A stretch of 64,000 nt of DNA from Thermobaculum terrenum ATCC BAA-798 (GTDB lineage: Bacteria > Chloroflexota > Chloroflexia > Thermobaculales > Thermobaculaceae). Positions 1 to 64,000 of the stretch are shown piece after piece (the stretch's first letter is position 1; every line of letters begins with the position of its first letter). The stretch spans positions 1,065,501 through 1,129,500 of the forward strand of contig NC_013525.1 in the NCBI RefSeq assembly GCF_000025005.1, read 5' to 3'. The position numbers and the translations under genes were made by a program. The notes below the pieces were generated by a model, which had not been told where the DNA came from, ran no database searches, and was given only the letters and a program-made list of their open reading frames with translations.

Positions 1-945
1 GGGGCTACGCCGATTGATTTCGCATATAGAATCCATACTGAGATAGGTCATCATTGTGTGGGAGCTACTGTCAATGGCAGGCTTGTCTCTCTAGATTACG
101 TCCTTCAGAATGGCGATGTGGTAAAGATACGTACTAGCAAGACTAAGCAAGGGCCAAGCAGGGATTGGCTAAATCCTGCTTATGGTTACGTGCGTACGGC
201 CTCTGCCAGGGAGAAGATCAGGCAGTGGTTCAGGAAGCAGGAGAGAACAGAAAATATCGCTCAGGGCCGAGAGATGGTTGAAAGGGAGCTAAGGAGGCTT
301 GGCCTTGAGCATCTAAAGCTAGAAGAGGTTGCTGCTCATTTCCCAAACTATCAGAAGTTGGATGACTTCTTAGCAGCTGTAGGTTATGGGGCTATCAACA
401 CCTCTCAAATAGCTGGCAAGCTGGTGGTCCAAGAACAGAAAACCATTATGTCTGAAACCCTGCCCAAAGCCGTTGCAGCTGCTACAGATGTCAAGGTAAT
501 GGGTGTTGGAGACCTGCTGACTACCTTGGCGAGGTGTTGTTCTCCAATGTTGGGTGATGAGATACTGGGGTATGTTACCAGGGGGCGTGGTGTTTCCATC
601 CATAGAGCTGACTGCCCAAATATCCAGAAGGCTGACCCTGAGAGGATCATACAGGTAAGCTGGGATGGTACTCAGAAGCAGCTTTATTCTGTGGTTCTAC
701 AAGTAGTGGCCATAGATAGGGTTGGTCTGCTCCGAGATGTGAGCACTGTGGTATCAAATGAGAAGATCAACATGAGGGATGTGCAGACCTTTGATCATAA
801 GGACCATACGGTGACTATACAGTTTGCTGTAGAAGTTGCTGACGGTGCTGAGCTGAGTAGACTGCTTCTCAAGCTGGAGAGGCTGCCAGATGTTATAGAG
901 GTCAGACGTAGAACTCCTTCTGCTTCTGCTGCAAAGACGGCCTAG
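1..945 (+). CDS. relA: RelA/SpoT-family (p)ppGpp synthetase/hydrolase, C-terminal part (5' truncated by window)
   Basis: The reading frame is open from base 1, so the start lies outside the window; 314 residues are visible. Family: bifunctional RSH enzymes make and degrade the alarmone (p)ppGpp in response to amino-acid starvation; the catalytic domains would be upstream. Visible parts in order: end of a TGS domain (G-A-T-P-I-D-F-A-Y at the very start, then the NGRLVSLDYVLQNGDVV region), a helical linker, the conserved-cysteine domain (CC pair near visible residues 179-180, followed by the GRGVSIHRADCPN motif) and a C-terminal ACT domain (about 230-300). This regulatory half senses the ribosome and uncharged tRNA. 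No operon partner is visible; the next gene follows after 112 bases. Identity is very secure; relA versus spoT cannot be decided from this half. Confidence 0.96.
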   Translation, partial: GATPIDFAYRIHTEIGHHCVGATVNGRLVSLDYVLQNGDVVKIRTSKTKQGPSRDWLNPAYGYVRTASAREKIRQWFRKQERTENIAQGREMVERELRRLGLEHLKLEEVAAHFPNYQKLDDFLAAVGYGAINTSQIAGKLVVQEQKTIMSETLPKAVAAATDVKVMGVGDLLTTLARCCSPMLGDEILGYVTRGRGVSIHRADCPNIQKADPERIIQVSWDGTQKQLYSVVLQVVAIDRVGLLRDVSTVVSNEKINMRDVQTFDHKDHTVTIQFAVEVADGAELSRLLLKLERLPDVIEVRRRTPSASAAKTA

Positions 946-1057
946 ACCTGCGATTTTCACATAAGTTGTAAACAGACATCACAACCCTCTATTATTGATC
1001 TGTCTTATTGCGATGACTAATGTCTCATAACATCCGGAAAGGGGGATAGATCCCTGA

Positions 1058-1930
1058 GTGCCAACCTACTACGCGCTCAAGATAGCTCTTTTTATTGCTC
1101 CTAGAGTCCCTCATGATGTTGGTTACTTTATATGTAGTCTTGTTGGACTTATCTTCTGGGTATTCAATCGCCCTGCTAGGAAAGCTATAACCAATAACAT
1201 AACTCATGTGCTGGGTCCTACTGCTTCAAGGTCAATCGTCAATAAGTATGTAAGACAGGTCTTTGTCAACATAGCTAAGGATTATTATGACTTGGTTCTG
1301 CTGTCGACCAAAAGGCGTGGCGCCATGTTAGACAGGCTTAGTGTGGAGGGGGTAGAGAACGCAGAGAGGGCTCTATCACAGGGGAAAGGTTTGATAATAG
1401 CTTTCGTTCATATGGCTGGATTCAATCTTGCCTTTGAGTTGGCAACCGTACTCGGATTTCCTGTCTGGGTGGTCGTTGAACCTCTCAAACCCATCAAGGT
1501 AGGTAGGTTAGTAACGTCTCTGCGGAGCTCACCGGGTGTGAACATAATTGAGGCCGATTCATCTGTAGTTAGGAACATACTGCGTGTGCTTCGAGCAAAC
1601 GGTACGGTGGTGTTAGCCATTGATAGAAGTGTGTCTAACAAGGGCGTGGAGGTGACATTCTGTAATTACAAGACTTTGCTCCCGGCTGGTGCTGCGACAT
1701 TAGCGTTACGAACAGGCGCAGCTTTATGCCCTCTTCTAATAACTAGGCTGCATGGGAACAGAGTGCACCTTAAGCTGTACGAGGAGCTGGAGAAGCCCTC
1801 TACGGGAGATTTTGAGCAAGATGTAAGGATACTTACGCAGAGGCTTGCAGATATATTTAGTCAGCATATCCAGAGACATCCTGGACAGTGGGTAATGGCA
1901 CGCGATGTTTGGTCTGAGACTGCGAATTAA
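1058..1930 (+). CDS. Lysophospholipid acyltransferase-like (LpxL/HtrB/PatA family) protein
   Basis: A 290-residue protein starting at GTG with an AAAGGGGGAT ribosome site just upstream. Family: membrane-associated acyltransferases that move fatty acyl groups from acyl-ACP or acyl-CoA onto lipid or glycolipid acceptors. The order of segments matches the LpxL/HtrB family: an N-terminal hydrophobic stretch, the H-x4-[DE] region (here HMAGFN followed by a GFPV strand at the usual distance), a V-V-x-x-P-L strand, an AIDRSVSNKG segment corresponding to the usual ADQ/DQ motif, and a final ALRTGAALCPLL segment. Oddity: the acidic residue of H-x4-[DE] is Asn. In a monoderm lineage the acceptor is unlikely to be lipid A; a phosphatidylinositol-mannoside-like glycolipid is possible but unproven. 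It ends eight bases from the convergent J-domain gene. Confidence 0.8.
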   Translation: MPTYYALKIALFIAPRVPHDVGYFICSLVGLIFWVFNRPARKAITNNITHVLGPTASRSIVNKYVRQVFVNIAKDYYDLVLLSTKRRGAMLDRLSVEGVENAERALSQGKGLIIAFVHMAGFNLAFELATVLGFPVWVVVEPLKPIKVGRLVTSLRSSPGVNIIEADSSVVRNILRVLRANGTVVLAIDRSVSNKGVEVTFCNYKTLLPAGAATLALRTGAALCPLLITRLHGNRVHLKLYEELEKPSTGDFEQDVRILTQRLADIFSQHIQRHPGQWVMARDVWSETAN

Positions 1931-1944
1931 TTTGCGAATTAATT
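1921..1944. repeat. Perfect 12-bp tandem duplication at a convergent gene junction
   Basis: TGCGAATTAATT occurs twice back to back (1921-1932 and 1933-1944). The first copy holds the TAA stop of the acyltransferase gene; the second holds the TAA stop (minus strand) of the J-domain gene. Each copy contains the palindrome AATTAATT, so a single copy would give both genes stops sharing TTAA. Confidence 0.95.
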
Positions 1945-2883
1945 CCTTTTGCCTTTATCTAGATCCCTTAACTTCCTGAATAGCTCCAGTTCCTCATTGC
2001 TTAGGTTGCTAGGAATTTTGGCCAGCACTCTCACTAATAGATCACCAGGTGGAGTGTTTGATTTCCCTATAGTAGGCAATCCTTTGCCTGCTAATCGCAA
2101 TACGGTGCCACTTTGAGTGCGAGGAGGAATCGTCAGTATTAATGTTTTACCGTCAGGGGTCGCAAGAGGTACTTCTCCCCCAAAGATACATGTATAGATG
2201 TCAACCATGACTTCGGTTCTGATATCTCTTCCTTCCACCTGGAAGGATTTGTCGGGTCTAATGCTTATAAGCAGATACAGGTCCCCTGGCTCTTGGCCGA
2301 TTTCTCTGGCGTTGCCCTTACTGGGGATCTTCACCCTGCTGCCATTGGTTACTCCCGCAGGGATATGAACCTCAAGTCTTTTATTTACATCTACTGTTCC
2401 CTTGCCTCTACAGGTATTGCATAAGCGCGAGGCTCTAAATCCCCTACCATTGCATTCGAGGCAAGTTGACTCCTGTTGTAACTGTAGTATCCTTGTTGTT
2501 CCCAGAAAGGCTTCCTGTAGTGATACTTCTACTTTTTGTTCTATATCATCACCCTTCTGAAAGCTAGAAGTACGAGTTTGGTTAGTCGTTTGACCTCTTC
2601 GGCCATTAGTAAATATATTCTTGAATATATCCGAGATGTTTTCAGTCTCAGATTTAGAGTAAGTACGAAAAGAGGCAATCTCGCGGTCATATTTTTTGCG
2701 CCTCTCAGGATCAATTAGTGTTTGGTAGGCCTCGTTTATTTCTTTGAACCTCTCTTCGGCCTCTTTACTGTTTTGGTGTAGGTCGGGGTGATACTGTCGA
2801 GCCAGTTTTCTATAGGCGGCACGTATCTCTTCCTGAGATGCCTTTTGGTTTACGCCTAATATTTCGTAGTAGTTCTTGTTCAT
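1939..2883 (-). CDS. dnaJ: DnaJ/CbpA-type co-chaperone with half zinc-finger domain
   Basis: A 314-residue J-domain protein that stimulates Hsp70 (DnaK) ATPase activity and hands over substrates. Residues 1-70 are a J domain with the invariant HPD (YHPDLH). A linker and the C-terminal substrate-binding beta domains ([28 protein letters not shown]) follow. Oddity: only two CxxCxGxG repeats are present (CLECNGRG and CNTCRGKG), enough for one zinc centre, where classical DnaJ has four repeats and two centres. It is therefore intermediate between DnaJ and zinc-free CbpA. No dnaK or grpE is in the window, so this may be a secondary J protein. A DUF4126 membrane protein gene lies just upstream on the same strand (14-base gap). 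Confidence 0.9.
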
Positions 2884-2897
2884 CCAGCGTATCTTCC

Positions 2898-3482
2898 CTA
2901 GACCTTAGAAATCTTTGCAGATGGTCTCCTCCTAACCCTTCGCCGAAGCAGCATCAACAAGGATATAACGACAAATAGTAGTAAGACCAGGATGAGTAGA
3001 CTAACCAATGGAGCTAGCATTGCTAGGATAACTACTGTGCCTGCTCCTAGGTCCTCGAAGACGCTCACCACAGGGTTCGCAAGTCCTCCAGTAGTTATTG
3101 TCCATAAGGGCCTTGTACTAGCTTTGATGGCATGCAAACTACCTGCCGATACAGCACCCAGTACGTAGGAGATCCAAGTATTGCCATCAAAGTTGTAACC
3201 TACTGCTGCAAAAAGAATGGCACCAGCTAATGGCCTAATAACTGTACCTATTAGATCGTTGAAGTGATCAATAGTTGGTACCTTATCAGCCACTACTTCT
3301 AGTGTTACAAGTATTACTAATATGACTATGGCCGTTGTGGATGTAAGAAAGCTGAAGCTATCAGCTATCTTGACCCATCCGAATCTAGCACCAAGCGATA
3401 TGAGTAGAAGTGCTAGATATGGATTCCAACCAGCTGGTGCCGATGCTCCAAAACCTGTAGCTATTGAGCTTAGGGGATCCAT
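2898..3482 (-). CDS. DUF4126 family membrane protein
   Basis: A 194-residue, very hydrophobic protein with about four to five predicted membrane segments. It matches the DUF4126 pattern: an N-terminal A-x-G-W-N-P-Y segment, a strand ending E-V-V-A-D-K-V-P, the D-H-F-N-D motif leading into a glycine-rich helix, and a long C-terminal hydrophobic stretch (about residues 145-180) followed by a basic RRRVRRR tail. No biochemical function is established for this family. It probably shares a transcript with the J-domain gene downstream. The ATG start is preceded by a TGAGG ribosome site. Confidence 0.8.
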
Positions 3483-3542
3483 GTAGTCTAGCCTCAGTGT
3501 AATATGGGTGTGTCTTCTCTATTCTAGCTTCTATTTGCCGGG

Positions 3543-4190
3543 TTATTTGCTAATCTGCCGTATTACAGCCACTAGCTTGCCTTGTATTTGTATGTCATCA
3601 GGCGAGACATATATAGGCTGCATGGTTATATTTGCCGGCTGCAGTCTGATCCTATCTCCTTCGTGGTAGAACTTCTTGAGTGTAGTAGCTTTTTCCTTCT
3701 CAAGCCAGACGGCGACGGTCTCTCCATTTTCTGCTGTGTTAGCATGCCTCATGATAATAAGATCGCCGTCATCTATTAGCGCATCTACCATGGAATGCCC
3801 CTTTACTCTAAGCGCAAACAAGCCATCAGACTTGAGGTTGAGTAGTGAGTTGTTTACTTCTATGGTATCGGCCCATACTGCTGGATCACTAAGATCTTCT
3901 GGAACTTCAATGGGGCTTCCGGCAGCTATAACCCCTACCACCGGTATAGTAGTCACATTTTCCTCGACCTTCTTGAACGGCAGGGATATACCGCGGCTTA
4001 TGTTCTTGTTCCTAGTTATATATCCCTTTTCTTCTAGCTGCTTCAGGTTGTAGTCAACTACAGAAGTGGAGGATAGCCCAAGAGATCTTTGTATCTCCCT
4101 GACTGTTGGAGGGATGCCATATTCCTGTATAAATTCCTGCAGGAAGGATAATATCTGTTGTTGCTTAGCTGTTAGTTTGTCTTTTGCCAC
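3543..4190 (-). CDS. lexA: LexA SOS repressor
   Basis: A 215-residue S24-type self-cleaving repressor of the SOS regulon. Residues 1-65 form the winged helix-turn-helix DNA-binding domain (IPPTVREIQRSLGLSSTSVV). The Ala90-Gly91 cleavage site sits in the motif VIAAGSP. The catalytic Ser133 (GHSM) and Lys172 (TTLKK) are present, so RecA-stimulated autocleavage should be intact. It starts at GTG with a GGGGG ribosome site six bases upstream. A GAAC-N4-GTTC operator lies about 57 bases upstream of the start, between this gene and the divergent DinG-like helicase gene, indicating autoregulation. Confidence 0.97.
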   Translation of the reverse strand: MAKDKLTAKQQQILSFLQEFIQEYGIPPTVREIQRSLGLSSTSVVDYNLKQLEEKGYITRNKNISRGISLPFKKVEENVTTIPVVGVIAAGSPIEVPEDLSDPAVWADTIEVNNSLLNLKSDGLFALRVKGHSMVDALIDDGDLIIMRHANTAENGETVAVWLEKEKATTLKKFYHEGDRIRLQPANITMQPIYVSPDDIQIQGKLVAVIRQISK

Positions 4191-4228
4191 AGGGTACCCC
4201 CTTTACTATATTTTGTGTATATTTCACT

Positions 4229-4241
4229 ATTATACATTATA
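4229..4241 (-). promoter_or_regulatory. Candidate -10 element(s) of lexA
   Basis: On the minus strand two TATAAT hexamers occur close together (4236-4241 and 4229-4234), just downstream of the LexA box. No good TTGACA -35 is seen, so the exact promoter is uncertain, but a LexA dimer on the box would overlap or abut it. Confidence 0.5.
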
Positions 4242-4246
4242 GTTTT

Positions 4247-4258
4247 GAACATTAGTTC
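4247..4258. promoter_or_regulatory. LexA box (SOS operator) between divergent lexA and dinG-like genes
   Basis: GAACATTAGTTC is a perfect GAAC-N4-GTTC palindrome, the consensus core of Gram-positive-type LexA (DinR) operators. It lies in the 188-base divergent gap between lexA and the DnaQ-DinG gene, immediately upstream of a TATAAT for lexA, and 53 bases upstream of a TTGACT that could serve the helicase gene. It is well placed to repress lexA, and possibly both. Confidence 0.85.
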
Positions 4259-4310
4259 ACGCCAGTAGATTATAGCGGATATGAGGACATTTATAGAAAT
4301 CGAAACCCCT

Positions 4311-4340
4311 TTGACTAAGTGCGATAAGGTAGGCTAAATT
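4311..4340 (+). promoter_or_regulatory. Possible sigma-70 promoter for the DinG-like gene
   Basis: TTGACT (4311-4316) is followed 17-18 bases later by CTAAAT/TAAATT (4334-4340), about 40 bases before the ATG. The -10 is a poor match, so this is a moderate candidate. Confidence 0.45.
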
Positions 4341-4378
4341 CATATGTTCGACTATTTTAGCTAGAAGCGTGGGTTGTT

Positions 4379-7261
4379 ATGGCAGCTGAAAGAATATTTG
4401 TCGCCCTGGATCTTGAGATGACAGGGCATGATCCAGAACAGGATGAGATTATTCAGATAGGTGCGGTTAAGTTCACGCAGACCAGGGTTCTTGGGAGATG
4501 GGGAACGCTTGTGAGACCTAAGGTCAAGCTTCCTTTTCGTATAGCAAGGCTCACGGGCATAAATCCTAATGATCTCAATAAAGCTCCGGTCTTTGACGCG
4601 GTAAAGGATAAGCTGAGATCCTTTGTAGGGGATCATCCCATTGTTGGTCATAGCATTGGGAATGACTTATCCTTTCTTGCTAAGCAAGGCTTAGCTCTTG
4701 ATAATCCAAGCTTAGATACCTGGGAGCTAGCCATGCTTTTAATGCCTAGTCTTAACGCTTATTCTTTGCAGGGGGTTGCCTCTGCATTAGGTGTATCCGT
4801 TGACAATCACCATGATGCCTTAGCGGATGCAGAGATCACCAGACAAGTGTTCCTGGGTTTGCTTGCCAGGTTGAGGCGATTGAATCCAAAACTAGTTACT
4901 CAAGTAATCAGGCTTACGGATAATGTTGATTGGCCGATGAAGATGGTCTTTCAGACGCTGTATGAAGAGGTTTGGCAGTCACAGGCAGCTCGTCCTTCTG
5001 GCAACATAGGATCCTTACTGGCATCTAAGGGGATAACTGAAGAAGACATAACAAGTAATTTGTTATCAGAACCACCCAGGCCTTCCCCTCTACAACCCAA
5101 AGAGGTTACCGAATATCTGGATGAGTCATATATAGAATCCATTTTCTCGCCTGGTGGAGAGCTATCCAAAACTTTTCCTGGTTATGAAGTGCGAGACCAG
5201 CAAATAGATATGGCCCTAGAAGTGGTCAGGAGTATTAACAATAGCAAACACCTCGTTGTAGAAGCTGGTACTGGAACAGGAAAGTCCCTAGCCTACCTTA
5301 TCCCAAGTGCCATATTTGCTCTTAAGAATAACCAGCGGGTGGTAATATCTACTGATACTATCAACTTGCAGGATCAGCTTTATAACAAGGATATTCCTGC
5401 CGTTAGGAAGCTACTTGGAGGTAAGGGTAAAGATCTAAGAGTTAGCTTAGTAAAGGGTAGAAATAATTACCTTTGTCTGAACAGGTGGGAAAGGTTTCTA
5501 AGATCGGGAATAAATACACCGGAAGAAGCCAAGTTTGCGGTAAAGGTACTATTATGGCTGCAGACCACGATCACAGGTGATGTATCTGAGCTGCCGTTGA
5601 CCTCGGATGAGAAGCAATTCTGGCAAAGAGTATCTGCTACTGAGGAGACTTGCACGACAAGGGTTTGCCGAAACCGAAAGGGAAGGCAATGTTTCTTGTT
5701 CCGAGCTAGAGTAGAAGCTGAGTCCTCTCACCTGGTAGTAATAAATCACGCATTATTACTCTCTGATCTTGCTTCAAACAACTCCGTACTTCCCAACTAC
5801 GATTACCTGATAATCGACGAAGCTCATAGACTAGAAGATCAGGCTACCAATCATCTTGGCTTTGAGGTAGATAGTAGGGCGTTACATGAGCTGCTCAACA
5901 GGGTGATGGATAACTCTAATCCCGTCCGTCCAGAAGGTATATCCGCCAGATTGCCAGTCCATATGCAGGGCAGTCGTGCTTCCAACGCAAGCGTGGAGCA
6001 AGTAACCAACATAGCCATGAGGCTTGCTCAGAGGACCGAAAGAACCAGAGCCAGGGTGGATGAGTTTTTCGCGAGCCTTGGTAGGCTGCTGCCTGCATCC
6101 ATGGGGATGCAGAACGGCTATGATGAGCATCTGAGGTTGACTGCTGAGGTAAGGGGAGGGGAGCAATGGGAAGGGGTATTGCTAGCCTGGGAGAATCTCA
6201 AACTTACTCTCAGGGAGTTGGTGGATGAGGTACATCATTGTGGGGAGCTTCTGGAGGGCTTGGAGGGATTGCACATAGCAGAGTATGAGGAGTTGCTGGC
6301 GGAGGTGCAGGCCATAGAAGTCTTCCTGCAAGACTATATCCATGAGATGAATTCTATTATCACGGCACCTACAGAGAATGATGTAACATGGATCTCTTAC
6401 TCACATAGGTACGGAACGATTACTTTGCATAAAGCTCCTTTGGATGTAGGAGGTATACTTCAGGAAGAGCTCTATTCTAAGAAGAAGGCGGTTATATTAA
6501 CCTCAGCTACTCTGACTACTGATCGTAACTTTGATTATGTGACCGGGCGTCTGGGGTTATATGAATTCCAGCAACTTATGTTGGGGTCACCATTTAATTA
6601 CCAAGAAACTGCTTTATTGCTAGTACCTACAGATATACCTGAGCCAGGCACAGCTGGATACCAGGATGCTGTGGAGTCCCTGGTGGCTGAGCTTGTGCTG
6701 GCTGCTGAGGGCAGGACAATGGTGCTCTTTACCTCTCACAGCGCAGTGCAGGCTACCCAAAAGGCTATCTATAGGGAGCTTGCAAGGCACGATATCCTCG
6801 TCCTCTCTCAGGGAGAAGGGTCTCGACACAGGTTACTCCAGCAGTTCAAGTCAAATCCTAGGACAGTTCTAATTGGCACTAGGTCCTTTTGGGAAGGCGT
6901 CGATGTAGTTGGTGATGCTCTTAGCCTGTTGATAATAGCCAAGCTACCCTTCGAGGTTCCTAATGAGCCTGTATTTGTGGCTAGAAGTGAGACTTTTGCT
7001 GATGCTTTCAATGACTATGCTATTCCTCAGGCCATACTTCGGTTGAAGCAGGGCTTCGGCAGATTAATCAGGAGCAAGACTGATAGAGGTGTGGTAGTCA
7101 TACTGGATAAGAGGGTTCTTACCAAGAGATACGGAGTAAAATTCCTAACATCTCTACCTAACTGTAAGATGCAGAAAGGTCCAGCTCGATTACTAGCTCC
7201 TGAAGTTAAGAGGTGGTTAGGTCAGAATTCAGAGGAACGATTATCTGTTAGCAGATCTTAG
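4379..7261 (+). CDS. dinG: Bifunctional DnaQ-like 3'-5' exonuclease / DinG-family DNA helicase
   Basis: A 960-residue fusion. Residues 1-165 are a DEDDh exonuclease: DLEMTG (Exo I), VGHSIGNDLSF (Exo II) and HDALADAE (Exo III) keep all the acidic residues and the His. Residues 265-950 are an XPD/DinG superfamily 2 helicase: GTGTGKS Walker A (about 297-303), DEAH (about 479), SATL, and a C-terminal Q-x-F-G-R-L-I-R motif VI. Four cysteines near 365, 424, 429 and 437 match the iron-sulphur cluster domain of 5'-3' DinG helicases. The exonuclease-DinG fusion is known from Firmicutes and relatives. It is divergent from lexA across one LexA box, which fits damage induction. Its 3' end overlaps the convergent kinase gene by 21 bases. 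Confidence 0.93.
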   Translation: MAAERIFVALDLEMTGHDPEQDEIIQIGAVKFTQTRVLGRWGTLVRPKVKLPFRIARLTGINPNDLNKAPVFDAVKDKLRSFVGDHPIVGHSIGNDLSFLAKQGLALDNPSLDTWELAMLLMPSLNAYSLQGVASALGVSVDNHHDALADAEITRQVFLGLLARLRRLNPKLVTQVIRLTDNVDWPMKMVFQTLYEEVWQSQAARPSGNIGSLLASKGITEEDITSNLLSEPPRPSPLQPKEVTEYLDESYIESIFSPGGELSKTFPGYEVRDQQIDMALEVVRSINNSKHLVVEAGTGTGKSLAYLIPSAIFALKNNQRVVISTDTINLQDQLYNKDIPAVRKLLGGKGKDLRVSLVKGRNNYLCLNRWERFLRSGINTPEEAKFAVKVLLWLQTTITGDVSELPLTSDEKQFWQRVSATEETCTTRVCRNRKGRQCFLFRARVEAESSHLVVINHALLLSDLASNNSVLPNYDYLIIDEAHRLEDQATNHLGFEVDSRALHELLNRVMDNSNPVRPEGISARLPVHMQGSRASNASVEQVTNIAMRLAQRTERTRARVDEFFASLGRLLPASMGMQNGYDEHLRLTAEVRGGEQWEGVLLAWENLKLTLRELVDEVHHCGELLEGLEGLHIAEYEELLAEVQAIEVFLQDYIHEMNSIITAPTENDVTWISYSHRYGTITLHKAPLDVGGILQEELYSKKKAVILTSATLTTDRNFDYVTGRLGLYEFQQLMLGSPFNYQETALLLVPTDIPEPGTAGYQDAVESLVAELVLAAEGRTMVLFTSHSAVQATQKAIYRELARHDILVLSQGEGSRHRLLQQFKSNPRTVLIGTRSFWEGVDVVGDALSLLIIAKLPFEVPNEPVFVARSETFADAFNDYAIPQAILRLKQGFGRLIRSKTDRGVVVILDKRVLTKRYGVKFLTSLPNCKMQKGPARLLAPEVKRWLGQNSEERLSVSRS

Positions 7262-8347
7262 TGTTGTATTCTGACTGCTTCCGTTTGACGTCGGGGTGGC
7301 AGTGACGACTATAGGTTTTTCCTCGATAGCTGGAGTTTGGCTAGCTCTATCGTTACTGTTATACAAGAGTACAGCTATAGGAATAGCACTCAATATTACC
7401 CCGATGGTTATTATTCCTACCAGTTTCGTTATACAGCCGCTAGAACCCGAAACCTTGGCTGTGGAGGAATAACTTTTACTGTCTCTTATAGAGGATATTC
7501 CTCGATTGGTGCTAATGTCGTAGCCCGTTGATGTAGGAAGCGATCTGGATTCCCATCTCTGAAGGGCCTGGGCCATTTCTTCGGCAGATGCAAATCTGTC
7601 CTTAGGGTTTTTGGCCATAGCCTTGAGTATGATGTTCTCTAGATCTTGAGAGACGTCAGTATGAAGAAGTGTGGGTCTAACAGGCTCTTCCTTAACATGG
7701 GCTAAAGCTACTGCAATGGGATTTTCGCCTGGAAAAGGCACGAACCCAGTCACGGCCTCGTATAGTACTACGCCAAGCTGGTAGATGTCCGTTCTGGGAG
7801 TTACAGGACCGTTCTGGGCTTGTTCTGGTGAAAGGTACTGAGCTGTACCTAGGGTGACAGTTTCTTCGGTAAGAGTTGCCTCCGTGGTGACTTTTGCTAT
7901 CCCGAAGTCTGTGACTTTTACTATACCGCTAGGAGCTACAATTATATTGTGAGGCTTGATGTCTCTGTGTACCAAGCCATGTTCATGCGCGTACTGCAGG
8001 GCATTGGCAACTTGCCAAGCGATATCTACCGCTCTTCTTGGGGATAGAGCTCCATTCTGGACTATCAGCTCCTTAAGATTCAGCCCCTCAACATATTCCA
8101 TCACTATGTAATGAAGGTTGCCGTCGTTACCAACGTCGTACACGCTTACTATATGTGGATGATTTAGCGCCGCAGCCGCCTCGGCTTCCCTCCTAAATCT
8201 AGCTAGGAATCTGTGGTCATCGCTCAGGGATGGATGTAGTATTTTGACTGCTACTCTCCTCCCCAGAAACCTGTCTTTGGCTAGATATACCTTAGCCATC
8301 CCGCCTTGGCCTAGCGGTTGAAGCAGCTCGTATCTATTGTTCAGCAC
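7241..8347 (-). CDS. Membrane-anchored Ser/Thr protein kinase (Hanks type)
   Basis: A 368-residue PknB-like kinase. The kinase domain spans about residues 5-270: glycine loop GQGGMAKV, VAVK (Lys35), HRDIKPHN (127-134), DFGIAK (147-152) and an APE-equivalent YLSPEQ (171-176). A Ser-rich linker leads to one transmembrane helix (about 308-329) and a short extracellular tail of about 40 residues. No PASTA repeats are present, unlike typical PknB, so the external sensor is minimal. It starts at GTG. No intact PP2C phosphatase is adjacent; the only PP2C-like protein in the window, at 52586, has lost metal-binding residues. The 3' end overlaps the convergent helicase gene. Confidence 0.93.
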   Translation of the reverse strand: MLNNRYELLQPLGQGGMAKVYLAKDRFLGRRVAVKILHPSLSDDHRFLARFRREAEAAAALNHPHIVSVYDVGNDGNLHYIVMEYVEGLNLKELIVQNGALSPRRAVDIAWQVANALQYAHEHGLVHRDIKPHNIIVAPSGIVKVTDFGIAKVTTEATLTEETVTLGTAQYLSPEQAQNGPVTPRTDIYQLGVVLYEAVTGFVPFPGENPIAVALAHVKEEPVRPTLLHTDVSQDLENIILKAMAKNPKDRFASAEEMAQALQRWESRSLPTSTGYDISTNRGISSIRDSKSYSSTAKVSGSSGCITKLVGIITIGVILSAIPIAVLLYNSNDRASQTPAIEEKPIVVTATPTSNGSSQNTTLRSANR

Positions 8348-8526
8348 TAAATCTATGACTGCTATAGGATATTCTCCCTTGGCTTAAATCACTCTCTCTT
8401 GAAGTAATGTTATGAGACCGTTGGATCAGTGTCAAACGTGGGAAACAGCTCCAAGTTGAGTATATGGCACTCCTCTTGCTCTCTCCCTGTTCGTGAACAC
8501 TATGAGGGCTAAAGGAGGTGTTTCCT

Positions 8527-9069
8527 ATGGGTGATGATAGACGAGATTTGTCTCATAAGGTGCCGAAAGAACAGGAAAGGGAAGATGTAGATGTGCCTTC
8601 TGAGATTCCTGTACCTGATGAAACCTTTGATGAGGACACCTTACGACTTAATAACGACGAGACGGATTTTACAACAGATGAAACATCTTCTGCCATTATA
8701 TCCTCTGAAGAGGCCGAACCTTACTTCCCCCCGACCGATCCTGTGATAGAGCCAAAAGCTAACGACGAAGGCGGTGCTGATGTATTGGGGGGATTCTCCT
8801 CTGGAAACGATGAATCACTGCTTAGTGATTATGACGAAGATCAGATATTGGAAGTACCTGATGACGAGCTTACACAGCGAGTGATCGATACCTTGAGGCG
8901 AGATGCCACAACGGCAGATCTTGATATAGATGTGTACGCTCGTGATGGTGTCGTTATACTTAGAGGTAGAGTTCCTACTATTATGGACGCTGAGAATGCA
9001 GAGTCAGTTGCTAGCAACGTCCCAGGAGTAATAGAAGTAAGAGAGGAGCTAGAAGTAGATACTCAGTAG
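8527..9069 (+). CDS. BON-domain protein with acidic disordered N-terminus
   Basis: The start is set at ATG 8527 because AAAGGAGG (8511-8518) lies eight bases before it; the upstream in-frame GTG at 8518 overlaps that ribosome site. The 180-residue product has roughly 115 very acidic, Asp/Glu/Pro/Ser-rich residues with no predicted fold, then a BON domain (ELTQRVIDTLRRD ... GVVILRGRV ... AESVASNVPGVIEV). BON domains in OsmY-like proteins are thought to bind phospholipid or membranes. No signal peptide or membrane helix is seen, so it is likely cytoplasmic or peripheral. A small protein gene follows after 28 bases. Confidence 0.8.
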   Translation: MGDDRRDLSHKVPKEQEREDVDVPSEIPVPDETFDEDTLRLNNDETDFTTDETSSAIISSEEAEPYFPPTDPVIEPKANDEGGADVLGGFSSGNDESLLSDYDEDQILEVPDDELTQRVIDTLRRDATTADLDIDVYARDGVVILRGRVPTIMDAENAESVASNVPGVIEVREELEVDTQ

Positions 9070-9075
9070 TATACC

Positions 9076-9097
9076 ATGGAGGATTTATGGAGGATTT
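9076..9097 (+). repeat. 11-bp tandem duplication of a ribosome-binding/start unit
   Basis: ATGGAGGATTT occurs twice in tandem (9076-9086, 9087-9097) and is followed by ATGG, the real start of the next gene at 9098. Each unit carries a GGAGG four bases before an ATG, but the ATGs at 9076 and 9087 are out of frame with the gene. Confidence 0.9.
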
Positions 9098-9370
9098 ATG
9101 GTCGAAGAGGTAGTTGTCAACGCATTGGATATAGCCCGAAGAGATTGTGCTACTAGGGCTGGCGTCAGCGAGCCTGAGGTAGTCGTTGCTGCTGTAAAGA
9201 AGATGAGATGGCCTGACGCTGGCCTGGGATGTCCTGAACCTGGAAAGAAATACCCAGAAGCTCCCACCGATGGTTATGAGATAATACTTATAGCTATTTC
9301 AAGAGAGTACGTTTACCACACAGATATGAGTGGTAGGGTAGTTTTTTGTGGCAAGAGATTACAAGGCTAA
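9098..9370 (+). CDS. Small conserved protein with W-P-D-x-G-L-G-C-P motif, function unknown
   Basis: A 90-residue protein. The second half carries a motif W-P-D-A-G-L-G-C-P-x-P-G-K-x-Y, then P-x-x-G-Y-x-I-I-L and E-Y-x-Y-H-T-D. From memory, this pattern recurs in hypothetical, often secreted, proteins of Chloroflexota and Cyanobacteria. This copy has no signal peptide and starts directly with an amphipathic segment. GGAGG lies four bases before the ATG. Being 28 bases after the BON gene, it may be co-transcribed with it. I do not know its function. Confidence 0.75.
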   Translation: MVEEVVVNALDIARRDCATRAGVSEPEVVVAAVKKMRWPDAGLGCPEPGKKYPEAPTDGYEIILIAISREYVYHTDMSGRVVFCGKRLQG

Positions 9371-9443
9371 GGATTTAATCCAGGAATCTATATATTTGTC
9401 ATTCTAAGACAGAGATGTCTGAGACTAAAGTTCTAAGATTTGG

Positions 9444-9473
9444 TTGACTGTAGTATTAGTGCATAGGTACACT
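9444..9473 (+). promoter_or_regulatory. Probable sigma-70 promoter for uvrA
   Basis: TTGACT (9444-9449) and TACACT (9468-9473) with an 18-base spacer, 30 bases before the uvrA ATG. No GAAC-N4-GTTC operator is seen near it, so SOS control of uvrA is not supported here. Confidence 0.5.
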
Positions 9474-9502
9474 ATTTAGACCTTTCTTCTAGAGTTGGTG
9501 GT

Positions 9503-12379
9503 ATGCCTCCTGATAAGATCAGTATACGTGGTGCTCGTGAACATAACCTCAAGAATATATCCTTGGATATACCAAGAGATAAGCTCGTAGTTCTAACTGG
9601 GCTTTCTGGCTCGGGGAAAAGTAGTTTAGCTTTTGATACTATCTATGCAGAAGGCCAGAGGCGTTATGTAGAGAGTCTCTCTGCCTATGCTAGGCAGTTC
9701 CTAGGGCAGATGGAAAAGCCCGATGTAGACCTCATAGAGGGTCTCTCTCCAGCCATATCTATCGATCAGAAGGGAACAACCCGTAATCCCAGGTCAACCG
9801 TGGGTACCGTCACAGAAATCTATGACTATTTGCGTCTGCTGTTTGCTCGTGTTGGACATCCTCACTGCCCTAATTGTGGGAGGGAGATAAGTGGTCAGAC
9901 CGTAGAGGAGATCACGGACGCTGTTTTGAGGCTTCCTAATGGTACGAGGTTGATGATACTAGCCCCAGTTGTGAGGGGCAGAAAGGGCGAGTACTCATCG
10001 CTATTTGCCGACTTGATGAAGAAAGGTTTTGTTAGGGCTAGAGTGGATGGGCAAATACATAACCTGGACGAACCCATTCAACTTGAGCGTTATAAATCTC
10101 ATACCATTGAAGTAGTAGTCGATCGAATTGTTATAAGGCATGGAGATGAAGAAGGATCTTCTGAGAGGCAAAGGCTGGCCGATTCTATCGAAACTGCCTT
10201 GCGATTGGCCGAAGGCCTAGTAGTTGTTTCTGTAATAGATGGGGAAGATATGTTGTTCTCTGAGAACAACGCTTGTCCTGTTTGTGGTATAAGTGTCGGA
10301 GTTCTTGAGCCACGTACATTTAGCTTCAATAGTCCACATGGCGCATGCCCCGAATGTACTGGCCTTGGGAGCATGCTAGAGTTTGATCCAGAGCTGATAA
10401 TCAAGTCTCCTGATACATCAATAATAGATGGAGCCCTCGAACCCCTAACAAAGATGGGCCAGAATACCTCTGCTTATTACATGGACGTAGTTACTGCCGT
10501 ATGTGAGCAGTATTCCATACCCATGGATGTACCCGTCTCACAACTGACTGAAGATAAATTGAAGATACTGATGTACGGTGCACCTGACCCGGTTATCGTG
10601 CGCCACCATAGAAGACGATTTGAAGTTAAGTTTGATGGTGTGGTTTCTATACTGCGTAAGCGCTACAAGGAGACGGGATCAGATTATATCAGGCAGGAGC
10701 TCGAAAGATATATGTCTAATAGGCCCTGCCCAGTGTGCAAAGGTGCAAGGCTGAAGCCCGAAGCTCTAGCAGTTACAGTTGCTGGTAAGAACATAGTACA
10801 GATAACTGCTATGAGTATCCGGGAGGCTTTAGCTTTTATCCAGTATCTATCTGGCCATACCGGGGAAACTCCCCTTACAAAGAGAGAGTCTCTAATAGCT
10901 GCACCAATACTCAAGGAAATTCGTGAGAGGTTGGGCTTTCTAGTAGATGTTGGGCTTGACTATCTCACCCTTGATAGGTCTGCAAACACCTTGGCTGGAG
11001 GAGAGGCTCAGCGTATCAGGTTAGCTACCCAAATAGGTAGCAGCCTTATGGGAGTTATCTATATCCTTGATGAGCCCAGCATAGGTTTGCACCAGAGAGA
11101 TAACACTAGACTGATAAACACACTGATCAAGCTTCGAGACCTGGGAAACACTGTATTGGTGGTTGAGCATGACGAAGATACCATGCGCGCGGCTGACTGG
11201 ATAGTCGATTTGGGTCCAGGGGCTGGCGAACATGGAGGAGAGGTCATTGCTCAAGGTACAGTTGAGGATATTGAGAGATCTGAAAAGTCTATAACGGGGG
11301 CTTATTTGTCTGGCAGGAAATCTATTAGAGTACCTTCTAGAAGAAGAGAAGGTAATGGTAAATTCCTGCGCATAGTGGGAGCACGCGAGAACAATCTGAA
11401 GAATATAGATGTCGAGATACCTTTAGGAAAGTTCATATGTGTAACTGGTGTGTCAGGATCAGGCAAGAGCACCCTGGTCAACGATATCCTTTACAGGCGT
11501 CTGGCTCAGGAGTTCTACGGCTCGAAGGACAAGCCCGGAGATCATGACAGGATAGAAGGAATTCATTACCTGGATAAGGTGATCGACATAGATCAATCTC
11601 CTATTGGGAGGACACCTAGATCTAATCCGGCCACATATACGGGAGTGTTTACTTATATTCGTGAAGTGTTCTCAAAGGTCCCTGAGGCTAGGGCTAGGGG
11701 TTATCAGCCTGGGCGTTTCAGCTTCAACGTAAAAGGAGGTCGGTGCGAGGCCTGTAAAGGTGAGGGTATCATCCAGATAGAGATGCAATTCCTACCTGAT
11801 GTCTACGTGCCTTGCGAAGTGTGTCATGGCAAGCGGTACAATCGCGAGGCACTTGAGATCAAGTACAAGGGTTATTCCATAGCCGATGTTCTTGAGATGA
11901 CGGCTGAGCATGCGATGGAGTTCTTCGAAAATATACCAGCGATCAGGAACAAATTGGAGACTTTGTGTGCGGTTGGCCTCGGATACATCAAACTGGGTCA
12001 GCCAGCCACAACTCTGTCTGGGGGAGAAGCACAGAGAGTGAAGCTAGCCACAGAGCTCTCTAAGAGAGCCACAGGTAAAACGCTCTACATTCTAGATGAA
12101 CCCACAACGGGATTGCACTTTGCCGATGTAGATAAGCTCTTAAATGTACTACAAAGGCTGACTGATGCTGGTAATACAGTTCTGGTTATAGAACATAACC
12201 TTGATGTGATTAAGTGTGCAGACTGGATAATAGATCTTGGTCCTGAAGGTGGAGAAGGCGGAGGGCAAGTGATTGCTCAGGGTACTCCGGAAGATGTCGC
12301 TATGTGCGAACATTCCTATACCGGCCAGTATCTCAGACCTATGCTTGAGAGAGACTTGGAATTAAGAGCTGTCAGCTAA
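9503..12379 (+). CDS. uvrA: UvrABC excinuclease subunit A
   Basis: A 958-residue UvrA, the damage-recognition ATPase of nucleotide excision repair, which loads UvrB at lesions. Two ABC ATPase modules are visible: Walker [10 protein letters not shown] near residue 32 and GVSGSGKST near 650, and ABC signatures L-A-G-G-E-A-Q and L-S-G-G-E-A-Q, each followed by I-L-D-E-P. Zinc-binding pairs CPxCG...CPEC, CPVCKG and CEACKG...CEVCHG are intact. Length is normal for the family. The stop TAA shares four bases (CTAA) with the stop of the convergent glycosyl-phosphate transferase gene. Confidence 0.98.
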
Positions 12380-13410
12380 TTTTCTTTTGATTCTATGTGT
12401 TTACTCTGTATGAACCTAGATCTTCTATCTACATATAGGATAATAATCGCAGCAAGTACAAATAGACTTGCCAGCGCTAGTATCCTTATTTCTCTGGTGC
12501 GGATTAGCCCAGCTGCCCCGAATAGTATGGCTATTATGTAGAAGATGATCGCAGTGACTCTTTGAGATAGCCCCAAAGTTACAAGCTTTTGATGCAGATG
12601 CTCCTTGTCTGCCATATGTATGACGACACCAGCTCGAATTCTCCTGATAATACTATAGGCCACATCAGCGATTGGTACTCCCATCACCAACAGGGCAGTC
12701 GTGAGCTTTGCGCTACCTAGTATAGATAATACGGCCATCAGGAATCCCAAGAAGTAAGCTCCTGAATCCCCCATAAAGATCTTAGCTGGTGCAAAGTTGT
12801 ATCTTAGGAATCCTAAGGACACCCCTGCAAGTGTCGAGGCATAAATACCTAACTCGTATTGTCCTAGCCTTATGGCTACTAGCAATAAGAACACGGAGAA
12901 AATGGTAGATAGACCTGCAGTTAGGCCATCTATGCCGTCTGAGAGATTCGCTGTCTGGATCATCCCAACTATCCAAAAGATCGTGAACATGTATCCTGAT
13001 ATAGTTCTATCAAGATAGATAGTCCCTAAAATTGGCAGCGTTACGCTTTGGATCATGATTCCAAATCCTGCAGCTACAGCTATGGCGCACGCTACCTGAA
13101 AAAGTAAGCGTATACCGGCACTCAGATCGTAGAGGTCATCCGCAAAGCCCAAAAGCGTGAGGGCTGTGCTAAATCCCACTATCGCTATCGCATGATAAGA
13201 AGATACTTGCCCTACAAGAGCGAACGAAGCTATTACTAATGTGAATGCTAAGTATAAAGCTAATCCTCCAACGTGTGGTGTTGGTACCTTATGTATCCTC
13301 CTAGGTGATGGGTAAACTAGCCAGCCCATCTTGTAACATATCCGAATGTGTAGATGGGTTAGCGCTATCGAAAGGAGACCACCTGCTATGAAAGCTAGAA
13401 TATAAGTCAC
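12376..13410 (-). CDS. Undecaprenyl-phosphate sugar-1-phosphate transferase (WecA/TagO-like, MraY family)
   Basis: A 344-residue protein with about ten membrane helices. Family: it transfers a (usually N-acetyl) hexosamine-1-phosphate from a UDP-sugar to the lipid carrier undecaprenyl phosphate, the first step of many envelope polymers. Diagnostic motifs are P-H-V-G-G near residue 50, the D-D pair (FADDLYDL, about 90), N-x-x-D-G-I-D-G-L (about 155-163), the F-M-G-D-S-G-A motif (about 213-219) and the H-L-H-Q loop (about 270). It starts at GTG. Products would need recycling by UppP, which is encoded later in this window. MraY is less likely because the motif layout (DGIDGL plus the HLHQ loop) resembles WecA/TagO and no mur genes are near. 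Confidence 0.88.
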
Positions 13411-13473
13411 TGCTGATATGTGCCCCGTAAAAAGTGGAATCCTGGCTATTCTATCAGAGTCTATAACAATACT

Positions 13474-13503
13474 TTGACACTAGGAGCGGGCGAAGGTTAT
13501 ACT
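13474..13503 (+). promoter_or_regulatory. Promoter of tRNA-Ala
   Basis: TTGACA (13474-13479), 18-base spacer, TATACT (13498-13503), 11 bases before the mature tRNA 5' end. The same hexamers and spacing precede the initiator tRNA at 60274. Confidence 0.8.
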
Positions 13504-13514
13504 CTATATCTGAT

Positions 13515-13590
<76 letters not shown>

Positions 13591-13744
13591 AAGCTATAGG
13601 TATGCTACTTTCCTCTTGCTGTGTCCTTATGTATCCTCGGTTGGCTTTTCATGTATTGTAGGGTTTAGAATAATTTATCTAAGTCTCAATCCCTTGAGGT
13701 CTCCCTACTATGTGGGGACTTTCGATTTTCTGGAGGCTGTAGCA

Positions 13745-16195
13745 ATGGTCGATAAGCCTGATGTAAGCGTTCAATCTCCAAACAATAACGACATTCATGC
13801 TATAGAGGCCAAGTGGCGTCAAAGGTGGCAGCAAACCCAGATCTATAAAACTGATCTTAGGGATGAATCTAAGCCCAAGTACTACAACTTGATGGAGTTC
13901 CCATATCCTTCGGGGGAAGGGCTGCACGTAGGACATGTTTACACATATAGCGGAGCCGATACCAACGGTCGCTATAGACGTATGCGGGGCTACAACGTGT
14001 TTGAGCCCATGGGGTTTGATGCCTTTGGTATCCACTCTGAGAACTATGCATTGAAACTAGGAATAAATCCCATGGTGCTGACTCAGCGTACTGTGTCCCG
14101 CTTTAGGGAGCAGATGAACAGGCTGGGCTGTATGTGGGATTGGTCGCACGAGGTGAATACCAGCCAGCCTAATTACTATAAGTGGACACAATGGCTGTTT
14201 CTGCAAATGTACAAGGCGGGTTTGGCCGTACGTAAGAGTGCGCCCGTCAACTGGTGTCCTCAATGCCTAACAGTATTAGCCAATGAGCAGGTAATAAATG
14301 GGCGCTGTGAGCGGTGCGACACTGAGGTCATCCAGCGTGAGATGGTGCAGTGGTTTTTCAAAATCACTGATTATGCTGAACGGTTGCTCAATGATCTAGA
14401 TAAGCTGGATTGGCCTGAGGTATCTAAGAGACTACAAAGAAATTGGATAGGTCGAAGTGAAGGAGCAGAGCTCATATTCACCATCGAAAGTACAGGTGAT
14501 AAGGTGCCTGTTTTCACCACCAGGCCAGATACAGTCTTTGGGGCAACGTATGTAGTCCTGGCCCCGGAACACCCTCTGGTGGATAAAATAACCACTCCCG
14601 AATGCAGGGAGGCTGTACAAGCTTATAAAGAAGCAACTATGCGGGAGCGCGAGATAGAGAGGCTCTCGCTTGAGAAAGAGAAGACGGGAGTATTTACTGG
14701 AGCCTATGCCATAAATCCTGCTAATGGTGAGCGCATTCCCGTGTGGATAGCCGACTATGTACTAATGACATACGGGACTGGTGCGATTATGGCTGTGCCA
14801 GCTCATGACGAGCGTGACCATGAGTTCGCTAAGAAGTTCGGATTGCCTATAGTTGAGGTTGTCCAATCTCCCGAAGGCGTAGAGGAGCAGGCATATATAG
14901 GCCCTGGTCAAATGAAGAACAGTGGTCAATTTGATGGAATGCCCAATGAGGAAGCCAAGAAGGCTATTACTGACTGGCTTGCAGAAAGAGGGCTTGGGAA
15001 GCACACAGTCACCTACAGGTTGAGGGACTGGCTGATAAGCAGACAGAGATACTGGGGCCCACCTATACCGATTATATATTGCGATAATTGTGGGGAGGTG
15101 CCCGTACCCGAAGATCAGCTGCCTGTGGAATTGCCATATATTGAGAACTTCCGGCCCACAGGAACCGGTAAATCGCCTCTGGCCTTGGTCGAGGAGTTTT
15201 ACAAGACAGAATGTCCCAATTGTGGAGGTCCTGCTGTACGCGAGACTGACGTCTCTGATACCTTCCTGGATTCCTCGTGGTACTACCTACGGTATCCATC
15301 TACAGAGTTTGATGATAGGCCATTTGATCGGGATATCACTCGTAAGTGGCTACCTGTTGACTCCTATATGGGAGGTAAGGAGCACATAGTCCTGCATCAC
15401 TTGTACTCTAGGTTCGTTACCAAGGTTCTGTATGACCTGGGATATCTAGAGTTTGATGAGCCATTCACTCGATTGAGACTGCATGGCATCATAACTCACC
15501 TCGGGGCCAAGATGAGCAAGTCCAGGGGCAACGTTGTTAATCCCGATGAGTACATAGAGAAATATGGAGCCGATGCTCTAAGAACTTATCTACTTTTCAT
15601 GGGTCCCTATGAGGATGATAATGAGTTTAGCGTGCATGGTGTTCAGGGTGTATCCAGGTTCCTCAACAGGCTTTATTCTCTGGTAGACTCCAGGCACGAT
15701 TATGGTAATGGCCCCGGCGTAGACATGAAGATGCTACATCGTACCATCGATCGGGTAACCAGAGGTATCGAAGATTTGAAGTACCATACATCAATCGCTG
15801 CTCTGATGGAGATGTCCAATTGGATAGCGGATGTTCGCTCTGAGATGACTAAGGAGCAGCTAGATACTGCTTTGAAGAATTTGGTACTGATGTTGGCACC
15901 TATTGCTCCTCACACAGCTGAGGAACTTTGGGAAAGGTTGGGTGGAGCTTACAGCGTGCATATCCAACCTTGGCCTGAGTATGATCCTTCCCAGCTTGTA
16001 GAGGAGACAGTTACTATTGTTGTGCAAGTAAATGGTAAGGTTAGAGACAAGCTGGAATTGCCATACAACGTAGCTCAGGAAGAAGCTCAAAGAGCAGCCC
16101 TGGAAAGCGAGAAGGTTAGGGCTCATCTGGATGGGAAGAGCGTAAAGAACGTCATATGGGTACCAGGTAAGCTGATAAATATAGTAGTTGGCTAA
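13745..16195 (+). CDS. leuS: Leucyl-tRNA synthetase
   Basis: An 816-residue class I synthetase that charges tRNA-Leu. The start is set at ATG 13745, eight bases after GGAGG (13732-13736); the frame stays open 129 bases further upstream but that part is leader-like. Motifs: PYPSGEGLHVGH (HIGH region), the CP1 editing domain with T-R-P-D-T and the D-E-R-D-H loop, a zinc-type knuckle CPNCGG, and KMSKSRGN (KMSKS). The order fits the bacterial family. tRNA-Ala lies 154 bases upstream and may be on the same transcript. Its stop shares CTAA with the convergent tatD-like gene. Confidence 0.98.
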   Translation: MVDKPDVSVQSPNNNDIHAIEAKWRQRWQQTQIYKTDLRDESKPKYYNLMEFPYPSGEGLHVGHVYTYSGADTNGRYRRMRGYNVFEPMGFDAFGIHSENYALKLGINPMVLTQRTVSRFREQMNRLGCMWDWSHEVNTSQPNYYKWTQWLFLQMYKAGLAVRKSAPVNWCPQCLTVLANEQVINGRCERCDTEVIQREMVQWFFKITDYAERLLNDLDKLDWPEVSKRLQRNWIGRSEGAELIFTIESTGDKVPVFTTRPDTVFGATYVVLAPEHPLVDKITTPECREAVQAYKEATMREREIERLSLEKEKTGVFTGAYAINPANGERIPVWIADYVLMTYGTGAIMAVPAHDERDHEFAKKFGLPIVEVVQSPEGVEEQAYIGPGQMKNSGQFDGMPNEEAKKAITDWLAERGLGKHTVTYRLRDWLISRQRYWGPPIPIIYCDNCGEVPVPEDQLPVELPYIENFRPTGTGKSPLALVEEFYKTECPNCGGPAVRETDVSDTFLDSSWYYLRYPSTEFDDRPFDRDITRKWLPVDSYMGGKEHIVLHHLYSRFVTKVLYDLGYLEFDEPFTRLRLHGIITHLGAKMSKSRGNVVNPDEYIEKYGADALRTYLLFMGPYEDDNEFSVHGVQGVSRFLNRLYSLVDSRHDYGNGPGVDMKMLHRTIDRVTRGIEDLKYHTSIAALMEMSNWIADVRSEMTKEQLDTALKNLVLMLAPIAPHTAEELWERLGGAYSVHIQPWPEYDPSQLVEETVTIVVQVNGKVRDKLELPYNVAQEEAQRAALESEKVRAHLDGKSVKNVIWVPGKLINIVVG

Positions 16196-16983
16196 TCGGG
16201 TAACCCTGTTATACCTAATAGTTTGACCGCGTTGGAGGTGATAGCTGCTTCCAGCTCTTCTAGCTGGGCATTTCGGCATTCAGCTATCACCTCCAGAGTC
16301 TTTCTTATATAAGAGGGCTCATTGCGCTTGCCTCTATATGGCTGCGGCGGAAGATATGGTGAGTCCGTTTCGACCAGTAGTCTATCAAGGGGAACATAAA
16401 CTGCCGTCTCTCTGAGTCCAGACGAAGATTTATATGTGACTGATCCTGAGAATGAGATGTAGTACCCTAATTGTAGACCTAACCGCGCGTGATCCAAGTT
16501 GCCAGAAAATGAGTGCAGGATGCCAACTGCATCTTTACCTTCGCTAGCCAATACATCCAGTACATCTTCCCAAGCGTCTCTGCAGTGTATTATCACCGGC
16601 TTGGAAAACTTTTTTGCTAGCTGGAGGTGTGTAGAGAACAGCTCCTTTTGCTTCTTTACCGATGATCCCATTCGGTAATAATCTAGCCCTGTTTCTCCAA
16701 TAGCTACTACTTTGTCTGATGATAGCAATCTCTCTAGCTTGCTTTGAACCTCTTCATTCCATAAATCTGCATCATTAGGGTGTAGTCCAATAGCAGAGAA
16801 TATCACGGCCTGATCACTAGCAAGCTTGATGCTTTTTTGCCATTCCTCAGGGTTAGTCCCCACATCCAAGATCAACCTTATTCCCTGTTCGAATGCTCTA
16901 ACTATTACCTGTTCTCTATCCTCATCAAACGCGGTGCTATTTATGTGTGCGTGCGAGTCTACAAGCATCTCTGTATTCCCCAA
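16192..16983 (-). CDS. tatD: TatD-family metal-dependent DNase
   Basis: A 263-residue TIM-barrel hydrolase of the TatD/YcfH family, a 3'-5' exonuclease acting on DNA and possibly on tRNA substrates. Metal-binding motifs are present: DSHAHI near residue 9, a catalytic G-E-T-G-L-D (about 97-102), HCRD (about 134), LHSFSG (about 160) and ETDSPYL (about 211-217). Length is typical. Its stop codon overlaps that of leuS by four bases; upstream it is divergent from purB. Confidence 0.94.
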   Translation of the reverse strand: MGNTEMLVDSHAHINSTAFDEDREQVIVRAFEQGIRLILDVGTNPEEWQKSIKLASDQAVIFSAIGLHPNDADLWNEEVQSKLERLLSSDKVVAIGETGLDYYRMGSSVKKQKELFSTHLQLAKKFSKPVIIHCRDAWEDVLDVLASEGKDAVGILHSFSGNLDHARLGLQLGYYISFSGSVTYKSSSGLRETAVYVPLDRLLVETDSPYLPPQPYRGKRNEPSYIRKTLEVIAECRNAQLEELEAAITSNAVKLLGITGLPD

Positions 16984-17090
16984 GAGAATGTTTCCGTTTT
17001 GTACAACTTATTCTGTAGGTGTATTGTGCCAGATATTCGGTATAATCTTCTGAGCTCAATTGCTTAACCTAGCTATTGGAGAGATTTCTC

Positions 17091-18386
17091 TTGATAGACA
17101 GATATACCCTCCCGGACATGGGTGCTATCTGGTCCGAGGAGAATAAGTTTAATCAGTGGCTTAGAGTTGAGCTTGCAGTATGCGAGGCGTGGGCGGAAGA
17201 AGGCGTTATACCGCAGTCGGACCTAGAAAAACTCAAACATGCATCTGTAGATCCTCTAAGAGTCAAAGAGATCGAGAAAGAAACTGATCATGACGTTATT
17301 GCTTTCGTTAGGGCTGTAGGCGAAACGGTTGGCCCTGAGCGTCGGTGGATTCATCTCGGGCTGACAAGCTCTGATGTTGTTGACACAGCCTTATCCCTGC
17401 TCCTGGTTGAGTCGGGTAAGCTCATACTTCGGACCTTGTCGGAACTAGAACAAGTAGTTACCGATCTTGCTGTCAAATATAAGGATACCCCAATGATAGG
17501 GCGCACTCATGGTGTGCACGCCGAGCCAATCACCTTCGGATACAAGATGTTGGTATGGTTAGATGAGCTGAGGCGTGTGCGGGCTCGCATGACCTCTGCC
17601 GTAGAAAGTGTAAGGATAGGTAAGCTGTCAGGTGCGGTAGGCACGCATGCTAATATACCGCCTTCAGTCGAGGAACGTGCCTTAAGTAAACTCGGGCTTA
17701 AGGTGGCACCAGTAGCTACTCAGGTTATAGGTAGAGACATACATGCTGATTTCTTGCAATCTATAGCTCTGATTGGGGGAGTGCTTGAAAGGCATTCAAC
17801 TGAGATAAGGCACCTGCAACGTACTGAAGTTAGGGAGGCTGAACAGCCTTTTGGTGAAAAGCAACAAGGCTCCTCAGCTATGCCTCATAAACGCAATCCG
17901 GAAAAGATGGAGAGAATCAGCGGGTTAGCTAGAGTCCTTCGTGGCTATGCGCTCACTGCTCTGGAAAATATAGCTCTCTGGCACGAAAGAGACATAAGCC
18001 ATTCTTCTACGGAAAGGATAATATTCCCGGGTGCTTGTACCCTGGTTCACTACATGCTTGTCCTCATGAGGGATAACCTTGAAGGGCTCAGGGTTTATCC
18101 AGAGCGAATGTTGTATAACCTCCATATGACCGGAGGTTTGGTTTTCTCTCAGAGGGTATTGCTAGCTTTGGTTGAAGCTGGTATGGATAGGCAAGAGGCT
18201 TATAAGTTGATCCAGAAATACGCCATGCAGAGCTGGGAAACAGGGCAGAACTTTGCCGATCTTCTCCGTCAAGATGAGCGTGTTATGAATCTCCTAGGCG
18301 AGTCGGGATTAAGAGAAGCGTTCAGCTTGGAGCCGCATCTTAAGTACATTTACACAGGATTTGAACGTCTGGGGGTGAAACTTTGA
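17091..18386 (+). CDS. purB: Adenylosuccinate lyase
   Basis: Catalyses two steps of purine synthesis: SAICAR to AICAR plus fumarate, and adenylosuccinate to AMP. The start is set at TTG 17091, giving the family N-terminus IDRYTLPDM, seven bases after GGAGAG; an in-frame TTG at 17076 would overlap that site. The product is 431 residues. Signature elements: TSSDVVDT, GRTHGVHAEPITFG with the catalytic His, and the flexible loop GSSAMPHKRNP. First gene of a five-gene pur operon; its TGA overlaps the TTG start of purC by four bases (TTGA). A TATAAT at 17041 lacks a clear -35. Confidence 0.97.
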   Translation: MIDRYTLPDMGAIWSEENKFNQWLRVELAVCEAWAEEGVIPQSDLEKLKHASVDPLRVKEIEKETDHDVIAFVRAVGETVGPERRWIHLGLTSSDVVDTALSLLLVESGKLILRTLSELEQVVTDLAVKYKDTPMIGRTHGVHAEPITFGYKMLVWLDELRRVRARMTSAVESVRIGKLSGAVGTHANIPPSVEERALSKLGLKVAPVATQVIGRDIHADFLQSIALIGGVLERHSTEIRHLQRTEVREAEQPFGEKQQGSSAMPHKRNPEKMERISGLARVLRGYALTALENIALWHERDISHSSTERIIFPGACTLVHYMLVLMRDNLEGLRVYPERMLYNLHMTGGLVFSQRVLLALVEAGMDRQEAYKLIQKYAMQSWETGQNFADLLRQDERVMNLLGESGLREAFSLEPHLKYIYTGFERLGVKL

Positions 18387-19273
18387 GCAAGGCAGTAACA
18401 GAGACTAATCTACCTGGAATAAATCTTATACATAGGGGCAAGGTTCGAGACACATATGATCTAGGCGACTCTCTTCTAATGGTAGCTACAGATAGGATTA
18501 GTGCTTTCGATTGGGTTCTACCTACTCCGATACCTGATAAGGGGAAGGTTCTTTCCCAGATATCTGTGTTCTGGTTTGAAAAGTTGGCGGATATTGTTCC
18601 CAATCATTTCATTACTGATGACATAAATAACTATTCTCATCTTTTGCCATATAGTGATGTCCTTAGAGGACGATCGATGATCGTCAAAAAGGCCAATAGA
18701 ATTGATTATGAATGTGTGGTTAGAGGTTATATCACAGGTAGTGGGTGGGCAGAATACAAGAAACAGGGGACAGTAGCTGGCAAGCCTATGCCTGAAGGAT
18801 TAAGGGATGGAGATAAGCTGCCAGAGCCCATTTTCACACCTGCTCGCAAAAACGAAGAGGGACATGATGAGAACATAACCTATGAAATTCTTGAGTCTGA
18901 GGTTGGTTCTGATTTGGCTTCTCAGCTTAGGGATATAAGCATACAGCTCTATCAGGATGGGAGGGACTACGCAGAGACTCGTGGAGTTATCATCGCTGAT
19001 ACCAAGTTTGAGTTCGGTTTTGTTGATGGACAGCTTACTCTTATAGATGAGCTACTAACTCCTGATAGCTCTCGATTCTGGCTGGAGTCCGAATACAGGC
19101 CTGGCGAATCATTGCCGAGCCTTGACAAGCAGTACGTCAGAGACTGGCTAACTCAATCTGGATGGGACAAGAATTCTCAGCCACCAGAGTTACCTGATGA
19201 AGTGGTAGAGGCGACTAGGCAACGCTATCTAGAGGCTTACAGGATGCTTACGGGGAAGGAGCTTGAGCTTTGA
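18383..19273 (+). CDS. purC: Phosphoribosylaminoimidazole-succinocarboxamide synthase (SAICAR synthetase)
   Basis: A 296-residue ATP-dependent ligase joining CAIR and aspartate. Motifs: G-K-V-R-D-T-Y-D near residue 19, DRISAFDW, ECVVRGYITGSGW, DTKFEFG and ID-E-L-L-T-P-D-S-S-R. The length and the C-terminal tail (YRPGESLPSLDKQ) fit the longer PurC type. It starts with TTG inside the purB stop and its own stop overlaps the TTG of purS, so translation is probably coupled. Confidence 0.97.
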   Translation: MSKAVTETNLPGINLIHRGKVRDTYDLGDSLLMVATDRISAFDWVLPTPIPDKGKVLSQISVFWFEKLADIVPNHFITDDINNYSHLLPYSDVLRGRSMIVKKANRIDYECVVRGYITGSGWAEYKKQGTVAGKPMPEGLRDGDKLPEPIFTPARKNEEGHDENITYEILESEVGSDLASQLRDISIQLYQDGRDYAETRGVIIADTKFEFGFVDGQLTLIDELLTPDSSRFWLESEYRPGESLPSLDKQYVRDWLTQSGWDKNSQPPELPDEVVEATRQRYLEAYRMLTGKELEL

Positions 19274-19527
19274 GCCGTTGGCATGGCAAGGTAACTGTGA
19301 CTCTTAAGCCCTCCGTAAACGACCCTCAGGGACTTGCTGTGTACGAGGGGCTGAAAACACTGGGTTTTGAAGAGGTAACCAGCGTACGCGTGGGTAAACA
19401 TATTGATGTGATTCTAGACAGCCCTACAGAAGAAGATGCCAGGAGGCGACTGGCGGAGATGTGCGAGAGCCTCCTGGCTAATACTATCATTGAGACCTAT
19501 AAGATCGAAGTCTCCAAAGGAGAATGA
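19270..19527 (+). CDS. purS: Phosphoribosylformylglycinamidine synthase subunit PurS
   Basis: An 85-residue small subunit of the three-part FGAM synthase (PurS-PurQ-PurL). Features: VTLKPSVNDPQG near the N-terminus, a single beta-alpha-beta unit (GLKTLGFEEVTSVRVGK) and MCESLLANTIIETY near the end. PurS bridges the glutaminase PurQ and the synthetase PurL. It starts with TTG overlapping the purC stop. Confidence 0.96.
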   Translation: MSRWHGKVTVTLKPSVNDPQGLAVYEGLKTLGFEEVTSVRVGKHIDVILDSPTEEDARRRLAEMCESLLANTIIETYKIEVSKGE

Positions 19528-19528
19528 T

Positions 19529-20230
19529 GTGCGCATTGGCATAATAACCTTTCCAGGCTCCAATGGCGATTGGGATTGTTACTATGCACTTAGAGAGATA
19601 CCGGGATTTGAGCCTGTAATGATATGGCATAAAGAGCATGACCTTCATGGTGTGAGTGCCCTTATACTTCCCGGAGGATTTGCCCATGGTGATTACCTCC
19701 GCGCCGGAGCCATAGCTAGGTTCTCGCCGATAATGCACGAGGTAACTCGGTTTGCAAGCGAAGGAAGGCCTGTTATCGGTATATGTAATGGGTTTCAAAT
19801 ACTGACTGAGGCACATCTACTCCCTGGAGCACTGATAAGAAACAAGAATCTTCTCTTTAGATGCTCTCTAGTTCACGTACGTGTAAAGAGCAATAGATCT
19901 CCTTGGCTCTCCTCCTTACGGGAAGGAGAGGTTTTACGCCTGGCGATAGCCCATGGCCAGGGCAATTACTTTGCAGATCAAGACACTTTGAACTATCTGT
20001 TGGAAAACGACATGATAGCTCTGCAATACTGCGGCCCTAACGGTGAGGTAACACCCGAGTTTAACCACAATGGATCGGTTATGAATATTGCGGGCATCAC
20101 CAACGAGGCTGGCAATGTGCTGGGACTTATGCCGCATCCTGAGAGGTCCGCAGATCGATTGCTTGGGTCTGCAGATGGAAGACGTATCTTCATGTCGCTT
20201 GCGGTGGCCTTGAAAGAGGTGCTCGTATGA
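19529..20230 (+). CDS. purQ: Phosphoribosylformylglycinamidine synthase, glutaminase subunit PurQ
   Basis: A 233-residue class I glutamine amidotransferase that supplies ammonia to PurL. The start is GTG 19529, giving the family N-terminus [19 protein letters not shown] (19516-19523) lies ahead. The frame is open further upstream but that region belongs to purS. The nucleophile elbow GICNGFQ and the His/Glu of PHPER are present. It overlaps purL by four bases (ATGA). Confidence 0.97.
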
Positions 20231-22437
20231 ATGCGGCAGAATTGCGTGAGGTTGCTCTTACCGAGGAAGAGTATCGCACTGCAGTCAAGTTGCTAGGGCG
20301 GGAGCCCAATCGCTTAGAACTTGGGATAATCGGTGCGATGTGGAGCGAGCACTGCGGATACAAGAACAGCCGTCCATTACTTAGGTACTTCCCCACAGAA
20401 GGCGAGAAAGTCGTACAGGGTCCTGGTGAAAATGCTGGAGCCGTAGCTATAGATGATAACTTGGCCGTAGTGTTCAAGGTGGAGTCTCACAACCATCCGA
20501 GCGCAATCGAACCTTACCAGGGTGCGGCTACGGGTGTAGGTGGCATAGTAAGAGATATATTCACCATGGGAGCCAGACCCATAGCTTTGTTGAACTCTCT
20601 GCGCTTTGGACCTCTTAGTGAACCAGAGAACCGAAGATTACTTGCAGGAGTGGTTAAAGGGATCGGAGATTACGGCAATAGCATAGGTATCCCCACAGTT
20701 GGAGGAGAGGTTTGGTTCCATCCTTCTTATAATGGGAACCCTCTAGTTAATGCCATGTGCATTGGTGTGGCAGACATAAATAAGATAGTCCGTGCCCAAG
20801 CTGGTAGCCCAGGAAACCTATTGTTGTTAGTAGGTGCTGATACAGGTAGGGATGGTATCCACGGTGCCACTTTTGCCTCGGTGGATGACCCACATGCTAG
20901 TCACAAAGGGGTAATTCAGGTAGGCAATCCCTTTATGGAGAAGCTTCTCATGGAAGCTTGTCTGGAGTTGCTAGACTCTCCATACGTGGTGGGTATGCAA
21001 GATCTTGGTGCTGCCGGCTTGACGAGCAGTTCTGTAGAGTGTGCTGGTCGTGCTGGTAGTGGTGTGGAGATAGACGTTTCTAAGGTCTCTCGTAGGGAGT
21101 CTGGTATGACCCCTTACGAGGTTATGTTGTCCGAAAGCCAGGAAAGGATGCTTATAGTAGTCCGTCCTGAAGGTCTGGAAGAAGTTAAACAGGTTTTCGA
21201 AAAATGGGATCTTCATTCTGATGTGGTTGGTCTAGTCACGTCTGATGGTATGCTCCGAGTGCGTGATGGAGATGAAATAGTAGGTGAGCTACCTATCAGG
21301 CTACTAACAGAAGATGTTCCTAAGTATGTGAGAGAAGCCACTCCATCTCCTGAGGTCATAAACAAAGCCTCAATCGATGTGGACTCTAAGTTTTCTGGTC
21401 AGGTGAACTTTGATCCCGAATCAGATCTAATACGGTTGCTTTCTTCCCCCAATATAGCCAGCAAGCACTGGATTTGGGAGCAATACGATCATACCATTGG
21501 CACTAGTACTGTGAGGGGCCCTGGATCGGCAGATGCTGCCGTTATGCGTGTTCGGCCTCATGGTCAAGGTGTGGCTATAACAATGGATTGTAACCCCAGG
21601 TACTGTTATCTGGATCCTTACTGTGGGGGTATGGCAGCTGTAATTGAGGCAGCCCGTAACCTTGCTTGTGTCGGGGCAGTACCAATAGGTATGACGAACT
21701 GCTTGAATTTCGGTAATCCTGAGAAGCCAGAAATCTATTGGCAATTGCGAGAGTGTATACTCGGTATGAGTGATGCTTGTAGGCGCTTGCAAATACCCGT
21801 AGTAAGCGGAAACGTTAGCTTATATAACGAGAGCAACGATAAAGCTATATATCCAACCCCAGTAGTAGGTTTAGTGGGGCTTATAGAATCAGCTTCGGGC
21901 TCTGTTTCGGCGGGTGCAAAGAGTGGGGATGCCATTTACCTTCTACATACATCTCAGCAAGTTACTTTAGGTGCTAGCGAATGGCTGGCAGTGGTTGCTA
22001 ATGAGGAGTCAGGTCATCCGCCAGTTTGCGATCTTGATAAGGAAATATCGCTCCACAGGCTACTTGTAGAGTCCATTCAAGATGGAGTTATTAGTGCTGC
22101 ACATGACGTATCAGATGGTGGACTGTTGGTAGCATTGGCAGAGATGGCCATCATAGGTGGTGCAGGTATTGATGCTAGCAATTGGAAGCCTCAGATTAAC
22201 CCCTTGTATCTATTTGGCGAGGGGCATGGCAGGGCTCTTGTCTCGGTTCCTACTAATAAGGAAGAAGAGCTAACCGAGTTGTGCGGTCAATATGGTGTGC
22301 AATTCGAGCGGATTGGCGTAGTAGGTGGTGATGCCTTGATTATTGGTGATGTCATCAAGCTTCCTGTAGGCGAACTCATCGATTTGTACGACCAGGCTAT
22401 TCCAAGCATGCTTGGGTGGGATAGTAAGGGGCATTAA
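20227..22437 (+). CDS. purL: Phosphoribosylformylglycinamidine synthase, large subunit PurL
   Basis: A 736-residue small-type PurL that makes FGAM from FGAR with ATP and ammonia. Motifs: [11 protein letters not shown] near residue 38, [12 protein letters not shown], the ATP-binding [24 protein letters not shown] and the duplicated AIRS-like half ending in SDGGL. As last gene of the pur operon it ends on TTAA, shared with the stop of the convergent response regulator gene. Confidence 0.98.
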
Positions 22438-23165
22438 TTCTGCCTCATGTTACGTAGCCTGTCTGGAGACAGAAATTTGTATCCACTACCCCTAATGGTT
22501 GCTATGTATTTGGGATCATTAGGATCGTCTCCTAGTTTTTTCCTAATCCTCCCAATGTAAACATCTATCTGGTTGCTGGATGTATCAGCAACGTATCCGG
22601 CAGCGTACATAGCTAGGTCATCTCTTGACACAACTCTATTAGGACTGGACATTAACCTTTGTAGTATGCGCATCTCCATTGGAGTCAGGGTAACCTTCTC
22701 CCCGGAGGGCAGCTTAGCTGTCAAGTCTGGTATGTTAAGCTCGATGCCGTTTTCCACTATTAGCATATCCATGGTCGCCGCCAATTGACGGTTGGCTCGC
22801 CTGAGAACAGACTTAACTCTGGCTACCAGCTCTGCAGGCTCGAATGGCTTTACCACGTAATCATCAGCCCCAGATTCAAGCCCAGTAAGCTTATCCTGCA
22901 TTTCAGCACGAGCGGTGAGCATGATTACAGGCATCTCGGGATATTGCTTCTTTATGTGTTTGAGCAGGGTGAATCCATCCATCCTGGGTAGTTGAACGTC
23001 CAGAAGTATAAGGTCAGGCGTCCTTTGTTCTAGTGCTCTCAATGCCTGACTCGGATCGGCAGCAATTTCAACCTCGTGACCTTCATTTTCCAACAGGAAA
23101 TCTATCAGTTTTCCTGTTAGAGGATCATCATCGACAGCTAATATTAGTGCCTTGCGTGGTTGCAT
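22434..23165 (-). CDS. OmpR/PhoB-family response regulator (orphan)
   Basis: A 243-residue regulator. The start is set at ATG 23165, behind a GAGGGA site; an ATG 39 bases further upstream lacks one. The receiver domain (about 5-120) has the acidic DDD cluster, phosphorylatable Asp (LILLDVQ) and Lys (VVKPFEP). The C-terminal winged helix (about 150-240) has [11 protein letters not shown], the recognition helix region [15 protein letters not shown] and GSGYKF. No histidine kinase is adjacent; kinases at 35618 and 39266 are candidates. It lies just downstream of the Tad pilus operon on the same strand, separated by a hairpin, so a link to pilus control is only positional. Confidence 0.95.
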
Positions 23166-23290
23166 TTTGTATCCCTCGCACTCTTGTACAGGCTTTATAG
23201 GCATCCACGCATACAGTATAAGACATTATTAGTTATATTTATCATCTGTTACTATTAGTTGTTAGTCTTAGTGAGGAATAAAGGCAAGAA

Positions 23291-23321
23291 GGGCAGGAGG
23301 TTCGAACATGACCTCTTGCCC
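23291..23321 (-). terminator. Probable terminator of the Tad pilus operon
   Basis: An 11-bp stem (GGGCAGGAGGT with ACCTCTTGCCC, one G-U pair) with a nine-base loop, 25 bases past the stop of the vWA-TadC gene. The minus-strand sequence after it is only moderately T-rich (TTCTTGCCTTTATT). Confidence 0.6.
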
Positions 23322-23345
23322 ATTAGATGTCATGTGGAGTTATTT

Positions 23346-25277
23346 CTACTTACCGATGTTACCCAGTGCATTCAAGATGGTTGGGATAGCAGGTCCAAGA
23401 AGTACTACGAATACAGCCGGGAATATGAATAGCACCATAGGTATGATTATCTTGATCACTGCCTTGTGTCCCAACTCCTCAGCCCTTTGCCTTCTTCGAA
23501 GTCGCATCTGTTCTGATTGTATAGACAAGGTTCTACCTATACTAGCTCCTATCTCATCTGCCTGGACGATGGAGCTTACGAGTAACTTCATCTCGTCAAG
23601 CTGTACTCTTTCGGCCATGGATCTAAGGGCATCCCTACGGCTCTTGCCAAGCTTCATCTCGCTGAGAACCAATGCAAATTCCCTAGCTATATCGTTGTCC
23701 CATTTCTGAACGATCTCCAACATAGCAGCATCGAAGCCCAGTCCAGCCTCCACACTTATGGTGAGAAGGTCGAGGGCGTCCGGCATCTGAAGTAAAATCC
23801 TTCGCCTGCGTTGTGTGATTTCCCGAGAGAGCCAGAATAGGGGCAAATATACTCCCGCAGCTAGTAGTACCAGCCCCAATATTAGGTTGTGAGTTAGTAA
23901 CAGTCCTAGTACTAAGCCAGTTAGTCCCAGCAAAACCTGTATTGTAATGAAATGTGCTAGGCGAATACCATGGGGATAGGCGGCAGCTATCAGTTTGTCT
24001 ACAATGAACCTTTGCCACTTACCAGGAATCCATCTAACTACCGTTACCGAGACTAAAGGCACCAGTGGTTTGATCAGGTCTACTATGGAAGTCTTCTTTT
24101 TCGTGACTGAGACTTCTGGGGGTGTATCTTGATGTTCTTCATGCAGCAATTTCTTAAGTCTTCTCTGTATAGGACTTGGCCTTTGAGCTAAAACCAACCC
24201 ATAGACTAGAAATAGGACGCCACTTGCAGCAATTATCCCTAGTGTGGGTAAGCTCACTGGTGGAGGTGGTACCTCACCTGCTGGCTTGCCTGGGTTTATC
24301 ACTGGCAGATTGCCTACCCTGATTGGTTGTGTGCTGCTAGCTTCACTTGTCCTGCTAGCATAGCTGTAAGAGAAGCTATATATCGGAGAAGAAGGTGAGG
24401 ATTTAAGATAGATATCTACTTTTACCTTCTCGCCTTCCTTTGATATGGTTGAGGATGTGTATGATAGCCTATATTCCTGATGAAGTTTCTGAGATATATC
24501 GGCAAATACTCTTCTGAGTTGGGCGTTAGTTGGAGCTGAGAAGTATTCCCCCCCAGTCTCATTTGCTATTTTCTGTAATCCTTGTGTATCTACCTTTTTG
24601 CCGAATCCGACCGTGAACACAGATGCCCCTACTTCCTGGGCCTTGGCTACGGCTTCCTCTAAAGTAGTGTTTCTTGAAGTATTGAAGCCATCGGTCATCA
24701 ACACGATTGCCTTAGTGTTCTGCCCCTTAGCTACCTCCTGAGCTGCCAGTGATAGTCCTTGATATAGGGCAGTGCCCACACTTCGGCTGAGTTTCTGAAT
24801 AGATTCTTGTACTCTTGCATGATCCTGGGCCAAAGGCTCGATGACCCTTGCCGTCTTATCAAAGGTTATCAAGCCTACCTTGTCCTCTGGCGATAGTCCA
24901 TTGATTAAGCCGTAAGCTGCATCTTGGGCAGCTGTGAATGCGTCGTCATTCATACTTGCACTTGTGTCTAGAGCCAGTACTACATCTATAGGATCAGGGT
25001 TCTGGTAGAAGGGATAGACAGCTATATCGGATTGTTCTTTCCCGTTCTCTTTTACGATAAAGTCATCTGCACTTAGGTCGGTTACTGGTAGACCCTTGGA
25101 GTTGTTCGCAGAGAGCGTCATGACGATTTTGGGTTGTGATGTAGTTGAGACCTCTCTGATGCTTACTCTAACTGTATTTCCAGAATTTGCAGCTAGAGCC
25201 TCAGTGAAGTATGAGTAAAAAGTAAGGATCACTAAGATCAGGCTAATTGTTGCAGGTATACGTGCTTTCATAATCAT
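23346..25277 (-). CDS. von Willebrand factor A domain fused to a TadC-like (T2SSF) pilus platform protein
   Basis: A 643-residue, apparently natural fusion in one uninterrupted frame. Residues 1-29 look like a signal peptide. A beta-rich segment (30-95) precedes a vWA domain (about 97-275) with an intact MIDAS: D104-T-S-A-S plus a MTDGFN-type strand. After a Pro-rich linker comes a membrane helix (about 348-366), a basic cytoplasmic region, and a TadC-type T2SS-F domain (about 440-640) with helices and the motif M-P-D-A-L-D-L-L-T-I-S-V-E-A-G-L-G-F-D-A. TadC normally is an inner-membrane platform partner of TadB. The vWA part would lie outside the membrane, so it may bind the pilus or a surface ligand. 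The start shares one base with the stop of tadB. Confidence 0.88.
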   Translation of the reverse strand: MIMKARIPATISLILVILTFYSYFTEALAANSGNTVRVSIREVSTTSQPKIVMTLSANNSKGLPVTDLSADDFIVKENGKEQSDIAVYPFYQNPDPIDVVLALDTSASMNDDAFTAAQDAAYGLINGLSPEDKVGLITFDKTARVIEPLAQDHARVQESIQKLSRSVGTALYQGLSLAAQEVAKGQNTKAIVLMTDGFNTSRNTTLEEAVAKAQEVGASVFTVGFGKKVDTQGLQKIANETGGEYFSAPTNAQLRRVFADISQKLHQEYRLSYTSSTISKEGEKVKVDIYLKSSPSSPIYSFSYSYASRTSEASSTQPIRVGNLPVINPGKPAGEVPPPPVSLPTLGIIAASGVLFLVYGLVLAQRPSPIQRRLKKLLHEEHQDTPPEVSVTKKKTSIVDLIKPLVPLVSVTVVRWIPGKWQRFIVDKLIAAAYPHGIRLAHFITIQVLLGLTGLVLGLLLTHNLILGLVLLAAGVYLPLFWLSREITQRRRRILLQMPDALDLLTISVEAGLGFDAAMLEIVQKWDNDIAREFALVLSEMKLGKSRRDALRSMAERVQLDEMKLLVSSIVQADEIGASIGRTLSIQSEQMRLRRRQRAEELGHKAVIKIIIPMVLFIFPAVFVVLLGPAIPTILNALGNIGK

Positions 25278-26287
25278 CAGACCTTTATAGCTATTATCCG
25301 CCTCATCATGTAATAGCCCATCATAATGCCAGCTAGGGCAACTGCCAGCATTATTCTTCCCATGTTCGTAGTAAACAATGGCATTATGTAGCTCCTGTTC
25401 AGAAGGAATATGACTGCGGTCAACAGAAATGGTATTGCTGTGACTATATAGGCAGAAATCCTACCTTGCGCGGTTAGGACTTTTATCTCTCCCTTGATCC
25501 TCAGCCTTTCCCTGATCGTAGTTGAGATCGACTTCAGAACGTGAGCCAAACTACCGCCTACTCTATATTGAATATTTATTGCTGTTATCATCATGTCCAA
25601 ATCTTCACTGGGGCACCTTTCCAGCATTCTTCTGAGAGCTTCCTCCTGGCTAAGTCCCAACTCCTGATCACGCACTACCTTTATGAGCTCATCAGATATA
25701 GGGTTAGACATCTCTCTGGCCGCCAGCATCATTGCTTGTGCAAGGCTAGAGCCCGCCTCTAGAGCTCCAGCCAAGACATCTATAGCGCCTGGAAGTTGCC
25801 TCTCCAGGGCGCTTAATCTTCTCTTTCGGCGCAGAGCCAGGTAAGCTCTGGGCAGTTGGTAGCCAGCTATCAACCCGAAAATCGCTGCTATGGTCCTAAA
25901 CAGGGGATAGTTACCTGGAATAAGCAGCATTACTAGGAAGGAGCATAGCAGCGCACCAGCCAGACGGACCAATATGAACTTATCGGCTGCTATGCCCAGC
26001 CCCGCTGTTAGTAACTCTCTTCGGAATTTGGGGGTGATTATGAGATCCTTTAGTTTCTCTCTAATTCTCCAGCTGAGTAGCGCTTTTTGCGGTAAGATCT
26101 CGGGTGAAGTGTCTTGAGACGAACTAGTAGCTTCAAGATGCCTGCCTATTAGCTGATGTAATCTCTCCTGCCATCTCCTATGCTTTATGTATAGAGTTAA
26201 TCCTAGGAAAATCAAGAAAATTCCTAGGGCTACAGTTACGCCGGCTAAGTTTTCTGGCTGAGTGAAGATAATATCCAGGTTGGCCAC
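25277..26287 (-). CDS. tadB: Tad pilus platform protein TadB (T2SSF family)
   Basis: The start is set at GTG 26287, seven bases after AAGGGAG and 13 bases past the tadA stop; the frame continues upstream into tadA. The 336-residue product has an N-terminal membrane helix (about 15-32), a cytoplasmic region, a helix pair near 105-150, the T2SS-F motif G-A-I-D-V-L-A-G-A-L-E-A-G-S-S-L-A-Q-A, and two C-terminal helices. TadB and TadC together form the inner-membrane platform moved by TadA. Operon position is as expected. Confidence 0.93.
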   Translation of the reverse strand: MANLDIIFTQPENLAGVTVALGIFLIFLGLTLYIKHRRWQERLHQLIGRHLEATSSSQDTSPEILPQKALLSWRIREKLKDLIITPKFRRELLTAGLGIAADKFILVRLAGALLCSFLVMLLIPGNYPLFRTIAAIFGLIAGYQLPRAYLALRRKRRLSALERQLPGAIDVLAGALEAGSSLAQAMMLAAREMSNPISDELIKVVRDQELGLSQEEALRRMLERCPSEDLDMMITAINIQYRVGGSLAHVLKSISTTIRERLRIKGEIKVLTAQGRISAYIVTAIPFLLTAVIFLLNRSYIMPLFTTNMGRIMLAVALAGIMMGYYMMRRIIAIKV

Positions 26288-26300
26288 TTCTTGCTCCCTT

Positions 26301-27719
26301 TTACGATGCCTGGAATATGGATGGTGGTACGTGAATATTGTGAGCTGCGAGTTTCTCAAGGCACTTTGGCCTGGTGCCCTTTGCGACTAGCTCTCCAACA
26401 ACTTGCCTACCAACCATACCATACTGTCTAAACTCGAATATATCCTGCAGGACTATGGTATCCCCCTCCATGCCTTGCACCTCGCTGATCTTGACTACCT
26501 TGCGGGAACCATCTTGTAGTCTTTCCTGGTGCACTATGATATCGATGGCCGAAGCTATTTGCTCACGGATGGCTCTAAGCGGCAGATCCATGCCTGACAT
26601 CAACACCATGGTTTCCAATCGCGCAAGTGTATCCCTAGGAGAGTTGGAGTGTAGCGTCGTTAGAGAACCATCATGCCCTGTGTTCATCGCTTGGAGCATG
26701 TCCAAGGCCTCACCGCTTCTTACCTCACCAACTATGATTCGGTCGGGACGCATACGAAGTGAGTTGACCACTAGGTCTCTGATCGTAATCTCTCCCTTGC
26801 CCTCAGCATTTGGAGGTCTCTTCTCCAATCTGACAACATGTCTCTGTCTTAGCTGTAGCTCTGCTGCGTCCTCTATGGTTATTATTCTTTCGTTATCGGG
26901 AATAAATGACGAAAGCACGTTCAATAAGGTTGTCTTTCCTGAGCCTGTGCCACCAGAGACTACCATGTTTAGCCTGCCTTTAACACAGGCTTTGAGAAAC
27001 TCAACCACGGGCGGTGTAAGGGTGCCAAATTGAAGCAGATCGTTTACGGTAAGGGGATCAGCTGAGAACTTTCTAATGGTTAATACTGGTCCCACTAGCG
27101 ATAGGGGAGGTATGATTGCGTTCACGCGGGACCCGTCTGGTAGTCTTGCATCTACCATAGGGGAGTTTTCATCACATCTTCTACCGAGAGGGGCTATTAT
27201 ACGCTCTATGATCCTACGTACATGCTCTTCGTTATCGAATTTGACATTGGTTTCTTCAAGTCGGCCATTCCTCTCGACCCAGACATGATCTGGGCCGTTT
27301 ACCATGATCTCTGTAATAGTCTCGTCCTGTAGTAAAGGCTCTAAAGGCCCGAAGGCGAGTATCTCGGCCGATATAGCTTCAAAGAGTCTTACCCTATCAG
27401 GCCTTGGGAGTTGAATATTCTCCTCAGCTAGTATCTCGTTGAACATGCCTTCTAGAGTGCGCCGAATTGTGGTTATGTTTTCGGCATCGATATTGCCTCC
27501 GAGATCCACCTCCTCAAGTAATCTTCTTTGCACGAGAGACTTGATCTGATGCCAATTGACTCTCTGGGACGCACTCTCTGTAATAGGCGGTGTTACGATG
27601 GTCTGAATAGGAGAGCTGTCGCTTGTGCTCGTGGTCTTTCCGTCGGGGGGTGTGTACCCGTTGTTATTGGGTTCTTGATTGTTATTTCTGTTGAGTCGAT
27701 CTGATATCGAAAAGGGCAT
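26301..27719 (-). CDS. tadA: Tad/Flp pilus assembly ATPase TadA (CpaF)
   Basis: A 472-residue secretion ATPase of the PilT/VirB11 superfamily that drives pilus extension and possibly retraction. An N-terminal variable, Asn/Ser/Pro-rich linker (1-60) precedes the CpaF N-domain and the RecA fold: SGGTGSGKTTL Walker A (about 255-265), an Asp-box/Walker B IITIEDAAELQL, the LEKRPPN arginine region, and TLHSNS. GGAGG lies ahead of the ATG. Confidence 0.96.
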   Translation of the reverse strand: MPFSISDRLNRNNNQEPNNNGYTPPDGKTTSTSDSSPIQTIVTPPITESASQRVNWHQIKSLVQRRLLEEVDLGGNIDAENITTIRRTLEGMFNEILAEENIQLPRPDRVRLFEAISAEILAFGPLEPLLQDETITEIMVNGPDHVWVERNGRLEETNVKFDNEEHVRRIIERIIAPLGRRCDENSPMVDARLPDGSRVNAIIPPLSLVGPVLTIRKFSADPLTVNDLLQFGTLTPPVVEFLKACVKGRLNMVVSGGTGSGKTTLLNVLSSFIPDNERIITIEDAAELQLRQRHVVRLEKRPPNAEGKGEITIRDLVVNSLRMRPDRIIVGEVRSGEALDMLQAMNTGHDGSLTTLHSNSPRDTLARLETMVLMSGMDLPLRAIREQIASAIDIIVHQERLQDGSRKVVKISEVQGMEGDTIVLQDIFEFRQYGMVGRQVVGELVAKGTRPKCLEKLAAHNIHVPPSIFQAS

Positions 27720-27739
27720 ACTCTAGCCTCCTATACGAT

Positions 27740-29002
27740 CTAGGTGTTTTGCGCAACTGCTGGATTGGGTTTTTCCTGCTTTCTGCCAATGCGTATCCAG
27801 CTAATTATCTTGGCTGTTCTCTTACGTCTGGACTCGAGTTCGCCCTCACTAAGCTTTGTAGACAGCGTAATAAAGGCTTTAGCCATGGAAGACTTTCCCT
27901 TCTCCATGGTCACCGGCACACCTGTATTAGTTGCTGATATCATCTTCTTGCCACCCGATGGGATAGTAGCCCCTATCTCGTACTTTATATGCTTCTTGAT
28001 ATCATCCAGGTTGACTGCACCTTTACTTCCAGCCCTGTTGATAAGTAGGAATATCTTCTCCTGCGGATATCCTAGACGTGAGGTTAGCTGAAGGAAGCGG
28101 GCAGTATTACGCAGTGCCGCTACTTCAGGAGTACTGACCACGACTATTTGATCGCAGGTGTCAAGCGCTGCCATCGAGACTGCATCTAAGATGTGTGGAG
28201 TATCTATGAGTACATAATCTGCTGCCTTGCGTAGGACACCGATTATCCTAAGAAACTGTTCTTCTGTTATCAGCTCAGATCTCTCGATCTGAGCTGGAGC
28301 TAGAAGTACTTTCACTCCACTGCTATGTGTTGCCATAATCTCTGATAGAAGGTCCTCGTCTAGTTCCTTCATGTGAGGTGTTAGATCAGCTATGTTCGTT
28401 GGGTGATCCAGATCGAGTAAGACACCAACATCCGCTGACTGAAGGGCTGCATCCACAATTACGACTCTCTTCTTGGTGAGCTGTGCAAGCGAGATAGCTG
28501 TATTCACTACCATTGTGGTGGTGCCTGAACCACCTTTTGCGCTATGAAAGGTTAGAACTCTAGCTAACCTGGGCTGGTCTCCCGTGGCTTGAGCTACGAT
28601 CTGGGTTCTTCTGCGTCTCTCTCTCGCTACTAGCCTTCTGATAGAACCTACTAACTCATTACGGTCATCGAGGCTGTAGAGGCATAATTGCGCTCCAGCT
28701 AATATGCACTCTCTGGCCAGATCCGGTTCTTCGCTACTGAACAATACTATGATTGGGATCTCTGGGACTGAGGAATCGAGGGACTCAACTATAGATGACA
28801 CTCCTGGAGTATCACCTGCCAGCAGGACTATATCAGGTTTGTGTTTCTTGGCGGCCCTTACTCCTTCGCCAAAACTGGTGTGTGAGTTAATAATCTCTAT
28901 ACCTGGTTCAGAGGCCAACATTTGCTTTATAGCCTCTGCATAAATTACAGAGTCATCCAAAACTAAGCATTTGAGTGACATCAAAGAAGTTTGCTCTGGC
29001 AT
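27740..29002 (-). CDS. tadZ: CpaE/TadZ-like protein: degenerate receiver plus ParA-like ATPase
   Basis: A 420-residue protein. Residues 8-125 have a receiver fold (C-L-V-L-D-D-S) but the phosphoacceptor site reads VLLAGDTPG, with Ala where Asp should be. Residues about 150-390 form a MinD/ParA-type ATPase with a deviant Walker A (S-A-K-G-G-S-G-T-T-T), V-I-V-D-A-A and VLIDTP. CpaE/TadZ places the Tad machine at a cell site, often a pole. The atypical receiver is normal for the family, since many TadZ proteins lack the Asp. Confidence 0.92.
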   Translation of the reverse strand: MPEQTSLMSLKCLVLDDSVIYAEAIKQMLASEPGIEIINSHTSFGEGVRAAKKHKPDIVLLAGDTPGVSSIVESLDSSVPEIPIIVLFSSEEPDLARECILAGAQLCLYSLDDRNELVGSIRRLVARERRRRTQIVAQATGDQPRLARVLTFHSAKGGSGTTTMVVNTAISLAQLTKKRVVIVDAALQSADVGVLLDLDHPTNIADLTPHMKELDEDLLSEIMATHSSGVKVLLAPAQIERSELITEEQFLRIIGVLRKAADYVLIDTPHILDAVSMAALDTCDQIVVVSTPEVAALRNTARFLQLTSRLGYPQEKIFLLINRAGSKGAVNLDDIKKHIKYEIGATIPSGGKKMISATNTGVPVTMEKGKSSMAKAFITLSTKLSEGELESRRKRTAKIISWIRIGRKQEKPNPAVAQNT

Positions 29003-29028
29003 CTCTTTATACCTCTAATCCTCGCTTT

Positions 29029-29805
29029 TTACTTCACAGGCTCTGGCTTGCGGAACTTATACTTCACGATCACGGAATCCTCGGTCTCACCATCCGTCTC
29101 ATGCTGCTTATGGTCATCGGAAGATCCGCGTAGTGCTAGATCTATCACTGCTTTATCGCTATCCTTGGCAAGCTTGAGTGTCACTGCCTGTTGGGGATCA
29201 ACTAACAGCACTACGGCCGGAGATTTGGCATTACCTCCGTCGCTACCTGCACCAGTACCAAGCACATCTAGTACTTCAAGGTCTTGCAGCGTGGTTTGAG
29301 TTGTAGCTCTTTCCTCATCGGATGTCTGTCCATCTGGCCCTATAGATGTCATCTTGACGAAGAAGGTGACCAATACATCTACCCTGTCCCCGGGCTGAAT
29401 CTGCCCGTTTCCGCTGAGCAGATCGGATGCAGGTAGTGCGAACGCTACTTTACCCTTAGGTATGCTTAGGGCAAGTTTGCCTACCTGCTTAGTATCTGAT
29501 AATAGAGGGCGAGTTATTATCTGCCCCTTGACGATATTCGTAGCACTATAGCGGTTCACAGCATCATTTATGCTACTTACAGCCTCGCTCGGAGCAAAGT
29601 CGGCTGGAAATGGCTTTGTTTCCAGCATCGATGCTGTTATAGGGCTTCCCTGAGCTATATCCTGAGCTGCTACTACTACTTGTACCTGTTTTATTACAGG
29701 CTTGGCTTCTCTAGCTGCCCTAGTGACGTTGATTACTGTAAGTCCGGCAAAGGCTGCCAGAGCTAGCCCAACTATCATCAGTAAAATTCCAATTCTCTTA
29801 CGCAT
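29029..29805 (-). CDS. cpaB: Flp pilus assembly protein CpaB/RcpC (SAF domain)
   Basis: A 258-residue protein with one N-terminal membrane anchor (about 4-27) and a SAF domain (VVVAAQDIAQGSPITASML, 45-65), followed by a CpaB C-domain (PGDRVDVLVTF). In Gram-negative Tad systems CpaB helps the outer-membrane secretin; no secretin gene is seen here, so its role in this organism is probably in the envelope outside the membrane. GGAGG precedes the ATG. The operon order is TadG, CpaB, CpaE, TadA. Confidence 0.9.
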   Translation of the reverse strand: MRKRIGILLMIVGLALAAFAGLTVINVTRAAREAKPVIKQVQVVVAAQDIAQGSPITASMLETKPFPADFAPSEAVSSINDAVNRYSATNIVKGQIITRPLLSDTKQVGKLALSIPKGKVAFALPASDLLSGNGQIQPGDRVDVLVTFFVKMTSIGPDGQTSDEERATTQTTLQDLEVLDVLGTGAGSDGGNAKSPAVVLLVDPQQAVTLKLAKDSDKAVIDLALRGSSDDHKQHETDGETEDSVIVKYKFRKPEPVK

Positions 29806-29900
29806 AGGTACCTCCTAATTACAGGATAGCCCTGCAGCTTAAATAATCCCTGACTAGCTAGTTGCTCCTTCCTAACTTTTCTTTCAGATTAGGCTAGCTA

Positions 29901-31373
29901 TTAGTCTATGAGTCTGACGGTATTCTGAAATGGTGACGGGTTGCCAGACTGTGGAGGCGCATTCACCGATATGGAAGGGAAGTAGCCCTTTATCTCCGAG
30001 CTGCTAGTAAAGCTCTGGACCGGATAGCTTGATGCATTGGGCTGGTAGGGATCGTAGAACCTGTATATCCTCCAATCCCTGAGACTTACTCTATTTACAT
30101 CTCCTCCCGACCCGGTCAGAGTGACAAATTTACCCCTTTGAGTTGAGCTCTTCGAGCTTTGGAATGTCTCTGCCTTATCCCAGAGATATACTGCTACTAG
30201 TGCGTAGTTGCCTCCACACGAGTCCTTACCTACTACATGGTTGTGCACATATTCCTTCATGGCATCTGATATGTTGTTCCCAAGATTGCCGGTAATAACC
30301 TCTACCTTGTCTCCATAGTTGGAATAGGTGGAGGTGCGGTTTATCTGCCAGCTTGAGAGTTTTCCACTGTAGCTTGGAATAGTAGGCTCGTTGTCAGCGT
30401 CTGAAGGTGGGGCTATATAGCTTCCAGCGGTTAGCTTGATACTCAACCCGTTTCTGAACCACTGCACTAATGAATCATGCACGTCGCTACCGTTCAGGTT
30501 AGCTGGAGGTCCCTCGGTATCTCCATACGGATCGTCGTTATCGCTGAGGAACTCAGTAATCATCTGCACGTGATTTGGGATAGTACCGGCGACTTTATTT
30601 GAGGGGTCATAATTCAACTCCTGTACATATGCCGAGTATTTGCCAACATAGAACAGCCCTTTGAAGTCTCCCACGGTTGATCCCGAGTCGTTTGGTGACC
30701 AAAACACTACAGGTGGGGGGCAAGCACCGTTTGTGGGAAACTCAGTTAGAGCATTTCCAGTGTACTTGCGAACCATGGGCCATACCCCGGTTGGTGGGTA
30801 CTTGGGCTTAGAAACTGGGAATATCTGTGCTGCCGCTGTAGCTCCGACCGACATCTTATTTCTTCCTAGGACAGTGGCAAGGAATGTAGAGTAGGTGCGC
30901 TTGATGTTCACCCTTACTATAGCTGTACCGCTAGGTACCTGGCCGTTTGATGTCGGGCTTCGGGCTAGGAGGCTCTTATTGACATTAAGGTACTCAATGC
31001 AAAATGGTCCGCTTGAACAACCTCCTGCCGCTCCATAAGATGATCCTGGAGGAGTTATTCCGCTGTTGGCATCTATGTATCTCCTTACCGTATCCCTTAT
31101 ATTTTGATCGTTTACCAGAAATGTCCAACTGCCGTCACTGGTACCTTGCAGGTTGTCGGCAAGCTGGTTAGTAGCTGCGAGCGCTGCTGCATCCACAGCG
31201 TTTTGCATGAACCTTCTCTGTGAATAAGCCATGCCCAGGTCTATTCCCATAGCGATGAAACCTATTAGTACTACCGATAGTAGCGCGAACAGTACGAGGG
31301 ATTGCCCGCTTCTTGGGACAAATAACTTTCCAGTTCTAGCTCTTATACTCATTGGTCTTCTCACACTTTTCAT
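29901..31373 (-). CDS. tadG: TadG-like pilus assembly protein (Tad domain)
   Basis: A 490-residue protein with a basic N-terminus then R-S-G-Q-S-L-V-L-F-A-L and a transmembrane stretch (about 24-46), followed by QRRFMQNAVDAAALAATNQLA. These are the hallmarks of the Tad/TadG-like N-terminal domain. The remaining 400 residues are Ser/Thr/Tyr/Asn-rich with several cysteines (GGCSSGPFCIEYL, GACPPP, DSCGG), consistent with an extracellular, possibly disulphide-bonded, domain. The vWA domain often found in TadG is not obvious here; a vWA domain is instead fused to the TadC homologue. Its ATG overlaps the upstream TadE stop by four bases. Confidence 0.88.
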   Translation of the reverse strand: MKSVRRPMSIRARTGKLFVPRSGQSLVLFALLSVVLIGFIAMGIDLGMAYSQRRFMQNAVDAAALAATNQLADNLQGTSDGSWTFLVNDQNIRDTVRRYIDANSGITPPGSSYGAAGGCSSGPFCIEYLNVNKSLLARSPTSNGQVPSGTAIVRVNIKRTYSTFLATVLGRNKMSVGATAAAQIFPVSKPKYPPTGVWPMVRKYTGNALTEFPTNGACPPPVVFWSPNDSGSTVGDFKGLFYVGKYSAYVQELNYDPSNKVAGTIPNHVQMITEFLSDNDDPYGDTEGPPANLNGSDVHDSLVQWFRNGLSIKLTAGSYIAPPSDADNEPTIPSYSGKLSSWQINRTSTYSNYGDKVEVITGNLGNNISDAMKEYVHNHVVGKDSCGGNYALVAVYLWDKAETFQSSKSSTQRGKFVTLTGSGGDVNRVSLRDWRIYRFYDPYQPNASSYPVQSFTSSSEIKGYFPSISVNAPPQSGNPSPFQNTVRLID

Positions 31374-31777
31374 TGTTCCAGTGACATCTCCGAACTTGCC
31401 CTAAGGTTTATTTGGCCCCCTGGGATCAGGTTGGATACCAAAGGGGTTATAGGCCTGAAGTTGTAGCTTATGCTCACCTTGATGCTGCCGTTGGGGGATG
31501 TACCGGAGCGTGTGATCGTTACATTTGAGTTCGAGAGTGGCACCCCGGTAGATTTTTGTAGCACCGTGTTGATGATCTCGGCATCTGAATGTGATTTGAC
31601 TATCCCGTAGCGTGCACCTTCCCTAGCTGCGTTGGCTATAGCGTTGTAGTACCAAATGGCTCTGCCGAAATCCACGGTAAGCATTATGAGCAGAAGCATA
31701 ATAGGGATAGTCAGAGCGAATTCGACTATCGCTTGTCCTGGCAGGTGTTTATTGTTCCTTATAATGCTTCTGCTCAT
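31370..31777 (-). CDS. TadE-like pseudopilin (first copy upstream of tadG)
   Basis: A 135-residue TadE-type protein: short basic head, P-G-Q-A-I-V-E-F-A-L at the putative processing site with the family Glu, one membrane helix (about 20-42), then NAIANAAREGARYG and a beta-strand C-domain. TadE proteins are minor pseudopilins. It follows its neighbour after ten bases and overlaps tadG, so it is translationally coupled. A GGCAGGAG site precedes the ATG. Confidence 0.92.
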   Translation of the reverse strand: MSRSIIRNNKHLPGQAIVEFALTIPIMLLLIMLTVDFGRAIWYYNAIANAAREGARYGIVKSHSDAEIINTVLQKSTGVPLSNSNVTITRSGTSPNGSIKVSISYNFRPITPLVSNLIPGGQINLRASSEMSLEQ

Positions 31778-31787
31778 ATGCTCCTGC

Positions 31788-32225
31788 CTAAGGGTTTAGT
31801 GTGATCTGTGCTGCTGGCATCCTGCTGGTGGCTCTCAGGTTTATGTTCTGACCTAATAGCTGTTGCACCAAGGGCGTTATTAGCTTGAAGTTATACTGCA
31901 CTGTAACGCTCACATATCTGTCACCCGTGCTGGGATCTACGGTAGGTCCTGAGGGTGTGACCGTTATATATGGTCCTAAGGCGCCAGCCTCTCTTACCGC
32001 TATCGATATAGCCTGCCCACTTTGATCCGTGTGGAGCGAATAGTACCTAGCGCCCTCGCGAGCGGCATTGGTAATGGTTTCCTGAAAGTAGAAAGCCCTA
32101 CCTAGATCCAGCAAACCCAGGGTGATGAGCAGCAACACTGGTAAAATCAGAGCAAACTCTACTATAGACTGCCCCTCTAACGCCTTACATTTCCTTGGTG
32201 CCTGTCTATACTCGTACATACTCAA
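31788..32225 (-). CDS. TadE-like pseudopilin (second copy)
   Basis: A 145-residue protein with the same layout as its neighbour: E-G-Q-S-I-V-E-F-A-L, one membrane helix and ITNAAREGARYYSLH. The two copies are clearly paralogous in the N-terminal half and around the N-F-x-I-T-P-L-V motif in the C-domain. The start is TTG 32225 or ATG 32219; neither has a strong ribosome site. Confidence 0.9.
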   Translation of the reverse strand: MSMYEYRQAPRKCKALEGQSIVEFALILPVLLLITLGLLDLGRAFYFQETITNAAREGARYYSLHTDQSGQAISIAVREAGALGPYITVTPSGPTVDPSTGDRYVSVTVQYNFKLITPLVQQLLGQNINLRATSRMPAAQITLNP

Positions 32226-32247
32226 GTTAAGATTGTCCTGTATGTTT

Positions 32248-32439
32248 TTATGGGAAAGCGTTTACTGCTCTGTAGTAGTAGGTCAATAGGGTTTGCCCAA
32301 ATAGATCAAGAGCTGCAAATACCACTAGCGCTACCACTAGAATAATGACAGCGTACTCCACAAGTCCTTGGCCCTCCACTGCCAGGAGCAGTTTCCCGGG
32401 TAGTTGGTTGATCCTACGAGATAGGTTTTGTAGATTCAT
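32248..32439 (-). CDS. Flp-type pilin (second pilin of operon)
   Basis: A 63-residue prepilin with a 28-residue leader, E-G-Q-G-L-V-E-Y-A processing region with the conserved Glu5-Tyr6, then a hydrophobic helix (V-I-I-L-V-V-A-L-V-V-F-A) and a short aromatic tail. Flp pilins form the shaft of Tad pili and are cut by a TadV/CpaA peptidase, which is not encoded in this window. It is transcribed after the hairpin at 32477-32512. Confidence 0.9.
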   Translation of the reverse strand: MNLQNLSRRINQLPGKLLLAVEGQGLVEYAVIILVVALVVFAALDLFGQTLLTYYYRAVNAFP

Positions 32440-32476
32440 CCTAAAATTCTCCTGGCTCGTTATTGTGGAGATTATG

Positions 32477-32512
32477 GCTAAGGGCCAGCTGTAAGTACAG
32501 CTGGCCCTTAGC
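32477..32512 (-). other. Perfect 16-bp stem-loop between the two pilin genes
   Basis: GCTAAGGGCCAGCTGT and ACAGCTGGCCCTTAGC pair perfectly across an AAGT loop, 20 bases after the first pilin stop and 37 bases before the second pilin start. There is no T run after it on the minus strand, so it is not a standard intrinsic terminator; it could protect the upstream pilin mRNA or attenuate read-through. Confidence 0.85.
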
Positions 32513-32532
32513 TTAGGGGGCTGAACCTGAGA

Positions 32533-32751
32533 TTAGCTACCCGATCCTGATAGAGTCTGTGTGATCCTCTGGAATACGTTGCTTATTTGGCCACCGAGCA
32601 ATCCCAGTGCAACAATCGCTGCGATGCTTACCAGTACGATGATAAGTGCGTACTCTACCATGCCCTGGCCTTCCCTGGGATTCATGGCTGACTCGAGGGC
32701 AAGGTTCACCTCGGTCATCAACCTTACATACAACTCGTTTAGCTTCTGCAT
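32533..32751 (-). CDS. Flp-type pilin (first and probably major pilin)
   Basis: The start is set at ATG 32751, just after AAGGAGA; the frame is open upstream but the extra residues are not pilin-like. The 72-residue prepilin has a leader of about 27 residues, then E-G-Q-G-M-V-E-Y-A-L processing region, a hydrophobic helix (I-I-V-L-V-S-I-A-A-I-V-A-L-G-L-L) and a Ser/Gly-ending tail. First gene of the Tad operon and immediately before the stable hairpin, as expected for a highly expressed pilin. Confidence 0.9.
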   Translation of the reverse strand: MQKLNELYVRLMTEVNLALESAMNPREGQGMVEYALIIVLVSIAAIVALGLLGGQISNVFQRITQTLSGSGS

Positions 32752-32866
32752 TTCCGTCTCCTTTTGTTTTATATTTGGGGTGTTCCCGCTTGATATCTTC
32801 AGTATATTGATGCCTTCTGAACAATGCATGAATGCGACTAGCAGATTACATAACAGTTCTGTTAGA

Positions 32867-34318
32867 TTAGATACGATCCTTGCACCGCCATATGGCATCT
32901 TGTCGAGCATATATAACGGCAGTTTCATCTTTGTAGACCAACCTCCAACCTTTGATTCGTTCAAAGGCTGGTGATGAGTGAGCGGGGAATATTGCGTAGC
33001 GTGCAGGAGATTGTTGTACTATCTGTTCCCAACCATGTGACTGGTTGACAACTTTCAGATAATTCTGGAAAAGCTGTTTGCTGTATAACACCTCGGCTCT
33101 GCCATCAAATGACACCGGATAGGAGGCATTTGTTTCCCAGATTATGAAGCCGCCCCAGTTATAATCGTTCCACACAGGTGCAGGGCTACCACAAGCAGTT
33201 AGCTCTTGTACAGCCATTCTTGGGAAAGTGAAGCTACTGCTATCTGTAGCGCTTGGCGTTCTAAGTAGCGATAGTACAAGAATGCTGGCCAGGAGAATAG
33301 CTGTTGACAACACACTTACCTTTCTAATGATTATTGGGTTGGCGAATAGCCCATGTGTGAAGAGAGCTTTAAGCTTTCTTTTTTCAGTAAGCGAGAGCAG
33401 TATTGAGTAAACTAGCAAGGGTATCAAAAAGGATGTATAACGAGCTGTCTGGATAGTGGGAAGTATGAGTCCTAAGGCTCCGATGGCCCTGGGTTCCCAC
33501 CTAAGTATGCCCAGAGAGCATGCCGCTAACAGCAATATAGCTGTAGGAAGGAGCGATAACTTAAGTGGTTGGAGAGAAGTCCAGTCTAGGTTGTACTGTT
33601 GGGTATAAGCTCCAGTCCACTGCATTGCAGGCCAGCGCCAGAGAATATTCCATTGGGGATTAAGGAGAAATAGTAATATCCCCGTCAGGATTGATGCGCA
33701 AGCTAGTAATCCGGATTTTATCTGTTTCGATGTAAGCCACACTAAGGCGGAAACGGTCATTATTGCAAAGCCAACCTGAAATGTAGCATGGGCATTTGCC
33801 CACAATCCCAAGATAAGGCCGCTGATAACTGCCTTATTAGGTGTAAATGGTAGGTCTAGCATCAACACCAGCAAGCTGAACAACATGAATCCTATTACAT
33901 GAGGTCTGGCTCCTGTGTACGGAAATATTGCCAGTATTGAAAGCAACAACATAGAAGCTTCTAATAGTGGGTGCAGGGTGAATCTGCTAATAAGCAGGGC
34001 TAAGGGTAGCAGGGTAAGGACCATTCCAAGTCCTGAGAAGATCTGCAAGCCCCTGTATCCCATCAGACTCCAGATTAGATACAGAAGTTTGTCTACTTGG
34101 GCATAGTGTGCTATTACTCTCTGGCCGTCAGCAGACCAAGAGAAGTGATCAATGTAAGGGCTTATTCCTTGCTCTAAGGCAGCTCTTCCAGTAGCTAAAT
34201 GCCAATAAATATCGTAGTCCTGCCACGAGAGATAACTGGAGTAGAAAGCCATTATCAGCAGGATAGCCGCGACAGGTGAGAAAAAATATCTACCTGCTCC
34301 TTTGTTATCTCCAGACAT
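32867..34318 (-). CDS. Polytopic membrane protein, GT-C-glycosyltransferase-like, function unknown
   Basis: A 483-residue protein with about ten to eleven membrane helices and a C-terminal soluble domain (about 380-483). An early acidic loop reads Q-D-Y-D-I-Y-W-H-L-A-T-G-R, the kind of D-x-D loop found after the first helix in GT-C-type lipid-sugar transferases, but I cannot confirm the family. The C-terminal region has W-N-D-Y-N-W-G-G-F and F-D-G-R-A-E-V motifs typical of related uncharacterised proteins. It lies 115 bases upstream of the first pilin on the same strand, so it may act on pili or be unrelated. It is divergent from the ATPase at 34520. Confidence 0.65.
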   Translation of the reverse strand: MSGDNKGAGRYFFSPVAAILLIMAFYSSYLSWQDYDIYWHLATGRAALEQGISPYIDHFSWSADGQRVIAHYAQVDKLLYLIWSLMGYRGLQIFSGLGMVLTLLPLALLISRFTLHPLLEASMLLLSILAIFPYTGARPHVIGFMLFSLLVLMLDLPFTPNKAVISGLILGLWANAHATFQVGFAIMTVSALVWLTSKQIKSGLLACASILTGILLFLLNPQWNILWRWPAMQWTGAYTQQYNLDWTSLQPLKLSLLPTAILLLAACSLGILRWEPRAIGALGLILPTIQTARYTSFLIPLLVYSILLSLTEKRKLKALFTHGLFANPIIIRKVSVLSTAILLASILVLSLLRTPSATDSSSFTFPRMAVQELTACGSPAPVWNDYNWGGFIIWETNASYPVSFDGRAEVLYSKQLFQNYLKVVNQSHGWEQIVQQSPARYAIFPAHSSPAFERIKGWRLVYKDETAVIYARQDAIWRCKDRI

Positions 34319-34519
34319 TACAAATCTTTCCCTAATCTCTAGGACTTTGCTGTAGCAAGCTTAAGTATGCTTCTGAGAATGACTTTAGAGCTAGCGGTTA
34401 TTGTGAGAAAGAGATGAAAGATCACTTAGAAATCATGACACTTTAGTCATTTTGGGCGATTACTTATTGTAAAGAACTGTTATCCCCTGTTAGACTCAAG
34501 CTTAGGAGTTGGATCATAC

Positions 34520-35545
34520 ATGTTGAACACAAAGGGTACTTCTATCACAGCTTTCTCTCTTCACGAGCTAATGGACGATCTCCATCGTAGGTCGTTGCAA
34601 GGTAACCTAACCGCCTCTGAGTGTTACCCAACTGGTATTCGTGCTCTGGATAGGAGAATTGCAGGTGGGCTTAGGAGGGGTAACCTCTTCCTGCTAGGTG
34701 GAGGAGAAGGTGCTGGTAAGACCACTTTTGCTCTTCAGATAGCACGCAATATGGCTATCGAAGGGGTAGATGTGATCTATATATGTTATGAGCATTCCGA
34801 AGAGGAGCTGATGCTTAGGCTGATATCTATGGAAAGCACACGTAAATTACCCAATGGCGATGTGGTGGGATTAAGGTTGTCAGATCTATATGATGAGCTT
34901 CGATCGGCCAATAGGTCTCCATCTGGTGCATTAGCAAAGCTTGAGGGCGATCAATATGGTCGTTTGGCTCTCGAGAAGATGGAGGGTTATGCCTCCAGGT
35001 TCAGGATTGCAAAGGCTTCTTCTGCCAGTACTGACCTCGATGTTATTTCAAGGTTAGTAGATGAGCATATATCTAATGGAAGCAAGAGGCTATTTCTGGT
35101 GATCGATTACCTTCAAAAGATCTATAGCAACGAGCGTGCTCTGAGCGAAGAGGATAGAACTGGAAAGGTAGTTGAGGGGCTTAAGGACCTTGCACTGAGT
35201 CGTGAGGTCCCGATCCTAGCTATCGTCGCGGCTGATAAAGAGGGTATCCGTGCGCGGAGGCTCAGGTCTTACCACCTCAGAGGGTCATCAGCTCTATTGT
35301 ACGAAGCCGACTTGATCGTAGTAATGAACGAAAAGAGTCGAATTGTCTCCAGGCAGGCAGTTGATCTTACGGCTTACAAGGCGATACAGATGTCAGGCTG
35401 GGTGGTATTTAGTATAGAGAAGAACAGGTTGGGAAGAGATCTGATAGATTTTCAGCTCAAGAAGATGTTCAACTTCTCCATGTTCGATCCCTCGGGTGAT
35501 GCTGTACCGGAGCCGTTAGTTGATGACACGGTTCATATAGAGTAG
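34520..35545 (+). CDS. Stand-alone RecA-fold ATPase related to DnaB C-terminal domain / KaiC
   Basis: A 341-residue protein. From about residue 38 it follows the DnaB-C/RadA/KaiC pattern: P-T-G-I-R-A-L-D-R-R-I-A-G-G-L-R-R-G-N, Walker A GGGEGAGKTT (about 63-72), Y-I-C-Y-E-H-S-E-E-E-L-x-x-R-L, Walker B LFLVIDYLQKI (about 192-202), then a glutamine/arginine-poor equivalent of DnaB motif 4 (IEKNRLGRDLIDFQL). There is no DnaB N-terminal, primase-binding domain, so it is not the replicative helicase. Two histidine kinases and receivers surround it, recalling KaiC-like signalling ATPases. Function unknown. Confidence 0.7.
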   Translation: MLNTKGTSITAFSLHELMDDLHRRSLQGNLTASECYPTGIRALDRRIAGGLRRGNLFLLGGGEGAGKTTFALQIARNMAIEGVDVIYICYEHSEEELMLRLISMESTRKLPNGDVVGLRLSDLYDELRSANRSPSGALAKLEGDQYGRLALEKMEGYASRFRIAKASSASTDLDVISRLVDEHISNGSKRLFLVIDYLQKIYSNERALSEEDRTGKVVEGLKDLALSREVPILAIVAADKEGIRARRLRSYHLRGSSALLYEADLIVVMNEKSRIVSRQAVDLTAYKAIQMSGWVVFSIEKNRLGRDLIDFQLKKMFNFSMFDPSGDAVPEPLVDDTVHIE

Positions 35546-35617
35546 ATTCACCTTTCTGTCATGTGCCAACATTGCCTTGTTAATCTACCTTTCAGATAAA
35601 GGCAGTATGCTAAATGC

Positions 35618-37042
35618 ATGACTCTGTTGCTATCTTACAGTGATACTATTACTTGGGCAGCCATCATGCTACTTTTGGCTGGTATAGCTGCTCTTGTCCT
35701 AACACTTGGTAAGGCAAAGATAATCTCCTCTCCTGCTCCTATAGTTTTTATTTCCAGCCTTATGATAGTGGTTGCCTCGGGAGCTATATTTCTAATTACC
35801 CTCAAGGATGGCCTGGAGCGTGGAAGGCTACAGGACTTTCTAATGCTGGCCTTGATCCTCCTTTGTATGGTGCTGCTTTCAGGAGTTGTGCTTCTCAAAT
35901 TTAGTGTGCAGCAGGATCTGAAATTAAGGAGTGCTATTCAGTGCTGGAATGCGATGTTTAACAGTTCCACAGATGGCATGGTGCTCTTAGATAGCAACCT
36001 GCGCGTCAAGATGATGAATGAAGCTGCTAGAAGGATATTGATGTTAGATGACAGAGCTGAGGGGAGATCAATAGGTGATCTCCTCAGGCTGTCTGATCGT
36101 GGGTTAGAAGCTGATCTGGAACAGATTGCTGCCCGTAACTCTGAAAGTTCGCTAATGGTCACTTTAGATGGAAAGGATGGGCAAGAGCATCGTGCTGCGC
36201 TTTCGGTATATAGGATAAATGACTTGCTAGGTTCGGGGGATATGCTCTTGATCCTGAGGGATATTACCAATCTGGAGAGGTTTGAACGTAAAAGAGCCCT
36301 GCTTCAAGCTAGGGAAGAGATGTTGAGGATAGCCGACCATGAGATACGTACTCCAGTGTCCGTAATTAGGGGATGTGCGGAGTTGATCAAGAAGGATCGA
36401 GAATTTATCCCACTAAAGGTTATGCATCATGTAGATCTCATGACTTCACAGGCCGAACGCATAGTTGATTTACTTCATCGTATTGCTCACGGCAGCACTG
36501 GTACATCTCTCAGCTTGCATCAACATGATACCGATTTGGTACAGCTAGTAAGAGAGGTTGTACACAGGTTTGAAGTTACACATTCTTCCCAAAGGGTAGT
36601 GTTTTATTCCCAAGTGGAAAAATTCGAGGTCTTTGCTGATCACACTTTACTAGAACAGGCAATAGCTAACGTCATCAATAATGGTCTCAAATATTCTCCT
36701 GAGGAGACGCAGGTAGTTGTACATCTCGAAACGATAGAAGCCGATGGGCTGCTTATAAAAATATCTGACCAAGGTAAGGGTATACTACCCCGAGAAAAAG
36801 GACTGATATTTGAACCTTTCTCTCGGGGTAGCAACGTTGGGGATGTATCTGGTGCAGGTCTAGGTCTCTACTTTGCCCGTATGATAGTGGAATCTCATGG
36901 CGGTAAGATTTGGGTTGAAGACAACGTACCAAAGGGCTCTATATTCTGTATAACTTTCCCTAGGCACTTATTACTAGAGACAACGGGTAATACTAACTAC
37001 TCTACTAATAAGAGAAGGAGTTTGGCTAGTTTAACTAGCTAG
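35618..37042 (+). CDS. Membrane sensor histidine kinase with PAS domain
   Basis: A 474-residue kinase. Three or so membrane helices (about 10-30, 42-62, 75-95) have almost no external loop, then a PAS-like domain (about 110-215), HisKA with the phosphorylatable His in ADHEIRTPVSVI (about 248), and HATPase with N-V-I-N-N-G-L-K-Y-S (N box), D-Q-G-K-G-I (G1) and G-A-G-L-G-L-Y (G2). The extended membrane part suggests sensing within the bilayer. A lone receiver follows after 15 bases and is the likely partner. Confidence 0.93.
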   Translation: MTLLLSYSDTITWAAIMLLLAGIAALVLTLGKAKIISSPAPIVFISSLMIVVASGAIFLITLKDGLERGRLQDFLMLALILLCMVLLSGVVLLKFSVQQDLKLRSAIQCWNAMFNSSTDGMVLLDSNLRVKMMNEAARRILMLDDRAEGRSIGDLLRLSDRGLEADLEQIAARNSESSLMVTLDGKDGQEHRAALSVYRINDLLGSGDMLLILRDITNLERFERKRALLQAREEMLRIADHEIRTPVSVIRGCAELIKKDREFIPLKVMHHVDLMTSQAERIVDLLHRIAHGSTGTSLSLHQHDTDLVQLVREVVHRFEVTHSSQRVVFYSQVEKFEVFADHTLLEQAIANVINNGLKYSPEETQVVVHLETIEADGLLIKISDQGKGILPREKGLIFEPFSRGSNVGDVSGAGLGLYFARMIVESHGGKIWVEDNVPKGSIFCITFPRHLLLETTGNTNYSTNKRRSLASLTS

Positions 37043-37057
37043 AATTGGAATGCCTAC

Positions 37058-37411
37058 ATGGTAGTAATCGTAGATGATGAACCAGAAATGCGTGAACTTC
37101 TAGTAGAGATGTTGGACCGCGAGGATATAGAAGCCTTGGCCGTGGATCCTTCTAACTCTATGGAAGCAATAAGACGTCTCCAACCGGAAGTTGTTTTGCT
37201 CGATATAACTATGCCTTCTATAAGCGGCTACGATATCCTTGAAAACATTAGATCTGATCCTTTATTGTGTGATACTTTTGTCATTATGGTCACAGGTTTA
37301 GCTGGTATAGAAGAAGTTGCTGCAGGCTTAGAAAGAGGTGCAGATGATTACATAACAAAGCCTTTTTCCATGGAGGAGCTAGTTGTCCGAGTTCGACGAG
37401 GCTTCAGATAG
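37058..37411 (+). CDS. Single-domain response regulator
   Basis: A 117-residue CheY-like receiver without output domain: V-I-V-D-D-E-P acid pair near 5-8, phosphoacceptor Asp in VVLLDITMP (about 49), Thr in M-V-T-G (about 79) and Lys in ITKPFSM (about 101). It probably accepts phosphate from the kinase directly upstream. Its TAG is one base from the stop of the convergent kinase gene. Confidence 0.94.
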   Translation: MVVIVDDEPEMRELLVEMLDREDIEALAVDPSNSMEAIRRLQPEVVLLDITMPSISGYDILENIRSDPLLCDTFVIMVTGLAGIEEVAAGLERGADDYITKPFSMEELVVRVRRGFR

Positions 37412-37412
37412 T

Positions 37413-39266
37413 CTAAGGTTTTATGGGAAGAGTGAAGTAGAAAGTTGCCCCTTGGCCAGGAGTACTATCTACCCAGATTTTACCTCCGTGCTGTTCAACC
37501 AAAGATTTTGCTATCGCTAGACCAAGCCCTGTTCCTTTTGTTGCTGCTTGGGGATTCATGATCGGCTGGTAAAAGCGCTCAAAGATGCGATCCATGTCCT
37601 CTTCAGAGATACCTGGACCAGTATCGCTAACGCTGAAAAGCACGTGATCCCCCTGGTTTCTTACCCTAACGATCACCTTTCCCCCAGGAGGGGTAAACTT
37701 TATCGCATTACCTACGAGGTTAATCAGTACTTGTTCTACTCTTCTCCCATCTGCCTCGATTTTGGGAATCTTCTTGTCGGATAGGAAAGCTAATTCTATG
37801 TTTTGTTCCGCTGCTAATCCTGAGAGCTGAGAGACAACCTGTTTGGCTATGATCTCAGGTAATACTTTACTCTTGTGTAATGTAAAGGTCCCGGCATCCA
37901 TCCTAGATAGATCCAAGATGTCGCTAACCAGTTGCACTAGATGTCTTGAGCTTGCCTGTATGTACTCAAGGAACTCTCTTTGTCTATCCGATAGAGGGCC
38001 GGTAGCGCCACTGAGTATGACGTTAGCAAATCCTAGTACGGAGTTAAGAGGGGTTCTGAGCTCATGAGAAACCATAGATATAAAGTTACTCTTAGCTCTA
38101 TCAAGTTCTCTCTGCTCAGTGACATCTCTCATAGTAATAATTTTTTGGTTGTCATTGGGATTCTCTGGCTCGAGTTTTCTAACCTCCAACTCTCTAATGC
38201 CTATAGAAGTCTCAATTCTAATGATGCTAGGAGAATCTAGATTTAGAATCTCGTCTATTCCGACGTCACATATCTTATCGAGATCCTGCAGATGTTCGCC
38301 CAACTGATCTATTCCCAGCAGCTTTTTACCGGCAGGGTTTACCTGGATTAGCCTGTTATCTGAGAAGACGAGGATGGCATCTGAGCTAGCGTTGAATATG
38401 AGGTTTTTCTTCTCCGTTTCTAGCTCTATCCTATGAACTTGAAGGTATTTGTTAACCCATACATAGAGGTGCGGCAGTAGTAGTTCAACAACTTCTAACA
38501 ACTCCATATATATCGGGCTAGATGCAGACACGCTATCGACCAGTACGTATATGGTCCCAATGCTGTCTTGAGAGGCATTTTTCTTAGATATGGGAAAAGA
38601 CTTCAGGATGTTCCCAAGTACTTGGGCATCTTTAGCATCCGCTATGATCTTGGGTATATCTTCATTTTCAGGATAGTAAACTATTGTCTCTTGAGAAGGA
38701 ATATTGATTGCAAGTGCTAAGTGTTCGCCGAATTCAACAAGCTTCTCATATAGTTTTACCAATAGTTGCTTTGGATCCGAGGCTTCGTTCAGAGCTAATA
38801 CGATCTCGAGCAAACGAGATCGTAAGCAATGTTCTCTGTCCAAGTCCAGGAGCTTTTGTAGTATAGCCTCTAGGCTGTTAGGTGAGATTGGTAAAGAATT
38901 GGCTTTCTCACTGAGAAGCACTACATATTTGTCTTTGCCTAAAGTAACTAACATGTTACTTGTATTATCTATGACGTGTGCGCTCTTGATGGTGGGTGCC
39001 TTTTGCCTGGAGTGATAAAAGATATCCCTAGCAAGTTTATCCAGGTCTCGGTCTTGTATTTGACCTCTAAGCTCAGCTGGAACTCTTATTGAAATTCCTT
39101 CCTTGTTCCTCTCCATGATAGTAAACCCCTTGAATCCGAGGGTATTACATATCTGTAAAATCGTCTCATATACTTTCGTACCAGTATTGATTTCCACAAC
39201 GTCTATGAAATATTCATGAATTATCTGGTTGTATTCATTGTTGTAGTTGTCACTATCTATGCACAT
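37413..39266 (-). CDS. Cytoplasmic PAS histidine kinase
   Basis: The start is set at ATG 39266 (a TTG at 39308 is possible, but neither has a good ribosome site). The 617-residue product has no membrane helix. About residues 1-280 hold two GAF-like sensory regions of low similarity, then a PAS domain (about 290-385: NASSDAILVFSDNRLIQVNPAGKKLLG), HisKA with V-S-H-E-L-R-T-P-L-N-S-V (about 400) and HATPase with N-L-V-G-N-A-I-K-F-T, DTGPGI and GTGLGLAI. It is convergent with, and may pair with, the lone receiver one base away. Confidence 0.92.
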   Translation of the reverse strand: MCIDSDNYNNEYNQIIHEYFIDVVEINTGTKVYETILQICNTLGFKGFTIMERNKEGISIRVPAELRGQIQDRDLDKLARDIFYHSRQKAPTIKSAHVIDNTSNMLVTLGKDKYVVLLSEKANSLPISPNSLEAILQKLLDLDREHCLRSRLLEIVLALNEASDPKQLLVKLYEKLVEFGEHLALAINIPSQETIVYYPENEDIPKIIADAKDAQVLGNILKSFPISKKNASQDSIGTIYVLVDSVSASSPIYMELLEVVELLLPHLYVWVNKYLQVHRIELETEKKNLIFNASSDAILVFSDNRLIQVNPAGKKLLGIDQLGEHLQDLDKICDVGIDEILNLDSPSIIRIETSIGIRELEVRKLEPENPNDNQKIITMRDVTEQRELDRAKSNFISMVSHELRTPLNSVLGFANVILSGATGPLSDRQREFLEYIQASSRHLVQLVSDILDLSRMDAGTFTLHKSKVLPEIIAKQVVSQLSGLAAEQNIELAFLSDKKIPKIEADGRRVEQVLINLVGNAIKFTPPGGKVIVRVRNQGDHVLFSVSDTGPGISEEDMDRIFERFYQPIMNPQAATKGTGLGLAIAKSLVEQHGGKIWVDSTPGQGATFYFTLPIKP

Positions 39267-39697
39267 ATAAATCTCGGACAATTTAACAAGAGCTGTAGTT
39301 GTATACAACGCTTTGAGAGAAGTATATGAGCTAGCTAGGTTTGATGGGTATGTTACTTTAGTACTATATGTTTTGCCCCCTCCTGCATATTAGTCATTGA
39401 TATTGTTAGCTAGATTTTGAGATTCTCTTCTGTTGCTAAGTGGTAACTCACTAGAAACTTAATATTCAATAGTTTTGTAGCAGAAGTGAGTTATAACTTT
39501 GTTAGCAAAGCTGCGATTTATTAGATAAAGATATTGCGCTCGTACATCTTAATACGGGAAAAAGCTCTTATACCGGAAAGATCTGTGAGAGGATTATTGG
39601 ATCGTAGATGTAGATAGCTGTGATAACGAAGAAGGTCTTTGTTTGGCTCTATTAATTCCTGAAAAACGTCTGGAATAGGTGCTAGCTGAGTAGTCGC
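39267..39697. other. Gene-free gap between histidine kinase and recJ
   Basis: About 430 bases without a convincing coding frame. It holds the likely kinase promoter region (no strong hexamers identified), a palindrome GTTGTATACAAC at 39298-39309, and the long inverted repeat listed separately at 39432-39508. The rest is AT-rich with no recognised RNA or binding site. Confidence 0.7.
39432..39508. repeat. Long imperfect inverted repeat (stem-loop or decayed element)
   Basis: Outer arms TTGCTAA (39433-39439) and TTAGCAA (39502-39508), middle arms GTAACTCACT (39443-39452) and AGTGAGTTAT (39485-39494, 9 of 10 paired), and inner arms AAACT/AGTTT around an AT-rich loop. Together they can fold into one long hairpin of about 77 bases with internal loops. 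Confidence 0.75.
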
Positions 39698-41392
39698 TTA
39701 AGCTAAGAACAAGTGGATGAGCTTGAAGCGCAGCAGCCTGTAGCTACCACATCTATCCAGTAGTGGTGCAACAATCATACTAGCTGTATTTGCTCTAATA
39801 GCTTCCCTATAGTAGCTGCCTGCTCCAAATCCAAGTACCTCGATCCTTCTACCACTTGCTCCTTCTATCTCGAATTTGAGATGTGAGAACTCGCTACCTA
39901 CTAACTGAATATTATGCATCTGGACATCGCTTATACCAAACCTGGGCTCGGGATTCCCCTGACCAAATGGTGCCATCCTGCAAAGCAGGTTCGAGAGATC
40001 TTCATTTATGTCTTGGGGAGATACCTCTATATCCACCTCGGGTAGATCCTCAATAGCGCTAATGTTAGGTATCTCGGCATCTAAATGGTGGTGTACGTCC
40101 TGAAGATCCGATACTTTGCATGTGAATCCAGCAGCATGTGAGTGGCCCCCGAACTCTAGCATCAGGGAAGAGCAGTTGTTAAGAGGAATCATAATATCCT
40201 TGCCAGTGATTGATCGCACGCTTGCCCTGGCCTTATCTCCTGATATGCTAGCAACTATTACAGGTTTGCCGTACTCACGCACAAGTTGTGCAGCGATGAT
40301 ACCTAATAGTGCTGGTGACCAACCATCCTTAGCGACGGTGATTATATTACCGTTGAGGGCTGTGCCACTTTCTATCATCTCCCTAGCTTCAACTAGCATG
40401 CTATCGGTAGTTGCCTTCCGAAGTGCGTTTAGTTTTTCGAGGTGCATCGATATCTTGAAGGCGTCCAATGCGTCGTCTGTAAGTAGAAGCTTCAGGGCTA
40501 CCTTTGCGTGAGACATTCTGCCTGCTGAGTTGAGCCTGGGAACTATCTTGAACGCTAGATCTGCTTCATTTACAAAAGAGGAGATTATGCCGCTTCGCTG
40601 AAAGAGAGCCCTCAATCCTACTAGCGGGACAGTTCGCATTGACTGTAGTCCCGCTTTCACCAATAACCGGTTCTCGCCAGTTAGGGGAGCAACGTCACCT
40701 ATGGTACCAAGTGCTGCTAACTGTATCAGTGGATGAACCTTTATTCTTTTGCGAATAGGGCTTTTGTATACTATAGCTCTTAGAAAGGAATAAGCTACAC
40801 CGGCGCCTGTATGCTCTCTATAAGGATAGTTTCCCGTCTGCCTAATCGGGTTTACTACTGGGACTGGGAAGTCTATTTCCGAGGTTGTGGTGTGATGGTC
40901 GGTAATGATTACTCTTAGCCCTAGAGATTTCGCGTACTCAACCTCTTCTACATTGCTAGCACCACAGTCTACCGTTACTAAGGTCTTACAGCCCTTTTCT
41001 GCAATCGTAGCAATAGCATCTTTGTTAAGCCCAAATCCTTCGTCAATTCTATGTGGTATATAAAACTTGGGTGTAACGCCGAGCTGCTTCAATCCCCTTC
41101 CTAGAATGGCACTAGCGGTCACACCATCGACATCATAGTCACCATATATCCAGATATCCTCATTATTGTTTATAGCTTTGAGGATTTCGAATGCAGCTTG
41201 CTCCGCATCGGGAAGTTCTAATGGGTTTCCAAGTAAGTCTCCAAGTTGGTAGAGGGGATTCTCAACGAAAAACAGATCCCGATCATGTACAGATACCAAC
41301 CCCCTGCTCAGTAGCAGCCTCTCAGTTGCTGGCAGAGAGTTATCACCTGACCACTTCACTCGCCAATGCTTAGTAGTTGACTGTATAGACAT
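39698..41392 (-). CDS. recJ: Single-stranded-DNA-specific exonuclease RecJ
   Basis: A 564-residue DHH-superfamily 5'-3' exonuclease acting on single strands in RecFOR recombination and mismatch repair. Motifs: D-Y-D-V-D-G-V (I, about 82-88), V-T-V-D-C-G (II), I-T-D-H-H (III), P-V-V-N-P and the DHHA1 motif G-G-H-S-H-A-A-G-F (about 417-425). Its length is close to the bacterial norm. Confidence 0.96.
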   Translation of the reverse strand: MSIQSTTKHWRVKWSGDNSLPATERLLLSRGLVSVHDRDLFFVENPLYQLGDLLGNPLELPDAEQAAFEILKAINNNEDIWIYGDYDVDGVTASAILGRGLKQLGVTPKFYIPHRIDEGFGLNKDAIATIAEKGCKTLVTVDCGASNVEEVEYAKSLGLRVIITDHHTTTSEIDFPVPVVNPIRQTGNYPYREHTGAGVAYSFLRAIVYKSPIRKRIKVHPLIQLAALGTIGDVAPLTGENRLLVKAGLQSMRTVPLVGLRALFQRSGIISSFVNEADLAFKIVPRLNSAGRMSHAKVALKLLLTDDALDAFKISMHLEKLNALRKATTDSMLVEAREMIESGTALNGNIITVAKDGWSPALLGIIAAQLVREYGKPVIVASISGDKARASVRSITGKDIMIPLNNCSSLMLEFGGHSHAAGFTCKVSDLQDVHHHLDAEIPNISAIEDLPEVDIEVSPQDINEDLSNLLCRMAPFGQGNPEPRFGISDVQMHNIQLVGSEFSHLKFEIEGASGRRIEVLGFGAGSYYREAIRANTASMIVAPLLDRCGSYRLLRFKLIHLFLA

Positions 41393-41511
41393 ACATTAGA
41401 TGCTAGCAGACTTTTAGACTCGTTCCAAGCATGACTTCGAGTGTCCGAATTAGGTAACATAAATATTGTATGGAGTGATTGTATAAAGATGAAAGGTTTG
41501 CTAGGAGAGAG

Positions 41512-42579
41512 ATGGCTACTGTAGTAGTTGCAATGAGCGGAGGTGTCGACAGCTCTGTCGCTGCAGCTATGCTGCGCGATCAGGGTTATGATGTTATCGG
41601 CGTTAACCTCCGTCTGTATTCAAAAGAGGACTCGCAGGCATACAGTTTGAACAAACAGTGCTGCACGCTGGATTCTATGAGAGATGCCGAGGCAGTGTGC
41701 AGGAAGTTAGGCATACCCTTTTATGCTCTCAATATGGAGAGGGAGTTTACAAGGGATGTAGTAGATTACTTCGTGAGTGAGTATCTGCAGGGTAAAACTC
41801 CTAACCCATGCTTAGCATGCAATGCTCATATTAAGTTTCACCATCTCTTTGAGAGGGCTATGGCCCTTGGAGCTGACTATATAGCTACCGGCCACTATGC
41901 GCGTCTTCGTAGAACTGAGAGCGGAGTTAAGCTCCTTACCGGGGTAGATGCAGCTAAGGATCAGAGCTATACCCTCTATATGCTCTCTCAAAGAGAGCTT
42001 GAGCGGACGCTTTTGCCCATTGGTGAACAGACTAAGGCTGAAACCAGGGAGTTGGCCAGGAAGTATGGGTTGGTAACGGCCAATAAGCCTGAGAGTCAAG
42101 ATATATGCTTTATTCCTAGCGGAGATTACAGAGCATTTGTCAGGCGCTTAGCTCCCCATGCTGAGTCCCCCGGCCCAATAGTTGATACAAGTGGTCGGCA
42201 GCTGGGGGTCCACCACGGCGTGGCTTTCTATACTATTGGGCAGAGGAAAGGCTTGGGAATAACCGTAGGCAAGCCTATGTATGTTGTTAGACTTGACCCT
42301 GAAAAGAACATGGTGGTTGTGGGTACCAAAGAAGAGTTGAGTTCGCGTGAGATAAGGTTGTGCGATGTCAACTACATAGATGGTTCTCCGAGAACGGAAG
42401 CTTTTGAGTGTGAGGTGAAGCTCAGATATCGCGGTGCTAGTATCCCTGCCATCGTGCACCCAGAAGACGATAGGTCCGTAAGGGTGGAACTTTTGGGGCC
42501 GGGTAATGTGGCACCAGGTCAAGCTGTGGTATTCTATCAGGGTGAAGAGGTTCTGGGAGGGGGGAAGGCAACTTCCTGA
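41512..42579 (+). CDS. mnmA: tRNA-specific 2-thiouridylase MnmA
   Basis: The start is set at ATG 41512 after AGGAG, giving the family N-terminus ATVVVAMSGGVDSS (PP-loop). An in-frame TTG at 41479 would add 11 residues. The 355-residue enzyme adds sulphur to U34 of tRNA Lys, Glu and Gln. Both catalytic cysteines are present in N-P-C-L-A-C-N (about 101-104) and Q-D-I-C-F-I-P (about 200). Its divergent neighbour is recJ. Confidence 0.96.
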   Translation: MATVVVAMSGGVDSSVAAAMLRDQGYDVIGVNLRLYSKEDSQAYSLNKQCCTLDSMRDAEAVCRKLGIPFYALNMEREFTRDVVDYFVSEYLQGKTPNPCLACNAHIKFHHLFERAMALGADYIATGHYARLRRTESGVKLLTGVDAAKDQSYTLYMLSQRELERTLLPIGEQTKAETRELARKYGLVTANKPESQDICFIPSGDYRAFVRRLAPHAESPGPIVDTSGRQLGVHHGVAFYTIGQRKGLGITVGKPMYVVRLDPEKNMVVVGTKEELSSREIRLCDVNYIDGSPRTEAFECEVKLRYRGASIPAIVHPEDDRSVRVELLGPGNVAPGQAVVFYQGEEVLGGGKATS

Positions 42580-42672
42580 TTTTGTCTTGGCGTGAAGATT
42601 GCTACACGCCACATTTAGAGCCATTTTATGGTTATACTCTTCACTTAGGAAATCAAACACGGAGGGAATCTT

Positions 42673-43044
42673 TTGAAGAGAGCCTTTCTTGCTATAGGTA
42701 TAGGTTTGCTTGTGTTGATTCTTATCATCGTCCTGATAGGAGTTATCTTTACCCCTACGCTAGCCCAGTGGAGAGATATCGTTATTATTGCATTGGGCTT
42801 CTTCCTATTACTTTGGGCCATACTCATGGTAGGTCTGACGATCGTCCTTATCGCATTATTTGCGCTTATTAGGGAAAAAATTGGCCCTATACTCGATAAG
42901 GCTAACTCGAGTGCTGAGACAGTAAGGGGTACCACCGCTTTTGTAGGAGAGAGGATAACCGCCCCACTTATCAAGGTGTCAGCAGCTGCTGCTGGAGCTA
43001 GGGCCGCAGTTCAGGCTTTTATGAGGAGAGGTAATGGCAAATAA
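42673..43044 (+). CDS. Small membrane protein with two helices and amphipathic tail
   Basis: A 123-residue protein starting at TTG six bases after GGAGGG. Two membrane helices (about 5-27 and 36-65) are joined by a short T-L-A-Q-W-R loop; an amphipathic C-terminal part contains ANSSAETVRGTTAFVGERI, as in proteins that resemble DUF948/YtxH-associated envelope proteins. The next gene, a YtxH-like protein, overlaps its 3' end by 11 bases. Function unknown; an envelope stress role is a guess. Confidence 0.8.
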   Translation: MKRAFLAIGIGLLVLILIIVLIGVIFTPTLAQWRDIVIIALGFFLLLWAILMVGLTIVLIALFALIREKIGPILDKANSSAETVRGTTAFVGERITAPLIKVSAAAAGARAAVQAFMRRGNGK

Positions 43045-43210
43045 GGAGAGTAAGAACCAGATAGTAATAATTAGAAAGGATCCAGAAAGTGGTTTGATCC
43101 CAGGGTTTATCTTGGGCTTACTGGCGGGAGTTATAGTGGGACTACTACAGGCACCTTCATCCGGAAGAGACCTTAGAGAAAAGCTATTGTCAAGAGTCAG
43201 GAGAGGGTAG
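43034..43210 (+). CDS. YtxH-like small membrane protein (58 residues)
   Basis: An uninterrupted frame from ATG 43034 to TAG 43210, too short for most gene finders. It overlaps the preceding gene by 11 bases, with AGGAGAGG just ahead of its ATG. The basic head (KESKNQIVIIRK) precedes one helix with the YtxH pattern G-x-x-x-G-x-x-x-G-L-L-x-A-P-S-S-G-x-x-x-R-E-K. YtxH-like proteins occur in gas-vesicle and general-stress loci of Bacillus; the role is unproven. The gene end lies inside a strong stem-loop. Confidence 0.85.
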   Translation: MANKESKNQIVIIRKDPESGLIPGFILGLLAGVIVGLLQAPSSGRDLREKLLSRVRRG

Positions 43211-43227
43211 ATCCTTTCTCCTGACTC
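43194..43227 (+). terminator. Stem-loop at end of the small-membrane-protein operon
   Basis: About 14 paired bases (GAGTCAGGAGAGGG with CCTTTCTCCTGACTC, including two G-U pairs) surround the YtxH-like stop codon. No T run follows, so it may be a weak terminator or an mRNA 3' stabiliser. Confidence 0.5.
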
Positions 43228-43323
43228 CACACCTAGACCGTCTAAGTTAAACTACTTTTATTGTCCCTACATATTCGGTCACTATTACCTCTATTATCTC
43301 CACGAGGAATTTAGTTTCAGATC

Positions 43324-43668
43324 TTGATAAGCATGTTTTGGATTAAGATATTCGTTTCTTCTCTACCATCGATATTTAAAGAGTTGCTGGACCTGGCATA
43401 TTATTCTTTTAAGACTGGGGATAAGTCGACTGGCTTTTCTGCTCTGATGTGGCTGGGTACCACTATTGGTTCTTTCCTGTTCGTTCTCTATGCGCTTAGA
43501 TGCTTACTTACAGGACGTCCTGTAAGTATCTACGGCTTGTTCTTGGTTGTAGCATTGCCCGTTTCTATGTGGCTTTTCTGTCAAATTGCTTACTTCTTAA
43601 GGTTGATGCTTGTTCGTCTCCTATCGGTTAGTGAGCCGGAGGAGCTTTCAGAGGAAACCTGGCTCTAG
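43324..43668 (+). CDS. Small hypothetical membrane protein
   Basis: A 114-residue frame with a TTG start at 43324 (ATG at 43333 is equally possible); neither has a good ribosome site. Two hydrophobic helices (about 42-63 and 72-100) lie between an aromatic N-terminus and an acidic C-terminal tail. I do not recognise the family. Coding potential is moderate; its location between the YtxH-like gene and the glycosylation-type cluster suggests an envelope protein. Confidence 0.55.
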   Translation: MISMFWIKIFVSSLPSIFKELLDLAYYSFKTGDKSTGFSALMWLGTTIGSFLFVLYALRCLLTGRPVSIYGLFLVVALPVSMWLFCQIAYFLRLMLVRLLSVSEPEELSEETWL

Positions 43669-43756
43669 TCATAGCCACAAGTTGAAACTAGTGTAGAATT
43701 TCTTACGTCCTTTACTAGGATTACATACAAAGGGAGATCAGGGCAGCCACTCTTTT

Positions 43757-46030
43757 ATGATGACTTCATCCGTAAGTACCGAAACGAGCCCGTCTAAAGA
43801 GCTCGAGATCAAATCCCAGTTAAGTAGATGGGAGCTGGCTCTCTATGTGCTTTTCACTCTAATTGCAGCTCTTACGAGATTCTGGGATCTGGGCAGTCGT
43901 GCCCTTCATCACGATGAGAGCCTGCATGCATATTTCTCGTGGTTGTACTATAAAGGTTTCGGCTATGTACATGATCCCATGATGCATGGCCCTTTCCTGT
44001 TTCATACCAACGCGATTGTATATACCCTGTTTGGCGATTCGGACTATACAGCTAGAATTGTCCCTGCACTATTTGGCACGATCTTGGTCCCTCTCCCGGT
44101 TATTCTCCGCGATCTAATCGGTAGAAGAACTGCTTTGTTAGCTTCTTTTCTGCTTCTGATATCCCCTGAGATGCTCTATTATTCGAGGTTTATACGTAAC
44201 GATATTTACGGAGCACTCTGGGGATTATTGATGTTTGCAGGACTAATTAGATGGGTTGCATCCCGCAACCCTCTATGGATGCATATTGCATGGATAAGTT
44301 GGGTTTTCCTATTCTGCGCCAAAGAGATAAGTTTTATTATTATATTCATATTTGCTTCTTTTATCTATCTGTATCTTTTGCTGGTGCATAGTAAGAAGGC
44401 CCTGATCTGGAACTTAGCAGTCCCTATAGCATGGGTATTAACAATCAAAGTTCTTCCCGAAATGCTGAACTGGGCACCGCTGCCGGCTATACCTTTTGAT
44501 CACCCCACTTTCTCTCAGTGCTTAGATTATGCTTTTGGAATGATATCCAGCCCCCAAGTGCAGCTATTCGCTTTGTTCTTGATAGTTTGGCTTGGGATCT
44601 TATTTGTGATATTGAGGAGAGATGGATTCTGGAAGAGTTTGGTTTATATCAGAAAAGGTTACGTTAGCGGCGATCCATTATCCGAAGCTATAGCATGTAT
44701 GCCTCAACCTGGTAAGCAGCTTGCAGTAATGATTGGATCTTTCATGGTAATAGCAGTGCCTCTTTATACCAGCCTCTACACAAATGTGCTGGGCGGCTTG
44801 CTAAGTGGATCCTTTGGGCAGCTGTTCTATTGGCTAGCGCAGCACGAGGAACGCCGGGGTGGACAACCATGGTTCTATTACGCTGTAATGCAGCCTCTAT
44901 ATGAGCCTATTCCTACTCTCTTTGGGCTAATAGGAATACTTTATGGAGTGTTCTGGTTGGCTAGAAAGTTCTATAAGAAGGACTCCCACATTGACCTGCC
45001 TTTCTTCATTTATATGTTTCTCGTGTATTGGGCAATCATGAGCTTTGCAATCTATAGCTGGGCAGGTGAGAAGATGCCCTGGCTTTCTCTCCACATAGCC
45101 TTGCCTTTTCTCCTGTTAGCATCCTTGGTTATTTCCCGTGTTTTATCAAATACTGAAATTTTAGCTAATGAAAGGCAGATAGGAAGATTGCTGCTGCCGA
45201 TCTCGGTACTGCTTATCATAGCTGCGTGGACTTTCATTCAGATGGCTAGCTGGACAAAGAGGGTGGTTGATGCTGCTAATCAGGTCTCAATTCCGGGTTA
45301 TAACCCGAATATCATCGGTATATCACCTCTTTATATAGGTCTTGCAGCAGCAATAATAGTCTTGATTATATCCCTTTGGTTCTTGAGATTTCGAACAACG
45401 ATGATGGTCTTAACTATTACCATACTAACGTTATGTGTCATCTACACTATCAGGTCTGCCATACAGGCTTCATATGTCTATAGTGACGTACCCAGAGAGA
45501 TGCTTATATATGTCCAGACCACTCCTAGAGTCCCTAATCTAATCAAAGCGTTTGAGTATGTTTCTGAGAAGGTCAACGGCACACCCGAGAGTGCTAGTAT
45601 TATCTACGATTCCGAGGTATCATGGCCATTCGTTTGGTATCTTAGGAACTTTCCAAATGCTAGCTATGAACCCCAGGGGCCGACTTCTGCTCCAAAGAAC
45701 GCGCAATTCGTTATAGTAGGTGTTGCTAATCAAAACAAAGTTGAGCCTTACATGAAGGGCTATACCTCGTTTGTATATCCAATGCGTTGGTGGTTTCCAG
45801 AAAGCATGTACAGAGATCTAGCACCTGAAACGAGTGGTAAAGATTCATTTGTCCATCAGCTCGGTTCTATCACCAATAACCTATGGAATCTACGTGAGCC
45901 AGAGAGGCAAGCAAAGCTATGGCGCTACTACATATATCGAGAACCTGATGGCACTTTGGATTCTTTCGATATGGTAGTTTACGTTCGCAATGATTTGCTG
46001 CCTCTATTCAACCAGGGGAGAACGCAATAG
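43757..46030 (+). CDS. TIGR03663-family polytopic membrane protein (Agl23-like, GT-C fold)
   Basis: A 757-residue protein with about twelve membrane helices. Early sequence has the GT-C-like acidic pair in H-H-D-E-S-L-H-A-Y (about 54-62) after the first helix, and a second motif H-D-P-M-M-H-G-P, then D-S-D-Y-T-A-R-I-V-P-A. These match the TIGR03663 family, which in archaea is named flippase-activity-associated Agl23. The C-terminal 150 residues form a soluble domain with Y-D-S-E-V-S-W-P-F-V-W-Y. It probably moves a sugar from a lipid donor or acts with a polymer/lipid exporter. The next gene overlaps or abuts it. Confidence 0.85.
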   Translation: MMTSSVSTETSPSKELEIKSQLSRWELALYVLFTLIAALTRFWDLGSRALHHDESLHAYFSWLYYKGFGYVHDPMMHGPFLFHTNAIVYTLFGDSDYTARIVPALFGTILVPLPVILRDLIGRRTALLASFLLLISPEMLYYSRFIRNDIYGALWGLLMFAGLIRWVASRNPLWMHIAWISWVFLFCAKEISFIIIFIFASFIYLYLLLVHSKKALIWNLAVPIAWVLTIKVLPEMLNWAPLPAIPFDHPTFSQCLDYAFGMISSPQVQLFALFLIVWLGILFVILRRDGFWKSLVYIRKGYVSGDPLSEAIACMPQPGKQLAVMIGSFMVIAVPLYTSLYTNVLGGLLSGSFGQLFYWLAQHEERRGGQPWFYYAVMQPLYEPIPTLFGLIGILYGVFWLARKFYKKDSHIDLPFFIYMFLVYWAIMSFAIYSWAGEKMPWLSLHIALPFLLLASLVISRVLSNTEILANERQIGRLLLPISVLLIIAAWTFIQMASWTKRVVDAANQVSIPGYNPNIIGISPLYIGLAAAIIVLIISLWFLRFRTTMMVLTITILTLCVIYTIRSAIQASYVYSDVPREMLIYVQTTPRVPNLIKAFEYVSEKVNGTPESASIIYDSEVSWPFVWYLRNFPNASYEPQGPTSAPKNAQFVIVGVANQNKVEPYMKGYTSFVYPMRWWFPESMYRDLAPETSGKDSFVHQLGSITNNLWNLREPERQAKLWRYYIYREPDGTLDSFDMVVYVRNDLLPLFNQGRTQ

Positions 46031-46031
46031 G

Positions 46032-47513
46032 ATGCGTTCTTTACTCAAGACTCTTAGGGGAGCCGGTCAATTTGCTCTTTCAAGTAGGTGTCTTCTTGTC
46101 TTAATACTAGCCTTTTCGTTTTTCTTAGCTTTACTGTTGCGTCTTACGGCCCTTATTAGGGTTTCCCTCTCGTCTTTTGAAATTCAATATGCTTTGGCAG
46201 CACTAAACCTGCTTAGAGAAGGGCAAGCAAGCAACATTTCGCTTGCTCCTGCTCAGGTCCAACTGCTGTCCCTATTGTTGTTTATCCTTGGGAAGTCGGA
46301 TTACTCAGTCAGAGCCTTGAATTTGCTGCTTAGCTTAGTGGCTATTGGCTCGTTGACGACCTATCTCTACTCCTACCGCAAGTATAACTTTCTTACTTTG
46401 TCTTTCATACTTTCACTATCCCTGTTTCCATCTTGGGTAGCTCTAAGTTCTTTCGCGCTGCCTGAGGGCTCAGCTGTTTTTCTTACGCTCTCGCTTTTAC
46501 CCTGGTTAATAAGCGCTAGGTCATTACTAGTTATGGTAGTTATGCTCTTTGTCGTTGGATTTATATTCGGCCTGGGTATTACTGGTATCTGTTTGAGTAT
46601 TTTCCTCTTGGCTTTGGCTCTCTATCATACAAGGCGGTCAGGTTGGACGCACTTTGCGATAGCTTGCTTAGTTGTTTCTTGGTTATTAGGAGTAATTTTT
46701 ACCCTAAGTTATGGATTTACAAGGCTTCCTGCCCTCAAATATGTCTTCGAGGGAGGGTATGTTTCTGATCCCTTGGACAGTCCGGTGAGGATACTTGTTT
46801 ATATGATAACCTCTGCGCCTTTCTTAGTTTTGATCCTGGCTACATGTTTGTTAGCTTATCTGCGCCTCAAGCGTTATAGAGACTTGCATATAGATCTCTA
46901 CATGTTTTTATCTCTATTGGCCATGCTGGTGCTAGGCGGCCTGCTAGTTCTACTGGTAGATTTCCCAATCTACATAATATTAATGCTATCTACGCTTGTT
47001 GGATGCTGGTTCTTTACATTGGCTCTAACTCGACTTCTGCAGGACAGGGATTTAATGGTGACTTTATTAGCAGTTTTCCTGTTTGTAGCTGCTATAACCT
47101 CTTTGACGCCTTGGTCGCATCGTGCTCTTACTCTAACGGGTGATGGCTATGCTGAGATGGGATTTACTACTCAGGTTGTATCATCGGCTTTTGATAGGGT
47201 CGTTAAAGTATCAAGAGAGATCTACCGACTAGATCGTACTGTTAGTGAACCTGAAGGCGGCAGAGCTATGACCGTCGGGGTATCACAAGAATTGGCCTAC
47301 GAAGCTAGATGGTACCTAAGTGATCTGAGAAGAGTCAATGTTGGAAAGGTGGTGCCATCAGATGAGGCTTATCTCACAACAAGCTCAAGTTTGCTCCCAA
47401 GAAAAGGTTATGTTGTAGAGACTATTAGGGGTAATAGTTCGGGAAACCAGTATCCACAAAGCCTCCTGATAGCCTGGAGGCAGGATATCTGGAGACAAAT
47501 CAGAAGTAGGTGA
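46032..47513 (+). CDS. Second GT-C-like polytopic membrane protein
   Basis: The start is set at ATG 46032 one base after the stop of the previous gene; the open frame continues upstream within that gene. The 493-residue product has about ten membrane helices. It resembles glycosyltransferase 39-like proteins in having an amphipathic region after helix 1 (S-S-F-E-I-Q-Y-A), but the D-E pair expected for catalysis is F-E. The C-terminal part (about 385-490) is soluble. It likely works with the TIGR03663-type neighbour. Confidence 0.7.
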   Translation: MRSLLKTLRGAGQFALSSRCLLVLILAFSFFLALLLRLTALIRVSLSSFEIQYALAALNLLREGQASNISLAPAQVQLLSLLLFILGKSDYSVRALNLLLSLVAIGSLTTYLYSYRKYNFLTLSFILSLSLFPSWVALSSFALPEGSAVFLTLSLLPWLISARSLLVMVVMLFVVGFIFGLGITGICLSIFLLALALYHTRRSGWTHFAIACLVVSWLLGVIFTLSYGFTRLPALKYVFEGGYVSDPLDSPVRILVYMITSAPFLVLILATCLLAYLRLKRYRDLHIDLYMFLSLLAMLVLGGLLVLLVDFPIYIILMLSTLVGCWFFTLALTRLLQDRDLMVTLLAVFLFVAAITSLTPWSHRALTLTGDGYAEMGFTTQVVSSAFDRVVKVSREIYRLDRTVSEPEGGRAMTVGVSQELAYEARWYLSDLRRVNVGKVVPSDEAYLTTSSSLLPRKGYVVETIRGNSSGNQYPQSLLIAWRQDIWRQIRSR

Positions 47514-47522
47514 TAAACACTA

Positions 47523-48566
47523 ATGTCAGAGTTATCTGTGATGAATAAGAATTATAGATACCTGTTTTCTTGGAAAAGCTGGTTTACATTTTTAGTAAGC
47601 CTCGTTTTTCTGGGGCTAGCATTTAGGAGTGTAGATGTAAGGCATGTACTGTCAATACTAAGCAATACCCGCTATCCAGAGATCTTGGCGGCGATAGCTG
47701 TGTACTTCTTAGGAGTACTAATCAGAGTTTTCAGGTGGGGACTGCTATTGTCTCCGTATAAGAGATGCTCGATCAAAAATCTGTTTTCTTCACTTACCGT
47801 AGGATATATGGGCAATGATGTGTTACCTGCTAGGGCAGGGGAATTCGTAAGGGTTTACCTACTATCTAAATTTGAGGGTGTTTCCAAGAGTCTCTCGCTT
47901 GGAACAATACTTATTGAGAGGTTTATGGATGCCATCGTGATGCTGGCAATTGCTTTCGGTACCAGCTTCTTGGTATCAATGTCAAGAGACGCTAGCCATG
48001 TGATGTTGACCGTAGCATTGCTACTCTTGGTAGCAATGCTATTTTTGATCTCTCTTGCATATATGCCTTACAGCACCATCATATTCATTAGCCGCCTGTT
48101 CCCTATTAGGGGTTTTGACAGGATCGGGGAGATCTGTACAAGGTTCATATCAGGTGTGAAAATTCTTCGCAGTCCCAGGATAGTAGTCGGAGGACTCATT
48201 TTATCATCACTCTCATGGATGATCGAGGGGATAACTTACTGGCTGGTGGCAAAATCCATTGACTTTGATATTAGTTTTTCTTACGTATTACTAACTCTAG
48301 CTGTTGCGAATCTTTTCACTCTCATACCTGCAGCTCCAGGTTATATTGGTACCTTCGAGGCAGGGGTGTTGTTGGCATTAAGCTCGGTCTCCTTTCTTTC
48401 TAAAGAAGCTATACTGGGATATGCTTTTCTCCTGCATGTGGTCTTGGTAGTTCCGGTGATTCTAGTTGGTACCTTATTGTGGTTTCTGCTTGGTGTTAGG
48501 TTGAGTGTTGTATCTAGCCTCGCTACACGTAAAGATGCTGTTGTAGATCTTTCAGGAGGAGAATAA
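47523..48566 (+). CDS. Integral membrane protein of the LPG-synthase/AglD (UPF0104) family
   Basis: A 347-residue protein with eight to nine membrane helices, matching the lysylphosphatidylglycerol synthase transmembrane region. Motifs: N-D-V-L-P-A-R-A-G-E (about 98-107), ERFMDAIVML and A-P-G-Y-I-G-T-F-E-A-G. There is no catalytic lysyl-transfer domain. In archaea AglD-type relatives act in lipid-linked sugar handling; in bacteria they are flippase-like. AGGTGA lies before the ATG; UppP follows two bases on. Confidence 0.85.
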   Translation: MSELSVMNKNYRYLFSWKSWFTFLVSLVFLGLAFRSVDVRHVLSILSNTRYPEILAAIAVYFLGVLIRVFRWGLLLSPYKRCSIKNLFSSLTVGYMGNDVLPARAGEFVRVYLLSKFEGVSKSLSLGTILIERFMDAIVMLAIAFGTSFLVSMSRDASHVMLTVALLLLVAMLFLISLAYMPYSTIIFISRLFPIRGFDRIGEICTRFISGVKILRSPRIVVGGLILSSLSWMIEGITYWLVAKSIDFDISFSYVLLTLAVANLFTLIPAAPGYIGTFEAGVLLALSSVSFLSKEAILGYAFLLHVVLVVPVILVGTLLWFLLGVRLSVVSSLATRKDAVVDLSGGE

Positions 48567-48568
48567 AT

Positions 48569-49408
48569 TTGGACAACCCTTTACATGCCCTGATACTAGG
48601 TATTGTACAAGGGCTTACTGAGTTCATTCCTGTAAGTAGCTCTGCTCACCTAATCTTGGTACCTTGGATGTTGGGTTGGGGAGGGCCAGGTTTGGCCTTC
48701 AATGTAGCATTACAAGTAGGAACGTTAGTAGCTGTATTTATATATTTCTGGAAGGATCTTTTCGGAATAGCACACGGTAGTATCAGGAGCGTCATCTCCG
48801 GTTTTAAAAGGGACATAGAATCGGTAAGAATGTTGCTTTTGCTTGCGATCGGTTCTGTCCCTGCAGCAGTTATTGGCTACATTTTCGAAAACCCTATAGA
48901 TAACTTTTTCCATTCTGGAACCAGAAGCACTACCAGCTTGTTAGCTATAGTAGCTGGTCTAGTCATTGTAGGATTGATCTTAATCTGGGCGGATTCGAGA
49001 GCCGACGGAAAGAAGCAGATTTGCCATGTGAGGATGAGTGACGCTTTTCTTATAGGTATTGCCCAGTCATTGGCCCTGATGCCTGGAGTATCTAGATCTG
49101 GCATTACTATTACAGCGGCTTTGCTACTGGGATTTGCCAGGTCGGATGCTGCCAGATTCTCCTTTCTGCTATCTGTACCGGTGATATTAGGGGCAGGCTT
49201 ACTCGAATTTGCAAAACTTTTGGGAGAAGGTATACCGGAAGGGGAAATAATTACCTTTCTTATAGGGATGGCATCCTCTGCGGTTGTCGGCTATCTTAGT
49301 ATTGCATTCTTGATCGACTACTTGAAAAAACACTCAATAAAGGTGTTTGCCTTCTATAGGATTGCGCTTGCTGCAGTTATATTGCTCCTTTTACTATTAG
49401 GAAGGTAA
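48569..49408 (+). CDS. uppP: Undecaprenyl-diphosphatase UppP (BacA)
   Basis: A 279-residue, eight-helix phosphatase that recycles undecaprenyl pyrophosphate to the monophosphate carrier. Family signatures: G-L-T-E-F-I-P-V-S-S-S-A-H-L (about 14-28) and P-G-V-S-R-S-G-x-T-I (about 172-181), with catalytic Glu and Arg. It starts at TTG eight bases after AGGAGGA. Being last in the cluster of lipid-linked-glycan proteins it also serves peptidoglycan and bacitracin tolerance. It pairs functionally with the WecA-like enzyme at 12376. Confidence 0.96.
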   Translation: MDNPLHALILGIVQGLTEFIPVSSSAHLILVPWMLGWGGPGLAFNVALQVGTLVAVFIYFWKDLFGIAHGSIRSVISGFKRDIESVRMLLLLAIGSVPAAVIGYIFENPIDNFFHSGTRSTTSLLAIVAGLVIVGLILIWADSRADGKKQICHVRMSDAFLIGIAQSLALMPGVSRSGITITAALLLGFARSDAARFSFLLSVPVILGAGLLEFAKLLGEGIPEGEIITFLIGMASSAVVGYLSIAFLIDYLKKHSIKVFAFYRIALAAVILLLLLLGR

Positions 49409-49439
49409 AAATATTTCCAGTAGGTTTATTAGCTAGGTA

Positions 49440-50120
49440 ATGCAAAGAGATATACCAGAGGTAGTTATAAAAAGATTGCCAATTTACTATCGCTCCTTAC
49501 AGCAGATGGCTCAGATGGGGAAAGATGTGGTTTCTTCTCAGGAGTTAGCCAAGTCTGCTGGTGTTACTGCTACTCAAGTTAGACGGGATCTTTCTTATTT
49601 TGGAGAATTCGGTAAGCAGGGGAAGGGATATAGCGTAGAACTGCTGTTATCCGAGCTCCGACGGATTTTGAACTTGGATAGGGATTGGGATGTGGTGTTA
49701 GTCGGTGCTGGTTCGCTCGGTAGGGCTGTTACTAGATATCCGAGGCTGGAGCAGCATGGCTTCCGTATCAGACATGTGTATGATCATAATCCCAATAGGA
49801 TAAATACTAGGTTAAATGGCTTGGTAGTTGAGGACGTGAGCTTAATGCCTGAACAGATCTCTCGAGAGGGTATACGCATTGCCATAATTGCAGTGCCTCC
49901 ATCATCCGCCCAGGAAGTAGCTGATGAGTTGGTGAGATCTGGGATAAAAGCTATTCTGAATTATGCACCGGCTACTATACAAGTGCCCGATGATGTTAGG
50001 GTTTATGATATAGATCCTGTAGCAGCGATGCAGAGTCTGACATACTACCTAGAACCCTATGAGTCGAGAAGGAAAAGAAAGCTATCGTCAGCTAGTGACA
50101 GGATCGATATAACTAGTTAG
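49440..50120 (+). CDS. rex: Redox-sensing transcriptional repressor Rex
   Basis: A 226-residue repressor that releases DNA when the NADH/NAD+ ratio rises. An N-terminal winged helix (LPIYYRSLQQM ... SQELAKSAGVTATQVRRDLSYFGEFGKQGKGY) is followed by a Rossmann domain (VVLVGAGSLGRA, about 81-92) with the D-x-x-P-x-x-I-G-like region (YDHNPNRI). It starts at ATG with a weak ribosome site. Its 3' end overlaps folC by 33 bases on the opposite strand. No Rex operator is recognised near it. Confidence 0.96.
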   Translation: MQRDIPEVVIKRLPIYYRSLQQMAQMGKDVVSSQELAKSAGVTATQVRRDLSYFGEFGKQGKGYSVELLLSELRRILNLDRDWDVVLVGAGSLGRAVTRYPRLEQHGFRIRHVYDHNPNRINTRLNGLVVEDVSLMPEQISREGIRIAIIAVPPSSAQEVADELVRSGIKAILNYAPATIQVPDDVRVYDIDPVAAMQSLTYYLEPYESRRKRKLSSASDRIDITS

Positions 50121-51443
50121 ACCTAGCGCTAGCCTTGCGTCTGCTACAACAAAGAGACTACCACCTACAATTACCGCATCAACATCGTCCAAGCTTTTTG
50201 CTAAGTCTAGGGCTTCCTCCACGGTAGGTCTAACTTGATGCTTTATACCTAAATTGGAAGCAATTTGACTTAGTGTCTCCGGAGGTACAGCTCTTGGGTG
50301 GATAGATTTACATATTATCAGCTCCTCTTCTCTCAGCTGTTCTAACATACCATGAAAGTCGTGCCCAAACCCAGCCCCGAAGACATATATGCGTCTCTTA
50401 TTTGACAACAATTCTTTGACTGTGTTCTTCAGCTTTCCTACCGATTCTGGGTTGTGAGCACCATCCAAGATTATCAGTGGTGTTCCGGGCACAACCTCGA
50501 ACCTTCCAGGCCACTTCACGTTGCGCAAGCCTTCCATTAGGGTCGTGAGATTAATAGCTGGCGCGGCATCTTGTGACAGGAGCCATGCAGTGGTGATAGC
50601 TGTGAGCGCGTTATCTGTTTGGTATCTACCTATAAGGGGTATTGTGAAGCTTTGGCTATCTAGGGGCTGGTTATGTAGACACAGCTTCGTGTGCAAGGTG
50701 AAACTTTGGCTAGATAAGTCCTCAGTTTGTGTATTTCTAGCCTCCATTAATTCGTCTACTATAAGGGCCTGAGAGTGGTTATCAAGAGCCCTTTGCTTTA
50801 GGACTTCCATGGCTTCCTGGTACTGCGGAGCTATAACTACAGGAACTTGTGGTTTTATTATGCCGGCCTTTTCGGCTGCAATTTTGGCTAGTGTGTCTCC
50901 CAATACTTCAGTATGGTCAAGGCTTATAGCCGTTATAACCGAAACTTTAGGGATGATTACGTTGGTGGAATCTAACCTTCCACCAAGTCCTACCTCTATT
51001 ACACCCCAGTCTATATCTTCCTCTTCAAAAAGTTTAAATGCTAGTGCTGTGGTGATCTCATAGGTGGTTACTTTTCTATCTTTTGCGAGCTCGTCAGCTG
51101 CAGGTTTTATTTCGTTAAGTACATTTACAAATGTGTCTTCATTGACGGGCTGAGCATTGATTTGATAACGCTCCCTGTGAGTATGTAGATGGGGAGATGT
51201 ATATGTACCTACCTTATATCCTGATGATATAAGTACCGAAGAGATCATGGCGGAAGTTGACCCCTTGCCTTTGGTGCCTGCTATGTGTACTAGTTTTAGC
51301 TTTTCATGAGGATTTCCTACGGACTCAAGCAGGAGCCTAACGTTTTCTAAGTGCATTCCCTCAGGAGATCTAGGCTTGTTCCTCTCATAATCAGCAAAGC
51401 TATAAATATAACGGAGTGCATCTGCATATGAATTGATAGTCAT
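50088..51443 (-). CDS. folC: Folylpolyglutamate synthase / dihydrofolate synthase
   Basis: A 451-residue Mur-ligase-family enzyme that adds glutamate to folates, and possibly links dihydropteroate and glutamate. Motifs: A-G-T-K-G-K-G-S-T (P loop, about 56-64), G-G-R-L-D-S-T-N, S-L-D-H, and L-D-G-A-H-N in the C-terminal domain. Length is typical. It is followed upstream by a glycosyltransferase gene on the same strand, seven bases away. Confidence 0.95.
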   Translation of the reverse strand: MTINSYADALRYIYSFADYERNKPRSPEGMHLENVRLLLESVGNPHEKLKLVHIAGTKGKGSTSAMISSVLISSGYKVGTYTSPHLHTHRERYQINAQPVNEDTFVNVLNEIKPAADELAKDRKVTTYEITTALAFKLFEEEDIDWGVIEVGLGGRLDSTNVIIPKVSVITAISLDHTEVLGDTLAKIAAEKAGIIKPQVPVVIAPQYQEAMEVLKQRALDNHSQALIVDELMEARNTQTEDLSSQSFTLHTKLCLHNQPLDSQSFTIPLIGRYQTDNALTAITTAWLLSQDAAPAINLTTLMEGLRNVKWPGRFEVVPGTPLIILDGAHNPESVGKLKNTVKELLSNKRRIYVFGAGFGHDFHGMLEQLREEELIICKSIHPRAVPPETLSQIASNLGIKHQVRPTVEEALDLAKSLDDVDAVIVGGSLFVVADARLALGLTSYIDPVTS

Positions 51444-51449
51444 AAACTG

Positions 51450-52469
51450 CTACCCTAACAACCTCTGATAAACTTCGATATAGCCAGATACCATCTGATC
51501 CGCAGAGAACCTTTGGTTGACCCATTCCCTGCACTTTTTTCTATCGATAAATTTAACCTTATCTATGGCCTCTATGGCTTCGTTTAAGGTGTTGACTACG
51601 AATCCTGTCTCTCCGTGCTTGACGACTTCAGGAACTGAGCCCCGGTTGTTACCTATTACTGGACAACCAGTTGCCATAGCTTCAGCCATGGTTAGTCCGA
51701 ATGCCTCCTCGTATTCCACTAGGTGAAGTAAAGCGTAGGCTTTGTTCATGAGGCGGTTTCGGTTAACAGGGTCGACAGGTCCTATGTATATTATATTTCT
51801 GCCGTCTACGTAACGGCTGATCTCTTTTTCGTAATACTCCTCATTAGCTTTAGGTATTATGCCGGCTATAATTAATCTTCTTCCAGTAGCAAGCGAAACC
51901 TTTATAGCATTGTGAATTCCTTTATCAGGAGATAGTCTTCCAACAAATAACAGGTAATCCTCAGGAGTAGTTGGCTCTGGTGCTGAGGCTATGTCTATGC
52001 CGTTGTACACAGTTGATATATAGTTTAATTCGGGGCAGATCCTTCTTTCAGCGTTGGATATTGAAACATACGGATGATCTTTATATCTAGTATAGATAAT
52101 CCTGCTGTCAGATTCAGCTGCTGATCCATGAAGCGTAGTCAACACAGGGATAGGAGAAAGCTTGGACAAGACTGTGCCATATACCCCTATATTGTTGTGG
52201 AGGATATCGAAGTTTTTAGCCTTTTCGTAAGCATTCACTATATGGAGAGTCTCATAAACCCTCGGAGGTAATGAACTGTCTTCTTCTAAAGGTCTTGGGA
52301 CGATGCTCTCGAGTTTGGCGCTCGTTACCGAGTCAGCTGTGGCAAAGAGGGTTACATCATAACCTCGCTTAACTAGTCCCTCAACTAAGAGATAGGTCAC
52401 GTTCTCCCAACCTCCATACTTTCTGGGAGGAATTCTCCAGGCAACAGGTCCTAGTATCCCTATGCGCAC
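51450..52469 (-). CDS. Family 4 glycosyltransferase
   Basis: A 339-residue GT-B enzyme. The N-terminal half starts with R-I-G-I-L-G-P-V-A-W and P-P-R-K-Y-G-G-W-E; the C-terminal half has F-V-G-R-L-S-P-D-K-G (about 170-180), then E-E-A-F-G-L-T-M-A-E-A-M-A-T-G-x-P-V (E-x7-E motif, about 260-277). It transfers a sugar from a nucleotide donor with retention. It starts at GTG with GGAGGTGA ahead. Acceptor unknown; proximity to folC may be accidental. Confidence 0.9.
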   Translation of the reverse strand: MRIGILGPVAWRIPPRKYGGWENVTYLLVEGLVKRGYDVTLFATADSVTSAKLESIVPRPLEEDSSLPPRVYETLHIVNAYEKAKNFDILHNNIGVYGTVLSKLSPIPVLTTLHGSAAESDSRIIYTRYKDHPYVSISNAERRICPELNYISTVYNGIDIASAPEPTTPEDYLLFVGRLSPDKGIHNAIKVSLATGRRLIIAGIIPKANEEYYEKEISRYVDGRNIIYIGPVDPVNRNRLMNKAYALLHLVEYEEAFGLTMAEAMATGCPVIGNNRGSVPEVVKHGETGFVVNTLNEAIEAIDKVKFIDRKKCREWVNQRFSADQMVSGYIEVYQRLLG

Positions 52470-52585
52470 GTTTGCTAGTCACCTCCGTGAAGAAGATGAT
52501 AACAAACTTTAACACTATCTAGTTAGGCATTGTCCTCGTTGCTAAGGTGTTATTGTACGCCTTGCCAAGTCTGAGGAGGCCTAAC

Positions 52586-54601
52586 ATGAGTAAGATACAA
52601 GTGAATACAGCTCAGATAGGGATTATAAGTGGAATAAGGCAAGATCAAACAGATTTTGCCTTGGAGGGTGGCAGGGATAGACCGAGTAGAATCTTGCGTT
52701 CGAGGGGTAAGCTTTGGATATTGACTCAGCCTGCTTGCCCTAGTGTTGGTGCAACTACGGCCGCCAAACTTGTAATGGAGACGGTCGAAGAGTCCTACTA
52801 CACAAGTAACTCACCTACTATTACTGGTGCGCTCGAGGAAGCGATAAACCAGGCTAATAGGCTCATGTATGAGTACAACTCAGGAGCACCTATACATAAG
52901 CAAGCTTACCTCGGAATAAGCTGTATTGTGCTACATGACCAAGAGGTCTACATTGCGCAAGTTCAGCCAGCTGCTATTCTCGTTATACATGGTGGCGAAG
53001 TAAGCTTCTTTCCCCCTGATGGTCCTCTTCCGGAAGAAGAACTTACGCCTTTGGGACTTGAGCAGCGTGCTGAGGTTGAACTTCACAGAAGTGGTTTCAT
53101 GCAAGGCGATACTGTGGTGGCACTTTCTACAGATCTGGCCTCCGCTTTGTATGAATCTGCTAAGGAAGAATTTTTATATGACGACTATGAAGTTATTATT
53201 GACAAATTGTTTGCGCTTTCTATCGAGAGATCTATATTGGATGGTCATGCCTTAGTAATCGAATTCCCAGATTCACCCAACAAAAGGCCCATATCATCTA
53301 ATATTCCATCTTGGCAAAGTATATCTACTTGGGTGCAGAACAAACTAAAGATAGATGGTCATTTAGTTCACAAGGGTTCTAAAGATAAACATACTCCGAA
53401 TACGGATGACCAGGGTTGGCCTATACCATTGGTGCGTATCAAGAGTTCTAATGGCTTTTGGACTAGTGCTGGAAGGATTCTAAAACACAGATTTCAGAGT
53501 CGAGCCCTAATTGCAAGAACAGCTTCTATCATTGGGATAGTACTAATATTTGCGCTAGCTATGGCGCTTGGTGCCCGAGCATTTGAGGGATTCCAGAGGG
53601 TTAACAAGGTTGAGAACCTATTGTCTAGGGCTCAGAAGGAAATTTCTGCCGCCCATAATACGTCGCTACAGGAAGCTGTACGACACCTTCAAAACGCTCA
53701 AAGCTTGGTAGCAGATGCTGAGAAGATAGATCCTTCCAGTACAAAGATAGCTGTTGTTCGCGCTGCTATACAGTCAAACTGGGAAAAGGTTCGTAAGATA
53801 GAGCATCTCAAGAATCTGAAATTATTGGGAACTGTGCCGGGACTAAGAACCTCTGCAGATGCCAAGATTATATTGCTTGACAATAAAGTTGTGGTCCTGA
53901 ATAAAGATAGTGGTCGTGTCTATATCAAAAATATAACCGGAGGTGGGCCAGGGTTTATCTCTCCTTCGAGATCAGTAAGATTTATTGGGATCTCTTGGCG
54001 AGAAGGGGGGCTTCTTATTCTAGATAGAGCAGGTAGACTGTTTGATTATGATTTCACTTCAGGAAGATGGACTCAAACGCGTTTGGGAGGAAATTGGGAT
54101 TGGGATAAGGTTACCGGCTTTGATACCTATGGGACTAGGGCGTATGTGTCCCTTAAGGGATTCAACGGGATTCTAGAATATGATATCCGTAATCCTGGTG
54201 CCGCCTCTATAATCAGGGGCAATAGGAAGGGTATTACATTCAGCTCATCCAGTCTTGGCGCCGATGGCAATGTGTGGGCTTTGAGTCCGAGGGATGGTAG
54301 CCTTATACAGATAACTGACGGTAAGATCAACAAGAAGCTCTGGATAGAAGCCAGCCCCCCTGTGACAGCACCTTTTGGTATCGTCGCCTTGGATACCAAT
54401 CAGCATTTGTACTTTCTAGATGAGGGGCGAGATAGAATCTTGGAAATGTCTGCTGATGGCCAGCTGGTTGCTCAATTGATTCCGGATCTACCTGGTAGAG
54501 TAACTGGTAATATATCTGCAGTCTTTGTTGATGAAGCTAATGCAAAGTTGATTCTGCTTGCTGGCAATAAGCTATACTATGGCAAGCTGCCATCTAGTTA
54601 G
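52586..54601 (+). CDS. PP2C-like (probably inactive) domain, membrane helix and beta-propeller protein
   Basis: The start is set at ATG 52586 after GAGGAGG; the frame continues upstream. The 671-residue product has an N-terminal domain (about 1-235) with PP2C/SpoIIE-like strand order (GATTAAKLVMETVEESY; QAYLGISCIVLHDQEVYIAQVQP; GDTVVALSTDLASAL), but the Asp residues that bind metal in PP2C (D-G, G-D-S-R, D-G, D-N) are not evident. One membrane helix (about 311-333) follows, then a helical/coiled-coil stretch (335-400) and a beta-propeller-like region (about 430-671). The layout resembles a regulatory sensor: external propeller, internal pseudophosphatase. Function unknown; a link to the Ser/Thr kinase at 7241 is possible. 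Confidence 0.75.
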   Translation: MSKIQVNTAQIGIISGIRQDQTDFALEGGRDRPSRILRSRGKLWILTQPACPSVGATTAAKLVMETVEESYYTSNSPTITGALEEAINQANRLMYEYNSGAPIHKQAYLGISCIVLHDQEVYIAQVQPAAILVIHGGEVSFFPPDGPLPEEELTPLGLEQRAEVELHRSGFMQGDTVVALSTDLASALYESAKEEFLYDDYEVIIDKLFALSIERSILDGHALVIEFPDSPNKRPISSNIPSWQSISTWVQNKLKIDGHLVHKGSKDKHTPNTDDQGWPIPLVRIKSSNGFWTSAGRILKHRFQSRALIARTASIIGIVLIFALAMALGARAFEGFQRVNKVENLLSRAQKEISAAHNTSLQEAVRHLQNAQSLVADAEKIDPSSTKIAVVRAAIQSNWEKVRKIEHLKNLKLLGTVPGLRTSADAKIILLDNKVVVLNKDSGRVYIKNITGGGPGFISPSRSVRFIGISWREGGLLILDRAGRLFDYDFTSGRWTQTRLGGNWDWDKVTGFDTYGTRAYVSLKGFNGILEYDIRNPGAASIIRGNRKGITFSSSSLGADGNVWALSPRDGSLIQITDGKINKKLWIEASPPVTAPFGIVALDTNQHLYFLDEGRDRILEMSADGQLVAQLIPDLPGRVTGNISAVFVDEANAKLILLAGNKLYYGKLPSS

Positions 54602-54632
54602 AGCCCTAAAATTGCAGAGCATTGGGGGTTAA

Positions 54633-55433
54633 ATGGCTAAAAACTTGAGATTCCTAATAGACCTGGATGGAGTAATTTACAGAGGTAATACCTTGCTTCC
54701 AGGCTCAAAGGAATTCTTAGAGAAGATTAGCTCTGCAGGTTACCCTTATGCCTTGGTTACCAATAACTCTACAAGAACTCCTAAACAGGTAGCTGAGAAA
54801 CTGCATGGGTTAGGTATAAGGGTAGACGAGAATAGGATAGTTACCTCTGCAATTGCTACTGCTAAATGGCTTTGCAAGCAAGCTCCTTCTGGTGCGCGAG
54901 TAATGGTTGTGGGGGCAGCGGGGCTCTTTGAAGCCATCTTTACCCCTGAAAACCGTTTTGTGCCAGATTGGGATAACCCTGAATGGGTAGTGGCCGGCAC
55001 AGATTTTGACATAACGTACAACAAGTTGAAGATGGCCTGTTTAGCGATTCAGAAGGGCGCAAATTTTGTGGCTACGAATTTGGATACTACTTACCCATCA
55101 GAAGAAGGCCTTATTCCTGGTGCCGGGGCACTGCTGGGCGTAATAACAGCTGTGACGGGTAAGAAACCAATAGTCATCGGAAAACCAGAACCTAACCTTT
55201 ACAGGATAGCTTTGGACTTTCTTCCTCCCGATGGGGAGGTGATCGTCATAGGTGACCGTCTTGACACGGACATAGAGGCAGGTAAAAGGCTGGGATTCAC
55301 TACTGTCTTAGTGCTCACGGGCGTGTCGACACAAAAAGACATAATAGCATCCCAGTGTAAACCTGACTATGTCTTCAATAATCTATATGATCTGTTGCAA
55401 TCTCTGTTAGAGGGAAGATTCCCTGCTAACTAG
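54633..55433 (+). CDS. HAD-IIA phosphatase (NagD-like)
   Basis: A 266-residue HAD-superfamily hydrolase with a C2B cap. Motif I is L-I-D-L-D-G-V-I-Y-R-G (about 7-17), motif II T-N-N-S-T-R-T, motif III K-x-Y-N-L/G-K-P-E (G-K-P-E-P-N), motif IV I-G-D-R-L-D-T-D. Members dephosphorylate nucleotides, 4-nitrophenyl phosphate or sugar phosphates; the substrate here is unknown. Its stop shares CTAG with the convergent EF-G-like gene. Confidence 0.93.
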   Translation: MAKNLRFLIDLDGVIYRGNTLLPGSKEFLEKISSAGYPYALVTNNSTRTPKQVAEKLHGLGIRVDENRIVTSAIATAKWLCKQAPSGARVMVVGAAGLFEAIFTPENRFVPDWDNPEWVVAGTDFDITYNKLKMACLAIQKGANFVATNLDTTYPSEEGLIPGAGALLGVITAVTGKKPIVIGKPEPNLYRIALDFLPPDGEVIVIGDRLDTDIEAGKRLGFTTVLVLTGVSTQKDIIASQCKPDYVFNNLYDLLQSLLEGRFPAN

Positions 55434-57520
55434 TGATGTCCTGAGTTTTGCATCTCCCTATATGCCTTGGCTTCCTGCACTATTTGATCGGTTAGATGTG
55501 GAGGCACCTCCTCATAATGCGAGAATTCCATTGTGAAGGTTCCTCTTCCCTGTGTTATCGATCTTAACTGGCTGCTATATTTCTGCATCTCAGCCAGAGG
55601 TGCTTGAGCTCTAATTACGGTGAACCCAGCACCTGAGGGGTCCATTCCCTCTACCCTTGCACGGCGGCTGTTGAGATCGCTCATCACGTCTCCTACAAAT
55701 TGGTCCGGTACGTATATGGATACTTCCATAATAGGTTCCAGTAGGACCGGCTTAGCCTCGCTCATCCCTCTCTTGAATGCCTGCGATGCTGCCAGCTTGA
55801 AGGCCATTTCTGAAGAATCCACTGAGTGATAGCTACCATCGGTCAGGGTAACCTTCACGTTAACCACAGGATAACCAGCTACGGTTCCTTCCTGCATGGC
55901 CTCTTGTACACCCTTTTCCACTGCAGGGAAGTATTGCTTAGGAACCGCACCACCTACTACTGTGGATTGAAACTCAAATTCTGAGTTCGGATTAGGTTCG
56001 ATCTGAAGTATAACGTGACCGTACTGCCCATGCCCTCCGGTCTGCTTCTTATGCTTGTATTCAGCTCTAGCTGAAGCTGTGATAGTCTCCCTATAAGGGA
56101 CCCTTGGTATACCTATCTCGACTTCTACGCCGAACTTACGCTTCATTCTTTCCGCCATCAACTCTATATGGGATTCTCCCATACCGCTTACTAGAGTCTC
56201 TCCTGTTTGGGGATCCCTGCTGACATGAAGCGTAGGATCTTCCTCAAGCATTCTCTGCAGTGCACTGCCCATCTTATCGAGATCAGCCTTAGTCTTAGGT
56301 CTGATAGAAGCAGTATAAATTGGGTGTGGGAATTCTATCTTGGGAAGCTGTATTGGCTTGGACTGGCTAGTTAGCGTGTCACCAGTTAGGGTCTCTGCTA
56401 GCTTCGCAACCGCCCCTATATCTCCAGCTTCTATCCTATCTGTAGGCTTCTGTTCCTTACCTCTTACGAAGAACAGCTGACCTATACGCTCTTCTTTACC
56501 CGTTCTTGGGTTAAACACATGTGTATCGCTTTTAATAGTGCCGCTATAGACTCTGAAGTAGCTAAGTTTACCTACAAATGGATCTGCTATAGTCTTGAAG
56601 ACGAGTGCCGCTAGTTCTCCTGAAGATTGTGGTTGTAGGTTTATCTCTTTGCCATCCTGTAATACCTTACAAGATCTTGTATCTGGAGATGGTAGGAAAT
56701 CGACAACGAAGTCAAGTATCTGACTAGCTCCGATTACGTGAAGGGCTGATACTGGAACTATTGGGAATATTGAACATGATAGTATTCCAGCCTTCAAACC
56801 ATTCGTAATCTCGTCTGCTGACAGCGGTTCTCCTTCAAGGTACTTGGTCGTAAGATCATCGCTGGTTTCAGCTATTCTTTCTATTAGGTCATCCTTATAC
56901 CTTTCGAAGCTCTCCCTTACTTCCGGTGGTATATCTACCTCTTGGAACTCAGCGGTGTCGATCTTATAAATATATGCTTTTTCTGTAAGAATACTAGCTA
57001 TACCTCTGAAATCCTGCTCTCTACCTATAGGCACGAACAGGGGGGTGGCAGCTGATCCCCACTGACTTCTAGTCTGTTCGACTACCTGATCAAAGTCACT
57101 GTTCTCGCGGTCCATTTTATTGACTACAATGACTCTTGGCAGTCCCAGAGAGGATGCTGCAGACCACATGAGATCACTGCCCACCTCTATACCAGTATGT
57201 GCGTCTACTAGTATCAATGCTGTGTCAGCGACTCTTAGGCCACATTGCATGTCACCTATGAATTCCGAATAGCCAGGTGTATCTATCAAGTTGATTTTGT
57301 GATCCTGGTATTCTATTGGTACTAGCGACAAACTGATCGAAGAATGCCTCTTGATCTCATCCGGATCATAGTCGCTTATAGTATTACCTTCAAGAACTCT
57401 TCCAAGCCTCTTGGAGTTGCCACTGGCAAATAGCAGAGCTTCTGCGAGAGAGGTTTTACCCGTGCCTCCATGTGAGAATAGCCCTATGTTTCTGATTCTA
57501 CTTGTAGGATAAGCTCTCAC
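55430..57520 (-). CDS. Elongation-factor-G-like GTPase (FusA2 type)
   Basis: A 696-residue translational GTPase with all EF-G domains. The P loop reads S-H-G-G-T-G-K-T-S-L, the form found in the EF-G-like (FusA2) subgroup rather than A-H-I-D-A-G-K-T-T of canonical EF-G. G3 is D-T-P-G-Y, G4 N-K-M-D. The C-terminal domains have G-x-G-E-S-H-I-E-L-x-A-E. It may act in ribosome recycling or stress translation; the main fusA is presumably elsewhere. It starts at GTG after AAGGAGG. Confidence 0.92.
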   Translation of the reverse strand: MRAYPTSRIRNIGLFSHGGTGKTSLAEALLFASGNSKRLGRVLEGNTISDYDPDEIKRHSSISLSLVPIEYQDHKINLIDTPGYSEFIGDMQCGLRVADTALILVDAHTGIEVGSDLMWSAASSLGLPRVIVVNKMDRENSDFDQVVEQTRSQWGSAATPLFVPIGREQDFRGIASILTEKAYIYKIDTAEFQEVDIPPEVRESFERYKDDLIERIAETSDDLTTKYLEGEPLSADEITNGLKAGILSCSIFPIVPVSALHVIGASQILDFVVDFLPSPDTRSCKVLQDGKEINLQPQSSGELAALVFKTIADPFVGKLSYFRVYSGTIKSDTHVFNPRTGKEERIGQLFFVRGKEQKPTDRIEAGDIGAVAKLAETLTGDTLTSQSKPIQLPKIEFPHPIYTASIRPKTKADLDKMGSALQRMLEEDPTLHVSRDPQTGETLVSGMGESHIELMAERMKRKFGVEVEIGIPRVPYRETITASARAEYKHKKQTGGHGQYGHVILQIEPNPNSEFEFQSTVVGGAVPKQYFPAVEKGVQEAMQEGTVAGYPVVNVKVTLTDGSYHSVDSSEMAFKLAASQAFKRGMSEAKPVLLEPIMEVSIYVPDQFVGDVMSDLNSRRARVEGMDPSGAGFTVIRAQAPLAEMQKYSSQLRSITQGRGTFTMEFSHYEEVPPHLTDQIVQEAKAYREMQNSGHH

Positions 57521-57657
57521 ACTCTCCTCCTTCCTGCTCTACGACCTTTTGTTGATGAGGATTATATAACGACTTTGAATATAGGTCGAATAATGGGGTT
57601 TCTAATATAATTTGAACCGATTCCTAGATTTAGTAAAGTATTAGGATTACCGCAAGA

Positions 57658-58002
57658 GTGAAAGTTATAGTTGCTAGAAACGGTCGTCCATTATGTGTTG
57701 ATTGCTCTGTAGCGGGTAATTTCTTCTCGCGCTTTGTAGGGCTAATGGGGAAGAAGAGTTTACCCGAGGGTATGGGTTTGATGATTATGCCATGCAATAG
57801 CATTCACTGTTTCTTTATGCGATTTCCGATAGATGCGCTGTTCCTAGATGAGGATAATCGTGTGCTGCGAATGTATAGTGAGCTCAAACCTTGGCGTGTA
57901 ACCGGTATAGTCAAGAATGCTAGGAAGGTAATTGAACTACCTGCAGGTACTCTGGCGCGTAATGATGTTAGGGTGGGGGATGTAATTGTTTTCCAGGATT
58001 GA
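57658..58002 (+). CDS. DUF192 family protein
   Basis: A 114-residue small conserved protein starting at GTG. Features: F-V-G-L-M-G-K-K-S-L-P-E-G-x-G-L, then C-N-S-I-H-x-F-F-M-R-F-P-I-D-x-L-F-L-D, and V-I-E-L-P-A-G-T in the last third, all diagnostic for DUF192. No signal peptide is seen. Function is unknown. Its 3' end overlaps comF by 17 bases, so the two are probably co-expressed. Confidence 0.88.
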   Translation: MKVIVARNGRPLCVDCSVAGNFFSRFVGLMGKKSLPEGMGLMIMPCNSIHCFFMRFPIDALFLDEDNRVLRMYSELKPWRVTGIVKNARKVIELPAGTLARNDVRVGDVIVFQD

Positions 58003-58651
58003 TGATTACCTGGACAAGTTATGGGATATTCTTTATCCTAAGCGCTGCGTGCGTTGTGCATCATCTGGCAGTTGGGTTTGTGCCAGTTGCCTAGCTAGTT
58101 GTGTCCGTGTGGACTCATTGACTATTGGGGCTGTTCCTAATCTAACTGCAACCTATGCTGTCTATGCATACACCGATACCATTCGAGAGCTGGTGCATGA
58201 ATTTAAGTACAGAGGAGTGTTCTCTATCGGTAAATGGATGGCGCAGCAGATTGCTCCGCTTGTTCCCCAAGATAGCTACAGTGTTATCGTACCAGTGCCG
58301 ATGCATCGTAAGAGAAGGCGCTATAGGGGATACAACCAATCCGAGGTTATAGGTAGGTACTTATCTAACTTTACGAGTATACCTATGAAAGGTGTGCTAA
58401 GCAGGACTAGGATTACTAGCCCTCAATATATGCTCAATGGAGAGGAGCGTTGGCGCAACGTTCAAGGTGCATTTGTGGCCGATATGAAGTTGTCCGGAGA
58501 TTTGGTGTTACTAGTTGATGATGTGCTAACTACTGGAGCGACTTTGAGTGAGTGTGCCAAGGTCTTATTAGAATCTGGAGCTAAAGATGTTCATGGGGTA
58601 GTGTTTGCCCGTGCTTTACTTGAAAGCTCCAGCGCGGACATAACCCGCTAA
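57986..58651 (+). CDS. comF: ComF family phosphoribosyltransferase-like protein
   Basis: A 221-residue protein starting at TTG after GGGTGGGGGA. An N-terminal zinc site CVRC...CASC (about 14-34) is followed by a PRPP-binding type I phosphoribosyltransferase fold: P-V-P-M-H-R-K-R-R-R-Y-R-G-Y-N-Q (about 95-112) and L-V-D-D-V-L-T-T-G-A-T (about 172-182). ComF takes part in DNA uptake in competent Gram-positives. No other competence genes are in the window. Its 3' end overlaps the convergent gene by 36 bases. Confidence 0.92.
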   Translation: MFSRIDDYLDKLWDILYPKRCVRCASSGSWVCASCLASCVRVDSLTIGAVPNLTATYAVYAYTDTIRELVHEFKYRGVFSIGKWMAQQIAPLVPQDSYSVIVPVPMHRKRRRYRGYNQSEVIGRYLSNFTSIPMKGVLSRTRITSPQYMLNGEERWRNVQGAFVADMKLSGDLVLLVDDVLTTGATLSECAKVLLESGAKDVHGVVFARALLESSSADITR

Positions 58652-58984
58652 CTCTGCATCAAGCACCCAGATACTAGCACCTCCCCTTTGGATTTTCACA
58701 CTTTGAGGTACATACCACTCGCTAACCTGTACTCCCAGGTTGGGCTCTTTTATCTCAGTTCTTTCACTAGCATGATCCGCTATGATTTTGATTACCTTGT
58801 CCACAGCTTCTGAGCTGCAGAGTGTTAGAATAGTGGCATTTCCCCTTCTCAAGAAGCCGCCTGAACTACTTATGAGGAGCGATGCGTACCCATCTCTGTG
58901 AAGTGCATTGAGCACATTTTCCCCATCATCCTTTTGGACTACTGTGATTACGAGTTTTTGATTTTTAGGATTATTTGCTGTCAC
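58616..58984 (-). CDS. darA: Cyclic-di-AMP receptor DarA/PstA-like protein
   Basis: A 122-residue PII-like protein (PF06153-type). Motifs: K-L-V-I-T-V-V-Q-K-D-D near residue 10, L-x-x-x-G-Y-A-S-L-L-I-S-S-S-G-G-F-L-R-R-G-N (about 29-49) and D-K-V-I-K-I-I. In Firmicutes this receptor binds the second messenger c-di-AMP as a trimer. The partners are unknown. It starts at GTG with AGGAGA nine bases ahead, and overlaps the upstream recombinase-like gene by 14 bases. Confidence 0.92.
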   Translation of the reverse strand: MTANNPKNQKLVITVVQKDDGENVLNALHRDGYASLLISSSGGFLRRGNATILTLCSSEAVDKVIKIIADHASERTEIKEPNLGVQVSEWYVPQSVKIQRGGASIWVLDAELAGYVRAGAFK

Positions 58985-59945
58985 TTGAGGTATCTCCTAC
59001 TTCTCCCATGGGATTTGCCAGACGGATGTATCTGCGTACGCTATCCCTGTTTCTGGGGTCATCAGCCAATCCCAGTATCGCTAGCAGCTCTTCCTCGGTC
59101 TTGCCGCTCTTTGCTTGCCCAACGCCAAACGTGTCTCTAAGCAGCTGAGGTGTTACCTGCTTATCTATCTCGGCTATCTTTGCAATCCTATGGAGTATGG
59201 CGTTCACTGATTGAGGTATTATAGGGAATAGAGTATCACTTTCAATAGTATCCCTATATTGAATATAGGTTTCAGAGAATTCTTTATCAGCTTTTAGTAC
59301 TCTGTCTTTGTGTCTCCAACGGGGATCGCCATAGTTGATATATATAATTGGTTCTGATGGATCGGACACATCCACATGTTGTTTCTTGAGTGCTAATAAC
59401 TCAGTCCTGGTTAGTCCTAGTTTCAGCATCAGGTACACCATTAGAAAGTACTTATCACCTAAATTTCTGGCAGTAGCTAAAAGGCGTTTTTGCTCTTCCG
59501 GAAAGAGTGGTACTGGAGTCTTCAGATTAACTCTCTCGGGATAGAAAGGTGTTGTCGGATCATTTATCTGTAGTCTGAGATCATGTATAAGATACGCATA
59601 GAATTCTCTAAGAGATGTTAGTCTCCTTTTCCTAGTGCTCTTTTTATGTGCTGAGCTTAGGTATGCGCCTATGTCCTTTTCGTTTATCTGCCTAAGCGTC
59701 TTGTTGCCTATGGTATCTATTAGGACTGCCAGATCATTGGTGTATGCGTATACCGTATTTTTGGGATGTCCACTAGACTCAAGATGTACTTTGAACCAGA
59801 ACCGAGCAGTCTGAAGGTCACTTTCTGGGGTTATAGATCTCTTATCTAATTTATTCCTGCGTTGTTTGTGCCCCAACCCAGGAATTTCGATATCAAATAG
59901 GGACAGCTGCACGGGCAACGATTCTTGCTGTCCTTGATTACTCAT
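58971..59945 (-). CDS. Tyrosine-recombinase-like protein with altered catalytic residues
   Basis: A 324-residue protein with SAM-like N-terminal core-binding domain (about 40-130) and a C-terminal catalytic fold (about 150-310). The C-terminal pattern matches XerC/D-type recombinases: L-G-L-T-R-T-E-L-L-A-L (normal GLR.SEL), T-P-Q-L-L-R-D-T-F (normal TPHxLRHTF) and L-G-L-A...R-R-Y (normal LGH...Y). Arg II and the Tyr are present, but the His of the HxxR motif is Gln, the His/Trp of LGH is Leu, and Arg I is shifted by one. Activity is doubtful. It overlaps the darA-like gene. Confidence 0.78.
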   Translation of the reverse strand: MSNQGQQESLPVQLSLFDIEIPGLGHKQRRNKLDKRSITPESDLQTARFWFKVHLESSGHPKNTVYAYTNDLAVLIDTIGNKTLRQINEKDIGAYLSSAHKKSTRKRRLTSLREFYAYLIHDLRLQINDPTTPFYPERVNLKTPVPLFPEEQKRLLATARNLGDKYFLMVYLMLKLGLTRTELLALKKQHVDVSDPSEPIIYINYGDPRWRHKDRVLKADKEFSETYIQYRDTIESDTLFPIIPQSVNAILHRIAKIAEIDKQVTPQLLRDTFGVGQAKSGKTEEELLAILGLADDPRNRDSVRRYIRLANPMGEVGDTSSDSK

Positions 59946-59969
59946 ACTTCCATCCTACTAACTCAGTTG

Positions 59970-60122
59970 CTATGATACAGGCACCTCAACAGTTTCATCT
60001 TCTAGTTGTGCCTCGTTTCGCCTGAGCTCTATTTCCCAAGAGAGTATGAGACCTGCCAAAGCGAGTAGAGCAGCTACGGTTATTCCACCTATTACAGCCA
60101 GGATGTTAACTATCAGCCTCAT
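59970..60122 (-). CDS. Small single-helix membrane protein (50 residues)
   Basis: The start is set at ATG 60122, six bases after GGAGGG; an open frame upstream has no further ribosome site. The helix spans about residues 3-27 (IVNILAVIGGITVAALLALAG), followed by an acidic C-terminal tail. No family recognised. It lies 24 bases upstream of the recombinase-like gene and shares its strand, so it may be translated from the same transcript. Confidence 0.6.
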   Translation of the reverse strand: MRLIVNILAVIGGITVAALLALAGLILSWEIELRRNEAQLEDETVEVPVS

Positions 60123-60232
60123 TCTCAACCCTCCGTTGATATTTTCTGAGCGTATTATACTCATAAGGACATTAGATATACAGCATGCTATTGCAGGTTC
60201 TGGGCTCGATATTAGGTGTGCCTTCTGTAGGG

Positions 60233-60262
60233 TTGACAAGAACCCGACTGCTAGCTTATACT
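60233..60262 (+). promoter_or_regulatory. Promoter of initiator tRNA
   Basis: TTGACA (60233-60238) and TATACT (60257-60262) with an 18-base spacer, 11 bases before the tRNA 5' end. Identical hexamers and spacing occur before tRNA-Ala. Confidence 0.8.
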
Positions 60263-60273
60263 ACTAGTGTCGA

Positions 60274-60348
60274 CGCGGGATGGAGCAGCGGCAGCTCGTC
60301 GGGCTCATAACCCGAAGGTCGTGGGTTCGAATCCCACTCCCGCAACCA
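60274..60348 (+). tRNA. Initiator tRNA-fMet (anticodon CAT)
   Basis: A 75-base cloverleaf with encoded CCA. The acceptor stem has the unpaired C1-A72 ends, and the anticodon stem has three G-C pairs TCGGG/CCCGA around loop CTCATAA; both are hallmarks of the bacterial initiator. It is terminated by the hairpin that follows directly. Confidence 0.97.
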
Positions 60349-60375
60349 GTGGGGCCGAAAGGCCCCACCTTTTTG
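60349..60375 (+). terminator. Intrinsic terminator after initiator tRNA
   Basis: GTGGGGCC-GAAA-GGCCCCAC then CTTTTTG: an eight-bp GC-rich stem with a tetraloop and T run, directly after the CCA end. Confidence 0.95.
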
Positions 60376-60386
60376 TCTAGGTGAGA

Positions 60387-60461
60387 GGCGAGGTAGCTCA
60401 GCGGTAGAGCAGGGGACTCATAAGCCCTTGGTCGTGAGTTCGAATCTCACCCTCGCCACCA
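60387..60461 (+). tRNA. CAT-anticodon tRNA, Met elongator or Ile2
   Basis: A 75-base cloverleaf with encoded CCA: acceptor GGCGAGG/CCTCGCC, D stem GCTC/GAGC, anticodon loop CTCATAA, T arm GTGAG-TTCGAAT-CTCAC. The anticodon stem GGGGA/GCCCT has a G-U and an A-G mismatch next to the loop. CAT is read as Met by elongator tRNA, or as ATA (Ile) if C34 is modified to lysidine by TilS, which is encoded just downstream. Motifs alone do not settle which. Confidence 0.93.
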
Positions 60462-60494
60462 ATTCTTGATAGATCTCTATCTGGTATTCTACTT

Positions 60495-61916
60495 GTGACT
60501 GGTCTTAATTCCTCCACTCCAGACTCCTTCCTGCATAATTTCCTGTCATCTAGCAAAGAACAGCTGGAATACATTAGAGGACATAATTTGATCCTCGGTT
60601 TAAGTGGTGGGGCTGATTCGATAGCTCTCTTCCATGTTCTTTATGAGCTTCGAAGCATTTTAGGGATAAATATCTCAGTAGCACACTTTGATCATAGGCT
60701 CAGGCCCGAAAGCTCAGATCAGGCGAGTCAGCTAGCAAAGTATATAGAGCAATTTGACGTGAATTTCTATCTGGGTAGTGCCGATGTAGCTGGAGCTGCA
60801 TTGCAGGCTAAGGCTTCTATAGAGGATACAGCCCGTAAGTATAGGTACGACTTCTTGGCAGCTTGTGCTAGGAAGGAAAATGCTCTGGTTTGTGTTGCCC
60901 ATAACCAACAGGATCAAGCTGAGACTTTTTTGCTCAATCTAGCTAGGGGGACTGGTTTAGATGGACTTTGCGGCATGTTACCTATAGATAGGGTACCTGG
61001 TAATCCTGATGTAGAACTTGTCAGACCTTTCTTAGGTATTGCTCATGAAGACATTAGAAACTACTGCAGGTTAAATTCCCTCCCAGTTATAGAAGACCCC
61101 AGTAACTTATCATTAGATTTCACAAGAAATAAGATTAGACACCTTGTTTTGCCAGCCTTGAAGCAGGCAAATCAGGAGGTGGTTAAGCATATAGCTCTTA
61201 CGACCAGTATCCTTCAGCAGGAGAAGCGCCTTCTTGATAGCCGTGCCCTGGATTTTCTAGCTCAACATTCTATCATTAGACATAATTTTATTTCTGTTGA
61301 GCTTGTAGCAGTGATGAACAGCCCCAGGTCTTTGATCATTCGTGCTCTCAAGATGGCGTTATCTCAAGCCTTTGGATCTGACGAGGGTTTTGGTGCAAGG
61401 CATCTAGAAGCCCTTTACCTCTTGGCCAGGAGTAAATCTGGGAATAGTATCGACCTGCCAGGGGGTATAAGGGCAATTAAGGCCCCGCAGGCGTTAATAG
61501 TCTGGGCAGGAATATTACCCATGGATGCAATCTACTCACTTCCCTTGATGGAGGACGATGGCACACTGTCTCCAAACTGGGATTGGGAGGTAACTCCATC
61601 CGCAGCATTGGTTCAACCGCATGCCTTGCCTGGAAATAACCTTCACGAGCATGTTGTTTGTGATATTAACAAGATAAGGCTAAGGCCAGCCAGAAGAAGC
61701 GATAAGTTTATTCCCCTTGGCATGAAATTTGAAAAGACTGTGGATGAGTTCCTACTTGATCGCAAAGTGCCTTATTTTATTAGAGAGCATGTACCCGTTA
61801 TAGAGCAGGATGGAGAGATCATATGGTTGGTAGGCTGGAGGATAGATGATCGACATAAGATCTTGTATAATTATGAACCCTATGTTTGCATTAGATTTTA
61901 CAGAAAGGGCAATTAA
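60495..61916 (+). CDS. tilS: tRNA(Ile)-lysidine synthase
   Basis: A 473-residue N-type ATP pyrophosphatase that changes C34 of tRNA-Ile2 (CAT) to lysidine so it reads ATA. The P-loop is L-S-G-G-A-D-S (about 35-41), followed by H-F-D-H-R-L-R, H-N-Q-Q-D-Q-A-E-T, and E-D-P-S-N in the middle; a C-terminal TilS domain (about 390-470) has R-P-A-R-R-S-D-K-F. It starts at GTG with no clear ribosome site. It follows the CAT tRNA by 33 bases. Confidence 0.95.
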   Translation: MTGLNSSTPDSFLHNFLSSSKEQLEYIRGHNLILGLSGGADSIALFHVLYELRSILGINISVAHFDHRLRPESSDQASQLAKYIEQFDVNFYLGSADVAGAALQAKASIEDTARKYRYDFLAACARKENALVCVAHNQQDQAETFLLNLARGTGLDGLCGMLPIDRVPGNPDVELVRPFLGIAHEDIRNYCRLNSLPVIEDPSNLSLDFTRNKIRHLVLPALKQANQEVVKHIALTTSILQQEKRLLDSRALDFLAQHSIIRHNFISVELVAVMNSPRSLIIRALKMALSQAFGSDEGFGARHLEALYLLARSKSGNSIDLPGGIRAIKAPQALIVWAGILPMDAIYSLPLMEDDGTLSPNWDWEVTPSAALVQPHALPGNNLHEHVVCDINKIRLRPARRSDKFIPLGMKFEKTVDEFLLDRKVPYFIREHVPVIEQDGEIIWLVGWRIDDRHKILYNYEPYVCIRFYRKGN

Positions 61917-61970
61917 ATGTAGCACTTCTAGCAAGAGTAAACCCCTAGTATTTTTATTCTGTAAAGTAAA

Positions 61971-61999
61971 TTGACTGGTCTCTCGTGCGTCGCTATAAT
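61971..61999 (+). promoter_or_regulatory. Strong sigma-70 promoter for ftsH
   Basis: TTGACT (61971-61976) and a perfect TATAAT (61994-61999) with the ideal 17-base spacer, 81 bases upstream of the ftsH ATG. Confidence 0.9.
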
Positions 62000-62080
62000 C
62001 GCTTGAGGGACCGGCTTCTAAGCCATAGAACCCTTAGAAATAAATATTTGGAAGGAATATGAATATTGCCGGAGGCCCCT

Positions 62081-64000
62081 ATGAACGATAGAAAGCTTTG
62101 GCGCAACAGCCTAGTATGGCTGGTTGCGGCAGTAGTTCTTCTCACTGTATGGATGACTCTATTCTCGAATCGTCAATCCCGTATTCCTGAAGTACCAATT
62201 ACTGAAGTTATTCAGGATGCCAAGGCAGGTAAGATAGAGTCTATCCAAGGCCAAGTGGATAGTAGCGATATCGTCGTCAGATACAATGATGGCGAGATAA
62301 AGAGGTCTCGTACCCAGATACCTATTCAGGAAGCTTTGGATAGGAGCGGTGTTGACGAGTCTAACATCAAGATAGATATTAAACCCGCTTCTTCTTGGAG
62401 CAACTGGTTAGGTGTACTTAGTTTTATATTGCCAACCCTGTTCCTTATCGGAGTCTTCCTCTTCTTTATGAGGCAGGCTCAGGGAACAAATAATCAGGCG
62501 CTCTCGTTTGGTAAGAGTCGTGCAAGGCTTTTCAATGGCAATAAGCCTACAGTGAAATTTGATGATGTGGCGGGAGTGCAAGAAGCTAAGGAAGAGCTAG
62601 CTGAGATCGTAGAGTTCCTTAAGTATCCAGAAAAGTTTGCGGCTCTCGGTGCAAGGATACCGAGAGGAGTGCTTTTGGTGGGTCCACCTGGTACTGGAAA
62701 GACTCTACTAAGTCGGGCTGTTGCTGGGGAAGCTGGAGTACCTTTCTTCAGCATATCAGGCTCGGAATTCGTAGAGATGTTTGTCGGTGTTGGCGCCTCA
62801 AGAGTGAGGGACCTTTTCGATCAGGCAAAGAGGAATGCTCCGTGTATTGTGTTCATCGATGAGATCGACGCTGTAGGTCGGCAAAGAGGGGCTGGTCTAG
62901 GTGGTAGTCACGATGAGCGTGAGCAGACGCTCAACCAAATATTGGTTGAGATGGACGGCTTTGATACCAACACCAATGTCATAGTTATAGCTGCGACTAA
63001 CCGTCCAGATGTGCTTGATCCAGCCCTCCTTAGACCTGGCAGATTTGATCGTCAGGTTGTGCTTGATCGCCCTGATATAAGGGGTAGAGAGGCTATACTT
63101 AGAGTTCATACCAGGGGCAAACCTATAGACAAAGACGTATCCCTGCATGCTTTGGCTAAGCAAACTACGGGCTTCTCTGGTGCCGATCTCGAGAACACCG
63201 TAAATGAAGCAGCAATTCTAGCTGCTAGGAGAAATCACAAGGTCATAACACGGCAAGACTTTGAAGACGCCATAGATAGAGTAGTTGCTGGACCCGAACG
63301 CAAGAGTAGGATAATTACTGAGCGTGAAAAGTGGGTTACGGCCTACCACGAGGCGGGTCATGCTTTGGTAGCCCGAATGCTTCCCAATATGGATCCGGTG
63401 CACAAAATAACCATCGTAGCGCGAGGTATGGCCGGGGGCTATACCAGAGTGCTACCCACTGAAGACCGACATCTTATGACTAAGAGCCAATTCGAGGATA
63501 CTCTCGCTTTTGCGATGGGAGGTAGAGTAGCTGAGGAACTGATATTCCACGAGATCAGCACAGGTGCCGAGAATGATATTCAGCAGGCTACTAACATAGC
63601 TCGCAAGATGGTTACTGAGTATGGAATGAGTGAGAAGTTGGGTCCTGTAGCCTTGGGGCACAAGGAAGAGCTTATCTTCCTCGGTAGGGAGATAAGCGAG
63701 CAACGTAACTATAGTGATGAGATAGCACTGCAGATAGACCAGGAAATACGTAAGCTTATTGATAATGCCTATCAGAGAGCTAAGCAGATACTAACTGAGA
63801 ACATGGACAAGCTCATCGCGCTTGCTTCCTTGCTCGTGGAGAAGGAGACTCTGGATAACGAAGATATGGAGTCTCTGTTCGATACTCCAAGACCTCAGCC
63901 TAAGGTAGTGCCAATACCCCAGCTGGGCGGCAAGACTAAGGAAGTTAAGCCTCAGGAAGATGATAAGCTGAAGGGATTGCCGGACCTATCTGGAGGATTA
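62081..64000 (+). CDS. ftsH: ATP-dependent zinc metalloprotease FtsH (3' end cut by window)
   Basis: An open frame of 640 codons runs to the edge of the window with no stop, so the protein is at least 640 residues and near complete. ATG 62081 lies five bases after GGAGG. Two membrane helices (about 12-30 and 112-135) flank an external domain; then the AAA module (Walker A G-P-P-G-T-G-K-T, Walker B I-V-F-I-D-E-I-D, second region of homology N-R-P-D...R-P-G-R-F-D-R) and the zinc protease site H-E-A-G-H. FtsH degrades damaged membrane and regulatory proteins. Confidence 0.98.

Follow-up and report, generated by a model that had tools for sequence, protein, structure and literature searches.

A receptor-like membrane protein of Thermobaculum terrenum joining a predicted PP2C-fold pseudophosphatase domain to an NHL-type propeller

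The DNA analyzed here, called the window in the following, is a stretch of 64,000 nucleotides from chromosome 1 of T. terrenum, which measures 2,026,947 bp (PMC3035366) within a genome of two contigs and 3,101,581 bases in total. An open reading frame of 671 aa begins with an ATG at 52586 and ends with a stop codon at 54599-54601, which confirms the position 52586-54601 given in an earlier note on this DNA. Starting instead from a GTG (52547) would lengthen the protein by 13 aa; the starts of the relatives match the ATG position. The gene is flanked upstream, on the opposite strand, by a glycosyltransferase and a folC-like gene and downstream by a HAD hydrolase. Elsewhere in the window, at 22434-32225, lies a Tad/Flp pilus cluster with TadE, TadG-like, CpaB, an ATPase and two T2SSF proteins, one of which is fused to a VWA domain. 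The gene and its features are as follows (AF2, AlphaFold2; TM, transmembrane).

52586..54601, plus strand: whole gene of the pseudo-PP2C / TM / stalk / propeller protein, 671 aa, stop codon included in the span (ORF list; same start Met in homologues)
52586..53269, plus strand: pseudophosphatase domain of PP2C fold, aa 1-228, predicted to be cytoplasmic (PDB profile, AF2, Foldseek, hhalign)
52652..52654, plus strand: D23, equivalent of PPM1A D38, kept (alignment to the canonical Stp of T. terrenum)
52727..52729, plus strand: Q48, replacing the Asp of DGMGG (D60), followed by a Pro that replaces G61 (alignment)
52967..52969, plus strand: P128, replacing the Asp of GDSR (D146) (alignment; Pro in 59/66)
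53129..53131, plus strand: T182, replacing the Asp of SDGL (D239) (alignment)
53237..53239, plus strand: L218, replacing the Asp of the DN motif (D282), with D219 adjoining (alignment, uncertain by one residue)
53270..53512, plus strand: cytoplasmic linker with low model confidence and poor conservation, aa 229-309 (pLDDT <50 over aa 232-309; 12-14% identity)
53519..53581, plus strand: single TM helix, aa ~312-332 (hydropathy 2.37; charge +5 before and +1 after the helix)
53582..53794, plus strand: helical stalk, aa 333-403 (AF2)
53798..54595, plus strand: NHL-type beta-propeller of six blades, aa 405-670, predicted to be extracytoplasmic (AF2 strands, Foldseek, PDB profile)

The window protein has no match in Pfam, and among 32 members of the family Pfam PP2C matched none apart from two weak SpoIIE matches, so that naming the family by Pfam was dropped. 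The NCBIfam model NF033484 (Stp1/IreP PP2C) matches the window protein with 16.7 bits, below the curated cut-off of 230, and gives a weak match in all 32 members with a best value of 1e-10. Comparing a profile of the N-terminal domain against the PDB, for which no structure model is needed, returned Stp1 (2e-11), tPphA (1e-10) and PstP (2e-4). The AlphaFold2 model of this domain (aa 1-234) reached a pLDDT of 89.1 and a pTM of 0.88, and its Foldseek matches comprise PppA, Stp1, tPphA and PstP with TM scores of 0.65-0.76 (normalized by target length), with SpoIIE and Anopheles TAB1 also among them. The N-terminal domain is therefore predicted to have a PP2C fold, and the PP2C-like domain proposed in the earlier note is corroborated by each of these methods except Pfam.

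For the active site, the canonical Stp from T. terrenum itself served as alignment reference, and the diagnostic Asp set was D38, D60, D146, D239 and D282 in PPM1A numbering. Four of these five are replaced in the window protein (Q48, P128, T182 and L218), and the catalytic motifs R..NED, DGMGG, GDSR, SDGL and DN are not preserved, the D38 equivalent being the sole Asp left. The previous claim that the expected metal-binding Asp residues are absent thus holds for four positions and fails for the fifth, where D23 is present. The 66 members without an intact site retain none (31 members), one (29) or two (6) of the diagnostic Asp residues, whereas the eight catalytic receptors and the four canonical PP2Cs that were compared have all five. 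The substitutions follow a pattern, with Pro at the D146 position in 59/66 members and with no variation at Q125 and P128 within the Chloroflexia set. The segment between D146 and D239, which carries the flap, counts 54 residues versus 74 in canonical PP2Cs and catalytic receptors, and the window protein consequently lacks a flap subdomain of canonical length. Judged from the alignment, the metal site would not be usable and the catalytic site is lost.

It could be argued that the protein is a divergent but active phosphatase whose metal site is altered or holds a single metal. In favor of this, the D60 position most often carries Glu (44/66 members; Glu or Gln in 52/66), the window protein retains D23, and binding of one metal persists in PHLPP2 and TAB1 (PMC12002173). 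However, the known PPM phosphatases depend on two or more metals (PMC12002173), and in the window protein itself D60 is a Gln followed by a Pro and D146, D239 and D282 have become Pro, Thr and Leu, which makes residual activity very improbable.

Whole-protein AlphaFold2 modeling on 32 sequences gave a mean pLDDT of 80.8, with aa 232-309 unordered. A long helix (303-357) spans the membrane in the model and is followed by helices 361-381 and 386-403 and by a propeller with six blades by strand count. Foldseek matched this C-terminal part to the NHL domain of Thin and to Pizza6 with TM scores by target of 0.67-0.78, and the full profile returned Pizza6 (2e-5) and the PknD sensor (0.009) from the PDB. 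The PknD-type trait of an extracellular six-bladed NHL propeller behind one TM helix is accordingly found at the level of model and prediction. As the charge is +5 before the TM segment and +1 after it, the phosphatase-like part should be inside, and an N-in topology with a cytoplasmic PP2C-like domain is predicted. The membrane helix (aa 312-330 in this prediction) and the outer propeller-like domain with its six blades are thereby borne out as well. Homologues L055, L058, L059, L066, L067, L071, L072, L074 and L077, mostly of family f7, carry two hydrophobic segments ~60-75 residues apart, in most of them with an Arg-rich loop in between, so that one of the two end domains, PP2C-like or propeller, may be located across the membrane there. 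The N-in topology may hence not be uniform over the family.

Relatives were found in 54 of 61 genomes, mostly of the same class and with T. terrenum counted, a recurrence far beyond chance. A single-sequence scan of the genome contigs yielded no match; an alignment-based scan of them yielded 31 named loci, including members from Herpetosiphon, Chloroflexus, Oscillochloris and Roseiflexaceae. The phylum-wide search matched 153 of 201 genomes, a count that includes catalytic PP2Cs. Of 40 loci fetched from this search, eight, in eight genomes (L126, L129, L131, L133, L139, L140, L142 and L143), encode proteins of this layout whose site is intact, and these catalytic receptors probably belong to Ktedonobacteria. 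Comparison of dead and catalytic receptors by hhalign aligned both the N domain (E 8e-28) and the C-terminal part (E 4e-10), with negative reversed controls, so that the PP2C-TM-stalk-propeller layout is collinear across the Chloroflexota receptors. Treating the two sets of propellers as specific orthologues was dropped, since an unrelated NHL protein scored E 1.6e-6 versus 1.4e-7. At one locus (L120, genome G221), a natural split or a frameshift divides the protein between two ORFs, one with the PP2C-like domain (339 aa) and one with the TM-propeller part (657 aa).

In a tree rooted on four canonical PP2C sequences, the 66 dead domains form one clade (SH-aLRT 100) next to the catalytic receptors. 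The canonical PP2Cs are split from dead and catalytic receptors with a support of 99, which becomes 96 when the longest branches are removed, and the placement of the pseudo clade inside versus beside the catalytic receptors has a support of 31. Because same-layout relatives with an intact site exist and the dead domains form one clade, the simplest reading suggests that a receptor phosphatase lost its catalytic activity once. What defines a PPM pseudophosphatase, namely a retained fold, metal ligands lost across orthologues and a catalytic ancestor, is found here, the ancestral state depending on the rooting by the four canonical PP2Cs.

The N domain is usually under strong purifying selection. 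In six of the seven measurable pairs, from two clades, its dN/dS was 0.013-0.064; the pair L057/L060 from a third clade was weaker (w 0.22), and the pair L101/L104 was saturated. Since all 66 members keep only zero to two Asp residues, form one clade, share fixed replacements and show purifying selection, the loss of the catalytic site is not a case of local decay. A functionless, decaying relic, for which the lost site alone might speak, was therefore rejected as hardly credible: the selection data contradict it (dN/dS well below 1), as do phylum-wide retention, fixed replacement residues and long intact ORFs.

Around the receptor gene, no linked partner gene common to all lineages was found. 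The neighbors are lineage-specific and mostly housekeeping, among them a TPR protein, small secreted proteins and, in Chloroflexales, an FHA-GAF-cyclase protein. At L055, L058, L059, L066, L067, L071, L072, L074, L075 and L077, the gene of the TPR protein (~700 aa) immediately precedes the receptor gene with the same orientation, and this protein would be a candidate partner in that lineage. Small secreted proteins (~190 aa) follow directly or closely downstream at L046, L049, L051, L052, L057, L060 and L064 and at L056, L062, L063 and L068; the two lineages concerned are Chloroflexales and another family, and one such protein is MecA_N/NTF2-like. In family f12, all three genomes (G056, G046 and G054) keep a TM-propeller protein of 438-480 aa without the PP2C-like domain (L070, L073 and L075), and no PP2C-like remnant was found in the fetched flanks of these loci. 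Some lineages can thus do without the cytoplasmic module.

The f12 proteins, together with the small secreted proteins that adjoin the gene in some lineages, might point to a mainly extracytoplasmic scaffold or adhesin, whose propeller would organize surface or lipoprotein partners and whose cytoplasmic domain would be an anchor or stability element. This is quite improbable, however, as the neighbors vary by lineage and the cytoplasmic domain is conserved better than the propeller (identity of 50 versus 37% within the own family and 26 versus 21% within the class), with strong purifying selection in most pairs.

The earlier note had further supposed that the inner domain binds a phosphoprotein and had taken a Ser/Thr kinase without an intact phosphatase nearby as a clue. 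The kinase of the window (7241-8347, minus strand) is unlinked, lying 44 kb from the receptor gene, and a canonical Stp with 255.6 bits, above the cut-off, is encoded on the same chromosome at 1,819,887-1,820,630. T. terrenum possesses four Hanks kinases, and this Stp adjoins two of them, so that nothing suggests that the receptor replaces a missing phosphatase; the clue is thereby removed. Ten Chloroflexota genomes with a completeness of 91-97% encode a receptor with both the PP2C-like and the propeller part. In these ten, neither a Pkinase domain (apart from one chance hit, E 0.21) nor an Stp above the cut-off was detected, the weak fragments matched by the Stp model being mostly the receptor itself. 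None of the five Asp residues is left in the two of them that were checked (G123 and G137). As the receptor occurs in ten genomes without detectable kinase or Stp, a Ser/Thr phosphoprotein partner would not be obligatory for the family.

The pseudophosphatase domain might nevertheless have a Hanks kinase or a Ser/Thr phosphoprotein as its binding partner, whose phosphorylation it would protect or sense under propeller control. Such a role is consistent with the kinases and the Stp of T. terrenum, with the PPM pseudophosphatase precedents TAB1 and PHLPP2 (PMC12002173), and with the Arg33 equivalent, which is kept in the window protein as R18 and in 28 of the 66 members. On the other hand, most members do not conserve this Arg, the segment that carries the flap is shorter, no linkage of the receptor to kinase genes was seen at the loci examined, and the ten genomes lack both detectable enzymes. 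We consider this role unlikely on balance; a phosphoprotein partner would be possible in T. terrenum, while for the family as a whole the mechanism appears weakened.

With the bacterial PP2C/PPM enzymes Stp1, tPphA, PstP and PppA, the window protein has in common the fold, the order of elements and a detectable sequence profile, whereas it lacks their metal-site Asp residues and the DGMGG, GDSR, SDGL and DN motifs and its flap-bearing segment is ~20 residues shorter. The eight catalytic Chloroflexota receptors likewise run from PP2C through TM and stalk to a propeller-like C-terminus; in contrast, they keep five of five Asp, and their propeller is not clearly closer than NHL propellers generally. 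PstP of Mycobacterium tuberculosis is built from an N-terminal cytoplasmic PP2C domain, a TM segment and an extracellular domain, and thus has the same topology as the window protein. PstP is an active enzyme, while the window protein has no catalytic site, and to our knowledge no propeller is known in the extracellular part of PstP. PknD of the same species (kinase-TM-NHL propeller) carries a six-bladed NHL propeller sensor after the TM segment, as found here, and this sensor is a symmetric six-bladed propeller (PMC3601408). Its cytoplasmic part, however, is an active kinase, in contrast to the window protein, which has no Hanks kinase domain and instead a dead phosphatase of PP2C fold. The eukaryotic PPM pseudophosphatases TAB1 and PHLPP2 likewise retain the PPM fold with lost metal ligands, and PHLPP lost its activity from an active ancestor (PMC12002173), but neither is a PP2C-TM-propeller receptor. 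PTPRU is a receptor pseudophosphatase with inactive phosphatase domains (PMC7320164) and in this resembles the window protein, yet it has the unrelated tyrosine-phosphatase fold. The window protein is thus predicted to place a TAB1/PHLPP2-like loss of activity within a PknD/PstP-like receptor build.

Our preferred reading, with a rough probability of 0.6 that covers anatomy and mechanism jointly, is that the protein is a bitopic membrane receptor whose ancestor was a receptor-type PP2C phosphatase, and that binding of a ligand by its propeller leads to non-catalytic docking. The anatomy (PP2C fold, TM, stalk and propeller) is near certain as far as models and alignments can tell, and the receptor-like role and build suggested before, with the pseudo-PP2C inside, a membrane helix and an outer propeller, are supported by this layout. 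The propeller would bind an extracytoplasmic ligand such as a surface protein or a cell-wall fragment, and the stalk might relay this binding as an altered orientation or oligomer state. The pseudophosphatase domain would then dock a cytosolic protein via its remodeled pocket and helices without dephosphorylating it; in T. terrenum this partner may be a kinase-pathway protein, though the family would not depend on one. This docking mechanism is a reasoned guess from the anatomy and from precedents, namely PknD, pseudophosphatases and the coiled-coil linkers that serve as a route for sensor control of bacterial PPM phosphatases (PMC12143880). More tentatively, and at somewhat less than even odds, the receptors might form a phylum-wide family in which catalysis was lost once, early in Chloroflexota, the output works without Ser/Thr phosphorylation, and a new AQVxPxQ-like pocket signature replaced ANVGDSR.

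Pseudophosphatases have been studied mainly in eukaryotes, and the open-access papers searched contained no description of a PP2C pseudophosphatase from bacteria, subscription papers and preprints lying outside this scope. With catalytic and dead forms of seemingly one receptor layout in one phylum, the change of an enzyme into a binding module becomes directly testable, and the ten genomes without detectable kinases can be used to test signaling by a phosphatase fold without Ser/Thr phosphorylation. Apart from the receptor, T. terrenum encodes a second PP2C_2-type protein (G000:C1:413902-414579; L021, L032), and proteins similar to it at L022 and L023 adjoin VWA and kinase-like genes.
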